A model generated the notes under the pieces. It made no database searches. It saw nothing but the letters and a program-made list of their open reading frames with translations, and was not told the origin of the DNA. The position numbers and the translations under genes were made by a program. Source: Candidatus Methanosuratincola sp. (lineage in GTDB: Archaea; Thermoproteota; Methanomethylicia; Methanomethylicales; Methanomethylicaceae). Taken from it: a DNA stretch of 59,735 nucleotides. Below, piece after piece: positions 1 to 59,735 of the stretch (within the stretch, counting starts at the first letter, position 1; each line of letters opens with the position of its first letter). The DNA is taken from assembly GCA_037478935.1 (NCBI GenBank), contig JBBFLR010000007.1:1-59735 (forward strand). The letters are read 5' to 3'.

Positions 1-1329
1 CTTCTCATTGAGCGCGACGTAAAGCCCTCCGTATGTGAAGTGCAGGTCGAAGCACTCGAAGGAGCTCGTGGCGGGCAAGACAAGGTCTGCGTAGTCGGCC
101 GTGTCGGTGATGAAGAGGTCATGGACGACGGTGAAGAGGTCCTCCCTTGAGAGGCCTTCCCTCACCCTGTTCTGGTCCGGGCATACCGCTGCGGGGTTTG
201 AGTTGTAGACGAACAGGAGCTTCACCGGCGGGCTCAGTCCCCTGTCCGTCAACGCCTCGCCGAGTCTGACCATGTTTATCGCCCTCCTGCTCCGCGAAGG
301 CCTGCCCGCGACCACAGTCAGGTCTGCAGTGAAGTAGGCCGAGTTCGAATAGAAGAAACCCCCTCCCCTCTTCCCTATGTTGCCCGTGACTGCGGGGATG
401 AGTGAGATTGCCCTGACCATCTCTCCTCCGTTGGAATTCCTCTGGATCCCGAGCCCTATCAGGAATGCGGCCGGCTTGGCGGTGCAGCACTCCTCCGCAA
501 ACTCAATGAACTCTCTCCCCCCGATCCCGCATATGCTCCCGACCCTCTCGGCGGTGAACTCTGAAGCCCGTTCCACCAGCCGTTCGAACCCGACGGTATT
601 CCTGCATATGAAATCTGAGTCGTGGAGATTGTTCTTCACCGCGTAATTTATCACGCCCAGCGCGAGTGCCGAGTCCGTCCCTGGCTTCACCTGGACGTGC
701 CTGTCAGCCCTCCTTGCGGTCTCCGTCCTCACGGGATCTACGGCGATGACCCTCGCACCCGACCTCGCTATGATGGAGTAGATGTGCTGGGCGGTCCAAG
801 CGGGGTTCATCCCCCAAACCACCACAAGCCTGGAGTTTGCCAGATCCTCGGGGTCCATCCCTGCCGCGGTACCGTAATGGTACCTGAGTGCCTCCCTCCC
901 TGCAGAGGAGCAAATCGTGTACTCGAGGTCGGAAGCGCCTATCCGGTTGAATAGCCTCTGCGGGAAGTACCTGTTTATGACGCCCATGTGCCCCGCGTAG
1001 CTGTAGGGGAGTATCGCCTGAGGACCATATTCTTTTATGATCTCTTCCATCTTGCCTGCGATCAGGTCAAGCGCAACCCCCCAGCTGATCCTCTCGAACC
1101 TCCCCTCCCCCTTGCGCCCTGTCCTCCTCATTGGGTACTTGATCCTTTCAGGGGAGTAGACGTAATCAAGTATCCTAGACCCCTTCCTGCAGAGGAACCC
1201 CCTTGTCAGGCCATTGTCCTGCCTTCCTGAGACGCTTCTGATCTCTCCCCCGCTCACGCGCGTCAACATAACGCAGGTGTCATAGCAGTCCCGGGGGCAA
1301 ACCGAGAAGACTTCTCTCCAGCCTTCCAT
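1..1329 (-). CDS. Molybdopterin oxidoreductase, N-terminal 443 residues (continues beyond the window)
   Basis: The frame is open from 1329 to the window edge, so the 3' end is missing. The N terminus carries a [4Fe-4S] motif with Cys11, Cys15, Cys19 and Cys47 (CPRDCYDTC, then GFLCRKG), followed by the bis-MGD-binding fold of the DMSO reductase/formate dehydrogenase superfamily; segments such as VVWGMNPAW and ADLVLPATSSFE fit that fold. The metal-ligand region reads YTICSSAGREAL, so Ser or Cys is a possible ligand, but the substrate cannot be told. There is no twin-arginine signal, so a cytoplasmic location is likely. An ATG at 1335 is possible, but GGAG lies 6 nt before the ATG at 1329, which I prefer. 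Family assignment is firm; substrate is unknown. Confidence 0.9.
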   Translation of the reverse strand, partial: MEGWREVFSVCPRDCYDTCVMLTRVSGGEIRSVSGRQDNGLTRGFLCRKGSRILDYVYSPERIKYPMRRTGRKGEGRFERISWGVALDLIAGKMEEIIKEYGPQAILPYSYAGHMGVINRYFPQRLFNRIGASDLEYTICSSAGREALRYHYGTAAGMDPEDLANSRLVVVWGMNPAWTAQHIYSIIARSGARVIAVDPVRTETARRADRHVQVKPGTDSALALGVINYAVKNNLHDSDFICRNTVGFERLVERASEFTAERVGSICGIGGREFIEFAEECCTAKPAAFLIGLGIQRNSNGGEMVRAISLIPAVTGNIGKRGGGFFYSNSAYFTADLTVVAGRPSRSRRAINMVRLGEALTDRGLSPPVKLLFVYNSNPAAVCPDQNRVREGLSREDLFTVVHDLFITDTADYADLVLPATSSFECFDLHFTYGGLYVALNEK

Positions 1330-1377
1330 CGGCATCTCCAAACAACTTTCGCCCGCTCAGGTTGTAAAAGGCTTTGG

Positions 1378-1776
1378 TCAAAATATGAGGAATGGTATTA
1401 GCGCGAGCCCTCCTAGAATCGCCACGATCACTATCATTATTAGTACGGCCAGGACTGCGATCCCAAACGCCTGCAACCACCCTATCTTAAATGTCGACTT
1501 ATAGACCCAAAGGAGGGCCAAAAATGCCAGTAGAGCCCCGAGAAGCCCTGCCCTTGGCTGCATCAGCGCAGCCAAGAAAACCGTTGCCGTCCAAGATACG
1601 AGGGCGTAAACTAACGCACCTAAGAATGTCGCTGCCATAGCCTCGCCCAGCGTCGACCTTCCGCCCGTGAATGCCTTCGCGGAAAGGTACACTGGAACCG
1701 AAACGATCACCCACATTACTAGCAGCGCGATTATCGCCACTATTATCGCCAAAAGTCCAATGAGCATAAGAGACAA
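1378..1776 (-). CDS. Small hydrophobic membrane protein, about 4 TM
   Basis: Up to 132 residues, nearly all hydrophobic, with about four membrane segments (roughly residues 4-30, 45-70, 76-92 and 100-130). The longest frame starts at a TTG (1776); an ATG at 1767 removes only three residues and is equally likely. No motif is recognised. It lies just upstream of the oxidoreductase on the same strand (gap about 50 nt), so the two could be cotranscribed, but a role as a membrane anchor is only a guess. The run of membrane segments without charged interruptions supports a real gene. Confidence 0.6.
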   Translation of the reverse strand: MSLMLIGLLAIIVAIIALLVMWVIVSVPVYLSAKAFTGGRSTLGEAMAATFLGALVYALVSWTATVFLAALMQPRAGLLGALLAFLALLWVYKSTFKIGWLQAFGIAVLAVLIMIVIVAILGGLALIPFLIF

Positions 1777-1964
1777 ACGGTCGCGCCTGTAAAAAAACTA
1801 ATCGTAAACGACAATTGGGACTTTGTTCATTCCGCCGGTAGGCAGCCGGCTCACGGACTACTTCAAAATCCCTAATTCTGGCGGACCATGACAATTGCGC
1901 CCTATGCCATGGAAGATCTGAAATATTAACAGCGACATATCTAGAATGTCTGGTGGTATTTGGC

Positions 1965-2720
1965 ATGGAATATCTAAGTAAGCTCTACAGGTATCTCAAG
2001 CCGAAATCCCATATCATAGGCATCAAGTTCTTCAACAGGAAGGAAGAGATGGAGGGCCTGGGGAAGGGATTCAGGCGCCCACGAAAAAAACTTACAATAT
2101 GCCAGATACTAAATACTGCCCGCCTTTACGGATGGAGCTGGATGGTCTTTGCAGAGGACGCGGAATGCATTCTCGGCTCGGTTTCCCTCGGGCTTGTAGA
2201 TGAGGACGAAACGATCAAGTCCGGCGAGATATTCTTGAAGCTCGGCTACGTATCCGACAGGGAGTTCGCCAGGAAGTTCTCGGAAGCAATCCCGAAGCTG
2301 AAGGAGATGAAAGCAGGCTTCATCGCCGGACCCTTGGAGTCCTTGGAACTCGAGCCTGATCTGGTGCTGATATATGGCAACGCCGCTCAGATGCTCAGGG
2401 CAATCAACGGAGCGGTTTACGCAACGAAGGAGAGGCTCACGTTCGGGACGGTCGGGGACGTCGGGGTCTGCGGTGATGGGATAGCAGAGGCATACAATAC
2501 CCAGAAGCCCCAGGTGGTCATCGCCTGCTACGGTGAGAGGAGGTTTGGGCATACCTCCGATGATGAGCTGCTGATGGTCGTGCCATTCAGGTATGTCGTA
2601 TCAATGGCAGAAGGTTTAGAAAAAACACATAATGCGGGGATCCGGTACCCGATCCCAGTAGCCGCGACCATTGCTGAGCTTGGCATCCCTGAAGTGCTCA
2701 GAACCTGCCCTAAGAAGTGA
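1965..2720 (+). CDS. DUF169 family protein
   Basis: A 251-residue soluble protein of the DUF169 family (uncharacterised archaeal/bacterial proteins). It shows the family's CQILNTARLYGWSW-like N-terminal segment and a C-terminal MVVPFRYV...GIRYPIP segment. The frame opens at GTG 1953, but the ATG at 1965 has GGTGG about 8 nt before it and is the better start. It converges with and overlaps by 11 nt the MtaA-like gene. The biochemical role of DUF169 is not established; the juxtaposition with a corrinoid methyltransferase-family gene is only suggestive. Confidence 0.8.
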   Translation: MEYLSKLYRYLKPKSHIIGIKFFNRKEEMEGLGKGFRRPRKKLTICQILNTARLYGWSWMVFAEDAECILGSVSLGLVDEDETIKSGEIFLKLGYVSDREFARKFSEAIPKLKEMKAGFIAGPLESLELEPDLVLIYGNAAQMLRAINGAVYATKERLTFGTVGDVGVCGDGIAEAYNTQKPQVVIACYGERRFGHTSDDELLMVVPFRYVVSMAEGLEKTHNAGIRYPIPVAATIAELGIPEVLRTCPKK

Positions 2721-3699
2721 CTGCCCTGACCATAGCTCTCAGATTCCTGGTGGGAGTCCTCGGCGCTATACCGCAGCTCGGCGCTAGGACGTCGACCCCG
2801 GCAGCGATTGCTTTCTTTGCCTCCGCATAGACATCGTCCTCACTCCCGCTGAGAAGCACTCCAGCAGACGGGATATTTCCGACAAGGGCGACCTTCCTTC
2901 CTCCCAGTACCTCCTTCGCTTTTGCCAGATCCACCTTCTCTTCTATACTAAGCCCGGCAAAACCGCACTCCGCCATATGCGCGAGTATTGGCGTTGCATT
3001 CCCGCACACGTGGAGGATTGACCTTGGATGGACGGCGGCGATCGCCTTGAGCGGACTCTTGGAGAATCTGTCAAACATCCGCGGGCTAAGCACTGAGGGA
3101 GAGGCAGTAGGGTCTGCTGGGGCGATTACGTCGGCGCCCTCCTTGATGACTGCCTTGGCATAGGCCACGCAGGCATCCTCTGCCCACCTGATATACTTCA
3201 ATGCTTCATCAGGGTTCTTGATCATCATGATGCACAACCGTTCCACGCCGACCATGTGCCCTGCCAGCGTGGTCGGGCCTTCAAAGCCGACTATGAGGGG
3301 AACATCGTACCCCATCGCTTTTATTATCCTTATGGTTTCCAATATGGCCGGCACCCTGCCGCGCTCAAGAAACCGGTCGACATCAGGCTCTTTCCCTTGG
3401 CTTAGGAGGGTCTTTGCGATAGCAGGCTGTCTGTCCTCTCGCCCCTTCTCCACCTCGCATCCGAGCGCCTCTGCGAGTACGGTAAGGCAGAATGGTATGC
3501 GTATCGCTTCCAGACCGGCAACGGTGTGCCCCGCAACTGCCAGGTTTGCCATCAGCTCTGGATTGTAGTTGGCATCTGGCCAGTACGCGCCAGAGGACTG
3601 CATCAGCTCGATTGTCCCTGTCTGTGTGGCAGAAAAAACTGGCGGTCTGTCCACTTTCTCGCCTGAAAGAACTTTATAGATCCTATCTTTTGGAGTCAT
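2710..3699 (-). CDS. MtaA/MtbA-type methylcobamide:CoM methyltransferase-like protein (UroD superfamily)
   Basis: 329 residues, the usual length of the UroD/MtaA/CmuA family. Family members move a methyl group from a methylated corrinoid protein to coenzyme M, using Zn held by a His-x-Cys pair and a later Cys. Here ILHVCGNAT supplies His-x-Cys near residue 237, and LAPSCGIAPRTPTRNL supplies the distal Cys near residue 309. The N-terminal KDRIYKVLSGEKVDRPPVF block is typical. All expected ligands are present, so activity is plausible. MtaA (methanol) cannot be told from MtbA (methylamine) by eye, and no corrinoid protein or substrate-specific methyltransferase lies in the window. It is one of the main hints of methyl-dependent metabolism. 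Confidence 0.88.
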   Translation of the reverse strand: MTPKDRIYKVLSGEKVDRPPVFSATQTGTIELMQSSGAYWPDANYNPELMANLAVAGHTVAGLEAIRIPFCLTVLAEALGCEVEKGREDRQPAIAKTLLSQGKEPDVDRFLERGRVPAILETIRIIKAMGYDVPLIVGFEGPTTLAGHMVGVERLCIMMIKNPDEALKYIRWAEDACVAYAKAVIKEGADVIAPADPTASPSVLSPRMFDRFSKSPLKAIAAVHPRSILHVCGNATPILAHMAECGFAGLSIEEKVDLAKAKEVLGGRKVALVGNIPSAGVLLSGSEDDVYAEAKKAIAAGVDVLAPSCGIAPRTPTRNLRAMVRAVTS

Positions 3700-3734
3700 T
3701 TCATTTTACCAATAAAAAAAGGATGAAAGGGTTA

Positions 3735-4307
3735 TTAGAACTCTTCGAATTTGAGGAACTTTTCCTTCTCCTCTTGCGTATAGCCGCGCCTTCTCCTCTT
3801 GAGCCACTCCATGACGTATATCAAAGTCACCGCTGCTGCCACCAGTGAAACTATTCCTGGTACAATTGCGCCTGCAGAGAAGTTCCACCATGCACCGTAG
3901 AACGATGCTGGAAGGGCAATGAAGAAGAGCGTCACCGCTGTGGCGATCCACCATATCGTCGCCTTCTTGTCGTGAAGTACGCACCACTCGCCGACAATGC
4001 TGAACGAGAAGACCGCGAGTGCAGTCGAGAGGATCGGGAAGAGCGCCCAAATCTGCAGGTATGCGCCGCTAAGGGCCAAGCCAACCATGAGTACGCCTGT
4101 TATCACCGCTGCCAGCCATCGGGAAGCATTGACATACTTCGTGATCTTCCGTTTAGTAAGCAGTTGGACGAATTCGATCCCGATGACGCGCATGTTCCTG
4201 AAACCTGAATAGAATGTGCTCATAATGAAGATTATTGCGATCCACATCCCGAAGAGCACAAGCAGGTTCGAGTCCACGCCAGGCACTATGGAACCAACGA
4301 TCTTCAA
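3735..4307 (-). CDS. Membrane protein, about 5 TM, unknown function
   Basis: 190 residues starting at TTG 4307, with about five hydrophobic segments (roughly residues 15-32, 65-82, 86-105, 118-140 and 146-168) and a basic, charged C-terminal tail (KRRRRGYTQEEKEKF). I do not recognise a family. It lies 35 nt upstream of the MtaA-like gene on the same strand, so the two may form an operon; a transport role for a methylated substrate is possible but unproven. A 10-bp inverted repeat flanks its upstream region. Confidence 0.7.
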   Translation of the reverse strand: MKIVGSIVPGVDSNLLVLFGMWIAIIFIMSTFYSGFRNMRVIGIEFVQLLTKRKITKYVNASRWLAAVITGVLMVGLALSGAYLQIWALFPILSTALAVFSFSIVGEWCVLHDKKATIWWIATAVTLFFIALPASFYGAWWNFSAGAIVPGIVSLVAAAVTLIYVMEWLKRRRRGYTQEEKEKFLKFEEF

Positions 4308-4308
4308 T

Positions 4309-4409
4309 GTCTACGAGAACAGAGTCCGGGGCGGCTGGGGGAAAGAGCTCCCAAAGCAGCTAACCCCATAACCTCTTACTTTCTAAAAATCCCTCATCAT
4401 CTCGTAGAC
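4309..4409. repeat. 10-bp perfect inverted repeat around a putative promoter region
   Basis: GTCTACGAGA at 4309-4318 and its exact reverse complement TCTCGTAGAC at 4400-4409 are separated by 81 nt. The left arm abuts the TTG start of the membrane protein gene. The interval would contain that gene's promoter. It could be a paired operator or chance. Confidence 0.45.
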
Positions 4410-4639
4410 AAGCTGCAAAAACTGGGGCCGAATAGGGCGAGGCGTGATCCCTCCTCCATTTCTGGCCGCTCAATGACATAGCCGTTGTGTGCTGCCCCGC
4501 GGGGAGTGGTGCCATACAACGGATCAGCCCATCTTCTTTCTCTGCCGTTATTTTCATTCCAATGTTCAGTCATGACAGGCATGGAAAACTGCTTGTGATG
4601 AATACTGATGCATCAGAGCTTAAAAGATGTCGATAGCTC

Positions 4640-4647
4640 TTTATATG
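4640..4647 (+). promoter_or_regulatory. TATA box of the histidine kinase gene
   Basis: TTTATATG lies 37 nt before the kinase ATG, matching the archaeal TATA consensus and predicting a short leader. Confidence 0.55.
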
Positions 4648-4683
4648 GATTAACTCCTTTGAAATAGAAACAAAGAAAGAGAG

Positions 4684-6471
4684 ATGGCTGTAATGCACCT
4701 GAGGGTCAAACTACTGCTTACACTTGCGGCACTAGTAGCCCTCACATTCTTTGTAATTCTTGTGGCAACCAATGCGTTCGTCCTCCCAGCGTTTCAGAGG
4801 GCTGAGGCCGAGGAAGTTGATAAGGGACTTACTAGGGCTCTGAACGCCATCAACATCAGCATATCCCAGCTGGAGTCTTATGCGAGGGACTGGGCATACT
4901 GGGATGACGCTTACGATTACCTTCAGAACAACAACTCCGAATTCCTGGAGACTAATGTCGTCCCTGGCACATTTGAATCCCTCGAGGTAAATGTGATGCT
5001 CTTTCTTGATCCAAGCGGTAAGCTGGTATTTGGTAAATCCTACGACTATGCCAACAGGTTAGAAATTCCAATCCCTGGGGGCATGAGTGAAAAGCTAGAT
5101 GATCTCACTTACTTGGCGATGCAAGGCGGTCAAAGCGGGATACTGATGCTTCCTGAAGGAGCGGTGGGCTTCTCCGTACAGCCCGTGCTGAAGAGCTCTG
5201 GGGAGGGCCCTCCCGCAGGTGCGTTATTCATGGGGAGGTTTTTAGGCCCGGATGCTGAAGAATCGATTTCGAAGACAATCCTCTTACCAGTTTCCCTGCG
5301 GTCGTACAGCTCCTTTGAGCTGCCTGTCGAGCACGCCTCCGCAAAATCCTCGCTCGAATCCAGAGGGACCGCCTCTATACCGATCAACTCAAGCACAATC
5401 CTGGGCTATGCTATAATCAAAGACGTATTCGACAACCCCTCACTGGTATTGGAGGTAACTCTCGACCGTGATTTATATAGGCTAAGCCTTGTTGCATTGA
5501 CCCATTCTGTTTCTGGTGCACTCATATCCATCCTGGTGGCTTTTACAGCTCTTTATATTGCCATGGAAATGGGCTTGCTTAGAAAAATCATCGGGCTCAG
5601 AGAAGAGCTCATGGAGATCGGCAAAAGAAAGGATTTTTCCAGGCGCGTCCAGGAAGAGGGCAACGATGAGATCTCCGACTTGGCAAAGAGCGCCAACTGG
5701 ATGCTCTCCTCCTTGGAAAGCTCCTCTGAAGAGCTCAAGAGGTACGCTGCAAACTTGGAAGAGCTGGTGGAGGCTCAGACGGCAAGGCTCAGGGAAAAGG
5801 AGCGCCTCGCAGCGATAGGAGAAACCGCAACGATGGTGGGTCACGACTTGAGGAATCCCCTCCAATCCATTATGAATATTGTATACCTGATGGAAGCGGA
5901 TGGTGCGTCCTTGCCTCCCGATAAGAGTGCGGCTCTGCTGAAGTGGATCAAACGGCTCAAGGAAAATGTGATTTACATGGACAAGATAGTTTCTGACCTT
6001 CAGGATCTGACAAGAAATGTAAATGTCGATAAGAGAGAGGTCAGGCTGGATCAGCTTTTCAACGATGTATTGGCGGACCTAAAAATACCCGAGAATGTCC
6101 GTGTAGGCATCAAAATAAACCCTGGTGCGGAGAGGGCGATCACTGACCCGCTTATCCTGAAGAGGATCCTCCAAAACTTGGTGAACAACGCCTTCCAGGC
6201 GATGCCGGATGGTGGCAGCCTCACCATAGAGGCATCCGTATCTGGCGGGGAACTGCAAATAGCGGTGCAGGACACAGGCTTAGGGATGAACGACGAGACC
6301 TTAAAGAAGATATTCACCCCCCTATTCACCACGAAGGCAAAGGGGACGGGCCTCGGTCTAGCGGTGTGCAAGAGGCTAACCGAGGAGCTCGGAGGTACGA
6401 TCTCGGTAAAGAGTACTAGGGGGGAGGGCACGACGTTCATACTTCGGCTGCCCATTTCAGGAAATGGCTAG
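4684..6471 (+). CDS. Membrane sensor histidine kinase: CHASE4-HAMP-HisKA-HATPase
   Basis: 595 residues. TM1 (about 8-28) is followed by an extracytoplasmic CHASE4 domain with the signature YARDWAYWDDAYDY, then TM2 (about 272-298), a HAMP linker, a coiled segment and the kinase core. The H-box is VGHDLRNP with His387 as phosphoacceptor; the N-box is NLVNNAFQAM; G1/G2 boxes are DTGLGM and GTGLGLAV. All catalytic motifs are intact, so it should autophosphorylate. No response regulator is adjacent, so it is an orphan kinase. Its ligand is unknown. Such kinases in archaea are often acquired from bacteria, but I see no direct sign of recent transfer. Confidence 0.93.
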   Translation: MAVMHLRVKLLLTLAALVALTFFVILVATNAFVLPAFQRAEAEEVDKGLTRALNAINISISQLESYARDWAYWDDAYDYLQNNNSEFLETNVVPGTFESLEVNVMLFLDPSGKLVFGKSYDYANRLEIPIPGGMSEKLDDLTYLAMQGGQSGILMLPEGAVGFSVQPVLKSSGEGPPAGALFMGRFLGPDAEESISKTILLPVSLRSYSSFELPVEHASAKSSLESRGTASIPINSSTILGYAIIKDVFDNPSLVLEVTLDRDLYRLSLVALTHSVSGALISILVAFTALYIAMEMGLLRKIIGLREELMEIGKRKDFSRRVQEEGNDEISDLAKSANWMLSSLESSSEELKRYAANLEELVEAQTARLREKERLAAIGETATMVGHDLRNPLQSIMNIVYLMEADGASLPPDKSAALLKWIKRLKENVIYMDKIVSDLQDLTRNVNVDKREVRLDQLFNDVLADLKIPENVRVGIKINPGAERAITDPLILKRILQNLVNNAFQAMPDGGSLTIEASVSGGELQIAVQDTGLGMNDETLKKIFTPLFTTKAKGTGLGLAVCKRLTEELGGTISVKSTRGEGTTFILRLPISGNG

Positions 6472-6971
6472 GAACCGGGCTTGCAACTGATGGAAAAAGG
6501 CTTAGAGCGTTCTCTACCTCTATCGGAGCGGTCGGACTATGGAGTGAGTACATCCGTGGTTGTGCATGTGGTGTACGGGGTCGGCTGCAGATCGCCAAGA
6601 GGACGGTGCACTATGCAGTAGATGGCTAGGTTCTGCTGAACCGCCTTAAGAACGAAGCCGAGCCGGATGACGCGGGGCGCCCTCCAGTCATGCGCCAAAG
6701 CCATGAGCGTGGCGGCGGAAGGGGATTCGCATGGCGGCCCCTATGGAAGGCCTTCAAGCACCCCGTGTTTCCCTCTACGGCAGGCGACTTCAGCCCCAGA
6801 TCCACGACACTGGTCCCCCTTCACTCCTTTGAAAGACCATCGACTTCCCTACTGTCATGCCGTACGATGGAGGATCCGGATCCTCTGTGGGAAAAAGCTG
6901 GGCGTCCCTGGCTTTGATTTGGTTAGAAAAATTGATTCTTTTGATGGCTCCTTTGTCCCAAGAATAACCTC
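6472..6971. other. 500-bp stretch without a recognisable gene
   Basis: Between the kinase and tRNA-Ala. Short open frames exist on both strands (for example 6690-6917), but their translations are rich in Pro, Arg and Ser without a family pattern, and none has a convincing ribosome site. It could be decayed coding DNA or the site of an unrecognised RNA; nothing is called. Confidence 0.4.
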
Positions 6972-7046
6972 TGGTGGACTGGGTGGGATTTGAACCCACG
7001 ACCCCCTGCGTGCAAGGCAGGTGATCTGCCGCTAATCTACCAGCCC
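6972..7046 (-). tRNA. tRNA-Ala (UGC), CCA encoded
   Basis: Folds as a complete cloverleaf: acceptor GGGCTGG/CCAGTCC, D-stem GATT/GATC, anticodon stem CCTGC/GCAGG with loop CTTGCAC (anticodon TGC), T-arm GTGGG-TTCAAAT-CCCAC, discriminator A and a genome-encoded CCA (6972-6974). The third acceptor pair is G3:U70, the alanine identity element. No intron. 75 nt including CCA. Confidence 0.97.
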
Positions 7047-7142
7047 TTTCCGTATGCTGAAGTCCGACGGTATTTTTATTTATTTCGCGTCCTTGGGTGA
7101 GGCCGCTTCCCCGAACGATAAAAAATTGTGGTATGGCACCGG

Positions 7143-8177
7143 CTAGTCGATGCCCCTCGCAATGCTGATCATGTCTGCCAGGAGCGAATATCCAGTGGCT
7201 TTTCTCCCGGCGCCTGGACCGACGATCGTGACCTCTCCCAACGCATCGGTGCTGAAAGTCAGGGCGTTTGTGACGCCACCGATGCTCGCGAGCGGATCAG
7301 ACACGGGGATCCAGATCGGCGACACTTCTGCCCTCACCTCGCCGCCTTCTCCCTTCCATGCCCTGGCGAGGAGTTTGATCCTTCCCCCCTTCCTGACCGC
7401 CTCGGTGACTTCCTCGAGTGTGATCCCCGAGATGCCTTTCCTGGACACCCCTTCTGGCTTGACGTCTGCCCCGAAGAAGTGGTTAGCGAGTATGGACGCC
7501 TTTGCCGCGGCATCCCATCCATCCACGTCCATCGTCGGGTCGGCCTCCGCGAAGCCCATCCTCTGCGCCTCCCTCAGGACCTCGGAGTATGTCCTCCCCT
7601 TCTCCATCTCTGAGAGTATCAGGTTGGTGGTCCCGTTCACAATCCCCCTTATAGATGAGATTCCGCATCCTGCGAGTGGTCCGTCAAAGAGGTTGAAAAC
7701 AGGGGTGCCGCTCAGAACCGTCCCCTCGAACCTAAGCCTCCCGCCCCTCTCTGACGAGATCCTCATCAGCTCCCTGTAGTGGAGTGCGATAGGTCCTTTG
7801 TTGGTGGTGGCAACATGCTTTCCCATCTCGAGCGCAGTCCTGATGTGAGAGTATCCGGGCTCGCCGTCCTTTATGTTCGTCCACGTGACCTCAACGATCA
7901 GGTTGGCGTTCCCCTCCCTTATAGTCTCCAGTGCGCTCAGCCCCTTCTTCTCCGCTGGGATGCCTCCGATGCCTTTCCCGGAATCTGCCAGCCTGACCGC
8001 CTCTTCAAGGTCGATCCCTTTGGAATCCAGGACGGACCCTGCTTTAATATCGGATATGGCAACGACCCTCCAGTCGATGTCGAATGCCTTTTTAAGGTAC
8101 TCCCGTTTCTCGATCAGGAGGTCCGCAAAGCCCCTGCCGACCGTCCCGAAACCTATGAACGCAATATCGAACTTCAT
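7143..8177 (-). CDS. hom: Homoserine dehydrogenase
   Basis: 344 residues, the monofunctional archaeal length. It reduces aspartate semialdehyde to homoserine with NAD(P)H, on the way to threonine, isoleucine and methionine. The Rossmann motif is IGFGTVGRGF near residue 9. The catalytic region reads GTPVFNLFDGPLAGC and IVNGTTNLILSEME, followed by the EADPTMDVDGWDAAAK block with the conserved Asp residues. There is no ACT or aspartokinase fusion. A TATA-like CTTTTTATTA on the minus strand near 8208-8217 lies about 35 nt before its ATG. It stands alone, divergent from the glucan genes. Confidence 0.96.
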   Translation of the reverse strand: MKFDIAFIGFGTVGRGFADLLIEKREYLKKAFDIDWRVVAISDIKAGSVLDSKGIDLEEAVRLADSGKGIGGIPAEKKGLSALETIREGNANLIVEVTWTNIKDGEPGYSHIRTALEMGKHVATTNKGPIALHYRELMRISSERGGRLRFEGTVLSGTPVFNLFDGPLAGCGISSIRGIVNGTTNLILSEMEKGRTYSEVLREAQRMGFAEADPTMDVDGWDAAAKASILANHFFGADVKPEGVSRKGISGITLEEVTEAVRKGGRIKLLARAWKGEGGEVRAEVSPIWIPVSDPLASIGGVTNALTFSTDALGEVTIVGPGAGRKATGYSLLADMISIARGID

Positions 8178-8278
8178 AATGCTCGCCAGTGCTTAGTACA
8201 GTATCGCAGTAATAAAAAGGCTATCCGTTACCAAAGTTGAAATAAGACCTCCAACAGAGTATTACCGATGGTATACGC

Positions 8279-9826
8279 ATGGTATTGATCATTCCGATCT
8301 TCGAGATGCACCAGCCGAGGCGCCTCAAGAGGCAGTTCGGTAGGCCCATGCAACCCGGGACAAAGCTCGAAAACTTTTATTTCGATGACGATCTCAACAA
8401 GGAGACCTTCTTTCGCGTCTCCAGAGCCGCATATCAGCCAGCACTGGATTCAATCCTCGAATCCGTCGAGCAAAGAGGTTTCAAGTGTGCTATTTCCGTA
8501 TCAGGGACGCTTCTCGAGCAGGCTGCCGCGTGGGCACCCGAACTCGTGACCAAGTTAAGGGAGATCATCGAGACAGGATCCTGCGAGCTTATTGCCCAGC
8601 CGTACTACAGCTCGCTCTCATGCCTCTTCTCTCCCGAGGAGCTTGCCGCCCAGCTGGAGATGATGAGGATGGCTGCCGAGAAGCTCTTCAAGCGGAGCCC
8701 AAAAACAGCGAAGAACACGGGGCTGATCTCTAGGGAGGACGCATGGAAGGTGATCCGGGCTCTTGGGTTCAAGTCGGCTATCGTCGAAGGAACTGAGAGG
8801 CTGCTGGGGTTTAGGTCGCCGAACTGCCTCTATGCCTGGGCTGACGGTGGGCTTAAACTCCTCCCCAGGAACTATCCCCTCTCGGATATGGTGAATTTCA
8901 GATTCACTGAGTCTGGGCGTGACGGCGGGCCGCTCCAGCCATCCGAATTCCTGGACCTCGTCCTCTCGCAGAGGGACGATCTCGTGCTCCTTGGTCTCAA
9001 TCTGGAGGCATTTGGCGAGTACTTCGGGGAGCAGAGCGGCATCATGGAATTCCTCAAATCACTCCCGGAGGAAGCCGAGAAGAGGGAGGGGGCGATTTGG
9101 GCGACCCCCTCGCAGGCGGCTGAGGAACTCGATCACAAGGGAGAGCTGGAGGCAAAGGACTACTCTTCATGCGCGGACTCTGAGAAGGACCTTTCCGCTT
9201 GGACCGGGAACGAGCTGCAGCAGTACTGCCTGGAGAACCTGCGTTACCTCTACCCCATGGCCAAGAGGTCCGCAGAAGACCTGCGGGTGTGGAGGCTCCT
9301 TGGGCAGAGCGACAACTTCCTGTACATGAGCCGCAAGCGGGGCACGGAAGGCGAAATTCACTCCTACTTCTCGCACTTCAGCAGCCCTGTGGAGGCGTTC
9401 TCGACTTTTATGTGGACCCTCGCCGACTTCAGATCCAAGCTCTATGCCAAGCTCGGCGAAGAGGCGAGGTTGTACAGGATGCTCCACAGCGACCTCCCTG
9501 ATGCCCATGCCTTCCACTTCTATGCTGGGATGGGGAAGCCACTCGGAATCAAGGCAACAAATCTGACCTCGCTGAAGTGCGCAATCCAGTCGGTCGACGA
9601 GGCTTCCTTACGGTTCCACCTGTTTAGGGGGGACCTCAGGCGATGGGTCGGCGAGGTCTTGGGTCTCGCGAGCCTCGCGGAGGAGATGAGGCAGCTCGAG
9701 CGCGTCGCTGACGAGGGCGACTTGAAGGGAAGGGTTGCCAAGTCTGTATCGTCGGCAATTGAAGAGACACAGTCGCAACTTAACGCTGGGGGTGTAAAAT
9801 CTGCTAAGGCTGGAACGCTACGTTGA
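8279..9826 (+). CDS. GH57 alpha-amylase-like protein lacking both catalytic residues
   Basis: 515 residues resembling the MJ1611-type GH57 alpha-amylase group: N-terminal PIFEMHQP, the GSCELIAQPYYSSLS block and SPNCLYAWADGGLKLL. In active members the nucleophile Glu sits in an RNTEL motif and the acid/base Asp in DYETFGEH. Here the aligned segments read KNTGL (Gly148 for Glu) and NLEAFGEY (Asn241 for Asp). Both catalytic positions therefore appear lost, while the fold looks kept. It is probably a carbohydrate-binding or scaffolding pseudoenzyme, or has another chemistry. It is followed after 16 nt by the GalT-like gene on the same strand. The alignment is by eye. Confidence 0.85.
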   Translation: MVLIIPIFEMHQPRRLKRQFGRPMQPGTKLENFYFDDDLNKETFFRVSRAAYQPALDSILESVEQRGFKCAISVSGTLLEQAAAWAPELVTKLREIIETGSCELIAQPYYSSLSCLFSPEELAAQLEMMRMAAEKLFKRSPKTAKNTGLISREDAWKVIRALGFKSAIVEGTERLLGFRSPNCLYAWADGGLKLLPRNYPLSDMVNFRFTESGRDGGPLQPSEFLDLVLSQRDDLVLLGLNLEAFGEYFGEQSGIMEFLKSLPEEAEKREGAIWATPSQAAEELDHKGELEAKDYSSCADSEKDLSAWTGNELQQYCLENLRYLYPMAKRSAEDLRVWRLLGQSDNFLYMSRKRGTEGEIHSYFSHFSSPVEAFSTFMWTLADFRSKLYAKLGEEARLYRMLHSDLPDAHAFHFYAGMGKPLGIKATNLTSLKCAIQSVDEASLRFHLFRGDLRRWVGEVLGLASLAEEMRQLERVADEGDLKGRVAKSVSSAIEETQSQLNAGGVKSAKAGTLR

Positions 9827-9842
9827 GCACTCAGAGATCCTG

Positions 9843-10802
9843 ATGCCTGGCAGTGGGACAGCCGCATCCTGCGAGGTCGAGGTTCGCATCGATCCCATGA
9901 CTGGCGCAGCGACCAGGATAAACAGGGCCCGGCAGGGGAGGCCGAGGCAGCAGGAAGCGGCGCCTGTGCCCGAGATCGCGAAGGACTGCCCTTTCTGCCC
10001 CGAGAACCTTGAAGCCTCGACCCCTTCGTTCACTCCTGACTTCTGCAAATCAGGCAGGATCAGGGTTGGGAAAGCCGTAGTCTTCCCGAACATGTACCCG
10101 CTCTCCTCCCTGCACGGCGTGGTGGTCTTCACGCCCGAACATAAGCTGGAGATCGACGGATACAGCCGTGAGGAGCTTGCCGATGGGCTATTTGCATCCG
10201 CAACTTTCCTCCGCCTAGCCCACGAGAAGGGGCATCCTTACCACTTACTGGGATGGAATCACCTGAGCCAGGCAGGCGCTTCGATGCTGCACCCGCACTT
10301 CCAAGTTATTGCCGGCACGTCTCCCGTCTCGTCGCTTAGGGAATGCCTCATTACATGCCGGGAGTACCGAACCCGGGAGTCCCGGTCTTTCTGGGACGAC
10401 TTGCTGGAGTCGGAGAAAGGCTCTCCGAGGTACATCGGGAGGACCAGTGGTTTCTCCTGGATAGCGCCGTGGGCCCCTACCGGTGCATGCGAGGCGATCG
10501 GCGTCCTCGAAGAGAAAGCCGACTCGCTCCTCGAACTCCCGGAGGGGTGCATCATCGGTCTCGCAGACGGCATATCAAGGATCTTGAGGGGCTACTGGAA
10601 AATGGGTCTTAGGTCGGTAACGATGGGGGTTTTCTCCCTGCCCCCCGGGTCTGGGGAGGGCGCATTCAGGCTTCATGTGAGGATAATGGGCAGGTCCAGG
10701 CGGATAGGCTGCGACAGGGCCTTCCTCGAGCTGTACGGTTGGGAGGTCGGGCTTACTGAGTTCCCTGAGGAATATGCCGCTGCGCTAAGGGCCTTCTTCT
10801 GA
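9843..10802 (+). CDS. GalT-like hexose-1-phosphate nucleotidylyltransferase
   Basis: 319 residues of the HIT-superfamily galactose-1-phosphate uridylyltransferase type. A Zn pair CPFC is near residue 46, and the catalytic motif HPHFQ, whose second His would carry the nucleotidyl group, is near residue 149. The frame is open upstream without a stop to 9798, overlapping the previous gene, and the upstream translation (ERYVEHSEIL) looks protein-like, but no ATG, GTG or TTG start lies there, so ATG 9843 is used. In this glucan context it may act on glucose-1-phosphate, or work as an NDP-sugar phosphorylase, rather than in galactose use. It converges end to end with the ROK gene. Confidence 0.85.
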   Translation: MPGSGTAASCEVEVRIDPMTGAATRINRARQGRPRQQEAAPVPEIAKDCPFCPENLEASTPSFTPDFCKSGRIRVGKAVVFPNMYPLSSLHGVVVFTPEHKLEIDGYSREELADGLFASATFLRLAHEKGHPYHLLGWNHLSQAGASMLHPHFQVIAGTSPVSSLRECLITCREYRTRESRSFWDDLLESEKGSPRYIGRTSGFSWIAPWAPTGACEAIGVLEEKADSLLELPEGCIIGLADGISRILRGYWKMGLRSVTMGVFSLPPGSGEGAFRLHVRIMGRSRRIGCDRAFLELYGWEVGLTEFPEEYAAALRAFF

Positions 10803-11771
10803 TCATCCCAGCTGCGGGATCAGCTTGGATCGGTAAGAACCGAATGCCGAAAGAAGCGCTCCCACGAGGGGGGCATCCTCGCCCAGCCGGGTTAATTCCA
10901 CCAGGGGCGGAGAGTTGAAGCAGAGTTTCGGTAACAGTTCAGCGATGGGATCGACTGTCAAGGAAGGGTTCTTCAGCGCTAGCCCTCCCCCAACCGTGAT
11001 GATCTGCGGATCGTAAAGGTTGACGATGTTTGCGAATGCCCTCGCGTTAATCCCCGCCGCCTTCTCGATCACGTGCCTGGCGAAAGGATCCCCTCGATAA
11101 GCCGCGCCGAAGACCTCCTTTGCCCCAACCTCCTCCCGGCCTGCCTTCATCAACTCAGCGAGCCCGCTCGCGCCGGAAAAGCCCTTTAACAGGAACCTGG
11201 CATACTTGGGGATCCCGCTGCCCGAAGTGTATGCCTCCCAGTGCCCAAAACCGCCACAGTTGCATTCGAGCCTCTCCTCCATGTCGATTATCATGTGCCC
11301 GACCTCGTGGGCATTACCGTCCTTCCCGAGCAGTATCCTGCCGTCAACCATTATTCCTGCGCCGATCCCTGTGCCAATACCGACATAGACGATGTTCCCA
11401 GCCCCTTTGCCCGCTCCGATAACGCCCTCCGCCACGGCGGCTGCCACGCAGTCGTTGAGGACGACTGTCGGTTTCCCGATCTCTTCCTCAATCACATCCT
11501 TAAGCGGGACACTCATGAGAGAGGCATGGGGTGAGAACTCGATTGATCCCTTCCTTATGTCGAGCCTACCCGCCGCCCCAACCCCTATGCCTTCGACTTC
11601 GGCAACTCCAGAGGAGACCTCCTTGATTATCCCAATAGTCTGCGAGATGAACCGGTCCGAGCTACCTCGCACCACTCTTTGGACAGATTTCTTAAGTATC
11701 CTGCCCCCCCGGTCACCCAGGGCGGCCCTGATCCAGCTACCTCCTACGTCCAGTCCAACAGCGCACTTCAT
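10803..11771 (-). CDS. ROK family sugar kinase (glucokinase-like)
   Basis: 322 residues. The N-terminal phosphate motif is GLDVGGSWIRAALGDRGG; the second block is YVGIGTGIGAGIMVDG; the ROK signature with Zn ligands is HEVGHMIID...CNCGGFGHWEAYTSG. These support ATP-dependent phosphorylation of glucose or a related sugar. Regulator-type ROK proteins have an N-terminal winged helix, which is absent, so this is an enzyme. Its ATG overlaps the end of the glycosyltransferase gene by 4 nt, indicating translational coupling. It would feed hexose phosphates into the glucan genes around it. Confidence 0.92.
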   Translation of the reverse strand: MKCAVGLDVGGSWIRAALGDRGGRILKKSVQRVVRGSSDRFISQTIGIIKEVSSGVAEVEGIGVGAAGRLDIRKGSIEFSPHASLMSVPLKDVIEEEIGKPTVVLNDCVAAAVAEGVIGAGKGAGNIVYVGIGTGIGAGIMVDGRILLGKDGNAHEVGHMIIDMEERLECNCGGFGHWEAYTSGSGIPKYARFLLKGFSGASGLAELMKAGREEVGAKEVFGAAYRGDPFARHVIEKAAGINARAFANIVNLYDPQIITVGGGLALKNPSLTVDPIAELLPKLCFNSPPLVELTRLGEDAPLVGALLSAFGSYRSKLIPQLG

Positions 11772-12940
11772 CTGATGCCCGCCTTCGGCTTCCAGTCGTT
11801 GGCATTGTACTCGTCCAGCACTCTCTTGTACAGCTCGAGGGTCTGCTCAGCGGTATTGCTCCAGGAGAACTCGTTTGCCCTCGACTTGGCATTCACCACC
11901 AGCCTCGCCTTCAACCCTTCATTATGGAGTACCCTGGTGATCGCCTTTGCCAGATCCTCTGCTGAGCCGGATTGGAACTTTATTCCATCTTTTCCGTCCG
12001 TTACTATTTCGTCTAGCCCTCCGGTGTTCGAGACGATCACAGGGATCCCGAGCGACATTGCCTCGAGCACCACGATCCCAAAGGGCTCGTATAGGCTGGG
12101 TATCACAAGCACCGACGCCTCCTCGTAAATTGAGAGCAGGGTCTCGTCGTCCACATGACCCAGGAAGCTTACCTTATCGCCAAGGTTCAGTTTCCTGGCA
12201 AGCCCTTCAAGGTAAGGCCTCATCGCGCCGTCGCCCACTATAATCACTCTGAGGCCCTCTTCTTCCCTCAAAAGGCTGGCCGCCTCCACCAGCAGGTGGG
12301 GGCCTTTCTCGTAGACTAGCCTCCCGACAAAGAGCACGGTCTTTCCTGATTTTCTCCCCGGCTCCGCGTTCTTCGCTTTAGCCATCTTGGGGTCATAACC
12401 GTTGTGGATTACGGAGATCTTGTCGGCTGGGCACCCTAGACTTGAGTGGACCTCCTTCATCATGTACTTGCTGCAGCATATCACCCTCCAAGCCTCGAAT
12501 GCGAGCCACCACTCCATCTCATGGATATGTCTTTCGCTGTCGTTTGTGAGGACCTTCCTCCTTCCGATCTCCGTCGCATGGATCGTCGCCACGAGGGGGC
12601 GCCTCCACATGTGCTTTAACGCGATCCCCGAGTACGCTGTCAGCCAGTCGTGGACATGTATGAGGTCAAAGCTCCCCAGATCGGCTGCCCTCTCGACCAT
12701 CAACATGTTCAGACCTTCGATCCAGGATACGAAGTCTGGATAACGCAGCACATAGGGGTTAACCCTCACGATCTCCACGCCCTCCGACCTCTCCTGCTTC
12801 TTGGAGGTGCCGTCGGTGAAGCTGAGGACCGTCACCTCTGCGCCCTTTGACGCCAGGTGCACTGAAAGGTTGTAGACGTGCCTGCCCAACCCCCCGACTA
12901 TGTGGGGCGGGTACTCCCACGTTATCTCTAGGATCCTCAG
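11768..12940 (-). CDS. GT4 glycosyltransferase (glycogen synthase-like), probable CTG start
   Basis: About 390 residues with a complete GT-B fold: donor-side motif FVGRLVYEKGPH and EPFGIVVLE with the conserved Glu pair. Starting at the first common start codon (TTG 12889) would begin inside the glycine-rich acceptor loop. The frame upstream reads LRILEITWEYPPHIVGGLGRHV, the family's standard N terminus, beginning with CTG at 12940 that overlaps the TGA of the preceding gene as CTGA. I therefore extend it there. It likely transfers glucose from an NDP-glucose to a glucan or to glucose-1-phosphate (GlgM-like). Operon: winged-helix protein, half GT, this gene, ROK kinase. Confidence 0.88.
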   Translation of the reverse strand: MRILEITWEYPPHIVGGLGRHVYNLSVHLASKGAEVTVLSFTDGTSKKQERSEGVEIVRVNPYVLRYPDFVSWIEGLNMLMVERAADLGSFDLIHVHDWLTAYSGIALKHMWRRPLVATIHATEIGRRKVLTNDSERHIHEMEWWLAFEAWRVICCSKYMMKEVHSSLGCPADKISVIHNGYDPKMAKAKNAEPGRKSGKTVLFVGRLVYEKGPHLLVEAASLLREEEGLRVIIVGDGAMRPYLEGLARKLNLGDKVSFLGHVDDETLLSIYEEASVLVIPSLYEPFGIVVLEAMSLGIPVIVSNTGGLDEIVTDGKDGIKFQSGSAEDLAKAITRVLHNEGLKARLVVNAKSRANEFSWSNTAEQTLELYKRVLDEYNANDWKPKAGIR

Positions 12941-13524
12941 TCCCTGAGCCCCCTGTATGCGTCGACTATTCCCTCGGCGCTACTCGCAGAGACTATCTTG
13001 TCCCGACTAACCCCGTAATTCTCTGCGAGGTGATCGCCCATTCCGCCAGACTTTACTATTAAAAGGTCGGACTTGCTGAAACAGTGCCGTTCGATGTCGA
13101 ATATGCCCATGTTGAGAAGCGAGCCAAGTACCTTTGACCTGGTCAGTTCGGTGGTGTACACTGAGGTAACCAGTGGCATCCTGAAGCAGGACTTCAGGTA
13201 GACCCCTGTGATGCTGCTCACCCAGTCATGAGTATGCACCAAAGGGACATCCCCTTCCTCGTGGATCGCCGCTGCTGCCCCCCTCAGGAGGTCGATATTG
13301 AGCGTATGTATGTACGCCAATATGTGGGGGCTGGTCCTGACAGAGGACGCGAACTTGAAAAGCCGCATCCCGTCGATCTCGGCCACCTCGTCCCTATCTC
13401 CCCTGACCACCAGTATTGTCCTTACCTTCCTGGCTATCTCTGGGAGGAGCGATTTCAGCTCCTGAGAGAGCCCCCCGACGACCCAGGGCGGGTATTCCCA
13501 ACTTATGTGCATTACCGGCTTCAT
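12937..13524 (-). CDS. Stand-alone N-terminal half of a GT4 glycosyltransferase
   Basis: 195 residues that match only the acceptor (N-terminal) domain of GT4/GT5 enzymes: start MKPVMHISWEYPPWVVGGL, then LVHTHDWVSSITGVYLK. The protein ends where the linker to the donor-binding domain would begin, and no donor-domain motif (such as EPFGxxxLE) exists downstream in any frame before the next complete GT gene. The frame is intact, so it looks like a maintained half-domain, not a frameshifted gene. It may have arisen by tandem duplication of its neighbour, and could pair with it or be an acceptor-binding regulator. Function unknown. Confidence 0.82.
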   Translation of the reverse strand: MKPVMHISWEYPPWVVGGLSQELKSLLPEIARKVRTILVVRGDRDEVAEIDGMRLFKFASSVRTSPHILAYIHTLNIDLLRGAAAAIHEEGDVPLVHTHDWVSSITGVYLKSCFRMPLVTSVYTTELTRSKVLGSLLNMGIFDIERHCFSKSDLLIVKSGGMGDHLAENYGVSRDKIVSASSAEGIVDAYRGLRD

Positions 13525-13538
13525 TTGGATTACCTAGG

Positions 13539-13781
13539 CTAGGTGTAGACGCTCCTGATCACGCATATCCCGAGCCTGCTCAGGTAGTATGCCGCACCTC
13601 TAGACTCCACATAACCGTAGGACAGGAGCTCCCTTACTGCGTTTTGGAGCTCAGGCTCAGACATGCCAGATGCGATTTTCAGCTCATCGAGGCTCTTAGC
13701 AGTGGTAGGATCCACAGAAGAGATGTTGTGCATGGCTATCAGGAGCCTCATCGAAGGCGCCAGCTCATAGATATCATTCAT
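13539..13781 (-). CDS. Small winged-helix DNA-binding-like protein
   Basis: 80 residues with a predicted helix-turn-helix/wing pattern: SLDELKIASGMSEPELQNAVRELLSYGYVESRGAAYYLS. It is first in the operon winged-helix/half-GT/GT4/ROK, with 14 nt to the next gene. A TATA-like CTTATTTTAG on the minus strand near 13806-13815 sits about 25-30 nt before its ATG, predicting a nearly leaderless transcript. It may be a local regulator of the glucan genes, but no operator is visible. Confidence 0.65.
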   Translation of the reverse strand: MNDIYELAPSMRLLIAMHNISSVDPTTAKSLDELKIASGMSEPELQNAVRELLSYGYVESRGAAYYLSRLGICVIRSVYT

Positions 13782-13852
13782 AGTAGATGATCATTGTGGG
13801 CACTCTAAAATAAGTTGTGTTTCTCCTTTGTTCTAGTCTTTCAGTGCCCGGC

Positions 13853-15778
13853 CTATTCGGGCTTGAGATACAGCACTCCGAGCGGCGGCAGGGTCAAGGA
13901 CAGCGAATGCCTGCGTCCGTGGGACTCGACCTCCTCCGACTCCACGCCCCCGAAGTTCCCCCATCCTGAACCGCCGTAGGGTACTGCATCGCTGTTGAGA
14001 AGTTCGCGCCATCTCCCGCTTCTTTCGACTCCTACCCGGTATCTTTCCCTTGGCACGGGGGTGAAGTTGCACACAACTAGCACAACATCATCGGAGCTGC
14101 CCTTTCTCTCAAAGCTTATTACGCTCTGCTCGTAGTCCCTGAAGTCAACCCACTCGAACCCTGATTGATCGAAGTCAAGCTCGTACAGGGCCCTCTCCGA
14201 CATGTAAGTCGAGTTCAGGTCCTCCACCCACCTCCTCACCCCGGCATGCATGGGTTCTGAGAGGAGGTGCCAGTCGAGAGCCCTTTCGTGGTACCACTCG
14301 TTTCTCTGCCCGAATTCCCCTCCCATGAAGATCAGCTTCTTACCGGGGTGGGCATACATGTACCCGAGCAACAGCCTGAGGTTGGCGAACTTCTGCCAGT
14401 CGTCACCGGGCATCTTCCCTAGGAGAGACCGCTTCCCGTAGACAACTTCGTCGTGTGAGAGGGGAAGCACGAAATTCTCAGAGAATGCATACCATATGCT
14501 GAATGTAATCTCGTTATGGTGGTATTTCCTGAATATCGGATCCTTGGAGAAGTAATCGAGCGTGTCGTGCATCCAACCCATGTTCCACTTCATGCCGAAG
14601 CCGAGGCCTCCTGAGTAGGTCGGCCTGGATACCATGGGCCAAGCCGTAGACTCTTCCGCTATCATTTGGACATCAGGGCACTCCCTGTAAACCGTCTCGT
14701 TCAGGTCCCTGATGAATGATATGGCCTCGAGATTCTCCCTCCCTCCATGCTCGTTCGGGACCCATTCCCCCTCCCTCCTCGAGTAGTCGAGGTACAGCAT
14801 TGAAGCCACAGCGTCAACCCTCAACCCGTCCGCATGGTACTTGTCCAGCCAGAAGACCGCGCTGCTCATCAGGAAAGACCTGACCTCGTTCTTCCCGTAA
14901 TCAAAGATGTAACTCCTCCAGTCCGGGTGCCACCTCTTCCTCGGGTCCTCATACTCGTACAGGTGCGTGCCGTCGAAGTACCCGATCCCATGCGCATCGG
15001 TCGGGAAGTGCGAGGGAACCCAATCCAAGTAAACCCCCCTCCCTGACTGGTGCACCTGGTCGATAAGCCGCATCAGCCCTTGGGGCTCCCCGTACCTCGC
15101 CGTCGGCGCGAAATAACCTGTGGTCTGGTATCCCCATGAACCGTAGAACGGGTGCTCCATTACCGGCAGCAGCTCGATATGGGTGAACCCCGCCCCCTGC
15201 AGGTACTTCGGGATCTCCTCCGACATTTCGGCATAGCTGAGCCAGGCGCCATCCCCCTTCCTCCTCCAAGACCCCAGGTGGCACTCGTATATCGATATCG
15301 GTGAATTGAGCGAGTTGTGTTTCCCCCTTGTCCTCATCCATTCCCCGTCCGACCAGCCATACTCCAAGTCCCAGACGACCGAGGCTGTGGCAGGGGGTGT
15401 TTCTGATCTGAAGGCGAAGGGATCTGCCTTGTCGAAGCAACGCCCATCCCTGCATACGATCCTGTACTTGTAGAGCGCCCCCCTGCCGACCCCGGGCAGG
15501 AACCCTTCCCATATCCCGGAGCCGTCTGCCCTCGGGAAGAGCTTGTGATCGGGCTTCCATCCGTTGAAGTCTCCGATCACATAGACGCTGCCAGCGTTAG
15601 GGGCCCATACCCCGAACTGGACGCCCTCCTCCCCGTCCACCTCTGCTAGGTGGGCCCCGAGCTTTTCATAAAGCCTGCAGTGCTTGCCACGCCTAAAGAG
15701 GTAGACGTCGAAATCGGTGAGGGCCGCATGGGGTATAACCTGTCCGGGCACGCCTCTTTCAACTCTCTCGGGACTCAT
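13853..15778 (-). CDS. glgB: 1,4-alpha-glucan branching enzyme (GH13)
   Basis: 641 residues. An N-terminal CBM48-like domain ([20 protein letters not shown]) precedes the GH13 barrel and a C-terminal beta domain. Catalytic motifs are present: [11 protein letters not shown] (nucleophile Asp), MIAEESTAW (acid/base Glu) and LPLSHDEVV (third Asp). It forms alpha-1,6 branches in glycogen. The frame opens at TTG 15808, overlapping the upstream gene, but ATG 15778 has AAAGGT about 7 nt before it and leaves a 16-nt gap, so it is chosen. It follows the TreS-maltokinase gene in one operon, the classic partner arrangement for the maltose-1-phosphate glycogen route. Confidence 0.97.
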
Positions 15779-15794
15779 AGAATTACCTTTGATA

Positions 15795-18700
15795 TCATAT
15801 AATGTCAAGTATGCCTTTTATTGGGATCCATGCCATCTCCGGTCTGTTGTTTACCTCGTACTCCAGTTCGTAAAATGCCTTCTCGAGCATAAACGCTTCA
15901 ATCAGGATCTTGAGGCTATCCCTATCCTCCGGTACGAGATCCGTTTCTTTCACTCTTGAGATATACTCCTTTAGGAAAACCTTGGCGCAGCACATGTACC
16001 ACAGTTTTGCCCAGCCTTCGAGGAATCCTTTATCGGCGGTAGCGGGATCCTTCTGGGTGCCTGCCAGTCCGGTGTACGCAACGTAGTGCAGCGACCTGAG
16101 CATCCCCGCCACATCGACCAGAGGCGACTTCTTTATCCTCCTCTCGCTCAATGCCTTGGTGGGCTCACCCTCAAAATCAATTATCATTAGGTCATCCCCG
16201 GTGAATAGCACCTGCTGCAGATGGTAGTCTCCATGGATCCTTCCTCTCAGAGCATTTAGCCTCAACTGCCTTAAGCGCCTCAACTTTTCGTCGATCTTAG
16301 CCTGACGTTCGAGTACCGATTCGAAGTCTATCCTTTCTTTTTCCTTCAAGGATGACCTTATCTTAGGCGTCCTCAGGATGCGCCTGATGTAGCTGGACAG
16401 CCCTTGGTACAGGGAGAACTGGTAAAGATAATTGAATCTCTCAGGCATGAATTCGGGGTCCTCTCCCTTCATGAAAAGGGAAATGTGCATCTCCGCGGTC
16501 CTCAAAGCGAGAATTCTCAGCATCTCGAGCGTCCGCGACCCAATCAGCCCGGCAAGCTCTTCTGGCACAGGATCGTCCCCGAACAAGTCTAACGATGAAG
16601 CTACTTCCTTGGGTCGGACGGCTAATATGCGGGCGTAGTATCCCTCGAGCTCCCTCAGGAGCAGACCCCAGAAGTCCCCCTCGTTCGGTACGTACTCCTG
16701 AAGCGAAGCGATGATTACAGGCTCTCCTCCCCTCTCTTGGTATGTGATGTACCCGAGCAGGTCAGGGGCATTCGGGAATGAGGGGTTATTCAGGTGATCC
16801 AATATCTCGACTTCCGGGTTTTTGCCCTCCTCGGCCTTCCGATAGATCTTCAGCAGAGCCCGGCCGCCATATATGATTGACGTATTGCGGAGATCCAGGA
16901 GCGGTTTGATCGAGAGCTCTTCGGGTTTCAAGCCTTTAAGCTCCTTAAAGCTATCCCTAACGGTGACCCTGATCTCGGCGCTCTTGCTCTTCAGGACCTT
17001 CCTCCTCATTACCATTGAAAACATCGACTTGGCAAACGAACCGGTAGCCGAAGCATCGCATAGTATGCCTTCCTCCAGACCCGCCTTTACCTTCGCTAGG
17101 ATGAAGTCCTGTGCCATTTCCGAGATCTCGCGCCTTTCCCTGGGATCGTTGATGTAGATGAGAGGCAAAACATAGGATTCAGGAAGGCCCTGCGAGTAGA
17201 AGACGTCGATTATCGCTACACCTTCAAACCTATGCACACCATCTTCGAAATGGATCATGTCTCTCACTCTTATCCTGTCTATTTCCCTGTTTTTGCCCAC
17301 AAACCATTTCTGCCCCACCAAGAACGCAGGCAGAACTTCTGTCTCAAGCTTTTCAAGTACTCCCCTCGAACCTAGCTCTCTCGGCTCCTTTACCGCAATC
17401 TCAGTCTTTGTAACTATTGGCCTCGTCTCCTCCTTTGAGAGCGAAAAGACATAGTACCCGTATGAGTCAAAAGTCAAAACGTAGCCTGATTTGCCTATCA
17501 TGGGGAACTTGGCATTTCCCAGGATCTCCTTGGGCGTCTGCCCTTCATAGCCAGAGAGATCGAGCTCAGCGACTTGGGGCTTCTTCGAGAGGTTAGCGGC
17601 TACCAACACTCTCTCGTCGCGGTATTTCCTTATGAACGCAAGGATTCTGCTGTTCTCCGGATAGAGGAACTCGATCTCGCCTCTGCCGAATGCCTTGAAA
17701 TGCTTTCTGACGTTTATCATCCTCTTCATCCACCAGAAGAGGGAGGACTGGCTCTTCTTCTGGTTCTCCACATTGACTGCCTCGTAGTGGTACTCTGGGT
17801 CCACTATAACGGGAAGGTGGAGCCTTTGGGGGTTTGCCTTCGAGAACCCCGCATTCAACTCCGAGGACCACTGCATCGGCGTCCTAACACCGTTCCTGTC
17901 TCCTAGGTAGAAGTTGTCGCCCATCCCGATCTCGTCGCCGTAGTAGATCACCGGGGTGCCGGGCAGCGTGAGCAGGAGAAGGTTCATGAGTTCGATCTTC
18001 CTCCGGTCGTTGTCCATCAGCGGGGCGAGCCTCCTCCTGATCCCAAGGTTTATCCTCGCCAGCTTGTTGTTGGCATAGACCCTGTACATATAGTCCCGCT
18101 CCTCGTCGGTCACCATCTCGAGTGTAAGCTCATCGTGGTTCCTGAGGAAGAGCGCCCACTGGCACCCGTCCGGGATCCCCAATGAGCTCTCGAGTATATC
18201 CACGATCGGAAACCTGTCTTCGATGAAAATCGCCATGTACATCCTTGGCATTAACGGAAAGTGGAATGCCATGTGGCACTCGTCACCCTCCCCGAAGTAC
18301 ATCATTGCGTCGGAGTGCCACTGGTTGGCCTCGGCTAGAAGCATCCTTCCTTTGAACTTGGAGTCGACATGTCTTCTCAATTCCTTAAGGAATTGGTGGG
18401 TCTCGGGCAAGTTCTCGCAGTTCGTCCCTTCCCTCTCGAAGAGGTAGGGCACCGCATCCAGCCTCAGGCCGTCCACCCCCAGTTCGAGCCAGAAGTCCAC
18501 CACCTCGAAGATCCTCTTCTTGACCTCTTCGTTGTCGTAGTTGAGGTCTGGCTGGTGGGAATAGAACCTGTGCCAGTAGTACTCCCCTGCGACTGGGTCG
18601 AATGTCCAATTCGAGGATTCGAAGTCTTTGAAGATTATCCTCGCTTCCCCGTACTTGCTTGGATCGCTGCTCCAAACGTAGTAATCCCTCTTGGGGGAGC

Positions 18701-19121
18701 CTTTTTTGGCCCTCCTCGCAGCCTGGAACCACGGGTGCTGGTCTGAAGTGTGGTTGAGGACGAGCTCGGTTATTATTTTTATACCCCTTTCATGCGCAGC
18801 CTTCACAAACTCTCTAAAGTCCTTCAGCGTTCCATATCTCGGATCAACCCCGAAGTAGTCCGATATGTCGTAACCGTCGTCCTTCATTGGTGATGGATAG
18901 AAAGGAAGTATCCAGATCGCGGTGACGCCGAGGTCTTTGAGGTAATCCAGCTTCTTTGTGAGTCCCTTGAAGTCCCCGATTCCGTCACCGTTGCTGTCGA
19001 AGAAGGACCTCACGTGGAGCTCATAAATTATTGCATCCTTGTACCAAAGCTCATTGCTCTCTCCACTATTTTCCATGGTTCCAGCAACAACCTGCTTTGA
19101 ATCAGTAGCCTCGGTCACCAA
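15795..19121 (-). CDS. Trehalose synthase-maltokinase fusion (TreS-Mak/Pep2)
   Basis: 1108 residues. The first about 550 form a GH13_16 trehalose synthase: [32 protein letters not shown] (nucleophile Asp), [11 protein letters not shown] (Glu) and [11 protein letters not shown] (Asp). The rest is a kinase-like maltokinase domain with [12 protein letters not shown] and MIIDFEGEP holding the catalytic and Mg-binding Asp. TreS interconverts maltose and trehalose; maltokinase makes maltose-1-phosphate for GlgE. No GlgE is in the window. Start is uncertain: TTG 19121, GTG 19118 or ATG 19076; a TATA-like AATATTAAAA at 19133-19142 lies so close to 19121 that ATG 19076 is quite possible. Confidence 0.96.
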
Positions 19122-19322
19122 AACTTTCCTCGTTTTAATATTTGTAATAGGGACTAATCTGAATACCTTTCTATGCCCTCTTAAATTCGTTTTTTACTTC
19201 AACGGATGGATGTGCCTCAGCGCTGACCCCTGTGCTTATGATAACTTGGAAAATCAACGCAGGATTTTCGAATTAGCTTTAAATAAAATGAACATCAAAT
19301 CCTATGGTGGTGTTTTCTGCCG

Positions 19323-19982
19323 TTGACCTTCGTAACACAGGTGATCGACTACGGTTGGATCATAGAGCAACTGAAACTCGTCGGGTATCACGGTGCTGTT
19401 TTTACAGCCATAGTTCTTCTTGGCTACGTCGTCGGCAGATTGGTCGGGGAGATTGTGGGGCGTTCTGTTGACAGATTCGGCTTCGACGCCACCATGAGGA
19501 AGACTGCAATTGGCAGAGCCGTTCTGAAATCAGGCTTCACCGCCTCGGAGCTTACCAAGTCCGTAAGTAAATGGTCAATATACATAGTCAGTATTCTATT
19601 TGCACTCAGAAGCCTCAACATCCCGTACCTCGAGGACCCGGTTAATGCCGTCCTCAACTTTATACCGAATCTAGTAATCGCCTTGGTAATATTCATCTTC
19701 GGGGGTGCACTCTCGGACTGGGCTGGCGAGATCGCGAAGAAGAGCTTTTCCCACGAGGGCGTGTCCACGTTCTACACAGACCTGCTGGGTAACCTCTTGA
19801 AGCTGGTGCTCTATTTTGTGGTCATCGACATCTCACTCACCCAGCTAGGGATCGACGTAACGATACTCAATATAATTGCCCAAGCGTTCGCATGGGGGGT
19901 CGCAATATTCGTCGGGATCTCGGCAGGGATTGTCGTTGGCTGGCTCCTTAAGGATCGGATAAGGGAAGTTCTCCCGGGCTGA
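19323..19982 (+). CDS. MscS-like membrane protein (conserved TM helix family)
   Basis: 219 residues with about five hydrophobic segments and the repeated amphipathic glycine-rich helices of the TM_helix family found in some mechanosensitive channels (for example NLVIALVIFIFGGALSDWAG). It lacks the large MscS beta and cytoplasmic domains. TTG start; TTTAAATA near 19278-19285 is a TATA box about 40 nt upstream. It is divergent from TreS-Mak. A role in osmotic response is conceivable given the trehalose genes next door, but that is inference. Confidence 0.75.
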   Translation: MTFVTQVIDYGWIIEQLKLVGYHGAVFTAIVLLGYVVGRLVGEIVGRSVDRFGFDATMRKTAIGRAVLKSGFTASELTKSVSKWSIYIVSILFALRSLNIPYLEDPVNAVLNFIPNLVIALVIFIFGGALSDWAGEIAKKSFSHEGVSTFYTDLLGNLLKLVLYFVVIDISLTQLGIDVTILNIIAQAFAWGVAIFVGISAGIVVGWLLKDRIREVLPG

Positions 19983-19992
19983 AATCGCCAAC

Positions 19993-21504
19993 TCACTGGC
20001 ATCTGGATCTTCCAGACTCCTTCGTGACGAGGGCGAACTCTTCGAGCCTTTCATTGCTTAGTCCTTCCCTCATCCTCCAGAGATAATTGTTCAGGGGGGA
20101 AGAGGGTACGTTCAGTCTTGCCTCGCTCCCGAGGTTCAGGACATCCTGTATCGGGACAATGCAGAGCCTTGATCCAGACATCATCGACAGTTTTATCAAC
20201 TCGGCGCTCACCTCCTCCTCCCCGACCCTCCTGCCGAGATACCTGAAGAGGTTCTCCCTGACTTCCTGCGTCGCCTCCTCCATGAACCAGCCCTTGACCG
20301 TGTTCGTGTCGTGGGTACCTGTGTACGAGACCGAGTTGAACCCGTGGTTCTCCGGAAGGTAGGGGTTGTCGGGCTTTCCGTCAAAAGCGAAGATGAGGAC
20401 TTTCATGCCTGGGATCCCTAGGTTCTTTATAGCGGCCTTTACGTCGTCTGTTATCACTCCCAAGTCTTCGGCAACGAAAGGCAATGAGGGGAAACTCCCC
20501 CTCAAAGCCCCAAAGAACTCGTCTGAGGGAACCTTCACCCACCTGCCGTTCATGGCAGTCCTCTCTGAAGCAGGGACCTCCCAATATGCCAGTAACCCCC
20601 TGAAGTGGTCGATCCTGACCAGGTCGAACATCTCAACATTGTGCTTTATCCTGCGCATCCACCACTCGAACCCCGTCTCCCTGTGCCTGTCCCAGTCATA
20701 AACTGGGTGCCCCCAAAGCTGCCCAGTCTCGCTGAAGTAGTCTGGAGGGACCCCGCTGACGAAGAGAGCCCTGCCTGTGCTGTCGAGCTTGAACAGCCCT
20801 GGGCTGGTCCAGACATCGACACTGTCGTGGCTCACATAGAAGGGGAGGTCGCCGAATATCCGGATCCCCTTTCTCTTGCAGTGTTCTTTCAGACGCGACC
20901 ACTGCCAGTATGCGATGTACTGCACGAACCTATGGAATTCTGTCCCCTCGAGCCTTCTCTTGGCAGAGGCGAGCTCTTCAGGCTCTCTCCTCCTCAGCCC
21001 CTCAGGCCAGAGATACCAGGGCATTCCGGACCCCTCCTTGAGCGCAGTGAAGACTGCATAGTCATCAAGCCAAGACGCATTCCGGTCGCAGAACCCCTCG
21101 TAATTGCCTGAAAAGTCACCCTTTTTTCTCGAGAACCCTTTGAACGCTTTCTTAAGGATCTCAAGCTTTGCGGATTGGACTGCCCTGTAATTGATCCTGT
21201 CGCTCTCGGGAACCCTGATCGAGTCCAGCGCCGTTTCTTCAAGAAGCCCGTCGGCTGCGAGCATCTCCGGGCTTATGAGCAGCGGATTCAGCGCGAAGCC
21301 AGAGCTGGAGATATACGGCGAATTCCCGCACTCAGGGCTGGTCGGGTTCAGCGGCAGTAGCTGCCAGTAGCTTTGCCCGGTCTCTGCCAAGAGGTCCACG
21401 AATCTGTATGCCTGCGGTCCAAAGTCGCCTATCCCGTAGTCTGAAGGGAGGCAGGTCGGATGAAGCAGTATTCCGCTCGCCCGGTTTCTGGATACAAGAT
21501 CCAA
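19993..21504 (-). CDS. malQ: 4-alpha-glucanotransferase (amylomaltase, GH77)
   Basis: 503 residues, typical GH77 length. Landmarks: ASGILLHPTCLPSDYGIGDFGP at the N terminus, GDLPFYVSHDSVDVW, VRIDHFRG (nucleophile Asp), VAEDLGVIT (acid/base Glu) and YTGTHDTNTVKGW (third Asp). It moves alpha-1,4-glucan segments between chains and releases glucose, which the ROK kinase could phosphorylate. TTG start at 21504, 13 nt after the stop of the large GH57 gene on the same strand, so the two are probably one operon. All catalytic residues are intact. Confidence 0.97.
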   Translation of the reverse strand: MDLVSRNRASGILLHPTCLPSDYGIGDFGPQAYRFVDLLAETGQSYWQLLPLNPTSPECGNSPYISSSGFALNPLLISPEMLAADGLLEETALDSIRVPESDRINYRAVQSAKLEILKKAFKGFSRKKGDFSGNYEGFCDRNASWLDDYAVFTALKEGSGMPWYLWPEGLRRREPEELASAKRRLEGTEFHRFVQYIAYWQWSRLKEHCKRKGIRIFGDLPFYVSHDSVDVWTSPGLFKLDSTGRALFVSGVPPDYFSETGQLWGHPVYDWDRHRETGFEWWMRRIKHNVEMFDLVRIDHFRGLLAYWEVPASERTAMNGRWVKVPSDEFFGALRGSFPSLPFVAEDLGVITDDVKAAIKNLGIPGMKVLIFAFDGKPDNPYLPENHGFNSVSYTGTHDTNTVKGWFMEEATQEVRENLFRYLGRRVGEEEVSAELIKLSMMSGSRLCIVPIQDVLNLGSEARLNVPSSPLNNYLWRMREGLSNERLEEFALVTKESGRSRCQ

Positions 21505-21517
21505 TTACACCACTCCT

Positions 21518-23938
21518 TCAGACTTTTATGCCCAATAGCTCGGCGAGGGACTTTTGCCTCTCCAGCCATCTCCCTGCGCTGGAGTCGCCAGAAGCCTCCC
21601 TTGCCTTCATGTATCCCTGCCATCTCGACATGATCTTGAAGAGCAGATTCTGCGCGAGCCAGTAGTTGATCTCTAGCTGCAGCCTCTCCACAGACCTGAG
21701 GAGCCTCTCAAGCCTCTCCATGCGTCCCAGGTCCTCGGGGACCTCAGCCAGCCGCTCCAGTTCGCGCTCAATACGTCTCTTAGCCTCCAGGCCTATCAGG
21801 CCTTTGTCGAGCTCGATCTGAAGGCTCAGTGCTTCTTCGGTGAGCTTCTCGAAGATCCTTGGGTCTGTACCTTCGCCCCTTAAAGCCTCAATTATGTTGT
21901 AGGTCAAAACCACTTCGGCTGCCGCCCTGAGCGCGATTGGCACCTTCAGCGAGAGCCCCCTCATAAATGTCATTACTGCCAGGTTGTCCTCATAGACCTG
22001 CTGGAAGTTCGACCTGGACCTGCCCACCGAGGCCTCGAGGATCCTCTCGAGGACCTCGATCTGCCTGTCCTTGAACAAGTCCGAAAGCGAACAAGAACAC
22101 CCCTCTTTACCGAAATTGAGATCGATCAGGCTTATCGCCCTCTGGACGTCCCCTGCCTTTATCGCGCTGTGCAGCCCTTTCTGCGCCTCGAAGAATTCCT
22201 CTTCGCCCATGCGCCTCCTGACGCCACCGAATATGTTGTGGTCACCCAGCCACAGGGCAGCATACCAGATCTCGTCCTCCTCTAGCGTCATTGCCGAAGT
22301 AACCCTAGAATTCCCTGTCACTAGCACGTTCTTCCCCACCTTCTGCCGTTCGTACGTTTTGTCTTCGACGAAGTAGCAGTACACCCTGTGCGGGCCTCCC
22401 TTCTCTCCATTGAATATCGAGGATATTGCGTGGTGTATCCCGACGCGCGGAAGTTCGACCTTGGCCGGTCTGACGAAGTTCTCGTAAATCTTAGCTCCGT
22501 CCCCGAGCGTGCTGTAGTTGCTCTTAGCAGCCCGGAGCTTTTCAAGGTACTCTGGCTCGAGGTCCTTGCCCGTGACCTCCCTCAAGAGCTGAATTACCCT
22601 GGCTGCATGCCTCATGATCTGGACGGTCTCTATTCTTGACACGTCGTCGAAGAACCATCCGCAGCTGGTCTGCATGAGCATCGAATGCCGCTGCATTTCG
22701 AGCAACTTGAGTATTTTTACCCTGTCCTCCTTAACGAGATCCCTCCTGAATCCCCTTCTCCTGAAGAAGAGGTCTATGTTCTCCGGCGATCGGTCCAACA
22801 CAACGGATACGTACTCGTCCCTGTCCTCCCACGGTTTTCCGGAATACCTCCTCATCTCGGTCTCGAAAACCTCGGCTGCCCTGTCCCTCAGCCAGTCCAT
22901 CGCATCCCTTAGCGGTCTCCTCCACCTCTGGAGGGGGCAGACCCCTGTCTTGCAGCCGCATTCATCCATCCAGCGCTCGACGCCGTGCTCGCAGCTCCAA
23001 GAGGTCCTCTCAGCGATCTCGACCTCGTCCTCCGGCGGGCTGAGCTCTAGGTACTCCCCAAAGTTGGTTATCCTAGCAAGGCTGTTTGACTTGATGTAGT
23101 GCAGGCAGTAGGAGAGCGCCATCTCGCCGAATTTGTGGTGGTGCCCATAGGTTTCCCCGTCAGTTGCGACGCTCACGAGCTGGTTCCCGCCATAGTCTGC
23201 GAACTCCGACAGCATCCTCTTCGCAAAGGTCTCGCCGTCATTGAGAAGCCCGCCGAACGCCACCTCCTTCGAGATCGACTCGTTGTAGAAGAAGATGCTG
23301 ATATCCCTGCCGGAGGGGAGCCTGCACAGATAGGGACGTTTGGTGTCAAGCGCCTCTTTATGCACCTCCTTCCATTCGCCGCCCCTCTTAACCCTCCTCG
23401 CCTGGTGCGGCGCGAGGATCGTGAACTTGATCCCCTCTTGTGCGAGGATCTCGAGAGTTTGCGTGTCCACTGCTGTCTCGGGGAGCCACATCCCCTCCGG
23501 CTCCCTCCTGAACCTTGCCTTGAAATCGGCTATTCCCCACCTGATCTGGGTTATCTTGTCTCTCTGGCTCGCGAGCGGCATTATCATGTGGTTGTATGCC
23601 TGCGCAATCGCGGAGCCGTGCCCAGAGAATTCCTTCCTGCTCCTCATGTCCGCCTCCAATATCGCCTCATACGTCTCCTGCGCGTTCGTCTCCATCCATG
23701 AGAGAATCGTCGGTCCGAAGTTGAAGCTGATCATCGAATAGTTGTTCACAATATCGACTATCCTTCGGTCAGGCCCGATGATCCTTGAAGCAGTGTTGGG
23801 TGCGTAGCACTCTGCAGTCACCCTCTGGTTCCAGTCGTGGTAAGGGTGGGCAGATTCTTGGAGCTCGATCCCTTCGAGCCATGGGTTCTCCCGCGGCGGC
23901 TGGTAGAAATGCCCGTGGATGCAGACAAACCTCTCCAA
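21518..23938 (-). CDS. Large GH57 glycoside hydrolase with DUF3536 domain
   Basis: About 806 residues. The N-terminal GH57 barrel starts CIHGHFYQPPRENPW; GMWLPETAVD carries the nucleophile Glu and SVATDGETYGHHH the acid/base Asp, so it looks active, unlike the GH57-like protein at 8279. The C-terminal DUF3536 region is helical with a long coiled stretch. The frame runs back to 24001, but a minus-strand TATA (TTTTTATATT near 23976-23985) lies inside that extension, so I place the start at TTG 23938, which has GGTG 7 nt upstream and yields the family's normal N terminus. It likely hydrolyses or rearranges alpha-glucan. Confidence 0.93.
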   Translation of the reverse strand: MERFVCIHGHFYQPPRENPWLEGIELQESAHPYHDWNQRVTAECYAPNTASRIIGPDRRIVDIVNNYSMISFNFGPTILSWMETNAQETYEAILEADMRSRKEFSGHGSAIAQAYNHMIMPLASQRDKITQIRWGIADFKARFRREPEGMWLPETAVDTQTLEILAQEGIKFTILAPHQARRVKRGGEWKEVHKEALDTKRPYLCRLPSGRDISIFFYNESISKEVAFGGLLNDGETFAKRMLSEFADYGGNQLVSVATDGETYGHHHKFGEMALSYCLHYIKSNSLARITNFGEYLELSPPEDEVEIAERTSWSCEHGVERWMDECGCKTGVCPLQRWRRPLRDAMDWLRDRAAEVFETEMRRYSGKPWEDRDEYVSVVLDRSPENIDLFFRRRGFRRDLVKEDRVKILKLLEMQRHSMLMQTSCGWFFDDVSRIETVQIMRHAARVIQLLREVTGKDLEPEYLEKLRAAKSNYSTLGDGAKIYENFVRPAKVELPRVGIHHAISSIFNGEKGGPHRVYCYFVEDKTYERQKVGKNVLVTGNSRVTSAMTLEEDEIWYAALWLGDHNIFGGVRRRMGEEEFFEAQKGLHSAIKAGDVQRAISLIDLNFGKEGCSCSLSDLFKDRQIEVLERILEASVGRSRSNFQQVYEDNLAVMTFMRGLSLKVPIALRAAAEVVLTYNIIEALRGEGTDPRIFEKLTEEALSLQIELDKGLIGLEAKRRIERELERLAEVPEDLGRMERLERLLRSVERLQLEINYWLAQNLLFKIMSRWQGYMKAREASGDSSAGRWLERQKSLAELLGIKV

Positions 23939-23975
23939 ATGGTGACACCAGCGCTCCTGAATCACTTTTCTAGAT

Positions 23976-23985
23976 TCTGAATATA
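23976..23985 (-). promoter_or_regulatory. TATA box of the GH57-malQ operon
   Basis: TTTTTATATT on the minus strand, about 40 nt before the TTG at 23938. It decides the choice of start for the GH57 gene. Confidence 0.5.
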
Positions 23986-24062
23986 AAAATACCCGGGGCA
24001 AATCCCTGCGAATCGGCGCATGATCGCTACTTATTTAACCTACCTGATCTCTAATTACCCGG

Positions 24063-24485
24063 TTGGGGGATCAGAGACTGCAGACGAAGGATAAGGTTTC
24101 CGTTGTGGAGCGCCTCAAGGGATACATCAATAGCATTGTCGAGGTCCACCTCATGGATGAGCAGGTCATCACAGGAAAGCTTGTACAGGTGGACGAGGAT
24201 CTGCTCAACATATTCCTGGAGGACTGCACAGACCTCTCTGGGAAGGTCTCGCCTGCGGCTGTGATAATGGGGGCATCCATCTCGCATATCAACATAGTCT
24301 CGCTCCCTGCATACGAGTCACTCGACGACAAGATCTATGACCTAATCTCAAAGAACGGTGAAATGAGCGTGAATGAGATCGCAAAGATACTCAACGCGAA
24401 GCCGAGCAGCGTCAGCTCAGCCTTGAGGAGGCTTAAGAGGAGCGGGATGCTACCAGGAACCAGGAAGAACCTCCGCCAGCCCTAG
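24063..24485 (+). CDS. Lsm (Sm-like) domain fused to a winged-helix domain
   Basis: 140 residues from TTG 24063. Residues about 15-80 read as an Sm fold: GYINSIVEVHLMDEQVITGKL (Sm1) and, in the second half, VIMGASISHINI (Sm2-like). Residues about 85-140 form a helix-turn-helix/wing: MSVNEIAKILNAKPSSVSSALRRLKRSGML. Archaeal Lsm proteins are normally single-domain RNA-binding rings; a linked DNA-binding-like domain suggests a protein that couples RNA and DNA binding or uses the Sm fold for oligomerisation. The gene stands alone and is divergent from the GH57 operon. Confidence 0.82.
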   Translation: MGDQRLQTKDKVSVVERLKGYINSIVEVHLMDEQVITGKLVQVDEDLLNIFLEDCTDLSGKVSPAAVIMGASISHINIVSLPAYESLDDKIYDLISKNGEMSVNEIAKILNAKPSSVSSALRRLKRSGMLPGTRKNLRQP

Positions 24486-24682
24486 AGATCAGATTTTTAT
24501 CCCGATCCGTGATCAGATAATTGGGCGGGCTATGATGAATTGTCCCGATGACTTTGGAATGATTTGGATCTTGAGTGCATGATGCCTGCCCAGATGACTT
24601 TTCTTCTTCCGGGGAGTAGTTGCCCCTTGGATAAAAGATAAAAGCTTTCTTTTTCCCTCTTCCTTAAAGTAAGTGACCTAAG

Positions 24683-25099
24683 ATGCCGCACGCTACAGTA
24701 AGATGGACCGGCGGTATGAAATTTGAGGGCGTAGACAGCCAGGGTCATATGACTCTCATGGAGGCACACAAGAATTACGGAGGATCTGGAGAAGGGACCA
24801 CGCCCATGGACCTCTTCCTTATCGCCTTGGGTGGCTGCGCAGGTATTGACATCGTTGGCATGCTCGAGGCCAGGAAGCAGCAGCTCGAATCCTATGAGGT
24901 TGTCATAGATGGGGAGCGCAGAGAGGACCACCCTAAGTTCTTTAATAAGATCGCGCTCCGCTTCATCCTGAAGGGGGACCTCGACGACAACGTTGTGGAG
25001 CGCGTCGTGTCCCTCACAATGACGAAGGTCTGCCCGATTGCCGCCATGCTGAGCAAGATCGCCGAAGTGACCTGGAGCTATGAGATCGTGAGGGGCTGA
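24683..25099 (+). CDS. OsmC/Ohr family protein
   Basis: 138 residues, full OsmC length. The two redox cysteines are in ALGGCAGIDIVGML and TKVCPIAAML, spaced as in peroxide-reducing OsmC proteins. It probably reduces organic hydroperoxides or handles reactive sulfur in the cytoplasm. ATG start; an A+T-rich GATAAAAGATAAAAG about 35-50 nt upstream may be its promoter. It is monocistronic by spacing (about 200 nt before and 106 nt after). Confidence 0.93.
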   Translation: MPHATVRWTGGMKFEGVDSQGHMTLMEAHKNYGGSGEGTTPMDLFLIALGGCAGIDIVGMLEARKQQLESYEVVIDGERREDHPKFFNKIALRFILKGDLDDNVVERVVSLTMTKVCPIAAMLSKIAEVTWSYEIVRG

Positions 25100-25205
25100 A
25101 GTTCTTCAGCCAGGATTTTTCATAAATAAATGCCTGCGCCTTGACCGGTTCCACCGAATCCTTATTATAGAAAATTAAAGATCCTTACTCTGCGGTGCCT
25201 TTCGC

Positions 25206-26462
25206 TTGAAGATAGCCGTGTTCACCTGGGAGTTCCCGCCGATGATCGTAGGGGGTCTGGGGACTTTTACCTACGAGCTCTCTGTAGGGCTAATGCGTCT
25301 GGGGCACGAGGTGACAGCATTCACGATGAACGACGGCACGCTGAATACAAGGGAAATCATCGATGGGGTCGAGGTCCACCGGCCGAAGCTGATCGACTTC
25401 TCCGACACCCTCCCGGAGTTCGAGTCGGAGGAGATAAGGCGTTCAGGGACCGCTGCGAAGTTCTTCTCTAAGGTCCTCGCGTACAACCTTCTCGTCAGCA
25501 CCAAAATAGCGAATGACCTGATCCCCAAAGAAGGCAGGACCTTCGACGTGCTGTCTGTCCACGACTGGCTCTCCGCAATGGCAGGCATCGCCCTTAGAAA
25601 GGCGACAGGAATCCCGATGGTCTTCCACATACACTCGACCGAGAGGGGAAGGAGCCTCGGAAGGGGCTCATCAATAATATACGACCTGGAGAAGAAGGCA
25701 GCCAACATTGCGGACAGGATCGTGACAGTCTCCAATGCAATGCGCGACGAACTCATAACATGCGGCTTCCAGTCTGAAAAGATAGAGGTCGTCTGGAATG
25801 GCGTAGACGCCTCAAAGTACTCGCCGGAGAGGGTCGGGACGGAGGAGCGGCAGAGGATCCGATCAAGATACGGCGTATCTGATGGCGATCGGATGCTGCT
25901 ATTTCTCGGGCGCCTGACCGCGGTCAAAGGGGTGGACAGGCTTGTGATGGCAATGCCGCACATACTGCAGAGGTTCCCCAACACTAAACTAATAATTATT
26001 GGCAAGGGCGACCTCCAGGAAGAGTTGGTTCGCCTCTCCGAGAACTTGGGGATCAAGGACAGTGTGGCATTCGAGTTCAGGATGCTTCCCGAGGATGAGA
26101 GGATACGCGTCTATGCAGCATCGGACATCGCAGTATTTCCAAGCATCTACGAACCGTTCGGGATCGTGGCTCTGGAGGCGATGGCGATGGAGAAGCCCTT
26201 GGTGGTCGGCGCGAGGGGCGTCAGCGGAATGAGAGAGATCGTGATCAACTACGGCGACCGCCAGTGCGGCTACCATATAAACCCCTACGATCCCATGGAC
26301 ATAGCGTGGGGGGTGAACAACCTCCTAATCGACCCGGAAAAGATTCAGAGGTACGGGAAGAACGCGCGCGCCAGGGTACTTGAGAGCTTCACGATGGAAA
26401 CGGTGTTGAAACGGATAGCAGAGATCTACGGATCCGTGGCAGAAAAAACTAGGGCTGGATGA
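25206..26462 (+). CDS. GT4 glycosyltransferase (glycogen synthase-like)
   Basis: 418 residues with full GT-B architecture: MKIAVFTWEFPPMIVGGLGTF at the N terminus, LSVHDWLSAMAG, FLGRLTAVKGVDR and YEPFGIVALEAMA with both conserved Glu. TTG start; a TATA-like CTTATTATAG lies near 25161-25170. It is the second complete GT4 of this type in the window and, with the N-terminal half at 12937, the third related sequence. It probably elongates glycogen or another alpha-glucan from an NDP-glucose; the donor cannot be told. Confidence 0.93.
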   Translation: MKIAVFTWEFPPMIVGGLGTFTYELSVGLMRLGHEVTAFTMNDGTLNTREIIDGVEVHRPKLIDFSDTLPEFESEEIRRSGTAAKFFSKVLAYNLLVSTKIANDLIPKEGRTFDVLSVHDWLSAMAGIALRKATGIPMVFHIHSTERGRSLGRGSSIIYDLEKKAANIADRIVTVSNAMRDELITCGFQSEKIEVVWNGVDASKYSPERVGTEERQRIRSRYGVSDGDRMLLFLGRLTAVKGVDRLVMAMPHILQRFPNTKLIIIGKGDLQEELVRLSENLGIKDSVAFEFRMLPEDERIRVYAASDIAVFPSIYEPFGIVALEAMAMEKPLVVGARGVSGMREIVINYGDRQCGYHINPYDPMDIAWGVNNLLIDPEKIQRYGKNARARVLESFTMETVLKRIAEIYGSVAEKTRAG

Positions 26463-26473
26463 AATGAAAAACA

Positions 26474-26570
26474 TGGTGCGGCCGCCGGGATTTGAACCCG
26501 GGTCCTTAGCGTTCTACAGGTATTAGCCTTTGGCAGGCTAACGTCCTAGACCAGGCTAGACTACGGCCGC
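26474..26570 (-). tRNA. tRNA-Gly (GCC) with a 19-nt intron, CCA encoded
   Basis: Acceptor GCGGCCG/CGGCCGC, D-arm GTCT...GGAC, T-arm CCGGG-TTCAAAT-CCCGG, discriminator A and encoded CCA (26474-26476). The anticodon arm closes only if 26512-26530 is removed: stem TTAGC/GCTAA, loop CTGCCAC, anticodon GCC. The intron sits after position 37. A bulge-helix-bulge is formed by CTGC (exon) with GTAG (intron), bulges CA^A and AA^C, and inner helix AGG/CCT. The mature length is 78 nt with CCA. Confidence 0.93.
26512..26530 (-). other. Canonical (37/38) tRNA intron
   Basis: 19 nt, structured as inner hairpin AGG-CTAATA-CCT then GTAG, which pairs with exon CTGC. This gives a regular bulge-helix-bulge for the archaeal splicing endonuclease. 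Confidence 0.9.
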
Positions 26571-26796
26571 AACTTTGAGAACATTTTGCATAGGGGATAT
26601 TTAACTTTTCGGAACAACCAAAGTTCTGAAAAAATGACCAAAGGGGGCTATCGCAAACGCCTTGATTTCATCCCTCGCGGTCAAATTAACTCTGAGCGAT
26701 CATTGCCCCTTAATAATCCCCTCCCGAACGAATAAAAACCTGACCCCCGCCGAGAAAAAAAGACTTATTAAACCCAGTTTTCAATAAACGAGCGTT

Positions 26797-26873
26797 GCCC
26801 GAGTAGCTCAGCCTGGGAGAGCATCCGGCTGAAGACCGGAGTGTCGCTGGTTCAAATCCGGCCTCGGGCACCA
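26797..26873 (+). tRNA. tRNA-Phe (GAA), CCA encoded
   Basis: Acceptor GCCCGAG/CTCGGGC, D-arm GCTC...GAGC, anticodon stem TCCGG/CCGGA with loop CTGAAGA (GAA), T-arm GCTGG-TTCAAAT-CCGGC, A73 and encoded CCA. No intron. A TATA-like TTATTAAA lies about 30 nt upstream. Confidence 0.97.
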
Positions 26874-27362
26874 TGGACCTTTTTCCGAAGAAAAGCTTGA
26901 TCAAAAGAACTGGTTCGGAACGTTATTGACCTAATTAGATGGTAAGATACAAAAACCAGATAATAAGTCAAGATGTCTGTAAGTTTCCTTGACATTGGCC
27001 TCGGTAGAGGGAAAAAGACTGACCAACCGCAAAACTGTCCAGTACAAACCGATCGGATTGATTGTAACCGGTTAGAGTTAACCCCGTGCCCCCCCAAACC
27101 ATCCTTTCAATGAATCACTAGACAGCCTAAAGAAAGAAATGCGTGATGGTGCCCCTCTGGTCTCTGGAGGCAATTATGCCATAGTGGTGCTGCAGGCTTC
27201 TGGAGTAGGCGCTTATCGTGACCGCGCCGGCTGCTACTGCCGTTCTCCCAATTCACTTGTTTTGGCATCGCCCCCAGGGACTCGTGAAATCTGGATGCGC
27301 AGGGTGAGGTGGCAAAATTGAACGGGAAGTGATTCTATCTGAAGGGGGCCTTGGCGCTCTTT
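26874..27362. other. 489-bp stretch without a recognisable gene
   Basis: Lies between tRNA-Phe and the frameshifted gene. A 60-codon open frame (27139-27321) has no recognisable pattern and no ribosome site. Nothing supportable is seen. Confidence 0.4.
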
Positions 27363-27859
27363 CTAGTTTAAATCAGGGGTTGAAAAATAGTCCAGCTTTT
27401 TTAAGCATGAGACTGCATAAAAGGCATTCTCTAACGTAGGAATCCCTATTCCAATCCTCGCGAAACCGCCGTTGACGCGAAAAGCACCAGTAATGCTCCT
27501 GATGCATTCTTGAGGATGCCTTGGCCTCAACCCGAATATCTCCAGCAGCTCGATTCCTGCGTAGGTCCCCTCCAAATAGGAGATGTGGGCGTTCGGTACC
27601 AAGTCGAATCCTCCAAGCGGACTCCTGCACGCCCTGCGAAAGTCCTTAGTCGTATACAGTACACCCACATCGAAGCCAAGGTTGACCAGCGCGGCAACTG
27701 CACGGTACGTTGCAACCATATTAGAACGGTCATTGCTTCCGAATCTCCATCCCGTTTCTGGAAGTTCAGCAGGAACTGCTGCACAGCCTTTGCGTCAATG
27801 TGCCTGTCGAGCCTCCTAGCAAGGCAAGCATACATAAAAAGCGACTCGAATTCGTTCAA
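27363..27859 (-). pseudogene. Prenyltransferase/squalene-cyclase repeat protein broken by a 1-nt deletion
   Basis: Two overlapping frames join into one sensible protein of about 165 residues if one G is restored at 27744-27748. The DNA reads GAT GGA GA TTC GGA where the family's repeat motif DGGFG needs GAT GGA GGA TTC GGA. Before the lesion comes AKAVQQFLLNFQKRDG, after it FGSNDRSNMVATYRAVAALV; a later repeat reads RVNGGFARIG, as in the alpha-alpha barrel of protein prenyltransferases and squalene cyclases. It is short for the family (often about 300). TTG start at 27859, directly after an in-frame stop. It could be a recent pseudogene, an assembly error or, less likely, a recoding site. It lies just downstream of uppS. 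Confidence 0.78.
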
Positions 27860-27900
27860 TCAATAGTTAATAAATGAATTCTTTAAAAGAGTATGGACCA

Positions 27901-28698
27901 TCATGTGCCGAATCGCCTCTGTCTCCTCTGATAGGTCCTTATCGCCCTAAGGAGATCTATCTTCCTCAGCTCTGGCCAGTAAACGTCCATGAAATAGAAC
28001 TCTGAGTATGCGCTCTGCCACAACAGGAAGCCGCTCAGCCTCTCTTCCCCGGAGGTCCTTATTATGAGATCGGGATCAGGATCCTCTGCTGTGTAGAGGT
28101 GCTTCGCAAACGTCTCTTCGTTTATCTCGCCAATCTCGAGGTCACCGTTTATGACCTCTGCAATTATCTTCCTTGCGGCATCGAGTATCTCGGCCCTGCC
28201 ACCGTAGGCTATCGCGACATTCAGCCTTCTCTCGCTGTAGTCCTTGGTTTTCTCCTCCGCCCTGCGGATGGCTTCCCTTAACGACTCTTTGAGCAGATGT
28301 ACTCTCCCGAGGGCTCTGATCCTCACCTTCCTCTCGTGGATCTCCTTGCTCTCTATCACATCGTTGAATGCCTTCTCTGCCAGGCGGATCAGTGCATCGA
28401 CCTCATCCTTCGGTCTTTTGAGATTCTCTGTGGAGAGTGCATAGACCGTCACTGTTTTGATCCCTATCTCCCAGCACCATTGAAGGACCTCCTTAAGCTT
28501 CTCAAACCCATACTGATGCCCTATCGTGGGATCGAGGTCCAGCTCCCTTGCCCACCGGCGGTTCCCGTCAAGAATCAGGCCCACGTGCTTAGGGACCTCT
28601 CCTTTCTTTATACTGTTGAAAAGCCTCTTTTCGTAGAAATTGTAAATCCAGCCTACGAACCATCCTTTAATCGCGTGGTACGCACTTGAAGCTTTCAT
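27901..28698 (-). CDS. uppS: Cis-prenyltransferase (undecaprenyl/polyprenyl diphosphate synthase)
   Basis: 265 residues. Signature motifs: HVGLILDGNRRWAR (catalytic Asp and diphosphate binding), TVYALSTENLKRP and the C-terminal DLIIRTSGEERLSGFLLWQSAYSEFYF. It condenses isopentenyl diphosphate onto an allylic diphosphate to make long-chain polyprenyl carriers for N-glycosylation in archaea. Product length cannot be told. ATG start at the family-typical position; an A+T-rich AAAATAAATAG about 60 nt upstream may be the promoter. The next gene downstream is the frameshifted prenyltransferase-repeat gene. Confidence 0.96.
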   Translation of the reverse strand: MKASSAYHAIKGWFVGWIYNFYEKRLFNSIKKGEVPKHVGLILDGNRRWARELDLDPTIGHQYGFEKLKEVLQWCWEIGIKTVTVYALSTENLKRPKDEVDALIRLAEKAFNDVIESKEIHERKVRIRALGRVHLLKESLREAIRRAEEKTKDYSERRLNVAIAYGGRAEILDAARKIIAEVINGDLEIGEINEETFAKHLYTAEDPDPDLIIRTSGEERLSGFLLWQSAYSEFYFMDVYWPELRKIDLLRAIRTYQRRQRRFGT

Positions 28699-28817
28699 CT
28701 TACGTACAACCCGGGCTCATTTGAGTCATGAGGATCAGGACGGGAATATGTCGTTATAATCTATTTATTTTGTTTTGGGTTTAGTCTGCTTTTTCGATAC
28801 CCTGGCATAGCATGCCC

Positions 28818-29894
28818 TCAAATCACTATGAGTTCTCTGTTGAATCTGGTCAGATCCCTCCCTCCGCCCTTCTCCACCACCAAGAGGTCCTCTATCCTGA
28901 TTCCATACTTTCCTGGGAGGTAGACTCCTGGCTCGATCGTAATCACGTTGCCTGCCGCCAGCGGGTTCTCATTCGAAGGACCGACCACAGGCGCTTCATG
29001 GATATCGATGCCGACCCCGTGTCCGAGCCCATGGACAAAAAACTTTCCAAGCCCAAGGCGATCGAGTATGCCCCTGGCTACCGCGTCGATCTCCCTGCCA
29101 GAAACCCCATCCCTCACGCTCTCGATGGCCTTCTCCTGCGCTTCCCTCACGGCCTCGTACGCGTTCCTGACCTCTGCACCGGGATCCCCGAAGAAAATTG
29201 TCCTCGTCATGTCCGAGCAGTACCCGCCGTACTTCGCACCAAAATCGATCACGACTGCGTCTCCCTTCGAAGGTTTCCTCGTACTTGGCATCCCGTGGGG
29301 GTAGACCCCTCTCGGCCCTGAAGCAACTATGGTCTCAAAGGCGAAAGATTCTCCCCCCTCCCTCCTCAGGTTGTATTCGAGCTCCGCCGCTATCTCTAGT
29401 TCGCTCATCCCCTCCCTCATGTTGTCCACCGCCTTTTTGATGGCCCTGTCGTTGATGGACTGAGCCTTTTCAATGAGAGCGATCTCGTCTGGGTCTTTCC
29501 TTTCCCTCATCCTTTCGATCAGCCCGCGTAGCGGCTCCAATCTGTACTCCCCGATCTTTTCCCTCAACGCGGTGCTGATTATCCCGTCTTCAAAGCCTAG
29601 TTTTGGGGAGCCCTTCACAATCTTTCTGAGCCTGTCGAGGGGTTTCTCCATGAAATCGGTCTTGACTATCTCTGCCGAATTTACCGAGTCGCTGGTCTCC
29701 TGATAGTCCAGATCAGTCACGATCAGCGATGCTCCCACGTTCCTGTCGACGAATAGGAGCTTACCATAGCTACCCCTGACAAAAGGCGCCCCGGTCAAAT
29801 AGTGGATGTTCTCGGGGCTGAATATTATCGCTCCCTCGAGCCCCATCTGCTCAATACCCGAAACAAGTTCGTTGATTCTCCGTCTATGATCCAC
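28818..29894 (-). CDS. pepQ: M24 metallopeptidase (Xaa-Pro dipeptidase/aminopeptidase)
   Basis: 358 residues: an N-terminal creatinase-like domain (about 1-125), then the pita-bread catalytic domain. The five metal ligands are visible: VIDFGAKYGGYCSDMTRT (two Asp), HGLGHGVGIDIHE (His), VITIEPGVYL (Glu) and GIRIEDLLV (Glu). It cleaves peptides at proline in the cytoplasm. Xaa-Pro dipeptidase and aminopeptidase cannot be separated by eye. It is divergent from the DUF84 gene with a 55-nt spacer. Confidence 0.94.
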   Translation of the reverse strand: MDHRRRINELVSGIEQMGLEGAIIFSPENIHYLTGAPFVRGSYGKLLFVDRNVGASLIVTDLDYQETSDSVNSAEIVKTDFMEKPLDRLRKIVKGSPKLGFEDGIISTALREKIGEYRLEPLRGLIERMRERKDPDEIALIEKAQSINDRAIKKAVDNMREGMSELEIAAELEYNLRREGGESFAFETIVASGPRGVYPHGMPSTRKPSKGDAVVIDFGAKYGGYCSDMTRTIFFGDPGAEVRNAYEAVREAQEKAIESVRDGVSGREIDAVARGILDRLGLGKFFVHGLGHGVGIDIHEAPVVGPSNENPLAAGNVITIEPGVYLPGKYGIRIEDLLVVEKGGGRDLTRFNRELIVI

Positions 29895-29949
29895 TTGCCT
29901 GCACCTGCTAGAAGCGTTCTTATCTGTTCCCCTTTTATGATTATCCCCA

Positions 29950-30519
29950 GTGATTCAATTGTTCGTCGCAGTTGGTTCCTCAAACCCGGTGAAGGTGCAG
30001 GCGGTAAGGAACGTCTTCTCCCTCTTCTTTCCCAAGGTGGATGTGGTCATGGTTGAGGTCCGATCCGTTGTCCCGTCTCAGCCGATTGGCATCGACGAGA
30101 CGATCCGTGGCGCCATCGGGAGGGCAAAGAGAGCGCTGGAGCAGGAGAAGTGTGCAGAGATGGGCGTAGGAATAGAAGCAGGACTATTGCCGGTGCCGCA
30201 TTCAGTATCTGGTTGGATGGATCAGCAGTACGCAGCTATAGCTGACAGGCACAGGAGGGTCACGATCGGCGGGGGTCTGTCGTTCGAATACCCTGCCAGG
30301 GTCGTGTTACAGGTCCTCTCAACTAAAACAGAAGTGGGGAAGGTGATGGACAGACTCACAGGAATCGAGGGTCTCGGGAGGAGGCAGGGGGGTGTAGGAT
30401 ACTTCTCCAAAGGCGCCTTGGATCGGGTCAGGCTCTCGGAACTAGCTGTACTGATGGCAATGATCCCGAGGCTGAATGAAGAGATGTACTTTCCCGGGGA
30501 AAACAAAATGGGTCTGTAA
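29950..30519 (+). CDS. DUF84 (YjjX-like) inosine/xanthosine triphosphatase
   Basis: 189 residues from GTG 29950. The N terminus reads VAVGSSNPVKVQAVRNVF, the nucleotide-binding loop of the ITPase fold; GVGIEAGLLP is the second conserved block and ends in the substrate pocket. It removes non-canonical purine nucleoside triphosphates. Full length, intact. It ends 23 nt from the end of hypE, which runs the other way. Confidence 0.9.
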   Translation: MIQLFVAVGSSNPVKVQAVRNVFSLFFPKVDVVMVEVRSVVPSQPIGIDETIRGAIGRAKRALEQEKCAEMGVGIEAGLLPVPHSVSGWMDQQYAAIADRHRRVTIGGGLSFEYPARVVLQVLSTKTEVGKVMDRLTGIEGLGRRQGGVGYFSKGALDRVRLSELAVLMAMIPRLNEEMYFPGENKMGL

Positions 30520-30542
30520 CCTGGCGCCCCGGGCGTCGGCGT

Positions 30543-31592
30543 TCAGCAGATCCTCGGGGTCGGCTCGCCCAAGGGCGGGTTTATTATCCTTTTGCCTCCT
30601 GCCGAAGTCTCCATTATCACATAGCCAGGCCTCTCACTACGTACAGATCCTATTATCATTGCCCCGTTCCCCTCAGGCAGACCCCTTATCGCCTTGAGCA
30701 CGCCCTCTGCGCTTTCCCTGCTTACGCCTATTATTGCCCTCCCTTCACAGGTGAGCTCCAATGGATCGAGACCGAGCATCTCGCAGGCTCCAATGACTTC
30801 TTGCCTTATCGGTATGTCCTCCTCCCTGATCCATATGCTGACCCCCGATCTCTCAGCCATTTCATTAAGGGCCATTGCCACCCCTCCCCTCGTCGGATCC
30901 TTGGCAGCTGTGACCGTTCCTGTCGACATGGCTGTTTTCATCACCTCCCAGAGTGGTGCGACATCTGAATTTACTGACGTGCTGAAGCTGAGCCCGCTCC
31001 TTAGGGAGGCTATCGCGATCCCATGATCCCCTATCGGGCCGGTTACAATGATGGCGTCCCCTTCCCTGAGCCCTGAGTCAAGTATAGGCTTCCCTTCGAC
31101 TATCCCGATCCCAGTCGTCGAGAGCACGATCTTGTCCAGCTTTCCCTTAGGCATTACCTTGAAGTCCCCGTGCACAATCGCAGTTCCAGTCCGCTCTGCA
31201 GTCTCGTTCATTGATATGACTATCTTTGAAAGGTCCATTACCGGGTAGCCCTCCTCCACAATCACCGTGTCCGTCAATGCGAGCGGTTTGGCCCCTATCA
31301 TTGCGAGGTCGTTGATCGCGCCGCATACCGCGAGCTTCCCGATATCGCCGCCTGGGAAGAACGGAGGATCGACAATGTGGCCGTCAGAGGAGACCGCGAT
31401 CTGAACGCCCTCATAGGGTATGGTTGCGCCGTCGTCGAACTCGTCAAGACCTATGCCATTTCCTACCCTTCGCCTACTTATGTTGCCTATTATTACGCTC
31501 TTTATTAGCTCGTCCATGAGCTTACCGCCAGCACCTTGGCTCAGCTGTATCCGGTCTTTCAAAAAGGGTCGCCCCTCTTTGGTAAACTTCAA
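30543..31592 (-). CDS. hypE: HypE, [NiFe] hydrogenase maturation protein (carbamoyl dehydratase)
   Basis: Up to 349 residues of the PurM/AIR synthase superfamily. The N terminus has QGAGGKLMDELI, then AVCGAINDLAMIGAKP and ATP-binding KDPTRGGVAMALNE. The C terminus ends in PRIC: the terminal Cys that carries the thiocarbamate later dehydrated to the CN ligand of the NiFe site. The frame opens at TTG 31592, but a minus-strand TATA-like AAATATAAG is only about 10 nt upstream, so the TTG at 31562 (giving MKDRIQLSQGAGG) may be the true start. It should serve the Ehb-type hydrogenase at 51.5-53 kb; hypA is nearby. Confidence 0.95.
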   Translation of the reverse strand: MKFTKEGRPFLKDRIQLSQGAGGKLMDELIKSVIIGNISRRRVGNGIGLDEFDDGATIPYEGVQIAVSSDGHIVDPPFFPGGDIGKLAVCGAINDLAMIGAKPLALTDTVIVEEGYPVMDLSKIVISMNETAERTGTAIVHGDFKVMPKGKLDKIVLSTTGIGIVEGKPILDSGLREGDAIIVTGPIGDHGIAIASLRSGLSFSTSVNSDVAPLWEVMKTAMSTGTVTAAKDPTRGGVAMALNEMAERSGVSIWIREEDIPIRQEVIGACEMLGLDPLELTCEGRAIIGVSRESAEGVLKAIRGLPEGNGAMIIGSVRSERPGYVIMETSAGGKRIINPPLGEPTPRIC

Positions 31593-31648
31593 AAAACTTA
31601 TATTTGTATGCCTTTTTGGTATGTGTGTCTTAAGAATGAGGGATTACG

Positions 31649-32035
31649 ATGAGTTATTATCAGGGCAGGGATAGACGAAAGCCCACGGGCGGCACGCTTC
31701 ACCACTCCAGGGAGAAGCGTAAATATGAGCTTGGTTCTGCTCCAACCGAGACATCTCTCGGTACTGGCGAAGATGTAAGGAACATCTCAAGGAACTATGG
31801 CGGCAAAGCCAAACTGAGGCTGGACGAGGCGGTCTACGCAAATGTGATAGACCCAAAAACGAAAACCGCCAAGAAAGTCAAGATAACGAAGGTCAAGTCC
31901 AACCCTTCTAATGTCGATTATTCGCGAAGAGGTGTAATCACGAAGGGTGCAATTATTGAGACCGAGCTGGGAGAGGCAAAGGTATCCTCGAGACCAGGGC
32001 AGGACGGCGTGCTGAACGCAATACTCATGAAGTGA
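31649..32035 (+). CDS. rps8e: 30S ribosomal protein S8e
   Basis: 128 residues, highly basic, with the archaeal/eukaryotic S8e signature SYYQGRDRRKPTGGTLHHSREKRKYELG and the C-terminal GEAKVSSRPGQDGVLNAIL. ATG start with GAGGGA upstream; TATA-like CTTATATTTG near 31600. It sits between hypE and hypA, both on the other strand, ending 8 nt from the end of hypA. Confidence 0.97.
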   Translation: MSYYQGRDRRKPTGGTLHHSREKRKYELGSAPTETSLGTGEDVRNISRNYGGKAKLRLDEAVYANVIDPKTKTAKKVKITKVKSNPSNVDYSRRGVITKGAIIETELGEAKVSSRPGQDGVLNAILMK

Positions 32036-32043
32036 GCTTCTCA

Positions 32044-32421
32044 TCAGCCCCTGTCTACTTTCTTGATACCTTTAATTCTCTTAAGGACAAGCTCCCTCCC
32101 CCTCTCCAACTCTACATCCTGGCTTCCACATGACGGACAGGTCATGCTGTATTCTGAAAGATTCTTACCTCTCTTCAGCTCGCTCGAGGCTCCGCATTTC
32201 AGGCACCTCAGTACGGGCATCCTTTTTCTGATGTAGACGCGACTTCCATCTGCTATTGTGTTCTGGCTCGCTATCCTGATGCAGAACCTGAGCTGCCTGG
32301 GGTCTATGTGGGTCATCTCGCCTACTTCGATATGCATCTCCCTGATCTCTGCTAACCCACTGTTCTTAGCGACCTCGGAGACATACTGTATCAGACTAGC
32401 AGCCAGTGAAAACTCATGCAT
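32044..32421 (-). CDS. hypA: HypA, nickel insertion protein for [NiFe] hydrogenase
   Basis: 125 residues starting MHEFSLA; His2 is the Ni ligand. The Zn domain has two CxxC pairs (CLKCG and CPSCG) near residues 73-93. The frame extends upstream to 32499, but the chosen ATG at 32421 gives the obligatory MHE N terminus and has an 8-nt Shine-Dalgarno match, GGTGATCC, just upstream; the longer form would also overlap SRP19. It delivers nickel to the hydrogenase large subunit with HypB, which is not in the window. Confidence 0.97.
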   Translation of the reverse strand: MHEFSLAASLIQYVSEVAKNSGLAEIREMHIEVGEMTHIDPRQLRFCIRIASQNTIADGSRVYIRKRMPVLRCLKCGASSELKRGKNLSEYSMTCPSCGSQDVELERGRELVLKRIKGIKKVDRG

Positions 32422-32472
32422 TGGGATCACCTTTATTAAAAATCCCGGTCCTAATATCGTTGTCTCGGTGGT

Positions 32473-32784
32473 GTGGGCTTGACTAAAAAAGAGGGGCAAT
32501 TCATCATTTGGCCCGCATACATAGACTCCTCTAAGACAAGGTCAGGGGGAAGGATGATCCCAAAGGAGAGGGCGGTAGACTCGCCATCCGCAGAGGAGAT
32601 CCTAGAGGCTTGCAGGGATCTGTCGTACGTCGCCCAAATCGAGAACGAGAAGAGGTTCCCTCCATCTTGGTGGGAGCGGCCGGGCAGGGTCTTGGTCAGC
32701 AAGAAGGGTGACCAGAAGAAGTTTGAACTGTTGGTCAGAATATCCGGATCAATAACAAAAAGAAGATCCCTAAAAAGAAAGTGA
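32473..32784 (+). CDS. srp19: Signal recognition particle protein SRP19
   Basis: 103 residues with the SRP19 landmarks FIIWPAYIDSSKTRSGGRMIPK and a very basic C terminus (TKRRSLKRK) that binds 7S RNA. It primes SRP54 binding to SRP RNA. Start GTG 32473 (TTG 32479 is an alternative). First of the archaeal srp19-gar1-tfb group; divergent from hypA. Confidence 0.95.
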   Translation: MGLTKKEGQFIIWPAYIDSSKTRSGGRMIPKERAVDSPSAEEILEACRDLSYVAQIENEKRFPPSWWERPGRVLVSKKGDQKKFELLVRISGSITKRRSLKRK

Positions 32785-32886
32785 TGACATGTTTAAGTTA
32801 TTTTAAAACTAGGTGATAAGTCAAGTAAAAGATATAAAACACTAATCGTATATGCTCATAATTACCTTTGTCTTGGAGTTGATGTC

Positions 32887-33180
32887 TTGAACTACTTGGG
32901 GGTCGGCGTTCACATAGGTAAGAGCGGACTTCTGACAATAAGAGCAAAGACCCCCCCAAGGATCGGTTCTCCGGTGATACTCAAGGGATTTGGAGTCGTC
33001 GGGGCTGTGATAGATGTTTTCGGACCCATCAACAACCCGTACGTTTCGGTGAAACTCACGAAGAAGCCCGGTGCTGAAGTTGGTGGACTGGAGTTCTTTA
33101 CAGAGGAACCTCGTCGAAGAATGGTAAGGAGGGGCTCAAAGGGGTATGGAAAGAAACCTGGCAGATATTCGAGAAGTTGA
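32887..33180 (+). CDS. gar1: H/ACA ribonucleoprotein subunit Gar1
   Basis: 97 residues from TTG 32887. The beta-barrel core reads [33 protein letters not shown], with a basic Gly/Arg-rich tail. Gar1 works with Cbf5, Nop10 and L7Ae in RNA-guided pseudouridylation. A TATA-like GATATAAAA lies near 32830-32838. Its end overlaps the TFB frame by 35 nt, the usual archaeal gar1-tfb coupling. Confidence 0.92.
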
Positions 33181-34084
33181 TGAAATGACTTGCCCTGAAT
33201 GTGGGGCAAAGACGCTGGTTAGAGATTACGAGCGGGCCGAGGTCACTTGCAGGGTATGCGGACTGGTTCTCGGCGACAAGCTCCTAGATCCTGGTCCGGA
33301 ATGGAGGGCTTTTGACAGCGACCAGAGGGACAAGCGATCGCGCGCCGGTGCACCGATAACGCTTACGATACACGACAAGGGTCTGTCCACAATGATTGAC
33401 TGGAGGGACAAAGACAGCTACGGCAAGTCCATCACTTCCAAGAAAAGGGCACAGATCTACCGCCTTAGGAAATGGCAGAGGAGGATAAGGGTATCCGATG
33501 CGTCCGAGAGGAACTTGGCTTTTGCCCTTTCCGAGCTGGAGAGGATGGCATCACAGTTGGGGCTTTCTAGGAACATCAGAGAGGCTTCGGCGCTCCTTTA
33601 CAGGAGGGCTGTTGAGAGCCAGCTCATCAGGGGTCGATCAATCGAGAGCATGACTGGCGCCGCTCTGTATGCATCATGCAGGAAGTATAACGTCCCACTC
33701 ACACTCGACGAGATCTCCTCAGTATCAAGGGCCAGCAAGAAAGAAATAGCAAGGAGTTACAGGTTCGTTTCTAACGAACTCACGATCAAAGTACTTCCAA
33801 CAGACCCCGTCAATTATGTCCCAAGGCTCGTTACGAAACTCAACCTTGACGGAAGAGTACAGCAGAAGGCAGTCGAGATAATCCGTTTCGCAAGCAGCGA
33901 GGGGCTGACCTCTGGGCGCGGTCCGACTGGCGTTGCCGCTGCTGCGGTCTATATCTCCAGCGTACTGCTCGAGGTGAAGCGGACTCAGAGGGACATCGCA
34001 AGCGCCGCGAATGTGACTGAAGTCACTGTCAGAAACCGGTACAAGGAACTTATCGACAAGCTTACCCTTGAAATCTATTTATAG
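33146..34084 (+). CDS. tfb: Transcription initiation factor TFB
   Basis: 312 residues. An N-terminal Zn ribbon (Cys16, Cys19, Cys35, Cys38) is followed by the B-reader/linker segment ([20 protein letters not shown]) and two cyclin repeats (about 110-200 and 205-300) ending in a helix-turn-helix that reads BRE. All expected parts are intact, so it should be a working general factor. A second in-frame ATG at 33185 would delete one Zn-ribbon-flanking segment but keep the cysteines. It overlaps gar1. Confidence 0.97.
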
Positions 34085-34096
34085 CCTCCTTATCAT

Positions 34097-34106
34097 CTTT
34101 TTATAT
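34097..34106 (+). promoter_or_regulatory. TATA box of the Rpc34-like gene
   Basis: TTTTTATATG about 25-30 nt before GTG 34130, implying a leaderless mRNA and excluding the TTG at 34115. Confidence 0.5.
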
Positions 34107-34129
34107 GCACGGATTTGGAAGTGTGTTTT

Positions 34130-34528
34130 GTGGAGGAGTTAGAAGAGAAGCTTATCAGGGCACTACAGAATTCCGCTGACCGGAGCCTGCTCCAAAGCGA
34201 CCTCTGGAAGAGCATAAATTCGAACAGCAGGGAGGTCTCCAGAGCACTTGCAAAGATGGAAAAGAAGGGCATTGTCAGACGTGAGCCCTTCACCGGGGAC
34301 AGCCACAAGACCTACCGCGTGATACTGATAAAAAAAGAACAGAAGGTGCAGATATCCGATGTCGTCTGGTGCTCATGCTTCACATGCCACGACCTCTCCA
34401 GGTGCGGGATGGGTCAGCCCATATCCCCGGAGAACTGCGTCAAGCTCACGATGTCGCTGAGGAACGAATTCATAAAATACCAAAAGTCAGAGGAGATCAA
34501 AAAGGCAGCCTCCTCGGAGAAAGAGTGA
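34130..34528 (+). CDS. Rpc34-like winged-helix protein with an Fe-S-type Cys motif
   Basis: About 132 residues. An N-terminal winged helix (QSDLWKSINSNSREVSRALAKMEKKGIV) is followed by a C-terminal Cys cluster: CSCFTC, then C, then ISPENC. The spacing resembles the [4Fe-4S] region of eukaryotic RNA polymerase III subunit RPC34/RPC6, whose archaeal relatives occur mostly in TACK lineages. The frame opens at TTG 34115, but a TATA box (TTTTTATATG, 34097-34106) places transcription start near 34127, so GTG 34130 as a leaderless start is preferred. Likely a transcription-associated factor; DNA role not proven. Confidence 0.78.
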   Translation: MEELEEKLIRALQNSADRSLLQSDLWKSINSNSREVSRALAKMEKKGIVRREPFTGDSHKTYRVILIKKEQKVQISDVVWCSCFTCHDLSRCGMGQPISPENCVKLTMSLRNEFIKYQKSEEIKKAASSEKE

Positions 34529-34529
34529 G

Positions 34530-35141
34530 ATGCCCGGCAAGGACTCTGTTTTGGGGGACTATTACTACAGGGAAGCCAAGAGGCGGGGATTTCGTTCTAG
34601 GTCTGCCCTCAAGCTTTTGGAGATCTGCCGGCGATTCAGAATAATGAAGCGGGGCGATACTGTCCTTGACTTGGGCGCCGCTCCAGGCGGCTGGCTTCAG
34701 GTCGCCTCCCGTCTCGTTGGCGATGAGGGGGTGGTGATCGGGGTCGACATAAGCGAGATCGACCCCCTCCCATACAAGAACGTAGTGCTCCTGCGCGGGG
34801 ATGCAAGGTCTCCCGAATTGCATGAGTACATTACTAAGGCATCAGGCGGCATGGTTGATGTGATAACTTCTGACATGGCACCAAGGTTCACTGGGATACA
34901 CGATGTCGACCACGGCAGGCAGATACTGCTGGCGGGCATTGCCCTCGAGTTGGCAGATAAATTGCTGAGACCGGGCGGAAGAATGGTCATCAAAGTGCTG
35001 ATGGGATCAGATTTCGACGCGTTTAGGAGGGAGGTGCAAGCCCGTTTCTCGGACGTAAGGATATTCAAGCCCAGCGCCTCAAGAGATTCGAGCTCAGAGG
35101 TCTACCTGGTCTGCCGTGGGTACAGGGGAATACGGCGGTGA
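34530..35141 (+). CDS. rlmE: RlmE/FtsJ family 2'-O-methyltransferase
   Basis: 203 residues. SAM motif DLGAAPGGWLQVA near residue 48; catalytic K-D-K-E tetrad visible as Lys in RSRSALKL, Asp in TSDMAPRFTG, Lys in MVIKVL and Glu in SSSEVYLV. It methylates a ribose in 23S rRNA or, less likely, tRNA. It begins 1 nt after the Rpc34-like stop, so it is cotranscribed with it. Confidence 0.94.
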   Translation: MPGKDSVLGDYYYREAKRRGFRSRSALKLLEICRRFRIMKRGDTVLDLGAAPGGWLQVASRLVGDEGVVIGVDISEIDPLPYKNVVLLRGDARSPELHEYITKASGGMVDVITSDMAPRFTGIHDVDHGRQILLAGIALELADKLLRPGGRMVIKVLMGSDFDAFRREVQARFSDVRIFKPSASRDSSSEVYLVCRGYRGIRR

Positions 35142-35182
35142 CATTGGTAAGCCCCTTCAGGGCTGGCACACCAACAGTTGAG

Positions 35183-35192
35183 CTTTATAAAT
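35183..35192 (+). promoter_or_regulatory. TATA box of the nop5-flpA operon
   Basis: CTTTATAAAT overlaps the ATG at 35191, so that ATG cannot be in the message; transcription would start near 35213. Confidence 0.55.
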
Positions 35193-35226
35193 GTGCATTG
35201 ATAAAGATGAGTCTGGTGCATTTGCT

Positions 35227-36444
35227 TTGAAATGTTATATTGTCGACAGCTTCGGCGGCTTCTTTGCTTATGATGATTCACTGAAGCTGATCGCCTCGAG
35301 GATCTTCGAAAGCCCAAATGAGGCCTCGTCGCAGATACTCGACTTGGAAAAGAAAGGCCTCTCGAAGGACCTCGAGGTTCTTGTCCATGACCTCGTTGAG
35401 ATGGGTTATGACGAACTGGTCTTGGAAGACGAACTAGAGGCAAAGGCGATTAGGACGCGTTTTGGGGTCAAGTCAAGTTCCGAGTCCCCCAGCCCTGCTG
35501 GCGCCTCCTTCAGGGCATCCCCTTTGGGCGCATTCCTCTCCGCAGGTAAGAAACAGGCCTTCGTGGAGCGCCTCCTCAGGGAGACGTCAGACTCGATCGT
35601 AAGGATAAAAATAAGGAAGGCCTCCGAGAAGAGAGACAGGCTAGTTGCACAGGCGGTCTCAGCACTCGACGAGATCGACAAGAATGTGAACATCACAGTC
35701 TCTAGGGTCAGAGAGTGGTACGGGCTTCACTTCCCAGAATTGGACAGCTTGGTTCCAGATCATCGGCAGTATATGATGATAGTAAAGAACTTTGCCAGGC
35801 GGAGCAATATCGACCCTGAAGCAGTCTCGAAACTGGTCCAGGCTGAGAATAAGGGGAGGGTGATCTACGATGCTGCAATGAACTCCATGGGTGCGGAAGT
35901 CGACGATTATGATCTCAAGCAGATTGTGGACCTGGCAGAAATAAACCTCAAGACATATGAATCTAGAGACTCGATGGAAAAGTACATCGACGATGTCATG
36001 AAGGAGATAGCGCCGAACGTGCGAGAGCTGGCAGGTGCGACCTTGGGGGCCAGACTGATCGCACTCGCGGGCAGCCTCGAAAACCTTGCGAAGAAGCCTG
36101 CGAGCACTATACAAGTACTCGGTGCTGAAAAGGCCCTCTTCCGATCCCTAAAGACAGGTGCACGGCCCCCGAAGCACGGTATAATCTTCCAGCACCAGTA
36201 CCTGCACAGCGCAGAGAGGTGGCAGAGGGGTAAGATCGCGAGGGCACTGGCCGGGAAGCTGTCAATAGCCGCGCGAGTCGATGCGTTCGGCGGCGATTAT
36301 GTTGCCGACAAGCTCAAGTCTTCAGTGGAGAAGCGGATAGCCGAGATAAAGAAGAAGTACGCCAAGCCACCTGTAAAGACGGTAAAGCATGAAAGGCCGT
36401 TCAAGAGGTACAGAAAGGAAAAGAGGAGGAACAGGCGATGGTAA
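35227..36444 (+). CDS. nop5: Nop5 (Nop56/58 homologue), C/D box RNP core protein
   Basis: About 405 residues. N-terminal fibrillarin-binding domain beginning KCYIVDSFGGFFAYD, a long coiled-coil (about 110-230) and the Nop RNA-binding domain (GATLGARLIALAGSLENLAKKPASTIQVLGAEKALFRSL, here split into shorter known motifs) with a very basic tail. It scaffolds box C/D guide RNPs with fibrillarin and L7Ae. The frame opens at ATG 35191, but that codon overlaps a TATA box; TTG 35227 gives the family N terminus (M-K-x-Y-I-V) and a leaderless message. flpA overlaps its end by 7 nt. Confidence 0.95.
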   Translation: MKCYIVDSFGGFFAYDDSLKLIASRIFESPNEASSQILDLEKKGLSKDLEVLVHDLVEMGYDELVLEDELEAKAIRTRFGVKSSSESPSPAGASFRASPLGAFLSAGKKQAFVERLLRETSDSIVRIKIRKASEKRDRLVAQAVSALDEIDKNVNITVSRVREWYGLHFPELDSLVPDHRQYMMIVKNFARRSNIDPEAVSKLVQAENKGRVIYDAAMNSMGAEVDDYDLKQIVDLAEINLKTYESRDSMEKYIDDVMKEIAPNVRELAGATLGARLIALAGSLENLAKKPASTIQVLGAEKALFRSLKTGARPPKHGIIFQHQYLHSAERWQRGKIARALAGKLSIAARVDAFGGDYVADKLKSSVEKRIAEIKKKYAKPPVKTVKHERPFKRYRKEKRRNRRW

Positions 36445-37124
36445 ACGTGAGCGAACACCCAAAATTCAAGGGTGTATTTTATGTCGAGACTGACGCGGGC
36501 AGGCAGCTGGCCACAGAGAATCTAACGCCCGGCTCTAGGGTCTACGGCGAGGAGCTCTACAGGATTGGGGACGCTGAATATAGGGCTTGGAGCCCCTACA
36601 GGAGCAAGCTCGGTGCAGCCATAGAGAAGGGGATCAGGTCTGTACCCGTAAATCCCGGATCAAAGGTTCTGTATCTCGGTGCTGCGAGCGGTACTACCCC
36701 CAGCCATGTCTCTGACATTGTCGGAAGTAAGGGCAAAGTTTACTGTGTAGAGTTTGCCCCTAGGGTGATTCGTGAGCTCCTGGAGGTGACCGCCAAGAGG
36801 AGCAATATGATCCCCATTCTGGGGGATGCGAGGAACCCGTCTTCCTACAGGTTTTTCCTTGAGCTCGTCGATGTGATATACTGTGATGTTGCCCAACCGG
36901 AGCAGGCGAAGCTCCTGGCGGACAATTCCGACTATTTCCTCAAAAGAGGGGGCAAGATAATGATTGCGATCAAAGCAAGGAGCGTCGATGTTACAATGGA
37001 TCCTTCCCAAGTCTTCAAACAGGAAGTGAAGATCCTCGAAGAGAGATCATTCAAGATACTGGACCTGAAGCATCTTGAACCCTACGAAAAGGATCATGCG
37101 ATGGTGCTCGGAGAGCGGGTCTGA
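36438..37124 (+). CDS. flpA: Fibrillarin-like rRNA/tRNA 2'-O-methyltransferase
   Basis: 228 residues. SAM-binding motif VLYLGAASGTTPSHVSDIVG near residue 75 and the CDVAQPEQAKLL block with the catalytic-region Asp. Catalytic subunit of box C/D guide RNPs. Its start overlaps the end of nop5, so the two partners are translationally coupled, as in most archaea. Confidence 0.97.
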   Translation: MVNVSEHPKFKGVFYVETDAGRQLATENLTPGSRVYGEELYRIGDAEYRAWSPYRSKLGAAIEKGIRSVPVNPGSKVLYLGAASGTTPSHVSDIVGSKGKVYCVEFAPRVIRELLEVTAKRSNMIPILGDARNPSSYRFFLELVDVIYCDVAQPEQAKLLADNSDYFLKRGGKIMIAIKARSVDVTMDPSQVFKQEVKILEERSFKILDLKHLEPYEKDHAMVLGERV

Positions 37125-37126
37125 AG

Positions 37127-37540
37127 ATGCACGAAGAAGGGGAAAGCGTAGATAAGCTACTATGGGAGGTTGAGCTTAAGAAGCTGACCGAGTCGTTGCC
37201 CCGTGAGAGGAGGCGCGTCTCCGATCTATTGAATGAAGAGATGCCGGCCTACAAAAATCTTGCAGGTGAGACCGTCTATTTGAACAAAGGAGAACTGAAT
37301 GAATTCGCCAGAGCTGTGCCAAAAGGTAACTTGGGCTCCGTCCGCCTTCCGATCGTAATTATACGGGAATCTTCAATGAAGAAGGGCACATATCTTATAG
37401 ACGGGAACGAACGCGAGATTGAAGCTGTAAATCGCATTCTGGATAGGCCGCCTTATAACAACAAATACCTTTTCCGGCCTGATGTATTAGAATTGGTGCG
37501 GCGTTTCCCATCGATCATCACGTTCAGTTTCATCTTATAG
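37127..37540 (+). CDS. DUF61 family protein
   Basis: 137 residues of the archaeal DUF61/UPF0216 family, seen in PRERRRVSDLLNEEMPAY and VRLPIVIIRESSMKKGTYLI. Function unknown. It starts 2 nt after flpA and probably ends the nop5-flpA operon. Soluble; no membrane segment or metal motif. Confidence 0.85.
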   Translation: MHEEGESVDKLLWEVELKKLTESLPRERRRVSDLLNEEMPAYKNLAGETVYLNKGELNEFARAVPKGNLGSVRLPIVIIRESSMKKGTYLIDGNEREIEAVNRILDRPPYNNKYLFRPDVLELVRRFPSIITFSFIL

Positions 37541-37576
37541 GATCCAGGTTTAAAAAAAGGTCCGGTAACCGCTCAA

Positions 37577-37586
37577 CTTTATATCC
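37577..37586 (+). promoter_or_regulatory. TATA box of the HTH regulator gene
   Basis: CTTTATATCC lies about 30 nt before ATG 37611, predicting a leaderless or near-leaderless message. Confidence 0.5.
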
Positions 37587-37610
37587 CTCTTCAATGAAAG
37601 ACTAATTGGA

Positions 37611-38567
37611 ATGGTTATGAGGCCGCAGTCTGGGGGTCTTATCGGGGATATCCTGAAGACTCTAGAGGAAGCTGGATTTCTCGCTTCTGAGATCACCTCC
37701 AGAGACTACTGCATCCAGATTGTGGCCAAGAGGGGCATAACGAAATTGCTGATAAAGAGCTCTGAGAACGTCGACTCTGAGAGGCGTGAGTCTGCTGAGG
37801 ATTTAAAGTCGCTTGCAGTTGCATTCGATGCATCGCCCTTCATTATCGGGGTGAGGATGCAGAAGGGAGTGATCGAGGAGGACACGCTTTACGAAAGGTT
37901 CGGGGTCAACGTGATGCATCCCAAGACCTTTAGAGAGGCGGCGCTAAGAAAGAGGCTCCCCTCGGTCTATTCAAAGAGGGGCGGACTGTATTTCAAGATC
38001 GATGGTCGAGCCTTGAGGGAATGCCGCGAAAAGAAAGGTCTTTCACTCGGGCAACTTGCTAATTTGATAGGCGTCAGCAGAAAGGCGATTTATGAATACG
38101 AACGGGATCAGATGGGTGCGACCGTCCAGACCGTGGAGCGGCTCGAGAGGATCCTCGGCAGAAACGTGGTTGCAGGAATCGACATATTTGATTGGCACTT
38201 GGAAGGAGAGGCGCCGGACAAGAACCCCACGGGAGTGGTGGCAAGGCAGCTCCATGCTAAGTTGAAGAGGCTAGGATGCAAGGCTCTGGGGTTCAGCCAT
38301 GCGCCTATAGACATCCATGCCAAGAACTTCGGCGTAAGTTTCCTAACATTCGAGGAACGGATGAATGAAGATCGCCTTGAGAATAAAATTGAGAACGCAA
38401 TCGAGGTCAGCAGGGTCTTAGGGACCTCCCCAATACTCGTTACCGAGGAGAGGACCCCCCACAACAGTGACATAATAGTTGTAAAGATAGACGAAATCAA
38501 AAAGGTCGAACAGATGCGGGAATTGGCCAGGATCTTGGGCGTTGAGATCGCAGATCAGGACAACTGA
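37611..38567 (+). CDS. Archaeal HTH (XRE-type) transcriptional regulator, COG1395-like
   Basis: 318 residues. The N-terminal about 125 form an unknown alpha/beta domain; the central helix-turn-helix reads ALRECREKKGLSLGQLANLIGVSRKAIYEYERD (about 133-190), followed by a C-terminal domain of about 100 residues. This three-part layout is typical of a conserved archaeal regulator family of unknown target. Its 3' end overlaps rnhB by 13 nt tail to tail. Confidence 0.9.
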   Translation: MVMRPQSGGLIGDILKTLEEAGFLASEITSRDYCIQIVAKRGITKLLIKSSENVDSERRESAEDLKSLAVAFDASPFIIGVRMQKGVIEEDTLYERFGVNVMHPKTFREAALRKRLPSVYSKRGGLYFKIDGRALRECREKKGLSLGQLANLIGVSRKAIYEYERDQMGATVQTVERLERILGRNVVAGIDIFDWHLEGEAPDKNPTGVVARQLHAKLKRLGCKALGFSHAPIDIHAKNFGVSFLTFEERMNEDRLENKIENAIEVSRVLGTSPILVTEERTPHNSDIIVVKIDEIKKVEQMRELARILGVEIADQDN

Positions 38568-39205
38568 ATCCCTTTCAATCCCGCTACTGTTTTCCATGAT
38601 GCCCTGATTATCGGCGGCAAATCGCCATTTTCAACAGCCCTCCTGACGAAGGCTCTTGTTTTAGGGTCGCTCGGATATCCCGATCCGAAATCTCCATACT
38701 CTTTCCTCAGATCGTCGATCACCCTGTCCCTCGTTGTCTTTGCGACTATCGAGGCTGCAGCCACTGTAGGGAACTTATCCTCAGCGTGGTGGATCGAGTG
38801 TATTGTCTTGTTCATGCCTGATAGTCTCATGATCTCCTTGCCGAACCTCTTCTCGTCAACATCCACGCTCCCTACGTGAACCTCGTCAGGAGACGATCTT
38901 CTGATCATCTCTGCCATCACATCTGCCTCGATCTTGTTCAGGTTCTTCATTCTCCTTAGCCCATCTATCTCAGCAGCGCTGATGACCTTAACATGGGTAT
39001 CTTCTGCCAACGCGAGGATCTCTTCCAGTAGCCTTTCCCTAGCCCTTGGCGTCAGCTTCTTGGAGTCCTTCACGCCGATCCTTACCAACTCGGGTATCGC
39101 CTCGGCCCCGAATAAGACGCCAGCGATTACCATTGGTCCGATGACCGGTCCCCTTCCGGCTTCATCGATTCCGAGAGCCCTTCTTGACGAATTCATTTCA
39201 GCCAC
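38555..39205 (-). CDS. rnhB: Ribonuclease HII
   Basis: 216 residues. Catalytic acids are visible in GIDEAGRGPVIGP (Asp, Glu), VGSVDVD and the later HAEDKFPTVAAASIVAKTTRD. It cleaves RNA in RNA-DNA hybrids and at single ribonucleotides. GTG 39205 opens the frame; ATG 39196 is as likely. Upstream 39206-39358 holds a perfect CCGTTA/TAACGG stem-loop but no gene. Confidence 0.96.
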   Translation of the reverse strand: MAEMNSSRRALGIDEAGRGPVIGPMVIAGVLFGAEAIPELVRIGVKDSKKLTPRARERLLEEILALAEDTHVKVISAAEIDGLRRMKNLNKIEADVMAEMIRRSSPDEVHVGSVDVDEKRFGKEIMRLSGMNKTIHSIHHAEDKFPTVAAASIVAKTTRDRVIDDLRKEYGDFGSGYPSDPKTRAFVRRAVENGDLPPIIRASWKTVAGLKGIQLS

Positions 39206-39385
39206 TTCGCGAGCTTATGATCTAGATTCAAGGTTGTATTTTTCGGTTCCGAAGGATCAGACCCAAAGTCGGGGAATGCAAACCGTTACGCGGTCCTTAA
39301 CGGACGCCTGTGGAATAACCCGATCAGATCTGTCCGGATTGGCTGGATTTGTTTAGAGTATAAAAATAACCTCGGTCTAATTTCG

Positions 39386-40594
39386 TTGGGGAGGCAAGTG
39401 ATCACCTCGTTTACCGTGGAGGGCAAAACTGAACTCGAGATTCCTGATCCTTCGTCCTATACTTTTCAGGGGAAATATGCTCCGTTCAGGGCTCCTGTCT
39501 TCTATAACCCGCTGATGGAATTCAGCAGGGACATTGCAGTTGCGGTCCTGAGCGTTTTCGCGGAAGCTAAAGGACGGCCTGTCGCTGTGTGCGATCCATT
39601 GGCAGGTATTGGAGCAAGGGGGATAAGGTATGCAAAGGAAGTCCGATCTGTTGGAAGAGTAGTCATGGGGGACCTGAATGCAGAGTCGATACCGCTTATA
39701 ATCAATAATGCGAAGAGGAACGGGATCGAGGATCGGGTAGATGTGACAAATAAAGATGCAAACCTCCTCCTCGCCGAGTACTCAGAGCCAGGGGAGAGGT
39801 TCGATTTCATTGACATAGACCCTTTTGGGACCCCAATGCCCTTCTTAGACTCCTCTATAAGGGCCCTTAAGAACGGCGGTCTTCTGGCGGTCACAGCGAC
39901 TGATACTGCGCCGCTCTGCGGCGTCCACCCGAAATCCTGCGTCAGGAAGTACTCTTCCATTCCGCTTCGAAACGAATTCTGCCATGAGACCGGTCTTCGT
40001 ATACTTGTCGGATCGGTGGCGCGCGAGGCGGCAAAATATGACTTCGGCGCACTCCCCGTGCTCTCCTACAGCGTAGACCATTACTTCAGGTCATATTTCA
40101 GGCTAAGTTTGGGGGCACGAAGAGCCGATTCAGCGGTAGGAAATCTGGGCTATCTGTTGTACTGCAGTTCCTGCCTGTGGCGCGTGACGATCGCATTTGA
40201 CGAGGACTTTCCGACAAGCTGCGAAGGATGCGGCTCTCCTGTAAGAAGGGCAGGTCCCCTGTGGATAGGCGATCTCTCCGACCAGGATTTCCTAAAGACG
40301 GTCTCCAGCTTTGACTCCTCCTACATGCGTACAAACAAACGCATGTCAAAGCTCTTCAAGAAACTTTCAGGAGAGGTCGGGATGCCAGTCGGGTTCTATG
40401 TGCTCGATGTGGTTTCGAAGAGGCTAGGCATGGGCGCACCTTCTCTGGAAAGGGTGATCAAATGGTTGACATCCGCAGGGTATCCTGCACACCCCACGCA
40501 CTTCCATCCAAAGGGGATAAAGACCGATGCCCCACCGTACGTGGTGGAGGACGTAATAAAGAGCTTGCACCAAGCGACCTCCCGCTCTGATTAA
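39386..40594 (+). CDS. trm1: tRNA (guanine26-N2)-dimethyltransferase Trm1
   Basis: 402 residues. N-terminal methyltransferase domain with RAPVFYNPLMEFSRD, SAM motif DPLAGIGARGIRYA and catalytic-type DIDPFGTPMPFLD; the middle has a Zn cluster YCSSCLW...CEGCGSP. It dimethylates G26 of tRNA. A TATA box (GTATAAAAA near 39358-39366) lies about 25 nt before TTG 39386, consistent with a leaderless start there; GTG 39398 is an alternative. Confidence 0.96.
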   Translation: MGRQVITSFTVEGKTELEIPDPSSYTFQGKYAPFRAPVFYNPLMEFSRDIAVAVLSVFAEAKGRPVAVCDPLAGIGARGIRYAKEVRSVGRVVMGDLNAESIPLIINNAKRNGIEDRVDVTNKDANLLLAEYSEPGERFDFIDIDPFGTPMPFLDSSIRALKNGGLLAVTATDTAPLCGVHPKSCVRKYSSIPLRNEFCHETGLRILVGSVAREAAKYDFGALPVLSYSVDHYFRSYFRLSLGARRADSAVGNLGYLLYCSSCLWRVTIAFDEDFPTSCEGCGSPVRRAGPLWIGDLSDQDFLKTVSSFDSSYMRTNKRMSKLFKKLSGEVGMPVGFYVLDVVSKRLGMGAPSLERVIKWLTSAGYPAHPTHFHPKGIKTDAPPYVVEDVIKSLHQATSRSD

Positions 40595-40658
40595 GACTGT
40601 ATGTGTTTAGAAAAACTATTTATTTGACCTCATGATGGATACCTGTAGGTGTAAATGA

Positions 40659-40826
40659 ATGCCATCGCACGGTTCGCTTACTAAGGCTGGAAAGGTCAGG
40701 TCGCAGACCCCCAAGGTCCCTGCAAAAGAGAGGCACGGTCTAAGGCCCCTCCACAGGAACCGCAAGAACTTCCTGAAAAGGCAGGTATATTCCTCTCCAG
40801 AAACGACATCCCGCTCGAGAAGGTAA
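40659..40826 (+). CDS. rps30e: 30S ribosomal protein S30e
   Basis: 55 residues, easily missed because of size. Translation begins MPSHGSLTKAGKVRSQTPKV and continues HRNRKNFLKRQVYSS, the S30e core, then a short Ser/Arg-rich tail (ETTSRSRR). GTAGGTG lies about 10 nt before the ATG; an upstream CTATTTATT near 40615 is a likely TATA box. S30e is found in TACK archaea and eukaryotes and is generally lacking in euryarchaea, so it helps place the organism. Confidence 0.94.
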   Translation: MPSHGSLTKAGKVRSQTPKVPAKERHGLRPLHRNRKNFLKRQVYSSPETTSRSRR

Positions 40827-41071
40827 ATATAAAACCACAAAATCTCCATTAATCAAGAGCTGTTTTTTGCCCTTGTCTTAACCTTTTCAGCGCGGGAATC
40901 CCCTGCAACAGATGGGGTACTTCACTTTTTGAGGCATTCCGTTTTTTCCTCCATTTCAAGGTTAACCTCCTTGCACCCCTCATGGAGAATAAGCTTAAAT
41001 ACAAGTTTTTTTTTGTTGCAAAATAGTGCCTCAATAAAAATGTAAACGGCGCGGAGGATCAGACACACAAG
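40827..41071. other. 245-bp intergenic region with a T-rich terminator and a promoter
   Basis: A T6 run at 40863-40868 may end the S30e message. CTTAAATAC near 40992-41000 is a TATA-like site for the next gene; its message would carry a leader of about 50 nt containing GGAGGATCA. No gene is seen. Confidence 0.45.
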
Positions 41072-41452
41072 ATGAACCAAACCTCGTGTATCCAGGAAGA
41101 GAGACAAATCGTAGGAAAGCACGTCTATGGAAACCTCTACGGCTGCGATGTCTCGCAAATAAACGATGAATCTGCGCTCAAGAATCTTGTTATTGATGCT
41201 GCAAAGATTGCAAACATGACTATCTGGGATACTGTGGCCTGGAAATTCGGAGGACCAAAGGGGGGCGTTTCTGTTATCGCCCTAATCCTCGAGAGCCACA
41301 TTGCTATTCACACTTGGAACGAGTTCCAATACGCAACAGTCGATGTTTTCACATGCGGCGAGAAGAGCGATCCCCAGAAGGCATTCCAGTACATAGTCTC
41401 TAAGCTTAACCCAAAAACTGTGACAGAACACTTCGCTGACAGATCAAGCTAA
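41072..41452 (+). CDS. Pyruvoyl-dependent arginine decarboxylase or AdoMet decarboxylase proenzyme
   Basis: 126 residues of the small prokaryotic AdoMet decarboxylase family. Autocleavage at ESHIAIHTW would make Ser75 the pyruvoyl group; DVFTCG holds the catalytic Cys. The N-terminal extension and the segment GKHVYGNLYGCD...KGGVSVIALILESHIAIHTWNE resemble the crenarchaeal members, at least one of which (Sulfolobus) is an arginine decarboxylase that evolved from AdoMet decarboxylase. I lean towards arginine decarboxylase, in polyamine synthesis. No other polyamine gene is near. Confidence 0.88.
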   Translation: MNQTSCIQEERQIVGKHVYGNLYGCDVSQINDESALKNLVIDAAKIANMTIWDTVAWKFGGPKGGVSVIALILESHIAIHTWNEFQYATVDVFTCGEKSDPQKAFQYIVSKLNPKTVTEHFADRSS

Positions 41453-41456
41453 CTTG

Positions 41457-41477
41457 TTTTTTTGTCTTCTTTCTTTT
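41457..41477 (+). terminator. T-rich archaeal terminator after the decarboxylase gene
   Basis: T7 at 41457-41463 followed by further T-rich runs, 4 nt after the stop codon. Confidence 0.5.
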
Positions 41478-41530
41478 AATAAGTTCAAAGAAATATTAGG
41501 CAGTTTTTCGAACTCGCCTCTACAGAAACA

Positions 41531-41540
41531 ATAAAAAAGG
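41531..41540 (-). terminator. T-run terminator after proS
   Basis: On the minus strand CCTTTTTTAT follows directly after the proS stop codon at 41541; convergent with the previous terminator. Confidence 0.5.
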
Positions 41541-42992
41541 TCAGTAAGACCTAGCAACCCTGATTCTCTTGAACGAGGTTCCGCCGCAGCTGACGCACTT
41601 GGAACCACTTGTGGGTGTTACCACCGTGTCTTCGAAGGGCACACCCAGTATCCTTGCATCGATTGCCTTCTCAAGCTCCTCCCCACAGTTGGTTCTCCCA
41701 CACCAGTTCAACTCAACAATTCCCCCTCGGGTATCTAGGATATCCTTTGCCTGCTCGGCTGTTTCAGCCTCGCTTACCTTGGATAACATCCATTCCCTGC
41801 TTCTTTTTGCCAGTTCCTCATCGATATGCATCAATAACTTTCTTACCTCTTCAATGAGCGCCTCCAGGCTTACAGTTGTCTTCTTTAATGTATCCCTCCT
41901 CACGAGCACTGCTGTGTTGCTGTCTACATCTCGTGGTCCAATCTCAATCCTCACAGGGGTGCCCTTCATCTCCCATGCATAGTATTTGTTGCCTGGCGTG
42001 ACTTCTCTCCGGTCGTCGACCGCCGTCCTCAATCCGGTATCTTCGAGGGTCCTCTTGACTTCCTTGCACCTCTTTAGGACCTCCTCCTCCCTGCCCTTGT
42101 AGACAATCGGTATCACCACTACCTGTACTGGCGCGACCTCGCTCGGTAAGACAAGTCCGTGGTCGTCCCCATGAACCGATACGAGTGCCGCTATCGCTCT
42201 CTCTGATATGCCGTAGCAGGTCTGCCAAACATACTCATAGTTCCCGTCGCTCTTCATGTATTTTATGTCGAATGCCTTCGCAAACCCCTGCCCTAGAAAG
42301 TGGACAGTCCCTATCTGGAGAACCCTTCCGTCCGGCATCACGGTATCGAAGGCTACCGACCGCTCAGCCCCTGGAAACTTGTCCCAGTCAGGTCGGATAC
42401 TCCTCAGGAATGGGATCTTCAGCCGCTCGAAGATCTTCGAGTAGACCTCAACGCCTATCCGCTCCTGCTCCTCGGCCTCCTCCCTGGTAGCGTGAGCGGT
42501 GTGGGCTTCTTTGAAAGTACTGACTTCCCTAACCCTGATCATTGGCCTAGTGGCTTTTGTTTCATACCTAAATACGTTGACTATCTGGAAGATCCTGACC
42601 GGTAAATCCGAGTATGCGTTTATCCAGAGCTTGAACATAGGGTACATGGCAGTTTCGCTAGTCGGTCTGAGGGCGAGCTTGACGTCAAGGGGGGTCTTTC
42701 CACCATGGGTAACCCAGTAGACCTCATCCTCGAAGTTTCTGATATGCTCGCTTTCCTTGCTGAGCAGGTACTCCGGTATGAGTAAGGGGAAGAGGACTTC
42801 TTCGTGCCCTGTCCTTTCAAGTTCCTCCCTGATTACCCTCAAGACTTCCCTCCTGATTCTGTACCCAAAGGGCATCCATATCCCGGTTCCCTTTACAGGG
42901 TACCTTGTGTCGTATATCGGGACCTCTGCTATGACCTTGTGAAACCACTCGCCATAATCTTCGCTCCAGACCTTCCTCTCGGGGTTTGTCAT
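41541..42992 (-). CDS. proS: Prolyl-tRNA synthetase
   Basis: About 483 residues, archaeal/eukaryotic-type ProS. Class II motif 2 region [29 protein letters not shown] and motif 3 near the end of the catalytic core ([17 protein letters not shown] marks the anticodon-binding domain start), then a C-terminal Zn-type domain ending in [18 protein letters not shown]. Charges tRNA-Pro. The frame opens at TTG 43001 but ATG 42992 is the natural start; it lies 15 nt after EndoQ on the same strand, so cotranscription is likely. Confidence 0.96.
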
Positions 42993-43007
42993 ACTGATCA
43001 ACCATCT

Positions 43008-44276
43008 TCAGATGTAATCATCTAGGTTGGATCTCTTCCTAAAAAATCTCTCCTTGCCGTCTGATCCCTCTTTGGTTTCGCACCCATCTCTGGGTTTGCC
43101 GTACACACCGTCATAGCCTGGCTCGACCGCAATTCTGTTCTCGCGGTTGAGCCTGATTGCTTCAGCTATTGCGTCTCCGTGTCCCTTCCTTATTGATTCG
43201 ATGGGCACTTTGAGCAGGATGCTTATCTCTGTGCCGAATGCACCTATCATCTTCCAGTATTCCGACTCTGTTTCCGAAGACGAAGGGCTTTTTCTGAGCG
43301 CATAAGCTATGGTATCGATCAGTGGCAAGACTTTGTAGAAGCGCTGTACATCGTGGGGGCGCCCTCCAGGTGGCCTATCTGAGAGCTCTTCTACCCTTTC
43401 CGCAACCCCTTTTGTCATTCTCTTGCCGCAAACAGGGCATACCCCCCTCATCCTGATCGCCTCCTCGGGCGGCACCGAGATCCCGCAATTCCTGTGCCCT
43501 GTCCAGTGGTACTTACCGAACGCGGGCTCCACCTCGATCGTTGCGACCCTTTTTTTGTGGTACATTATCGCATCCACAAGATCCTTGTAGCTGAGAGCGG
43601 CAACTTCGATTATGTTGGCTTCCCTGCCGATCTTCGATGGGCTGTGGCTGTCGCTGTTCGATACTAGTGTGTACCTGTCCAGCGCTCTGACCCTCCAATT
43701 CATAGGAGGGTCTGACGACAGGCCCGTCTCTACTGCGTATATGTGAGGCGTCTGGTCCTCATAGCACTCCTCTATCCTGTCTACGCCCCCCCTGTCGCCA
43801 AAGAGCGAAAACCAAGGGGTCCAGATGTGGGCCGGAATAACCATACAACGCTCACCAAACTCCATGACCGTCTCGACAAGCTCAGCCCCGCTCATCATTA
43901 ACATCGGCCTCCCGTCTGCCTCGAGATCACCCCTTTTCCCCAGCTCTTCGCTTACCTGATCAGCCACTTCTATCGAGGGGAGCAAGATGACATGGTGGAT
44001 CCTCCTCGTCCTACCCTTGAAAACTGATGATGTGCAGACCTCGCCTGATATTATGAATCTGCACCTGCCTCCGTCCTTGAGGCGGTATAGCCCCTCCTCC
44101 TCAACGAACTGAGTTCTGATTTCCTCCCTCCATTTGGGATGGGTGAAATCCCCTGTAGCAATTATGTCTATGCCCTTGATCCCGGCGTACCTCTCAAGGG
44201 TCTTGAAATCCATGTTCCTGCTTGTGGCTCGGCTGTAAGGGCTGTGTATGTGAAGGTCAGCCACTAACTGCATCAT
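43008..44276 (-). CDS. Endonuclease Q (PHP domain), repair of deaminated DNA
   Basis: 422 residues. N-terminal PHP metal site ADLHIHSPYSRATSRNMD and ATGDFTHP, then VIPAHIWTPWFSLFG and SNSDSHSPSKIGREAN; a Zn finger C...CPVCGKRMTKGV (about 260-290) and a C-terminal extension. Endonuclease Q cuts 5' of uracil, hypoxanthine and abasic sites in archaea and some bacteria. The protein ends RSNLDDYI, which resembles a degenerate PCNA-interacting peptide. Minus-strand TATA GATATAAGG near 44314. Pairs with proS. Confidence 0.9.
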   Translation of the reverse strand: MMQLVADLHIHSPYSRATSRNMDFKTLERYAGIKGIDIIATGDFTHPKWREEIRTQFVEEEGLYRLKDGGRCRFIISGEVCTSSVFKGRTRRIHHVILLPSIEVADQVSEELGKRGDLEADGRPMLMMSGAELVETVMEFGERCMVIPAHIWTPWFSLFGDRGGVDRIEECYEDQTPHIYAVETGLSSDPPMNWRVRALDRYTLVSNSDSHSPSKIGREANIIEVAALSYKDLVDAIMYHKKRVATIEVEPAFGKYHWTGHRNCGISVPPEEAIRMRGVCPVCGKRMTKGVAERVEELSDRPPGGRPHDVQRFYKVLPLIDTIAYALRKSPSSSETESEYWKMIGAFGTEISILLKVPIESIRKGHGDAIAEAIRLNRENRIAVEPGYDGVYGKPRDGCETKEGSDGKERFFRKRSNLDDYI

Positions 44277-44479
44277 GGTGACGCCTCAGGAATATCATAT
44301 GTGATCTAAGGTTCCTTATATCGTAGTGTGCCACTCAAGGAATGAGTGCGAGCTTATTTCAATCCCTCCCGCCTAACATCTCAGCCAGCGTCCTGATTAT
44401 TTTTAAGATTACGGCCATCCTAAAGGACAAATGTTATAAATTACTCCCCTGCTAAAAAGAACGTTTAACGGTGTACGCG
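44277..44479. promoter_or_regulatory. Divergent promoter region: EndoQ (left) and hydrogenase-ATPase run (right)
   Basis: About 200 bp. TGTTATAAAT at 44430-44439 is the TATA box for the rightward run, about 40 nt before the first ATG; the leftward one is near 44314. No further promoter is evident within the next 15 kb of tightly packed genes. A purine/pyrimidine palindrome or operator is not obvious. Confidence 0.55.
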
Positions 44480-44761
44480 ATGCCAATCCTGTATGCAAGG
44501 TTCTTCCTAAACGGAGAAGCGCTCTACTCAAGGACAAAGGAGGTCGCCTCAAAATTGAACTACGCAGTTGCCAAAGAGGACCCTGGGAAAGGTTATGTGC
44601 ATCTCCACAAGAAAGAGTCCGGAAGGACCGTGCATCTGCATCTTTACATGGGGTCTGGAAAGGACAGGGGAATTGCGGTCGAAGTCAAACCTGGCGACGA
44701 GGGTCTTTACATGGATTATGCCAGGCAGTTCATAGATGGTTTGAAGAAATCTATCGGGTGA
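44480..44761 (+). CDS. Unknown 93-residue protein leading the Ehb-type operon
   Basis: 93 residues, soluble, basic. It starts at ATG 44480, which has GGTG 6 nt upstream; GTG 44471 is also in frame. It overlaps ehbA's reading frame at the stop and is the first gene of the hydrogenase run. The sequence (FFLNGEALYSRTKEVASKLNY, DPGKGYVHLHKKESGRTVHLHL) has several alternate His in HLHK/HLHLY and no family I recognise; the beta-hairpin-like HLHL pattern could bind a metal or RNA. Its position suggests a role in assembly or control of the complex. Confidence 0.75.
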   Translation: MPILYARFFLNGEALYSRTKEVASKLNYAVAKEDPGKGYVHLHKKESGRTVHLHLYMGSGKDRGIAVEVKPGDEGLYMDYARQFIDGLKKSIG

Positions 44762-44766
44762 AAGCG

Positions 44767-45072
44767 ATGGGTTTTATGTGGGGTGCAAGATTCTGGCTGA
44801 GGCTTATTAGGGAGATCATCGGCTCTGTGATCGACGTATCAAAAAGATGCCTCAACGGTGAGATAGACCCGTACATACATGTTGTCGATACCGTGTTGGA
44901 AAAACCAGTGCCTCAGATCATGCTCGCAAACAGCATAACCTACACGCCCGGAACTGTAACTATTGATATCGACGTCGAAGGGAAGAAACTGTACGTGGGC
45001 ACAATTTTCCCTAGGGGGAGGAATGACATAATACCTTTAGAACCTCATATCGAGAGGTGGCTTGGGAAATGA
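44767..45072 (+). CDS. ehbA: EhbA-like subunit (MnhE/MrpE family)
   Basis: About 101 residues. Short MnhE-type protein: N-terminal amphipathic/membrane segment WGARFWLRLIREIIGSVIDV, then ANSITYTPGTVTIDIDVEGKKLYVG, the conserved MnhE core. In Mrp antiporters and Mrp-derived hydrogenases this subunit is part of the Na+/H+ module. GTG 44758 opens the frame but ATG 44767, preceded by GGTGA at 5 nt, is better. Subunit letters follow the order of methanogen Ehb operons and are by analogy. Confidence 0.88.
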   Translation: MGFMWGARFWLRLIREIIGSVIDVSKRCLNGEIDPYIHVVDTVLEKPVPQIMLANSITYTPGTVTIDIDVEGKKLYVGTIFPRGRNDIIPLEPHIERWLGK

Positions 45073-45377
45073 GCGAGGCCGCTTTTCTATCTGGGTTGGC
45101 CGATACCGTGTTCTTCTATGCGGCGTTCGCCTTCATGGTCGCGGCTACGGCTGCCGGTCTTGGGGCTATCAGGATGGCTCTAAAAGGGGACGCGGTGACT
45201 TCCCTCATGGGGGTTAGTGCATTCACCACCGTTGCTGGCATAAGCCTCTACCTGATCTCACTCCCTGAGCTCTTCAATGTGGGATTCGCCAGGGACACGG
45301 CTATAGCACTGCTCGTCGTCGGTTCTGTGGGCACTATCCTTTTCGCAAGGCTGTTCAGGACTGGTGAAAGATCATGA
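45069..45377 (+). CDS. ehbB: EhbB-like subunit (MnhF/MrpF family)
   Basis: About 102 residues with three hydrophobic segments (roughly 12-35, 45-65 and 72-92), the MnhF pattern, and RLFRTGE at the end. ATG 45069 overlaps the stop of ehbA as ATGA, so it is preferred to GTG 45057. Part of the Mrp-like membrane module. Confidence 0.82.
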   Translation: MSEAAFLSGLADTVFFYAAFAFMVAATAAGLGAIRMALKGDAVTSLMGVSAFTTVAGISLYLISLPELFNVGFARDTAIALLVVGSVGTILFARLFRTGERS

Positions 45378-45856
45378 TCGCTGAGATATTCACACTAGTT
45401 TACGCAGCTGCAGTGGTCGCCTATGTGTCTTGGAACCTGAAGAAAGGGTCCTTCGTGGTTGATCCAAGCAAGCTCGTATTGTACCTCTTCGCCGCCTTTC
45501 TGATAATAGTCGGCGCATTGTATCTCATGGGGAACGAACTCGAAGGCTCTGTCCAGGCGGTGATGAAGATCGGTGCTGCAGGGGTTCTGTTTGCTGGCGT
45601 ACCGCCCATGATTGCAGCGACGATAGGTCTTTTCAGGTTTGGAGACGAATACGGATTAAACATTTTCTATGTGCGGAACCATATCGCTGGTGTAATTGAC
45701 ACCGTCGGCTCCTTAGTGATGATCTTTGCTGGGATACTCATATTAAGGATTGATCTTGTTGCAGTCGGCTTCTTCTTCTTCCTGTTCGTACCATTCACAG
45801 GAGGGGCCCTGGCGAACGCATATTATTATGTAAACCAGCGGAGGTCTGAGAAATGA
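45374..45856 (+). CDS. ehbC: EhbC-like subunit (MnhG/MrpG-like membrane protein)
   Basis: 160 residues. Four or five membrane segments; the C-terminal half GDEYGLNIFYVRNHIAGVIDTVGSLVMIFAGILIL carries the MnhG-like core. GGTGA lies 5 nt before the ATG, and its start overlaps ehbB by 4 nt. It is longer than a plain MnhG by an N-terminal hairpin pair, as in Ehb-type complexes. Confidence 0.8.
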   Translation: MIAEIFTLVYAAAVVAYVSWNLKKGSFVVDPSKLVLYLFAAFLIIVGALYLMGNELEGSVQAVMKIGAAGVLFAGVPPMIAATIGLFRFGDEYGLNIFYVRNHIAGVIDTVGSLVMIFAGILILRIDLVAVGFFFFLFVPFTGGALANAYYYVNQRRSEK

Positions 45857-46110
45857 TCGACGGATTCATGACTGTCGCTTATCTAATGGTGATCGGAGTA
45901 ACAATCGGGGCGATAGCTGCCCTGCTTCAGAAGGATCTTCTGAGGGCGGCTTACATAACAGGCGCAGAAAGCATTGCCCTCGCGTTCCTGTTCCATGCCC
46001 TCCTGGCACCGGACTTGGGGCTCACTCAGGCGATTGTGGGCACAGTTCTGATGCCTGGGATAATCATCCTAGCGATACTCAAGACTCGGAGGCATGAGGA
46101 AAGTGACTGA
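45853..46110 (+). CDS. ehbD: EhbD-like subunit (MbhD/DUF4040-like)
   Basis: 85 residues, with three membrane segments. The run LLRAAYITGAESIALAFLFHALLAPDLGLTQAIVG is typical of the DUF4040/MbhD small subunit, which contributes conserved acidic residues to the ion path (Glu in TGAESIAL, Asp in APDLGLTQA). ATGA overlap with ehbC. Confidence 0.86.
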   Translation: MIDGFMTVAYLMVIGVTIGAIAALLQKDLLRAAYITGAESIALAFLFHALLAPDLGLTQAIVGTVLMPGIIILAILKTRRHEESD

Positions 46111-46477
46111 GATCTCCCTTCAGCTTCTCGGCTTCATTGCAGCCACAGTGTTAGTTGTCGTCGGAATCGCCGGGATGCTTTTCCTGGATAACCTGATAAA
46201 GAAGCTTATAGCCTTCACATTGTTGTCCGACGGAGTAAACCTTGCGCTTGTCTCTCTGGGGTATGTCCAGGGCGGAATAGTGCCCATCCTAGAACCTGGC
46301 GCTTCCATACCCGAGTTCCCTAATAATGCTGCATTAATTTTCGGACCGGGGATCGTCCTCACTAACATCGTTATCGGGGTGAGCACAACCGCGATTCTTG
46401 CCGCACTTATCGTTGCCCTTTACAAGCGTTACGGTTCTCTGAAGGCCTCAAAGGTTCTCAAGGGTGAGCGCGAATGA
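46094..46477 (+). CDS. ehbE: EhbE-like subunit (MnhC/NuoK family)
   Basis: 127 residues, three membrane segments in NuoK/MnhC order: a first helix (10-30), LIAFTLLSDGVNLALVSLGYV (second) and IVLTNIVIGVSTTAILAALIVALYK (third). NuoK-type subunits carry ion-path Glu residues; here the second helix has Asp instead (LLSDGVNL), as in MnhC-like proteins. Overlaps ehbD by 17 nt. Start uncertain between ATG 46094 and GTG 46103. Confidence 0.86.
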   Translation: MRKVTEISLQLLGFIAATVLVVVGIAGMLFLDNLIKKLIAFTLLSDGVNLALVSLGYVQGGIVPILEPGASIPEFPNNAALIFGPGIVLTNIVIGVSTTAILAALIVALYKRYGSLKASKVLKGERE

Positions 46478-47994
46478 GCGAGCCAGTAACCAATCTGTGG
46501 TCAGTACCTTTGCTGGTGATGATACCTATCTTTACCGCAATAATTGTAAACTTTTTGTACAACAGGACAAGGGCTATCCGATTCATATCGATAGGAGCAG
46601 CCCTCGCTGTATTTGCGATCGCTGTGGTTTCCCCTTACGGGCTCCATTGGTTTGCCGGTCATCCTGCGGTTAATGCCGACGGGACCTATACGTTCACTGC
46701 GAGCATCTTCTCCTGGAAGCTGTCTCTCGAATACTACTACGGCCCTCTCCAGCAGATATTGATCGCATTAATGTCCTTGTTGCTGCTGTTCGTTGTAGTC
46801 ATTGCGACCAAATCCCTGAGCAAAAACTACGGGCCGTACATTGCGATAGTCTTCTTGACATACGTCTCGGCAGCTGCCATACTTATGGCGAACGACTTCT
46901 ATAACCTGTGGATTGCCGTAGAGTTGGGTAGCCTCTTGGTGGCTGGCCTCGTGGCCTCTTCGGGCACAAGCTACGCCCAGAAGGCGGCTCTGAAGTACAC
47001 CTTCTTCTCAGCCCTTGCTGGTTCGGGTCTCGCGATATCTCTGGGTCTTATCTTGGGAATAACCGGATATGTGAACATCACTGATGCCATAACCTTCCTT
47101 ATGACAAATGATCTGGGGGGGATGTACGCGGTCCTCTACGTGGCATTTGCCTTTTTGGCACTGGCTTGGATATATGCTGGAGGTCTGATCCCTGTTCACC
47201 CGCTGAAGTCCGACGTGTATCGATCAGCTTTTCCCCATGCCACTGTTTTACTGCAGACTCAGTCCAAGCTGATGCTTGTGGCTATAGGTATCGTGCTTTT
47301 GAGGATGTTCGGCCCACTCCCGTTCGCTAGGGAAGTGATGCTTTCGATAAGCGTCCTCACCATGATCATAGGGATAGTGATGGCACTCATCCAGACCGAC
47401 TTCCGCTGGATCCTTGCCTACATAATTGTGAGCCACAGCGGGCTCGTCACCGTTGGCTTATCCCTTGGGACCTACCAGGGGGTTGTAGGCGGCCTCTTCC
47501 AGGCAGTTAATGACATAGTTTATATGAGCATCCTCCTCCTATGCTGCGAGATGCTGCTCTATTTCGGAAAAGGAACTTCGATCAAATTCAATGGCGGGAT
47601 AGCCAAGAAGTCGCCGTGGCTCGCAGCATTTGTCATACTGGGAGCTTTTGCCGCATCCGGCATTCCTCCGTTCAACGGCTTCCAGAGCGAGCTTATAATC
47701 ATACAGGCTGCGCTTGCGGAGGGGCTTCCGGAAGTCGCTGCCGTAGTTCTGATGGTCAGCATCTCTACATTCATAGCGCTTTTCAGAGCAATTTATTCGA
47801 TATTCCTGAAGCCTGGCGATCCTTCCCCAGCCGGTCAGCCTGAAGCGAAAGGATTCACCATGCCTCCGACAGTCTTTTTGTTTTTGTCTGTACTATTGGC
47901 GATATCTTTTGTTCTGGGGGTATATCCCCAGCTGGCCTTGGGTTTCCTGACCGAATCAGCATTGAAAGTGGTGTTTGTACCATGGGTTCCATAG
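46474..47994 (+). CDS. ehbF: EhbF-like antiporter subunit (MnhD/NuoN family)
   Basis: 506 residues, about 14 membrane segments, the large antiporter-like subunit. The conserved TM5 Glu lies in YNLWIAVELGSLLVAGLVASS, a TM7 Lys-type position near QKAALKYTFFSALAGSG, the QTDFRWILAYIIVSHSGLVTVG block and the FAASGIPPFNGFQSEL motif. It is the likely ion-translocating channel of the complex. ATGA overlap with the previous gene. Confidence 0.95.
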   Translation: MSEPVTNLWSVPLLVMIPIFTAIIVNFLYNRTRAIRFISIGAALAVFAIAVVSPYGLHWFAGHPAVNADGTYTFTASIFSWKLSLEYYYGPLQQILIALMSLLLLFVVVIATKSLSKNYGPYIAIVFLTYVSAAAILMANDFYNLWIAVELGSLLVAGLVASSGTSYAQKAALKYTFFSALAGSGLAISLGLILGITGYVNITDAITFLMTNDLGGMYAVLYVAFAFLALAWIYAGGLIPVHPLKSDVYRSAFPHATVLLQTQSKLMLVAIGIVLLRMFGPLPFAREVMLSISVLTMIIGIVMALIQTDFRWILAYIIVSHSGLVTVGLSLGTYQGVVGGLFQAVNDIVYMSILLLCCEMLLYFGKGTSIKFNGGIAKKSPWLAAFVILGAFAASGIPPFNGFQSELIIIQAALAEGLPEVAAVVLMVSISTFIALFRAIYSIFLKPGDPSPAGQPEAKGFTMPPTVFLFLSVLLAISFVLGVYPQLALGFLTESALKVVFVPWVP

Positions 47995-48308
47995 ACAGTC
48001 TTTACGACAGGGTGAAACGCTACCTTGCCGGATTCTTTACAGGCGAGGGCTCCACTGATGCGATTACCGGCTACTCTAGTGGAGAACTCCAGATGGCTGT
48101 CTTCTTATTGGTTCTGGCAGCCATGTTCAGGGTCTTTATGATCCCGCTCGGCATTGTGCTCATACTGGTAACTTCAATCATGATTGTGTACTTTGCACCG
48201 ATCATACGCACTGTGGATCGTGAAAACTCGAGTGATCTTAATAGAGTGCTCTTTTGGGTGATTATTTACTTCTCGATAATCTTGGCAGTGACGCTTTGGG
48301 GGAGATGA
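47982..48308 (+). CDS. ehbG: EhbG-like small membrane subunit
   Basis: 108 residues. N-terminal soluble stretch (1-38), then three hydrophobic segments (about 38-60, 62-72 region and 88-107). Matches position and type of EhbG. Overlaps ehbF by 13 nt. Specific function unknown. Confidence 0.75.
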   Translation: MGSIDSLYDRVKRYLAGFFTGEGSTDAITGYSSGELQMAVFLLVLAAMFRVFMIPLGIVLILVTSIMIVYFAPIIRTVDRENSSDLNRVLFWVIIYFSIILAVTLWGR

Positions 48309-48311
48309 TGT

Positions 48312-49169
48312 ATGGAGATAAAGGAACTTCGAGGAATAAAAGGCGTGGTCGCAGCTGTAGCCCTGCTCATTATATTCTTCGGCGTCTTCTCGTCCTTCCT
48401 GCAGCTTGAAGGGAATGTGGCTCGGGGGATAAGCGAACAGTATAACAAATTGGCATACCGGATGGCGCCAAACAATCTGGCCTCGTGGGTTTATGATTAC
48501 AGGGGCATTGACACGCTCCTCGAAACGGGAGTTATCTATGTCGGTGCCGTTGTTTCAGTCCTGGTGCTAGGAAGGGGTCTGGTGAGATTAAAAGTTCCAG
48601 AGGAAGACGAGGTGGTTAGAGTATCAGGGATGGATCTGAAGACCGAGACGATGCCCGTCCTGCTCAAGTACTTTGCACTCCCTGTAGTCGTCCTGCTAAT
48701 CGCTTACGGGTTGCTTGTCGTGCTTGAAGCACCAACTTCGGGTGGCGGTGGATTCCAGTGCGGCGTCATAGTATCCTCTGCCTATCTCCTGTCGGTGATA
48801 ATCTACGGCAAGAAGTCGCCTTTTAGTATTAAAAAGAAGACGCTAGTTGCTTTCGGCGCATTTGGCTGGGGCCTCTATGTGCTTATGGGCCTTCCCGGAT
48901 ACTTGGCTACTGGCTACTGGCAATACAACGTAGGGGCAGACCTCTGGTCCTGGGTCTCTACCTTCCCAGGTGCTGTGCCAGAAGCTCTCCGCGCTCTCTT
49001 TGGCGACCCGTTCATGCTTGCACTGCAGCTCAGGGAAGGGGTATACTATGCCACCTCTGGGATACTCCCGATCATAAACATAGGCGAAGCGTTCAACGTG
49101 ATCGGGGCGATTTGTCTTATCTTCTTCGCGTTCATCTACGGTTGGTCTGATTCAGAGGAGGTTGCATAG
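48312..49169 (+). CDS. EhbH/EhbI-like subunit (MnhB domain)
   Basis: 285 residues, about seven membrane segments. The middle holds the MnhB signature ALPVVVLLIAYGLLVVLEAPTSGGGGFQCGVI, preceded by an N-terminal part like MbhE (TM plus ASWVYDYRGIDTLLETGVIYVGAVVSVLVLG). One gene thus covers the parts usually split between EhbH and EhbI. Gap of 3 nt to the preceding gene. Confidence 0.85.
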   Translation: MEIKELRGIKGVVAAVALLIIFFGVFSSFLQLEGNVARGISEQYNKLAYRMAPNNLASWVYDYRGIDTLLETGVIYVGAVVSVLVLGRGLVRLKVPEEDEVVRVSGMDLKTETMPVLLKYFALPVVVLLIAYGLLVVLEAPTSGGGGFQCGVIVSSAYLLSVIIYGKKSPFSIKKKTLVAFGAFGWGLYVLMGLPGYLATGYWQYNVGADLWSWVSTFPGAVPEALRALFGDPFMLALQLREGVYYATSGILPIINIGEAFNVIGAICLIFFAFIYGWSDSEEVA

Positions 49170-49171
49170 GA

Positions 49172-49456
49172 ATGACGATATTTCCTCTTGCCCTCGGTGA
49201 AGTCACCTTCACAATTTTGGCGTTCTTCTTGGGCATCGTCCTCGGTACCCAGTTGAAGGGAATGCTTTCGCGGAGGACGACGCTGCTCGTCCTGATAATG
49301 AGTGTAGTCGCTGCTTTTCTGTTCGAAGCCCCCGTTCACTATAGCAGTGTGCTAGGAGGCGTCTTTGCGGAACACATCAGCTTCTCCTTGAAATTCATAT
49401 CTGCGGTGATAGGTCTGCTTGTCGGTAGGCTGTTAAGAGGGGGGGAAGTTCAATAA
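49172..49456 (+). CDS. ehbJ: EhbJ-like small membrane subunit
   Basis: 94 residues with three hydrophobic segments (about 8-27, 35-55 and 68-90). Position between the MnhB-like subunit and the ferredoxins corresponds to EhbJ. The gap to its neighbours is 0-2 nt. Confidence 0.72.
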   Translation: MTIFPLALGEVTFTILAFFLGIVLGTQLKGMLSRRTTLLVLIMSVVAAFLFEAPVHYSSVLGGVFAEHISFSLKFISAVIGLLVGRLLRGGEVQ

Positions 49457-49912
49457 ATGTACTTCACTACCACTGATTGTAATAAGTGTGGAAAATGCTG
49501 GGAAGTCTGCCCAACTGACTGCATCAAGCACCCTGACGGGTTGCCTTTCAGCTGCACGACCTGCGGAGTCTGCGCGTCCGTGTGTCCGACGGGAGCAATA
49601 AAGAAGAACAAATTTGGTGGCTACTACGTCGACAGATCCAGGTGCACCCTTTGCGGTCTGTGCGTGAAGCACTGTCCGTTCGATTTTGCAAAATTTGTGG
49701 AGGACAATGTGAAGGGTAGACATATCAAGGGGATATGCGTGAGGTGTGGTCTCTGCGTAAAGGTTTGCCCCGAGAATGCGCGTGTAGACGCAGCCAGGTT
49801 AATCAGGGGGCCCATCGACTACCAGCTCCTCATTGAGATTGCCACACCAGAAAGGATCAGGGAGCTGATCGAGGGTAAGCCGATTGCGGTAAAACCGGAG
49901 GCGCAAAAATGA
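49457..49912 (+). CDS. Ferredoxin-type subunit with four [4Fe-4S] motifs
   Basis: 151 residues with four CxxCxxCxxxC motifs: CNKCGKCWEVC, CTTCGVCASVC, CTLCGLCVKHC, CVRCGLCVKVC. Electron transfer subunit feeding the NiFe site from ferredoxin. Immediately follows ehbJ. No membrane segment. Confidence 0.93.
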   Translation: MYFTTTDCNKCGKCWEVCPTDCIKHPDGLPFSCTTCGVCASVCPTGAIKKNKFGGYYVDRSRCTLCGLCVKHCPFDFAKFVEDNVKGRHIKGICVRCGLCVKVCPENARVDAARLIRGPIDYQLLIEIATPERIRELIEGKPIAVKPEAQK

Positions 49913-50985
49913 CAGTCCAAGCTACGAAGCAGCAACAGAAACAGATAGCCAAAAGAAAGATCTTCCGGGACATGTCAAAGTGCATGCTCTGTGGTAGGTG
50001 TAGAAACTTTTGCCCTACTGGCGCGATAAAGTTCGATGTGGAGGAGAAGGGGAAGTGCACACACTGCAATCTCTGCGCCGAGGTCTGCCCGGTAAAGGCA
50101 ATCGACTCATATGAAGGGAAGATAAAGCCCGAAGAGATCGGGCTGCACTACTCCAAGATGCAGTCGTATTCGGACAGGAAGGTCAAGGTCAACTGCGTCA
50201 CCTGCATGCGCTGCTACGAGAACTGCCCGGTAAAGGCAATAGTGATCGAGGATGGGAAACCATTCATTAAGAAAGGGGACGCCAATACATCAATCATAAA
50301 CTGCTCGTTATGTTCGCTATGCGTGAAATCTTGCCCGACCGATGCCCTCTCCTTCCAGCTTGGTCGGGTTAAGCTGAACCCGGAGCTTTGCGTCCTGTGT
50401 GGCGAGTGTGTAAGGGTGTGCCCACCAAAGACGATGTATCTGAAGGACAGGTACCCTGGAGGATACTGCGTGATGTGCGGCAGGTGCGTCAAGTCATGCC
50501 CAGTAGGTGCCCTCTCAATAAAGACCGTTTCATGGGATGGAAGGATCACTGACGACTGCATCCGATGCGGTACCTGCAGCAGGGTTTGCCCGACAGAAGC
50601 GATCTCATTCAACCCGATCACCGAAAAGAAGCCTGTAGTTGATGTTTCTAAGTGCATACTGTGCGAAATATGCGCATCTGACTGCCCCAAGAACGCGATA
50701 CCGATCAGGTGCAGCCTCCCCGAGCGGAAGCTAGTGGAGCACCGTATATACGTCAATAGGGATATGTGCATCGGGTGCGCTCTGTGCGTAGAAGCCTGTA
50801 AGATAACACTCAAGGGGGACCATGCCCCGTACCTCAAGGACGGTCTCGCTTACATCGACGAGAAAAAGTGTATCGGATGTGGGGCGTGCGCTACAACGTG
50901 CCCTGCTGAGTGCATCCGGGTTGTCAAAGTCTATGATACAAAATATGTTTCCGGAAGAGCTGATGATGTGGTGGTGTTCCCATGA
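49909..50985 (+). CDS. ehbK: EhbK-like polyferredoxin with ten [4Fe-4S] motifs
   Basis: 358 residues. Ten CxxCxxCxxxC motifs read in order: CMLCGRC, CTHCNLC, CVTCMRC, CSLCSLC, CVLCGEC, CVMCGRC, CIRCGTC, CILCEIC, CIGCALC and CIGCGAC, each followed by xxxC. It works as a wire for electrons between ferredoxin and the hydrogenase module. ATGA overlap with the previous ferredoxin gene. Confidence 0.95.
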   Translation: MTVQATKQQQKQIAKRKIFRDMSKCMLCGRCRNFCPTGAIKFDVEEKGKCTHCNLCAEVCPVKAIDSYEGKIKPEEIGLHYSKMQSYSDRKVKVNCVTCMRCYENCPVKAIVIEDGKPFIKKGDANTSIINCSLCSLCVKSCPTDALSFQLGRVKLNPELCVLCGECVRVCPPKTMYLKDRYPGGYCVMCGRCVKSCPVGALSIKTVSWDGRITDDCIRCGTCSRVCPTEAISFNPITEKKPVVDVSKCILCEICASDCPKNAIPIRCSLPERKLVEHRIYVNRDMCIGCALCVEACKITLKGDHAPYLKDGLAYIDEKKCIGCGACATTCPAECIRVVKVYDTKYVSGRADDVVVFP

Positions 50986-51485
50986 TTACTTTCCTAAGGA
51001 TCATGCTCCAAGGGACCTATAGAAATTTGCTTAGGATATTTGGGAAGGCGGACCGTGCCACAAGCATAACCATTAGAAAGAAGATACTCACGATGAGCGT
51101 CCCGCCTTTGGAAACGGTTCTTGACGAGATGTGCATTGGCTGCGCTGGGTGCTACAACGTCTGCCCCACTCATGCCATTGCGATGATCCCGCTCGAGAAG
51201 CCGGTCGAGATCGTTGAGGGTTATACAAAGACTCAGGTGCCCCGGATAGACCTCCTCAGGTGCATCTTCTGCCTCAACTGTCATGACTTCTGCCCGATTT
51301 ATTCCGTCTTCGGAGAGGCAGCACCGATCCACGCGAGGGACGTCGGCACACCAAAGATGACGCTCCAGGAGGTCCTGAAGAAGCCGATCAGGGCCCCTCC
51401 TGAAAAGATAGATGAGCTCAGGAAGCTCATCCCTTCTTCGAGCTTTTCCCTGATAGCTAAGGGAGGTACAGGTAATGAATCTTAA
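50982..51485 (+). CDS. ehbL: EhbL/NuoI-like ferredoxin subunit (two [4Fe-4S])
   Basis: 167 residues. Two motifs [11 protein letters not shown] (about 48) and [11 protein letters not shown] (about 92), the NuoI-like layout of group 4 hydrogenases, with an N-terminal amphipathic stretch that may dock to the membrane arm. Overlaps both neighbours (4 and 11 nt). Confidence 0.92.
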
Positions 51486-51924
51486 AGCAACCAGTAGGAA
51501 GAACGCGATACACGTGATGGTGGCGTACACTGGCGGATGCAACGGGTGCGACATTGAGATAGTCAATGCCGTCCTTTCGCCCAGGTATGATGTCGAGCAG
51601 TACCGAGTCCTCCTGACTTGGAACCCGAGGGAGGCTGACGTACTTATCGTTTCCGGGGTTGTTGCCTGGCAGATGGTCGAGCCGCTGAAGAAGATTTATG
51701 AGTCGATACCAGAGCCGAAGGGCGTGGTTGCCGTCGGTGCCTGTGCAGTAAACGGAAACGTTTACAAGAACTTGGTCGGCGACATTGGTGAGAACGAGGA
51801 GATCTGGGCCCCCGTGGATACCGTGATACCTGTTGATGTGAAGGTTCCTGGATGCGCCCCAAGGCCTGAAGACGTGATAGCCGGGGTCGTGAAGGCCCTG
51901 CCAAAGATTCTGGAGGCACCTTAA
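51475..51924 (+). CDS. ehbM: [NiFe] hydrogenase small subunit (EhbM-like, NuoB family)
   Basis: 149 residues. Proximal-cluster cysteines: [13 protein letters not shown] (two), AVGACAVNG (one) and [11 protein letters not shown] (one). Small, single-cluster type of group 4 hydrogenases. Overlaps ehbL by 11 nt, 1 nt before ehbN. Confidence 0.96.
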
Positions 51925-51925
51925 A

Positions 51926-53107
51926 ATGGCGAGCGGCGAGAAACGAGTCGAGATAGAGAAGGAGCTCTCATTCGGGCCGGTCCACCCGGCGCTGATAGAG
52001 CCGTACAGGATAAGGCTCTTTGTGAACGATGAGATAGTCGAGGACTGTGAGCTGAACATAAACATGGCATACAGGGGGATCGAGAAGCTATTCGACGGAC
52101 TCCCTGTTGAGAGGGCCCTCCTTATCGCTGAAAGGGTGTGCGGAATCTGCTCGCATGTACATGCTTGGAACGCCGTCAGGGTGATTGAGGGCGGGCTAAA
52201 AATAGAGGTTCCTGATCGTGCGAACTACATCCGTGTGATTACGCACGAGATGCAGCGTATTGCGAGCCACCTGATACTGTTCGGTCACGCCTTCGAGGTC
52301 GTGGGGCACGAGACATTCGCAATGCGGTCCTTCCTTCTCAGGGAGAGCTTCATGGACCTGATCTCTTACGTGGGCGGTAACAGGGTCATGCCGTCAGTGC
52401 CTATTGTAGGCGGGGTCCGTCCGAGGGCAGACCTGACGGAGAGCCTGAAGCGGGTCATCCTCGAGCGTGTCGACGAATTTGAGGAGAAATACAAGGCGTA
52501 TGTGACAAGGATAATCGAAGACCCACTCGTGATGTCAAGGCTGACTGGGATAGGCTTCCTGACAAAGGAGGATGCTATAAAGTTCCATGCGACTGGTCCA
52601 ACCGGAAGGGCTTCGGGGTGGGACTATGATCTGAGGACGAAGATGGACGAGTACAAGCCCTTCGATTTCAACGTGGTAACCGACGAAAGCTGCGACACAA
52701 AGGCCCGCATAGTCGTGAGAGCTCTCGAAATTTTTGAGAGCCTGAAGATCATAAGGCAGGCTGTGAAGAACCTGCCTGATGGCCCGGTCGTGAACCGGTC
52801 TTGGAAGCCCGGTGAGATGGACTTTACCACCGCTTTACTGGAAACTTACAGAGGAGAGCTCATGCACTCTTATGCCCTTGACAGCCAGGGGAAAATAAGG
52901 AATTACAAGATAAGGACACCTACGCCGACTAACTTGGCGGCAATGGAGCACGCCTGCGTAGGTGATCACGTTACCGAGGCGATACTGACGATAGCCAGCT
53001 GCGACCCGTGCCTTACCTGCTGCACCCGTGCAGAGGTGGTGGACTCCGGAAAATCGTTTGTTCTCTCAGATCTTGAGATCGTCCGCAAATATGGCTGGAG
53101 GAAGTGA
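51926..53107 (+). CDS. ehbN: [NiFe] hydrogenase large subunit (EhbN-like)
   Basis: 393 residues. Both Ni-binding motifs intact: L1 ERVCGICSHVHAWNAV near residue 69 and L2 SCDPCLTCCTRAEV near residue 359, which separates it from NuoD (no cysteines). Like other group 4 enzymes it lacks a long C-terminal propeptide; only about 27 residues follow L2. Makes or uses H2 with ferredoxin. HypA and HypE for its cofactor are at 30.5-32.4 kb. Confidence 0.97.
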   Translation: MASGEKRVEIEKELSFGPVHPALIEPYRIRLFVNDEIVEDCELNINMAYRGIEKLFDGLPVERALLIAERVCGICSHVHAWNAVRVIEGGLKIEVPDRANYIRVITHEMQRIASHLILFGHAFEVVGHETFAMRSFLLRESFMDLISYVGGNRVMPSVPIVGGVRPRADLTESLKRVILERVDEFEEKYKAYVTRIIEDPLVMSRLTGIGFLTKEDAIKFHATGPTGRASGWDYDLRTKMDEYKPFDFNVVTDESCDTKARIVVRALEIFESLKIIRQAVKNLPDGPVVNRSWKPGEMDFTTALLETYRGELMHSYALDSQGKIRNYKIRTPTPTNLAAMEHACVGDHVTEAILTIASCDPCLTCCTRAEVVDSGKSFVLSDLEIVRKYGWRK

Positions 53108-53113
53108 TTGTTT

Positions 53114-54163
53114 ATGGAGAATGTCCTTTTCTTTATACCCGGTCTGATCGCGTCTTCAATGGTCGCTGCTGCAATTGCTGTTCTATACTCCCTGGTCCTA
53201 CCGGGGATCGAGAGGAAGGTGCAGGCTAGGATACAGCAGAGGATCGGGCCGCCGATCTTGACACCTGGGTTCTGGTCAGTGCTGAAGTTCGGATACAAGA
53301 AGCCTGTCGAGCCCAACGCGCAGATGCCTGGGCTATACAGGTCACTGGTTTACTTTGGAATCGGCATCGTGGTTCTTCTTTTCCTCTTCACCACGCCTTA
53401 CTGGTGGGCAGTGCTGGGTTGGGGGAGCATTCTAGGTATTGCAGGTCTGCTAAAGCTCGAGGAAGTCCTCTATGTATTGATGGGATCTCAGTCCCAGTCC
53501 TTCCTCTCGGCAGGCATGCCCGTCCCGGATCTGGCAAAAGGATCAAAGCATGTCGAGAAGAGGAGGGAATACGTGGAGCAGCACTCGGCTGAGAGGGCCC
53601 TGAAGATGATGGCAATAGGGTCGTTGCCGCTCTACGTCGCTCTCTTGGTGCCTTTTGCAATGGCAAGGAGCACCATGATAAGATCGGTCGTTGCCATGCA
53701 GAACCCTGCCTACGCCCTTTCGTCTGAGTGGTGGTCAGCCGCGCTCCCTTCAAACCCAGTCCTATTTACATTCCCTGGCATTCTCGCGGCAATAGTCTAC
53801 TTTGTTGGCTATGTGATGCTGCTGAACGAGAAGCCTTTCAGCATACTCAAGGCAAAGATCGACGTCATTGAGGGGGGCGTGCTCGAATACGCTTCCAAGC
53901 TGAGGGCATGCTACTATATCATGAGGAACGTGCTGCTGTTTGCGCTCTCGAGCATCTTCGTCACGCTCTTCATTGGAATCCCATTCGACCCGTTCATGCC
54001 GGCGATGATGCTGCTCAACATGGCTCTCAGCCTACTGCTGCCCGTAATGCTTTCCGTGCTTGTTGCGTTCTCACCGATACTCACGTTCAGGCAGATCTAT
54101 CCTGCTGCGATAGGACTCTCGGCAGTTGGCACACTTGCGCTAATTATTTCGTTAGGAGTCTAA
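53114..54163 (+). CDS. ehbO: EhbO-like membrane anchor (NuoH/HycD family)
   Basis: 349 residues, about eight membrane segments. GIERKVQARIQQRIGPPIL is the NuoH loop motif that binds the hydrogenase arm; NEKPFSILKAKIDVIEGGVLEYASK is the second conserved loop with its Glu. TTG 53108 opens the frame directly after the ehbN stop, but ATG 53114 is more natural. Confidence 0.94.
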   Translation: MENVLFFIPGLIASSMVAAAIAVLYSLVLPGIERKVQARIQQRIGPPILTPGFWSVLKFGYKKPVEPNAQMPGLYRSLVYFGIGIVVLLFLFTTPYWWAVLGWGSILGIAGLLKLEEVLYVLMGSQSQSFLSAGMPVPDLAKGSKHVEKRREYVEQHSAERALKMMAIGSLPLYVALLVPFAMARSTMIRSVVAMQNPAYALSSEWWSAALPSNPVLFTFPGILAAIVYFVGYVMLLNEKPFSILKAKIDVIEGGVLEYASKLRACYYIMRNVLLFALSSIFVTLFIGIPFDPFMPAMMLLNMALSLLLPVMLSVLVAFSPILTFRQIYPAAIGLSAVGTLALIISLGV

Positions 54164-54175
54164 GGTGGTCTGGAT

Positions 54176-54451
54176 ATGCCTAAGATAGCGATTCGCGGTA
54201 AACATGTAATAACCCTCGGCGGCTGGGTAGTCGAACACAGGGCAAACCTGCCATACAGGGACTATGTGGTGGGCAATCCATTCGACGAGCCGGTCAAGAT
54301 CGAGGCTCCGATATACTCGATAGAAGGAATCAACGCAATAAAGTCGCTTGGACTAATAGTTGAGCCCGTATCGAAATATGATCGTCTGATAGATAAACTA
54401 AATAAGGTGAAAGCCCTAATCGGAGTGTCACAAAAACGTGAGCTCGCGTGA
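54176..54451 (+). CDS. ehbP: EhbP-like subunit
   Basis: 91 residues, soluble. It opens with IRGKHVITLGGWVVEHRANLPYRDYVVGNP, which I recognise as the EhbP type, and sits in the EhbP position after the NuoH-like gene. Function unknown. It ends 7 nt before the first ATP synthase gene. Confidence 0.83.
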   Translation: MPKIAIRGKHVITLGGWVVEHRANLPYRDYVVGNPFDEPVKIEAPIYSIEGINAIKSLGLIVEPVSKYDRLIDKLNKVKALIGVSQKRELA

Positions 54452-54458
54452 TTAGGTA

Positions 54459-54758
54459 ATGAAAATTTTTTTCGTTGGAAGCCCTCAATTGGCAGACGGC
54501 TATAAAATCACAGGAGTCAATCCTATCGCTGTCTCTAGCGAAGATGATTTTCTACGGGCGCTCGAGGGCCTAGCCTCCAATGAGGAGGCTGGTATTGTGC
54601 TGATTGACAGCGACTACATCCCTGCCGTGAGGGAAAAAATAGAGAAACTGAAAATAAGGAGTAAATTGCCTATCTTCATAGAAGTCCCTGGGAGAAAGTC
54701 CGGAACAACTGTCGATCTTAAGGCGATGATAAGCCGGATTATGGGGGTCAAAGTTTGA
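54459..54758 (+). CDS. atpF: A-type ATP synthase subunit F
   Basis: 99 residues. Rossmann-like response: MKIFFVGSPQLADGYKITGVNP at the start and GIVLIDSDYI in the middle, typical of AtpF/NtpF. Part of the central rotor stalk. Seven nt after ehbP, with no promoter between. Gene order F-E-A-B-D. Confidence 0.93.
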   Translation: MKIFFVGSPQLADGYKITGVNPIAVSSEDDFLRALEGLASNEEAGIVLIDSDYIPAVREKIEKLKIRSKLPIFIEVPGRKSGTTVDLKAMISRIMGVKV

Positions 54759-55378
54759 GCGGAAAACCTGTTAGTGTCCAGAGCACCGTCGATCCAGAGG
54801 GTTTCAACAGGCTGGTCGGTGCACTGTTTGAGGAGACAAGTTCAAAGGTAGATGCATTGATGGCTGAGGCACTGAACACCGTTGAGTCAATAATGTCCGA
54901 ATCCAAGAAATACTCAATCAGGCGGTGCAAGGAGATTTTGGACTCATACAGCGAATCCTCTGATGCCGAGTACAGAAAGGAGATCTCGAAGGCAGAGATC
55001 GATGCGAGGATGCAAGCCTTGCGCATCAAGGAAGAAGTCGTTGAGGCAGTTTTCACTGAGGCAAGGAAACGGCTCTTGGAATTCACAGAAAAGGAGGAGT
55101 ATCTGGAGATTATGCAAAAACAGCTAACTTCTCTTTCGGGTCTAGTCCATGTGGGAAAGGTAGTCCTAAGCAAAAAAGACCTAGAGAGGATAGGCGAAGA
55201 GACGATAAGAAAAATTTTCGGTCCGAAATGTGAAATAACCGTGGAAGATGTAGGAACCGGCGGTTTCATGCTCATATCAAAGGACGGAAAGGTTGCTATC
55301 GATCGAACGATCGATTCTATCCTCAAATCCAAGAAGGATCAGATGCGTGGAAGGATAGCCGAAAAGTTGTTCGGGTGA
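54755..55378 (+). CDS. atpE: A-type ATP synthase subunit E
   Basis: 207 residues from TTG 54755. N-terminal long helix of the peripheral stalk, C-terminal globular part [35 protein letters not shown]. Overlaps atpF by 4 nt. Confidence 0.92.
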
Positions 55379-55383
55379 TCGCG

Positions 55384-57147
55384 ATGGGGATAAAAGGGAA
55401 AATCCGAAAGATTAGCGGTCCGGTAGTAGTTGCAGAGGACGTCTCAGGTCTGGAAATGCACGAGCTTGTGATGGTAGGAAAGGACGAACTGATCGGCGAA
55501 GTAGTCAGGGTGGAAGGCGACTCTGCGACGATCCAGGTCTACGAAGACACCGTTGGTTTGAAACCAGGCGAAAAGGTGCTGGGATCCGGGATGCCGCTTG
55601 CAGTCGAGCTCGGTCCAGGTTTGCTCATGGGGATCTTTGATGGGATCCAGAGGCCTCTGGAGGTTATCCAGCAACTTACGGGGGACTTCATTAAGCGGGG
55701 TATAAAGACCCCTGCGCTACCTAGGGAAAAGCAATGGCATTTTGTCCCCGTGCTAAAGAAGGGAGACACCGTCTCGGGCGGGGAGGTAATGGGGACAGTA
55801 CAAGAGACTCCAATATTCGAGCACAGGTGTCTTGTTCCGCCCAATGTAAAGGGAAAAGTCGAGTACATGGCAAAAGAAGGGGATTACACAGTCGAGGACA
55901 CTGTCTGCCGGGTTTCTGGAGAGCGGGGTAAGATAGAGCTGAAGATGTACCACAAGTGGCCGGTCAGGGAGCCGCGCCCCTATGTCGAGAGGCTAGAGCC
56001 ATCAGAGCCACTCATAACAGGGCAACGCATTATAGATACCTTCTTCCCGGTCGCCAAGGGTGGAGCTGTAGCCATCCCCGGAGGGTTTGGGACCGGAAAG
56101 ACGATCACTTCCCACCAGCTTGCTGCATGGTCCGATGCAGAAGTCATCGTATACATCGGATGCGGGGAGAGGGGTAATGAGATGACCGAGGTTCTTTTGA
56201 CCTTCCCCGAGTGGAAGGATCCGAAGAGCGGAAGGCCCCTGATGGAGCGGACTGTGCTTATAGCCAACACAAGCAATATGCCCGTCTCAGCGAGAGAAGC
56301 TAGCGTCTACACCGGAATTACAATCGCAGAGTACTTCAGGGACATGGGCTACAACGTGGCCATAATGGCTGACTCCACAAGCAGGTGGGCGGAGGCGCTC
56401 AGGGAGATCTCCGGCAGGCTCGAAGAGATGCCTGCCGAGGAAGGGTATCCCTCCTATCTCTCCTCTAGGCTTGGCGAGTTCTATGAAAGGGCAGGGAGGG
56501 TAAAGACGATGGGGGGCGGGGTAGGGTCGGTGACGCTCATAGGCGCAGTATCTCCCCCTGGGGGCGACTTCTCCGAACCCGTAACTGTTCACACAAAGCG
56601 CTTCGTAAGATGCTTCTGGGCACTCGACAGCGCACTGGCAAGCATGCGCCACTACCCTGCGATCAACTGGCTCACCAGCTATTCTGAATACACCGACTAT
56701 GTGGAGAGCTGGTGGAACAGACTGACCTCTAACCGATGGAGATCGCAGAGGCTGAAGGCAATGGAGATCCTCAAGCGTGAGGATGAGCTGAAGGAAGTGA
56801 TCAGGCTTGTTGGATCGGAAGCCCTTCCAGAGTCAGAGAAGCTCGTCTTGGAGACCGCAAGGCTATTGAGGGAGGGCTTCTTGCAGCAAAACGCATACGA
56901 TCCAATCGACACTTACTCATCACCTGAAAAGCAGTTCATGCTGCTCGACGCAATACTAAACTTCCACGATGCCGCAGGCGCTGCAATCTCAAAAGGCGTA
57001 CCTGCCTCAAAGTTAGTCTCTATGCCACAGCTTGCCGATCTCGCAAAGCTCAGGATGTCCGTTGAGAATGAACGCATCAATGAGATCCAGAAGTTCTCAG
57101 AGTCGCTTTCTTACGAGATCAAGAAACTCATGGAGGTTAAGTTCTGA
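55384..57147 (+). CDS. atpA: A-type ATP synthase subunit A (catalytic)
   Basis: 587 residues. Walker A GGFGTGKT with Lys near 239; [10 protein letters not shown] catalytic Glu block; [27 protein letters not shown] 55375 opens the frame, but GGTGATC just before ATG 55384 makes it the better start. Catalytic ATP synthesis/hydrolysis subunit. No intein. Confidence 0.97.
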
Positions 57148-58526
57148 TGACTGTACAGATGGAGTTCCGAGGGGTCACGAAGATCAGCGGACCCCTTGTC
57201 TTTGTAGAGGGTGTGTCTGATGTAGGTTATAATGAACTCGTCGAGATTAAGACCAGCGACGGGGAGATGAGAAGGGGAAAAGTGCTCGAAGTATCGAAAG
57301 GAATGGCTGTTGTAGAGGTCTTCGAGGGGACAACCGGGCTGTCCACTACTGATACCTCGATAAAATTCCTTGGCAAGCCCCTCATGCTGCCTGTCTCGGA
57401 TGACATGCTCGGAAGGGTCTTTAATGGCACAGGTGAACCCATAGACGGCGGCCCGACACCTTTCACCGAGGACTACCGTGACGTGAACGGGTTGCCTATG
57501 AACCCGTACTCTAGGGATTACCCTAACGAGTTCATTCAGACCGGCATCTCGGCTATAGATGGAATGGATACCCTCGTGAGGGGCCAGAAACTTCCGCTTT
57601 TTTCAGGTTCGGGGTTGCCCCACAACCTGATTGCGACTCAGGTCGCTAGGCAGGCAACAATCCCGGGTGAGGAGACCAGCTTCGCCGTCATATTTGTTGC
57701 CATGGGTATCAAGCACGACGAGGCAGCCTTCTTCAAAAGGAGTTTTGAGGAGTCTGGTGCGCTGAAGAACTCTTCGCTATTCCTGAACTTGGCTGATGAT
57801 CCCCCTGTAGAGAGGCTTGTTACCCCCCGCTGTGCGCTGACCTTAGCGGAATACCTTGCGTTTGAGAGGGACATGCATGTTCTTGTTATCCTCACTGACA
57901 TGACGAACTATGCCGAGGCACTGAGGGAGACTAGTGCGGCAAGGGAGGAGGTCCCGAGCAGGAAGGGTTACCCTGGTTACATGTACAGCGACTTTGCCTC
58001 GATCTACGAACGCGCCGGTCGTATAAAGGGCAAGAAAGGCAGCATCACCCAAATGCCTGTACTTACCATGCCAAATGATGACATCACCCACCCGATCCCA
58101 GACCTGACCGGGTACATCACTGAGGGGCAGATCGTGATCGACAGGGACTTGCACCGTAGAGGCGTTTACCCTCCCATAAATATACTCCCGAGCCTTTCAA
58201 GGCTAATGAAGGACGGAATAGGGAAGGGAAAGACGAGAGAGGATCACGGACCAGTGGCTAGCCAGCTATACTCTGCGTATGCCAGGTCCCAAGAACTCAG
58301 GCAGCTCAGTGCCATCATCGGTGAGGAGGGCCTTACGGAGAAGGACAGGGCATATCTGAGATTTGGAGACGCATTCGAGCAGCGCTTCCTTAGTCAGAAG
58401 TTTGATGAGAACCGGAGCTTAGAGGTCACGCTGTCTCTGGCCTGGGAAATGCTGTCCCTGCTCCCCGAGTCCGAGCTGACTAGGATCTCAGACAAATTCG
58501 TCAAGAAGTACTACAGGCCGAAGTGA
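57147..58526 (+). CDS. atpB: A-type ATP synthase subunit B (regulatory)
   Basis: 459 residues, like subunit A but without a P-loop ([18 protein letters not shown]). [11 protein letters not shown] and [13 protein letters not shown] are the NtpB hallmarks. Starts at the last base of atpA (1-nt overlap). Confidence 0.97.
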
Positions 58527-58536
58527 GGTCTGGGTC

Positions 58537-59170
58537 TTGTCCCTTAGGGTAGCACCTTCAAAGATGAACCTGATCAGGTTCAAGCGTACGCTCTCTTTTC
58601 TTAGTAGGGCGCACGATCTTTTGGAGGAGAAGCGGGACATACTCTTACTCGAGGTCAACCGGCGCATCAGCGAGGCCACAAAGCTCAGGGGAGACCTCGA
58701 CAGAACCCTGAGGGAGGCTTATACGGTACTTGACGAGGCTACTGCAGTCGTAGGGTCAAAGGAAATAGAATCAGCAGCTAAGTTCCCTTCAACAACTTTC
58801 GAACTGGCCACATCTAAGAAAAAAGTGATGGGCGTATCGGTCCTCTCCCTGAATTTGGAGAATTTGAGACGATCGACAACCTATGCCCTCGACAGGCCGA
58901 CAGTGCTGATAGACGAAGCCGCTGAAAAATTCAAGCTGGCGCTCGAACTTGTGGTGAGGGTGGCTGAGCTGGAAAATACGCTAATCAACTTGGTTGAAGA
59001 AGTGAAGAAGACCCAGAGAAGAATAAACGCACTTGAACAGTTCCTGATACCTAGATACTCAGCTACGGTAGCTATGATATCGAACATCCTCGAAGAGAGG
59101 GACAGGGAAGAGTTCGTTAGAGTTAAGAAAGTGAAGCGCATTCTTGAAAGACGGGCGGAGGTCCATGAAA

Positions 59171-59178
<8 letters not shown>
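58537..59178 (+). CDS. atpD: A-type ATP synthase subunit D (central rotor)
   Basis: 213 residues from TTG 58537, giving MSLRVAPSKMNLIRFKRTL, the usual NtpD N terminus. Two long coiled-coil helices at each end (about 10-75 and 130-205) form the shaft. Ten nt after atpB. Confidence 0.94.
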
Positions 59179-59694
<516 letters not shown>

Positions 59695-59718
59695 TAGCCG
59701 GGATTCGGGTGCGTCTTG

Positions 59719-59735
59719 ATGCTACGCCCAGTCAG
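59719..59735 (+). CDS. Possible start of A-type ATP synthase subunit I (cut by the window edge)
   Basis: ATG CTA CGC CCA GTC (MLRPV), with GGGTG 7-9 nt upstream and directly behind atpK. AtpI proteins often start M-x-R/K-P, and no subunit I or C gene has appeared yet. Only 17 bases are visible. Confidence 0.35.

Follow-up and report, generated by a model that had tools for sequence, protein, structure and literature searches.

A GH57 amylase-like protein of Methanomethylicaceae with both catalytic residues replaced and a probable accessory role in alpha-glucan metabolism

Why would a methanogenic archaeon keep an amylase-family protein in which both catalytic residues have been replaced, and what might such a protein do? 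The question is raised by an open reading frame (ORF) in a window of 59,735 nucleotides (the whole stretch of DNA analyzed here) of Candidatus Methanosuratincola sp. (family Methanomethylicaceae, phylum Thermoproteota), which is part of a 1.52-Mb assembly of 37 contigs; a cultured relative is Methanosuratincola petrocarbonis (PMC12244365). The ORF and its elements discussed below are as follows (window positions).

8279..9826, + strand: predicted GH57 pseudoenzyme of the AAMY (MJ1611) type, 515 aa (PF03065, E = 1.2e-54; tree; AlphaFold and Foldseek)
8303..8317, + strand: conserved region 1, E9-M-H11-Q12-P13, retained (alignments)
8720..8722, + strand: codon ggg of Gly148, at the nucleophile (Glu) position (alignments, AlphaFold model)
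8999..9001, + strand: codon aat of Asn241, at the acid/base (Asp) position (alignments, AlphaFold model)
9476..9793, + strand: DUF5752/OrfY-like domain, residues ~400 to 505 (PF19027 on the isolated domain; profile A3)

The frame starts with ATG and translates through 515 codons with no internal stop. The Pfam Glyco_hydro_57 profile (PF03065) aligns to residues 7 to 290 across practically its entire length (profile positions 3 to 288 of 291; E = 1.2e-54), and no NCBIfam model matches. An AlphaFold model built from a 35-row alignment has a mean pLDDT of 91.4, a pTM of 0.89, and an intact barrel, and its best Foldseek matches are the Thermococcus litoralis 4-alpha-glucanotransferase, GH57 branching enzymes, and the Aquifex amylopullulanase (E values down to 4e-13). 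The protein thus belongs to GH57 both by descent and by its incomplete beta/alpha barrel fold. In a tree computed without MJ1611 itself, it lies inside a 19-row clade (support, 98) with intact copies from the same family, whose AAMY label derives from their conserved-region motifs. MJ1611-type archaeal alpha-amylases (AAMY) are the closest known proteins by sequence; they are similar in length, share the same conserved regions, and in relatives of the window are encoded at GT4-linked loci, whereas in the protein studied here the catalytic pair and several residues of the cleft are replaced. Conserved region 1 illustrates what is kept: H11, Q12, and P13 are present in every copy of the window's genus (g1), and E9 is invariant in alignment A1.

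Gly148 sits in the motif KNTGLI and Asn241 in GLNLEAFGEY, which correspond to positions 15 and 20 of the GH57 conserved-region logo, those of the nucleophile and the proton donor, in a published survey (PMC6037648). At exactly these two columns, Glu and Asp occur in 96 of 114 GH57 homologs from this and other lineages. The 18 exceptions comprise 11 copies from Methanomethylicaceae (nine complete, two partial), five Bacteroidales proteins in which only the Asp is changed (to Asn), and two from Thermofilales (Tyr/Pro). A second alignment with further copies from across the phylum has Glu and Asp at both columns in 62 of 79 rows. In the AlphaFold model, strand beta4 spans residues 143 to 145, with residue 148 just after it, and beta7 spans residues 235 to 241, with residue 241 at its end; this placement puts the two residues at the GH57 catalytic sites. 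Active GH57 enzymes carry a Glu after beta4 and an Asp at beta7, and here Gly148 and Asn241 stand in their stead. The claim of an earlier note on this DNA, that both catalytic residues are replaced, is therefore borne out by the two alignments and the model. A search for substitute catalytic acids across the alignment of copies with both residues replaced (hereafter, dead copies) found no newly fixed acidic residue; the invariant residues specific to these copies are G148, N206, Y316, Y323, Q343, I360, and W379. Sequencing or frame error was ruled out, as the same residues occur in six genomes. Judged from sequence, the protein has very probably lost hydrolase and transferase activity. Replacements at these positions were also encountered elsewhere. 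Five Bacteroidales AAMY GH57 loci (L075, L092, L098, L103, and L132) encode proteins with the acid/base Asp changed to Asn and the Glu kept. An independent dead GH57 lineage is present in Thermofilales and in a related family (f33), where an intact AAMY GH57 gene is convergent to a second GH57 gene with Glu changed to Tyr and Asp to Pro (L058:2183-3292, - strand; L063:1779-4595, - strand; L181 to L185). Its L063 member has a 580-aa N-terminal part with no Pfam, NCBIfam, or PDB sequence match, and the open frame of L184 is similarly long.

The statement that the rest of the fold is kept at full length held for the fold but not for the active-site cleft, where H111, D204, W214, W227, T244, H248, W250, and W298 are replaced. 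Among 64 columns conserved in at least 93% of the intact copies, 45 keep their residue in each of the six copies from the window's genus and 19 do not, the latter including H111, E148, D204, W214, W227, D241, T244, H248, and W298; W250 is gone as well. Four tryptophans and two histidines of the cleft region that are invariant or nearly so among intact relatives are thereby absent from the genus; their cleft-lining role is deduced from their position in or beside conserved regions. Their loss makes glucan binding in the ancestral mode doubtful. H11, Q12, P13, E103, D203, R208, E243, and E247 are retained in the genus, and H11, E103, D203, R208, E243, and E247 may support some other cleft chemistry. 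A kept fold with a rebuilt cleft suggests that the protein is more than a dead enzyme with old-style glucan binding.

Dead copies, nine in number, occur in two sister genera of Methanomethylicaceae: every copy assembled from the window's genus, and each of three from the sister genus, has Gly at the nucleophile position and Asn or Ser at the acid/base position. Within the window's genus, Gly and Asn are fixed throughout, and every assembled copy is full-length. In the tree, the nine placeable dead copies group together (support, 100), with intact copies from the family as their neighbors (joint clade support, 98); the dead clade branches basally, which may reflect its long branch. The two genera with dead copies are also neighbors in a tree of five linked genes, so that one duplication and one loss in their ancestor give the simplest account. 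Intact copies are found in related genera of the family, and one genome of the sister genus (G008) has both kinds on separate contigs, the intact copy with GalT and GT4 genes as neighbors and the dead copy with those for ROK, GH13 branching enzyme, and TreS, as expected if duplication was followed by specialization. Pairwise dN/dS values among six genomes of the window's genus are 0.15 to 0.21 for the dead GH57, comparable to those of the neighboring GalT and ROK genes (0.12 to 0.21 for each), which marks it as a functional protein. A gene decaying toward loss is thus highly improbable: the most that speaks for it is that one relative (G010) lost most of the gene through an in-frame deletion, and it is contradicted by the dN/dS of ~0.15 to 0.21, the full length of all assembled copies in the genus, and the fixed Gly and Asn. 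What is left in G010 is a 96-codon open frame (L161:6251-6538, + strand), directly upstream of GalT, in which the two terminal parts of the GH57 gene are fused in frame.

The gene lies beside sugar-storage genes, and its locus has the following components.

9843..10802, + strand: GalT-like nucleotidyltransferase, 17 bases downstream of the GH57 gene (weak PRK11720 match, motifs, linkage in relatives)
10803..11771, - strand: ROK-family sugar kinase (PF00480, E = 1.3e-51)
11768..12889, - strand: GT4 glycosyltransferase, glycogen-synthase-like (PF00534; TIGR02149 below cutoff)
12937..13524, - strand: N-terminal half of a GT4-type glycosyltransferase, encoded alone (matched by N-terminal GT domain profiles only)
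13853..15808, - strand: GH13 1,4-alpha-glucan branching enzyme (TIGR01515 above cutoff)
15795..19121, - strand: trehalose synthase-maltokinase fusion (TIGR02456 and TIGR02457 above cutoff)
19993..21504, - strand: 4-alpha-glucanotransferase (MalQ, GH77; TIGR00217 above cutoff)
21518..24001, - strand: second GH57, DUF3536 type, with Glu (WLPE) and Asp (TDGE) motifs intact (motif reading)

The GalT-like neighbor proposed earlier is real: its HPH and CPFC (CxxC) motifs are intact, and HPH and CxxC occur in all copies checked. The order homoserine dehydrogenase-GH57-GalT-ROK-GT4-GT4 N-terminal half is held wherever the locus is assembled in the window's genus, most genomes of which add the GH13 branching enzyme, TreS-maltokinase, MalQ, and the DUF3536-type GH57 with intact motifs. 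Since the intact GH57 of other genera also adjoins GalT, this adjacency is older than the catalytic loss. The stand-alone GT4 half is conserved beside a full-length GT4 from the window's genus to other families of the phylum (L034, L036 to L038, L041, L044, L045, L047, L050, L051, L161, and L162) and is possibly a second noncatalytic partner. A conserved protein of 657 to 697 aa is encoded in glycogen clusters with an intact GH57 (L044:1933-3903, L047:1316-3406, and L050:6076-8121, all on the - strand); Pfam searches with all three, NCBIfam searches with two of the three, and a PDB sequence search with one gave no match. A GH15 glucoamylase, a neighbor of MJ1611, was ruled out as a partner, being absent from 61 relatives.

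Within the family, the catalytic GH57 is lost only in genomes with the bacterial-type GH13 branching-enzyme gene set. All nine genomes without the GH13 branching enzyme and MalQ (G009, G011 to G013, G015 to G017, G019, and G021) have an intact GH57. Eleven carry the GH13 gene and have their GH57 locus assembled, nine of them with a dead copy only, G008 with both copies, and G010 with the 96-codon stub (Fisher P = 1e-4 before allowing for kinship). One genome (G001) was left undecided because its contig ends inside GalT, and two of the nine with only a dead copy are 89% (G018) and 78% (G014) complete, so that an intact copy may be missed there. Across the phylum, an intact GH57 occurs in 2 of 12 genomes with a GH13 branching enzyme and in ~150 of 287 without one, the latter mostly assumed intact from the copies read (P = 0.018 without kinship correction); this wider link is only suggestive. 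A GH57-type branching enzyme (BE_C) was sought in 61 relatives, and none was found. A review (PMC11046441) points out that glycogen is made in TACK archaea although no branching enzyme is known there; it asks whether the AAMY GH57 fills the gap and cites a strongly reduced glycogen content in a Sulfolobus GH57-amylase null mutant. The link between GH57 loss and GH13 makes this question testable with two proteins from one organism. Two GH13 genes of the window's relatives are themselves damaged, each adjacent to an intact frame of the dead GH57: that of G005 (L034:13617-15605, - strand) has two single-base indels, with TreS missing at the locus, and that of G003 (L036:13268-15327, - strand) is frameshifted by a 13-base deletion.

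We favor, as the probable explanation, a noncatalytic accessory or regulatory protein of alpha-glucan metabolism. Under this model, an AAMY-type alpha-glucan enzyme would have been duplicated, both catalytic residues lost once in the ancestor of the two sister genera, and the noncatalytic copy retained by selection. Its GH57 barrel, with the remodeled cleft, might sense or hold a glucan or sugar ligand, so that the protein would act as a regulator or subunit, and contacts with partner enzymes could run through its DUF5752 domain or its surface. The likeliest partners would be the products of the co-kept genes, namely, the GalT-like protein, the ROK kinase, and the GT4 synthase. Confidence in an accessory or regulatory role is moderate, and the case for particular partners and ligand is weak. 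The earlier suggestion of a glycogen-binding scaffold or regulator survives in its regulatory or accessory half, which is the best reading, but glycogen binding through the old cleft is disfavored with four Trp and two His gone. Against an accessory role stand the presence of DUF5752 in intact relatives as well and the loss of the conserved cleft Trp and His residues. That selection keeps a dead enzyme beside the sugar-storage genes of a methanogenic archaeon suggests a helper or regulatory role.

The same observations admit two other explanations. The remodeled cleft might have taken up new chemistry, with a nucleotide sugar, sugar phosphate, or sugar as substrate; it would draw on residues still in place, H11, E103, D203, E243, and E247 among them, with GalT perhaps as a pathway partner. 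The invariance of many polar cleft residues, the strong purifying selection, and the close GalT linkage all fit such a repurposed enzyme; we nevertheless regard it as unlikely, for the retained acidic residues are those that intact enzymes keep besides the catalytic pair, no new acidic residue has been fixed, and GalT is linked equally to the intact GH57 of other genera. Somewhat less remote, though still doubtful, is that the AAMY GH57 is the missing TACK branching enzyme and became dispensable once GH13 was gained, which would add a cause of catalytic loss to the accessory role and leave the protein a structural place in a glycogen-synthase complex. The intact copy in nine of nine genomes without GH13 but in 1 of 11 with it, together with the missing-enzyme question and the low-glycogen Sulfolobus mutant (PMC11046441), speaks for such a retirement. 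G008 and G227, however, carry an intact GH57 alongside a GH13 branching enzyme, G003 and G005 keep the dead GH57 with a frameshifted GH13, and the independent events are few; moreover, MalQ and TreS are also part of the acquired set, so an activity other than branching may have been the one replaced. Extended tentatively, the same idea would make Methanomethylicaceae a natural replacement experiment in which, after the GH13 gain, one lineage turned GH57 into a selected noncatalytic partner of GT4 and GalT and another deleted it. A dead GH57 serving as a dedicated partner of the GH13 branching enzyme or TreS was considered and found unlikely: GH13 is frameshifted in G005 and G003, the G005 locus is without TreS, and the dead GH57 is conserved. 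A broken GH13 beside a full-length dead GH57 makes GalT, ROK, or GT4 the more likely partners of the favored accessory protein.

Noncatalytic GH57 "AAMY-like" proteins, archaeal members among them, are already described in PMC6037648, in agreement with the earlier note's statement that such proteins had been reported. We compared the present proteins with them by that paper's definition, which they fit in having the catalytic residues replaced. The present proteins stand apart as a clade confined to one lineage, in which Gly replaces the Glu and Asn or Ser the Asp, many cleft residues are lost, and the locus is linked to GalT; one relative also has an intact paralog. Added here are this clade, compared with the published AAMY-like set by definition only, its two paralogs in one genome, and its association with the GH13 gene set. 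The surveys found in our literature search list noncatalytic GH57 proteins, and no assigned role was found. The plant isoamylase ISA2, which binds ISA1 (PMC12510319), is likewise a noncatalytic paralog of a glucan enzyme kept by selection; it belongs to a different family (GH13), and the analogy is one of working only. ISA2 and the AAMY-like proteins serve as precedents for the accessory reading. The GH57 clade offers a clean setting, with a single origin, an intact sister-genus paralog, strong selection, and a defined locus.

The C-terminal domain scores 23.8 bits against PF19027 (DUF5752; cutoff, 23) in isolation and 21.9, below the cutoff, within the whole protein. A 24-row profile of the domain (A3) matches OrfY (PDB code 4cso; E = 1.4e-17) twice along its chain; OrfY, which is without a GH57 barrel, was named a transcription factor by its depositors, which favors the accessory or regulatory reading, and our literature search on OrfY and DUF5752 found no paper. 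Because intact relatives also have the domain, its presence alone cannot account for the dead clade. Stand-alone DUF5752 proteins of ~120 aa, homologous to the GH57 C terminus, are encoded at three further loci in relatives (L163:1404-1754, + strand; L164:5037-5405, - strand; L165:4039-4395, - strand).
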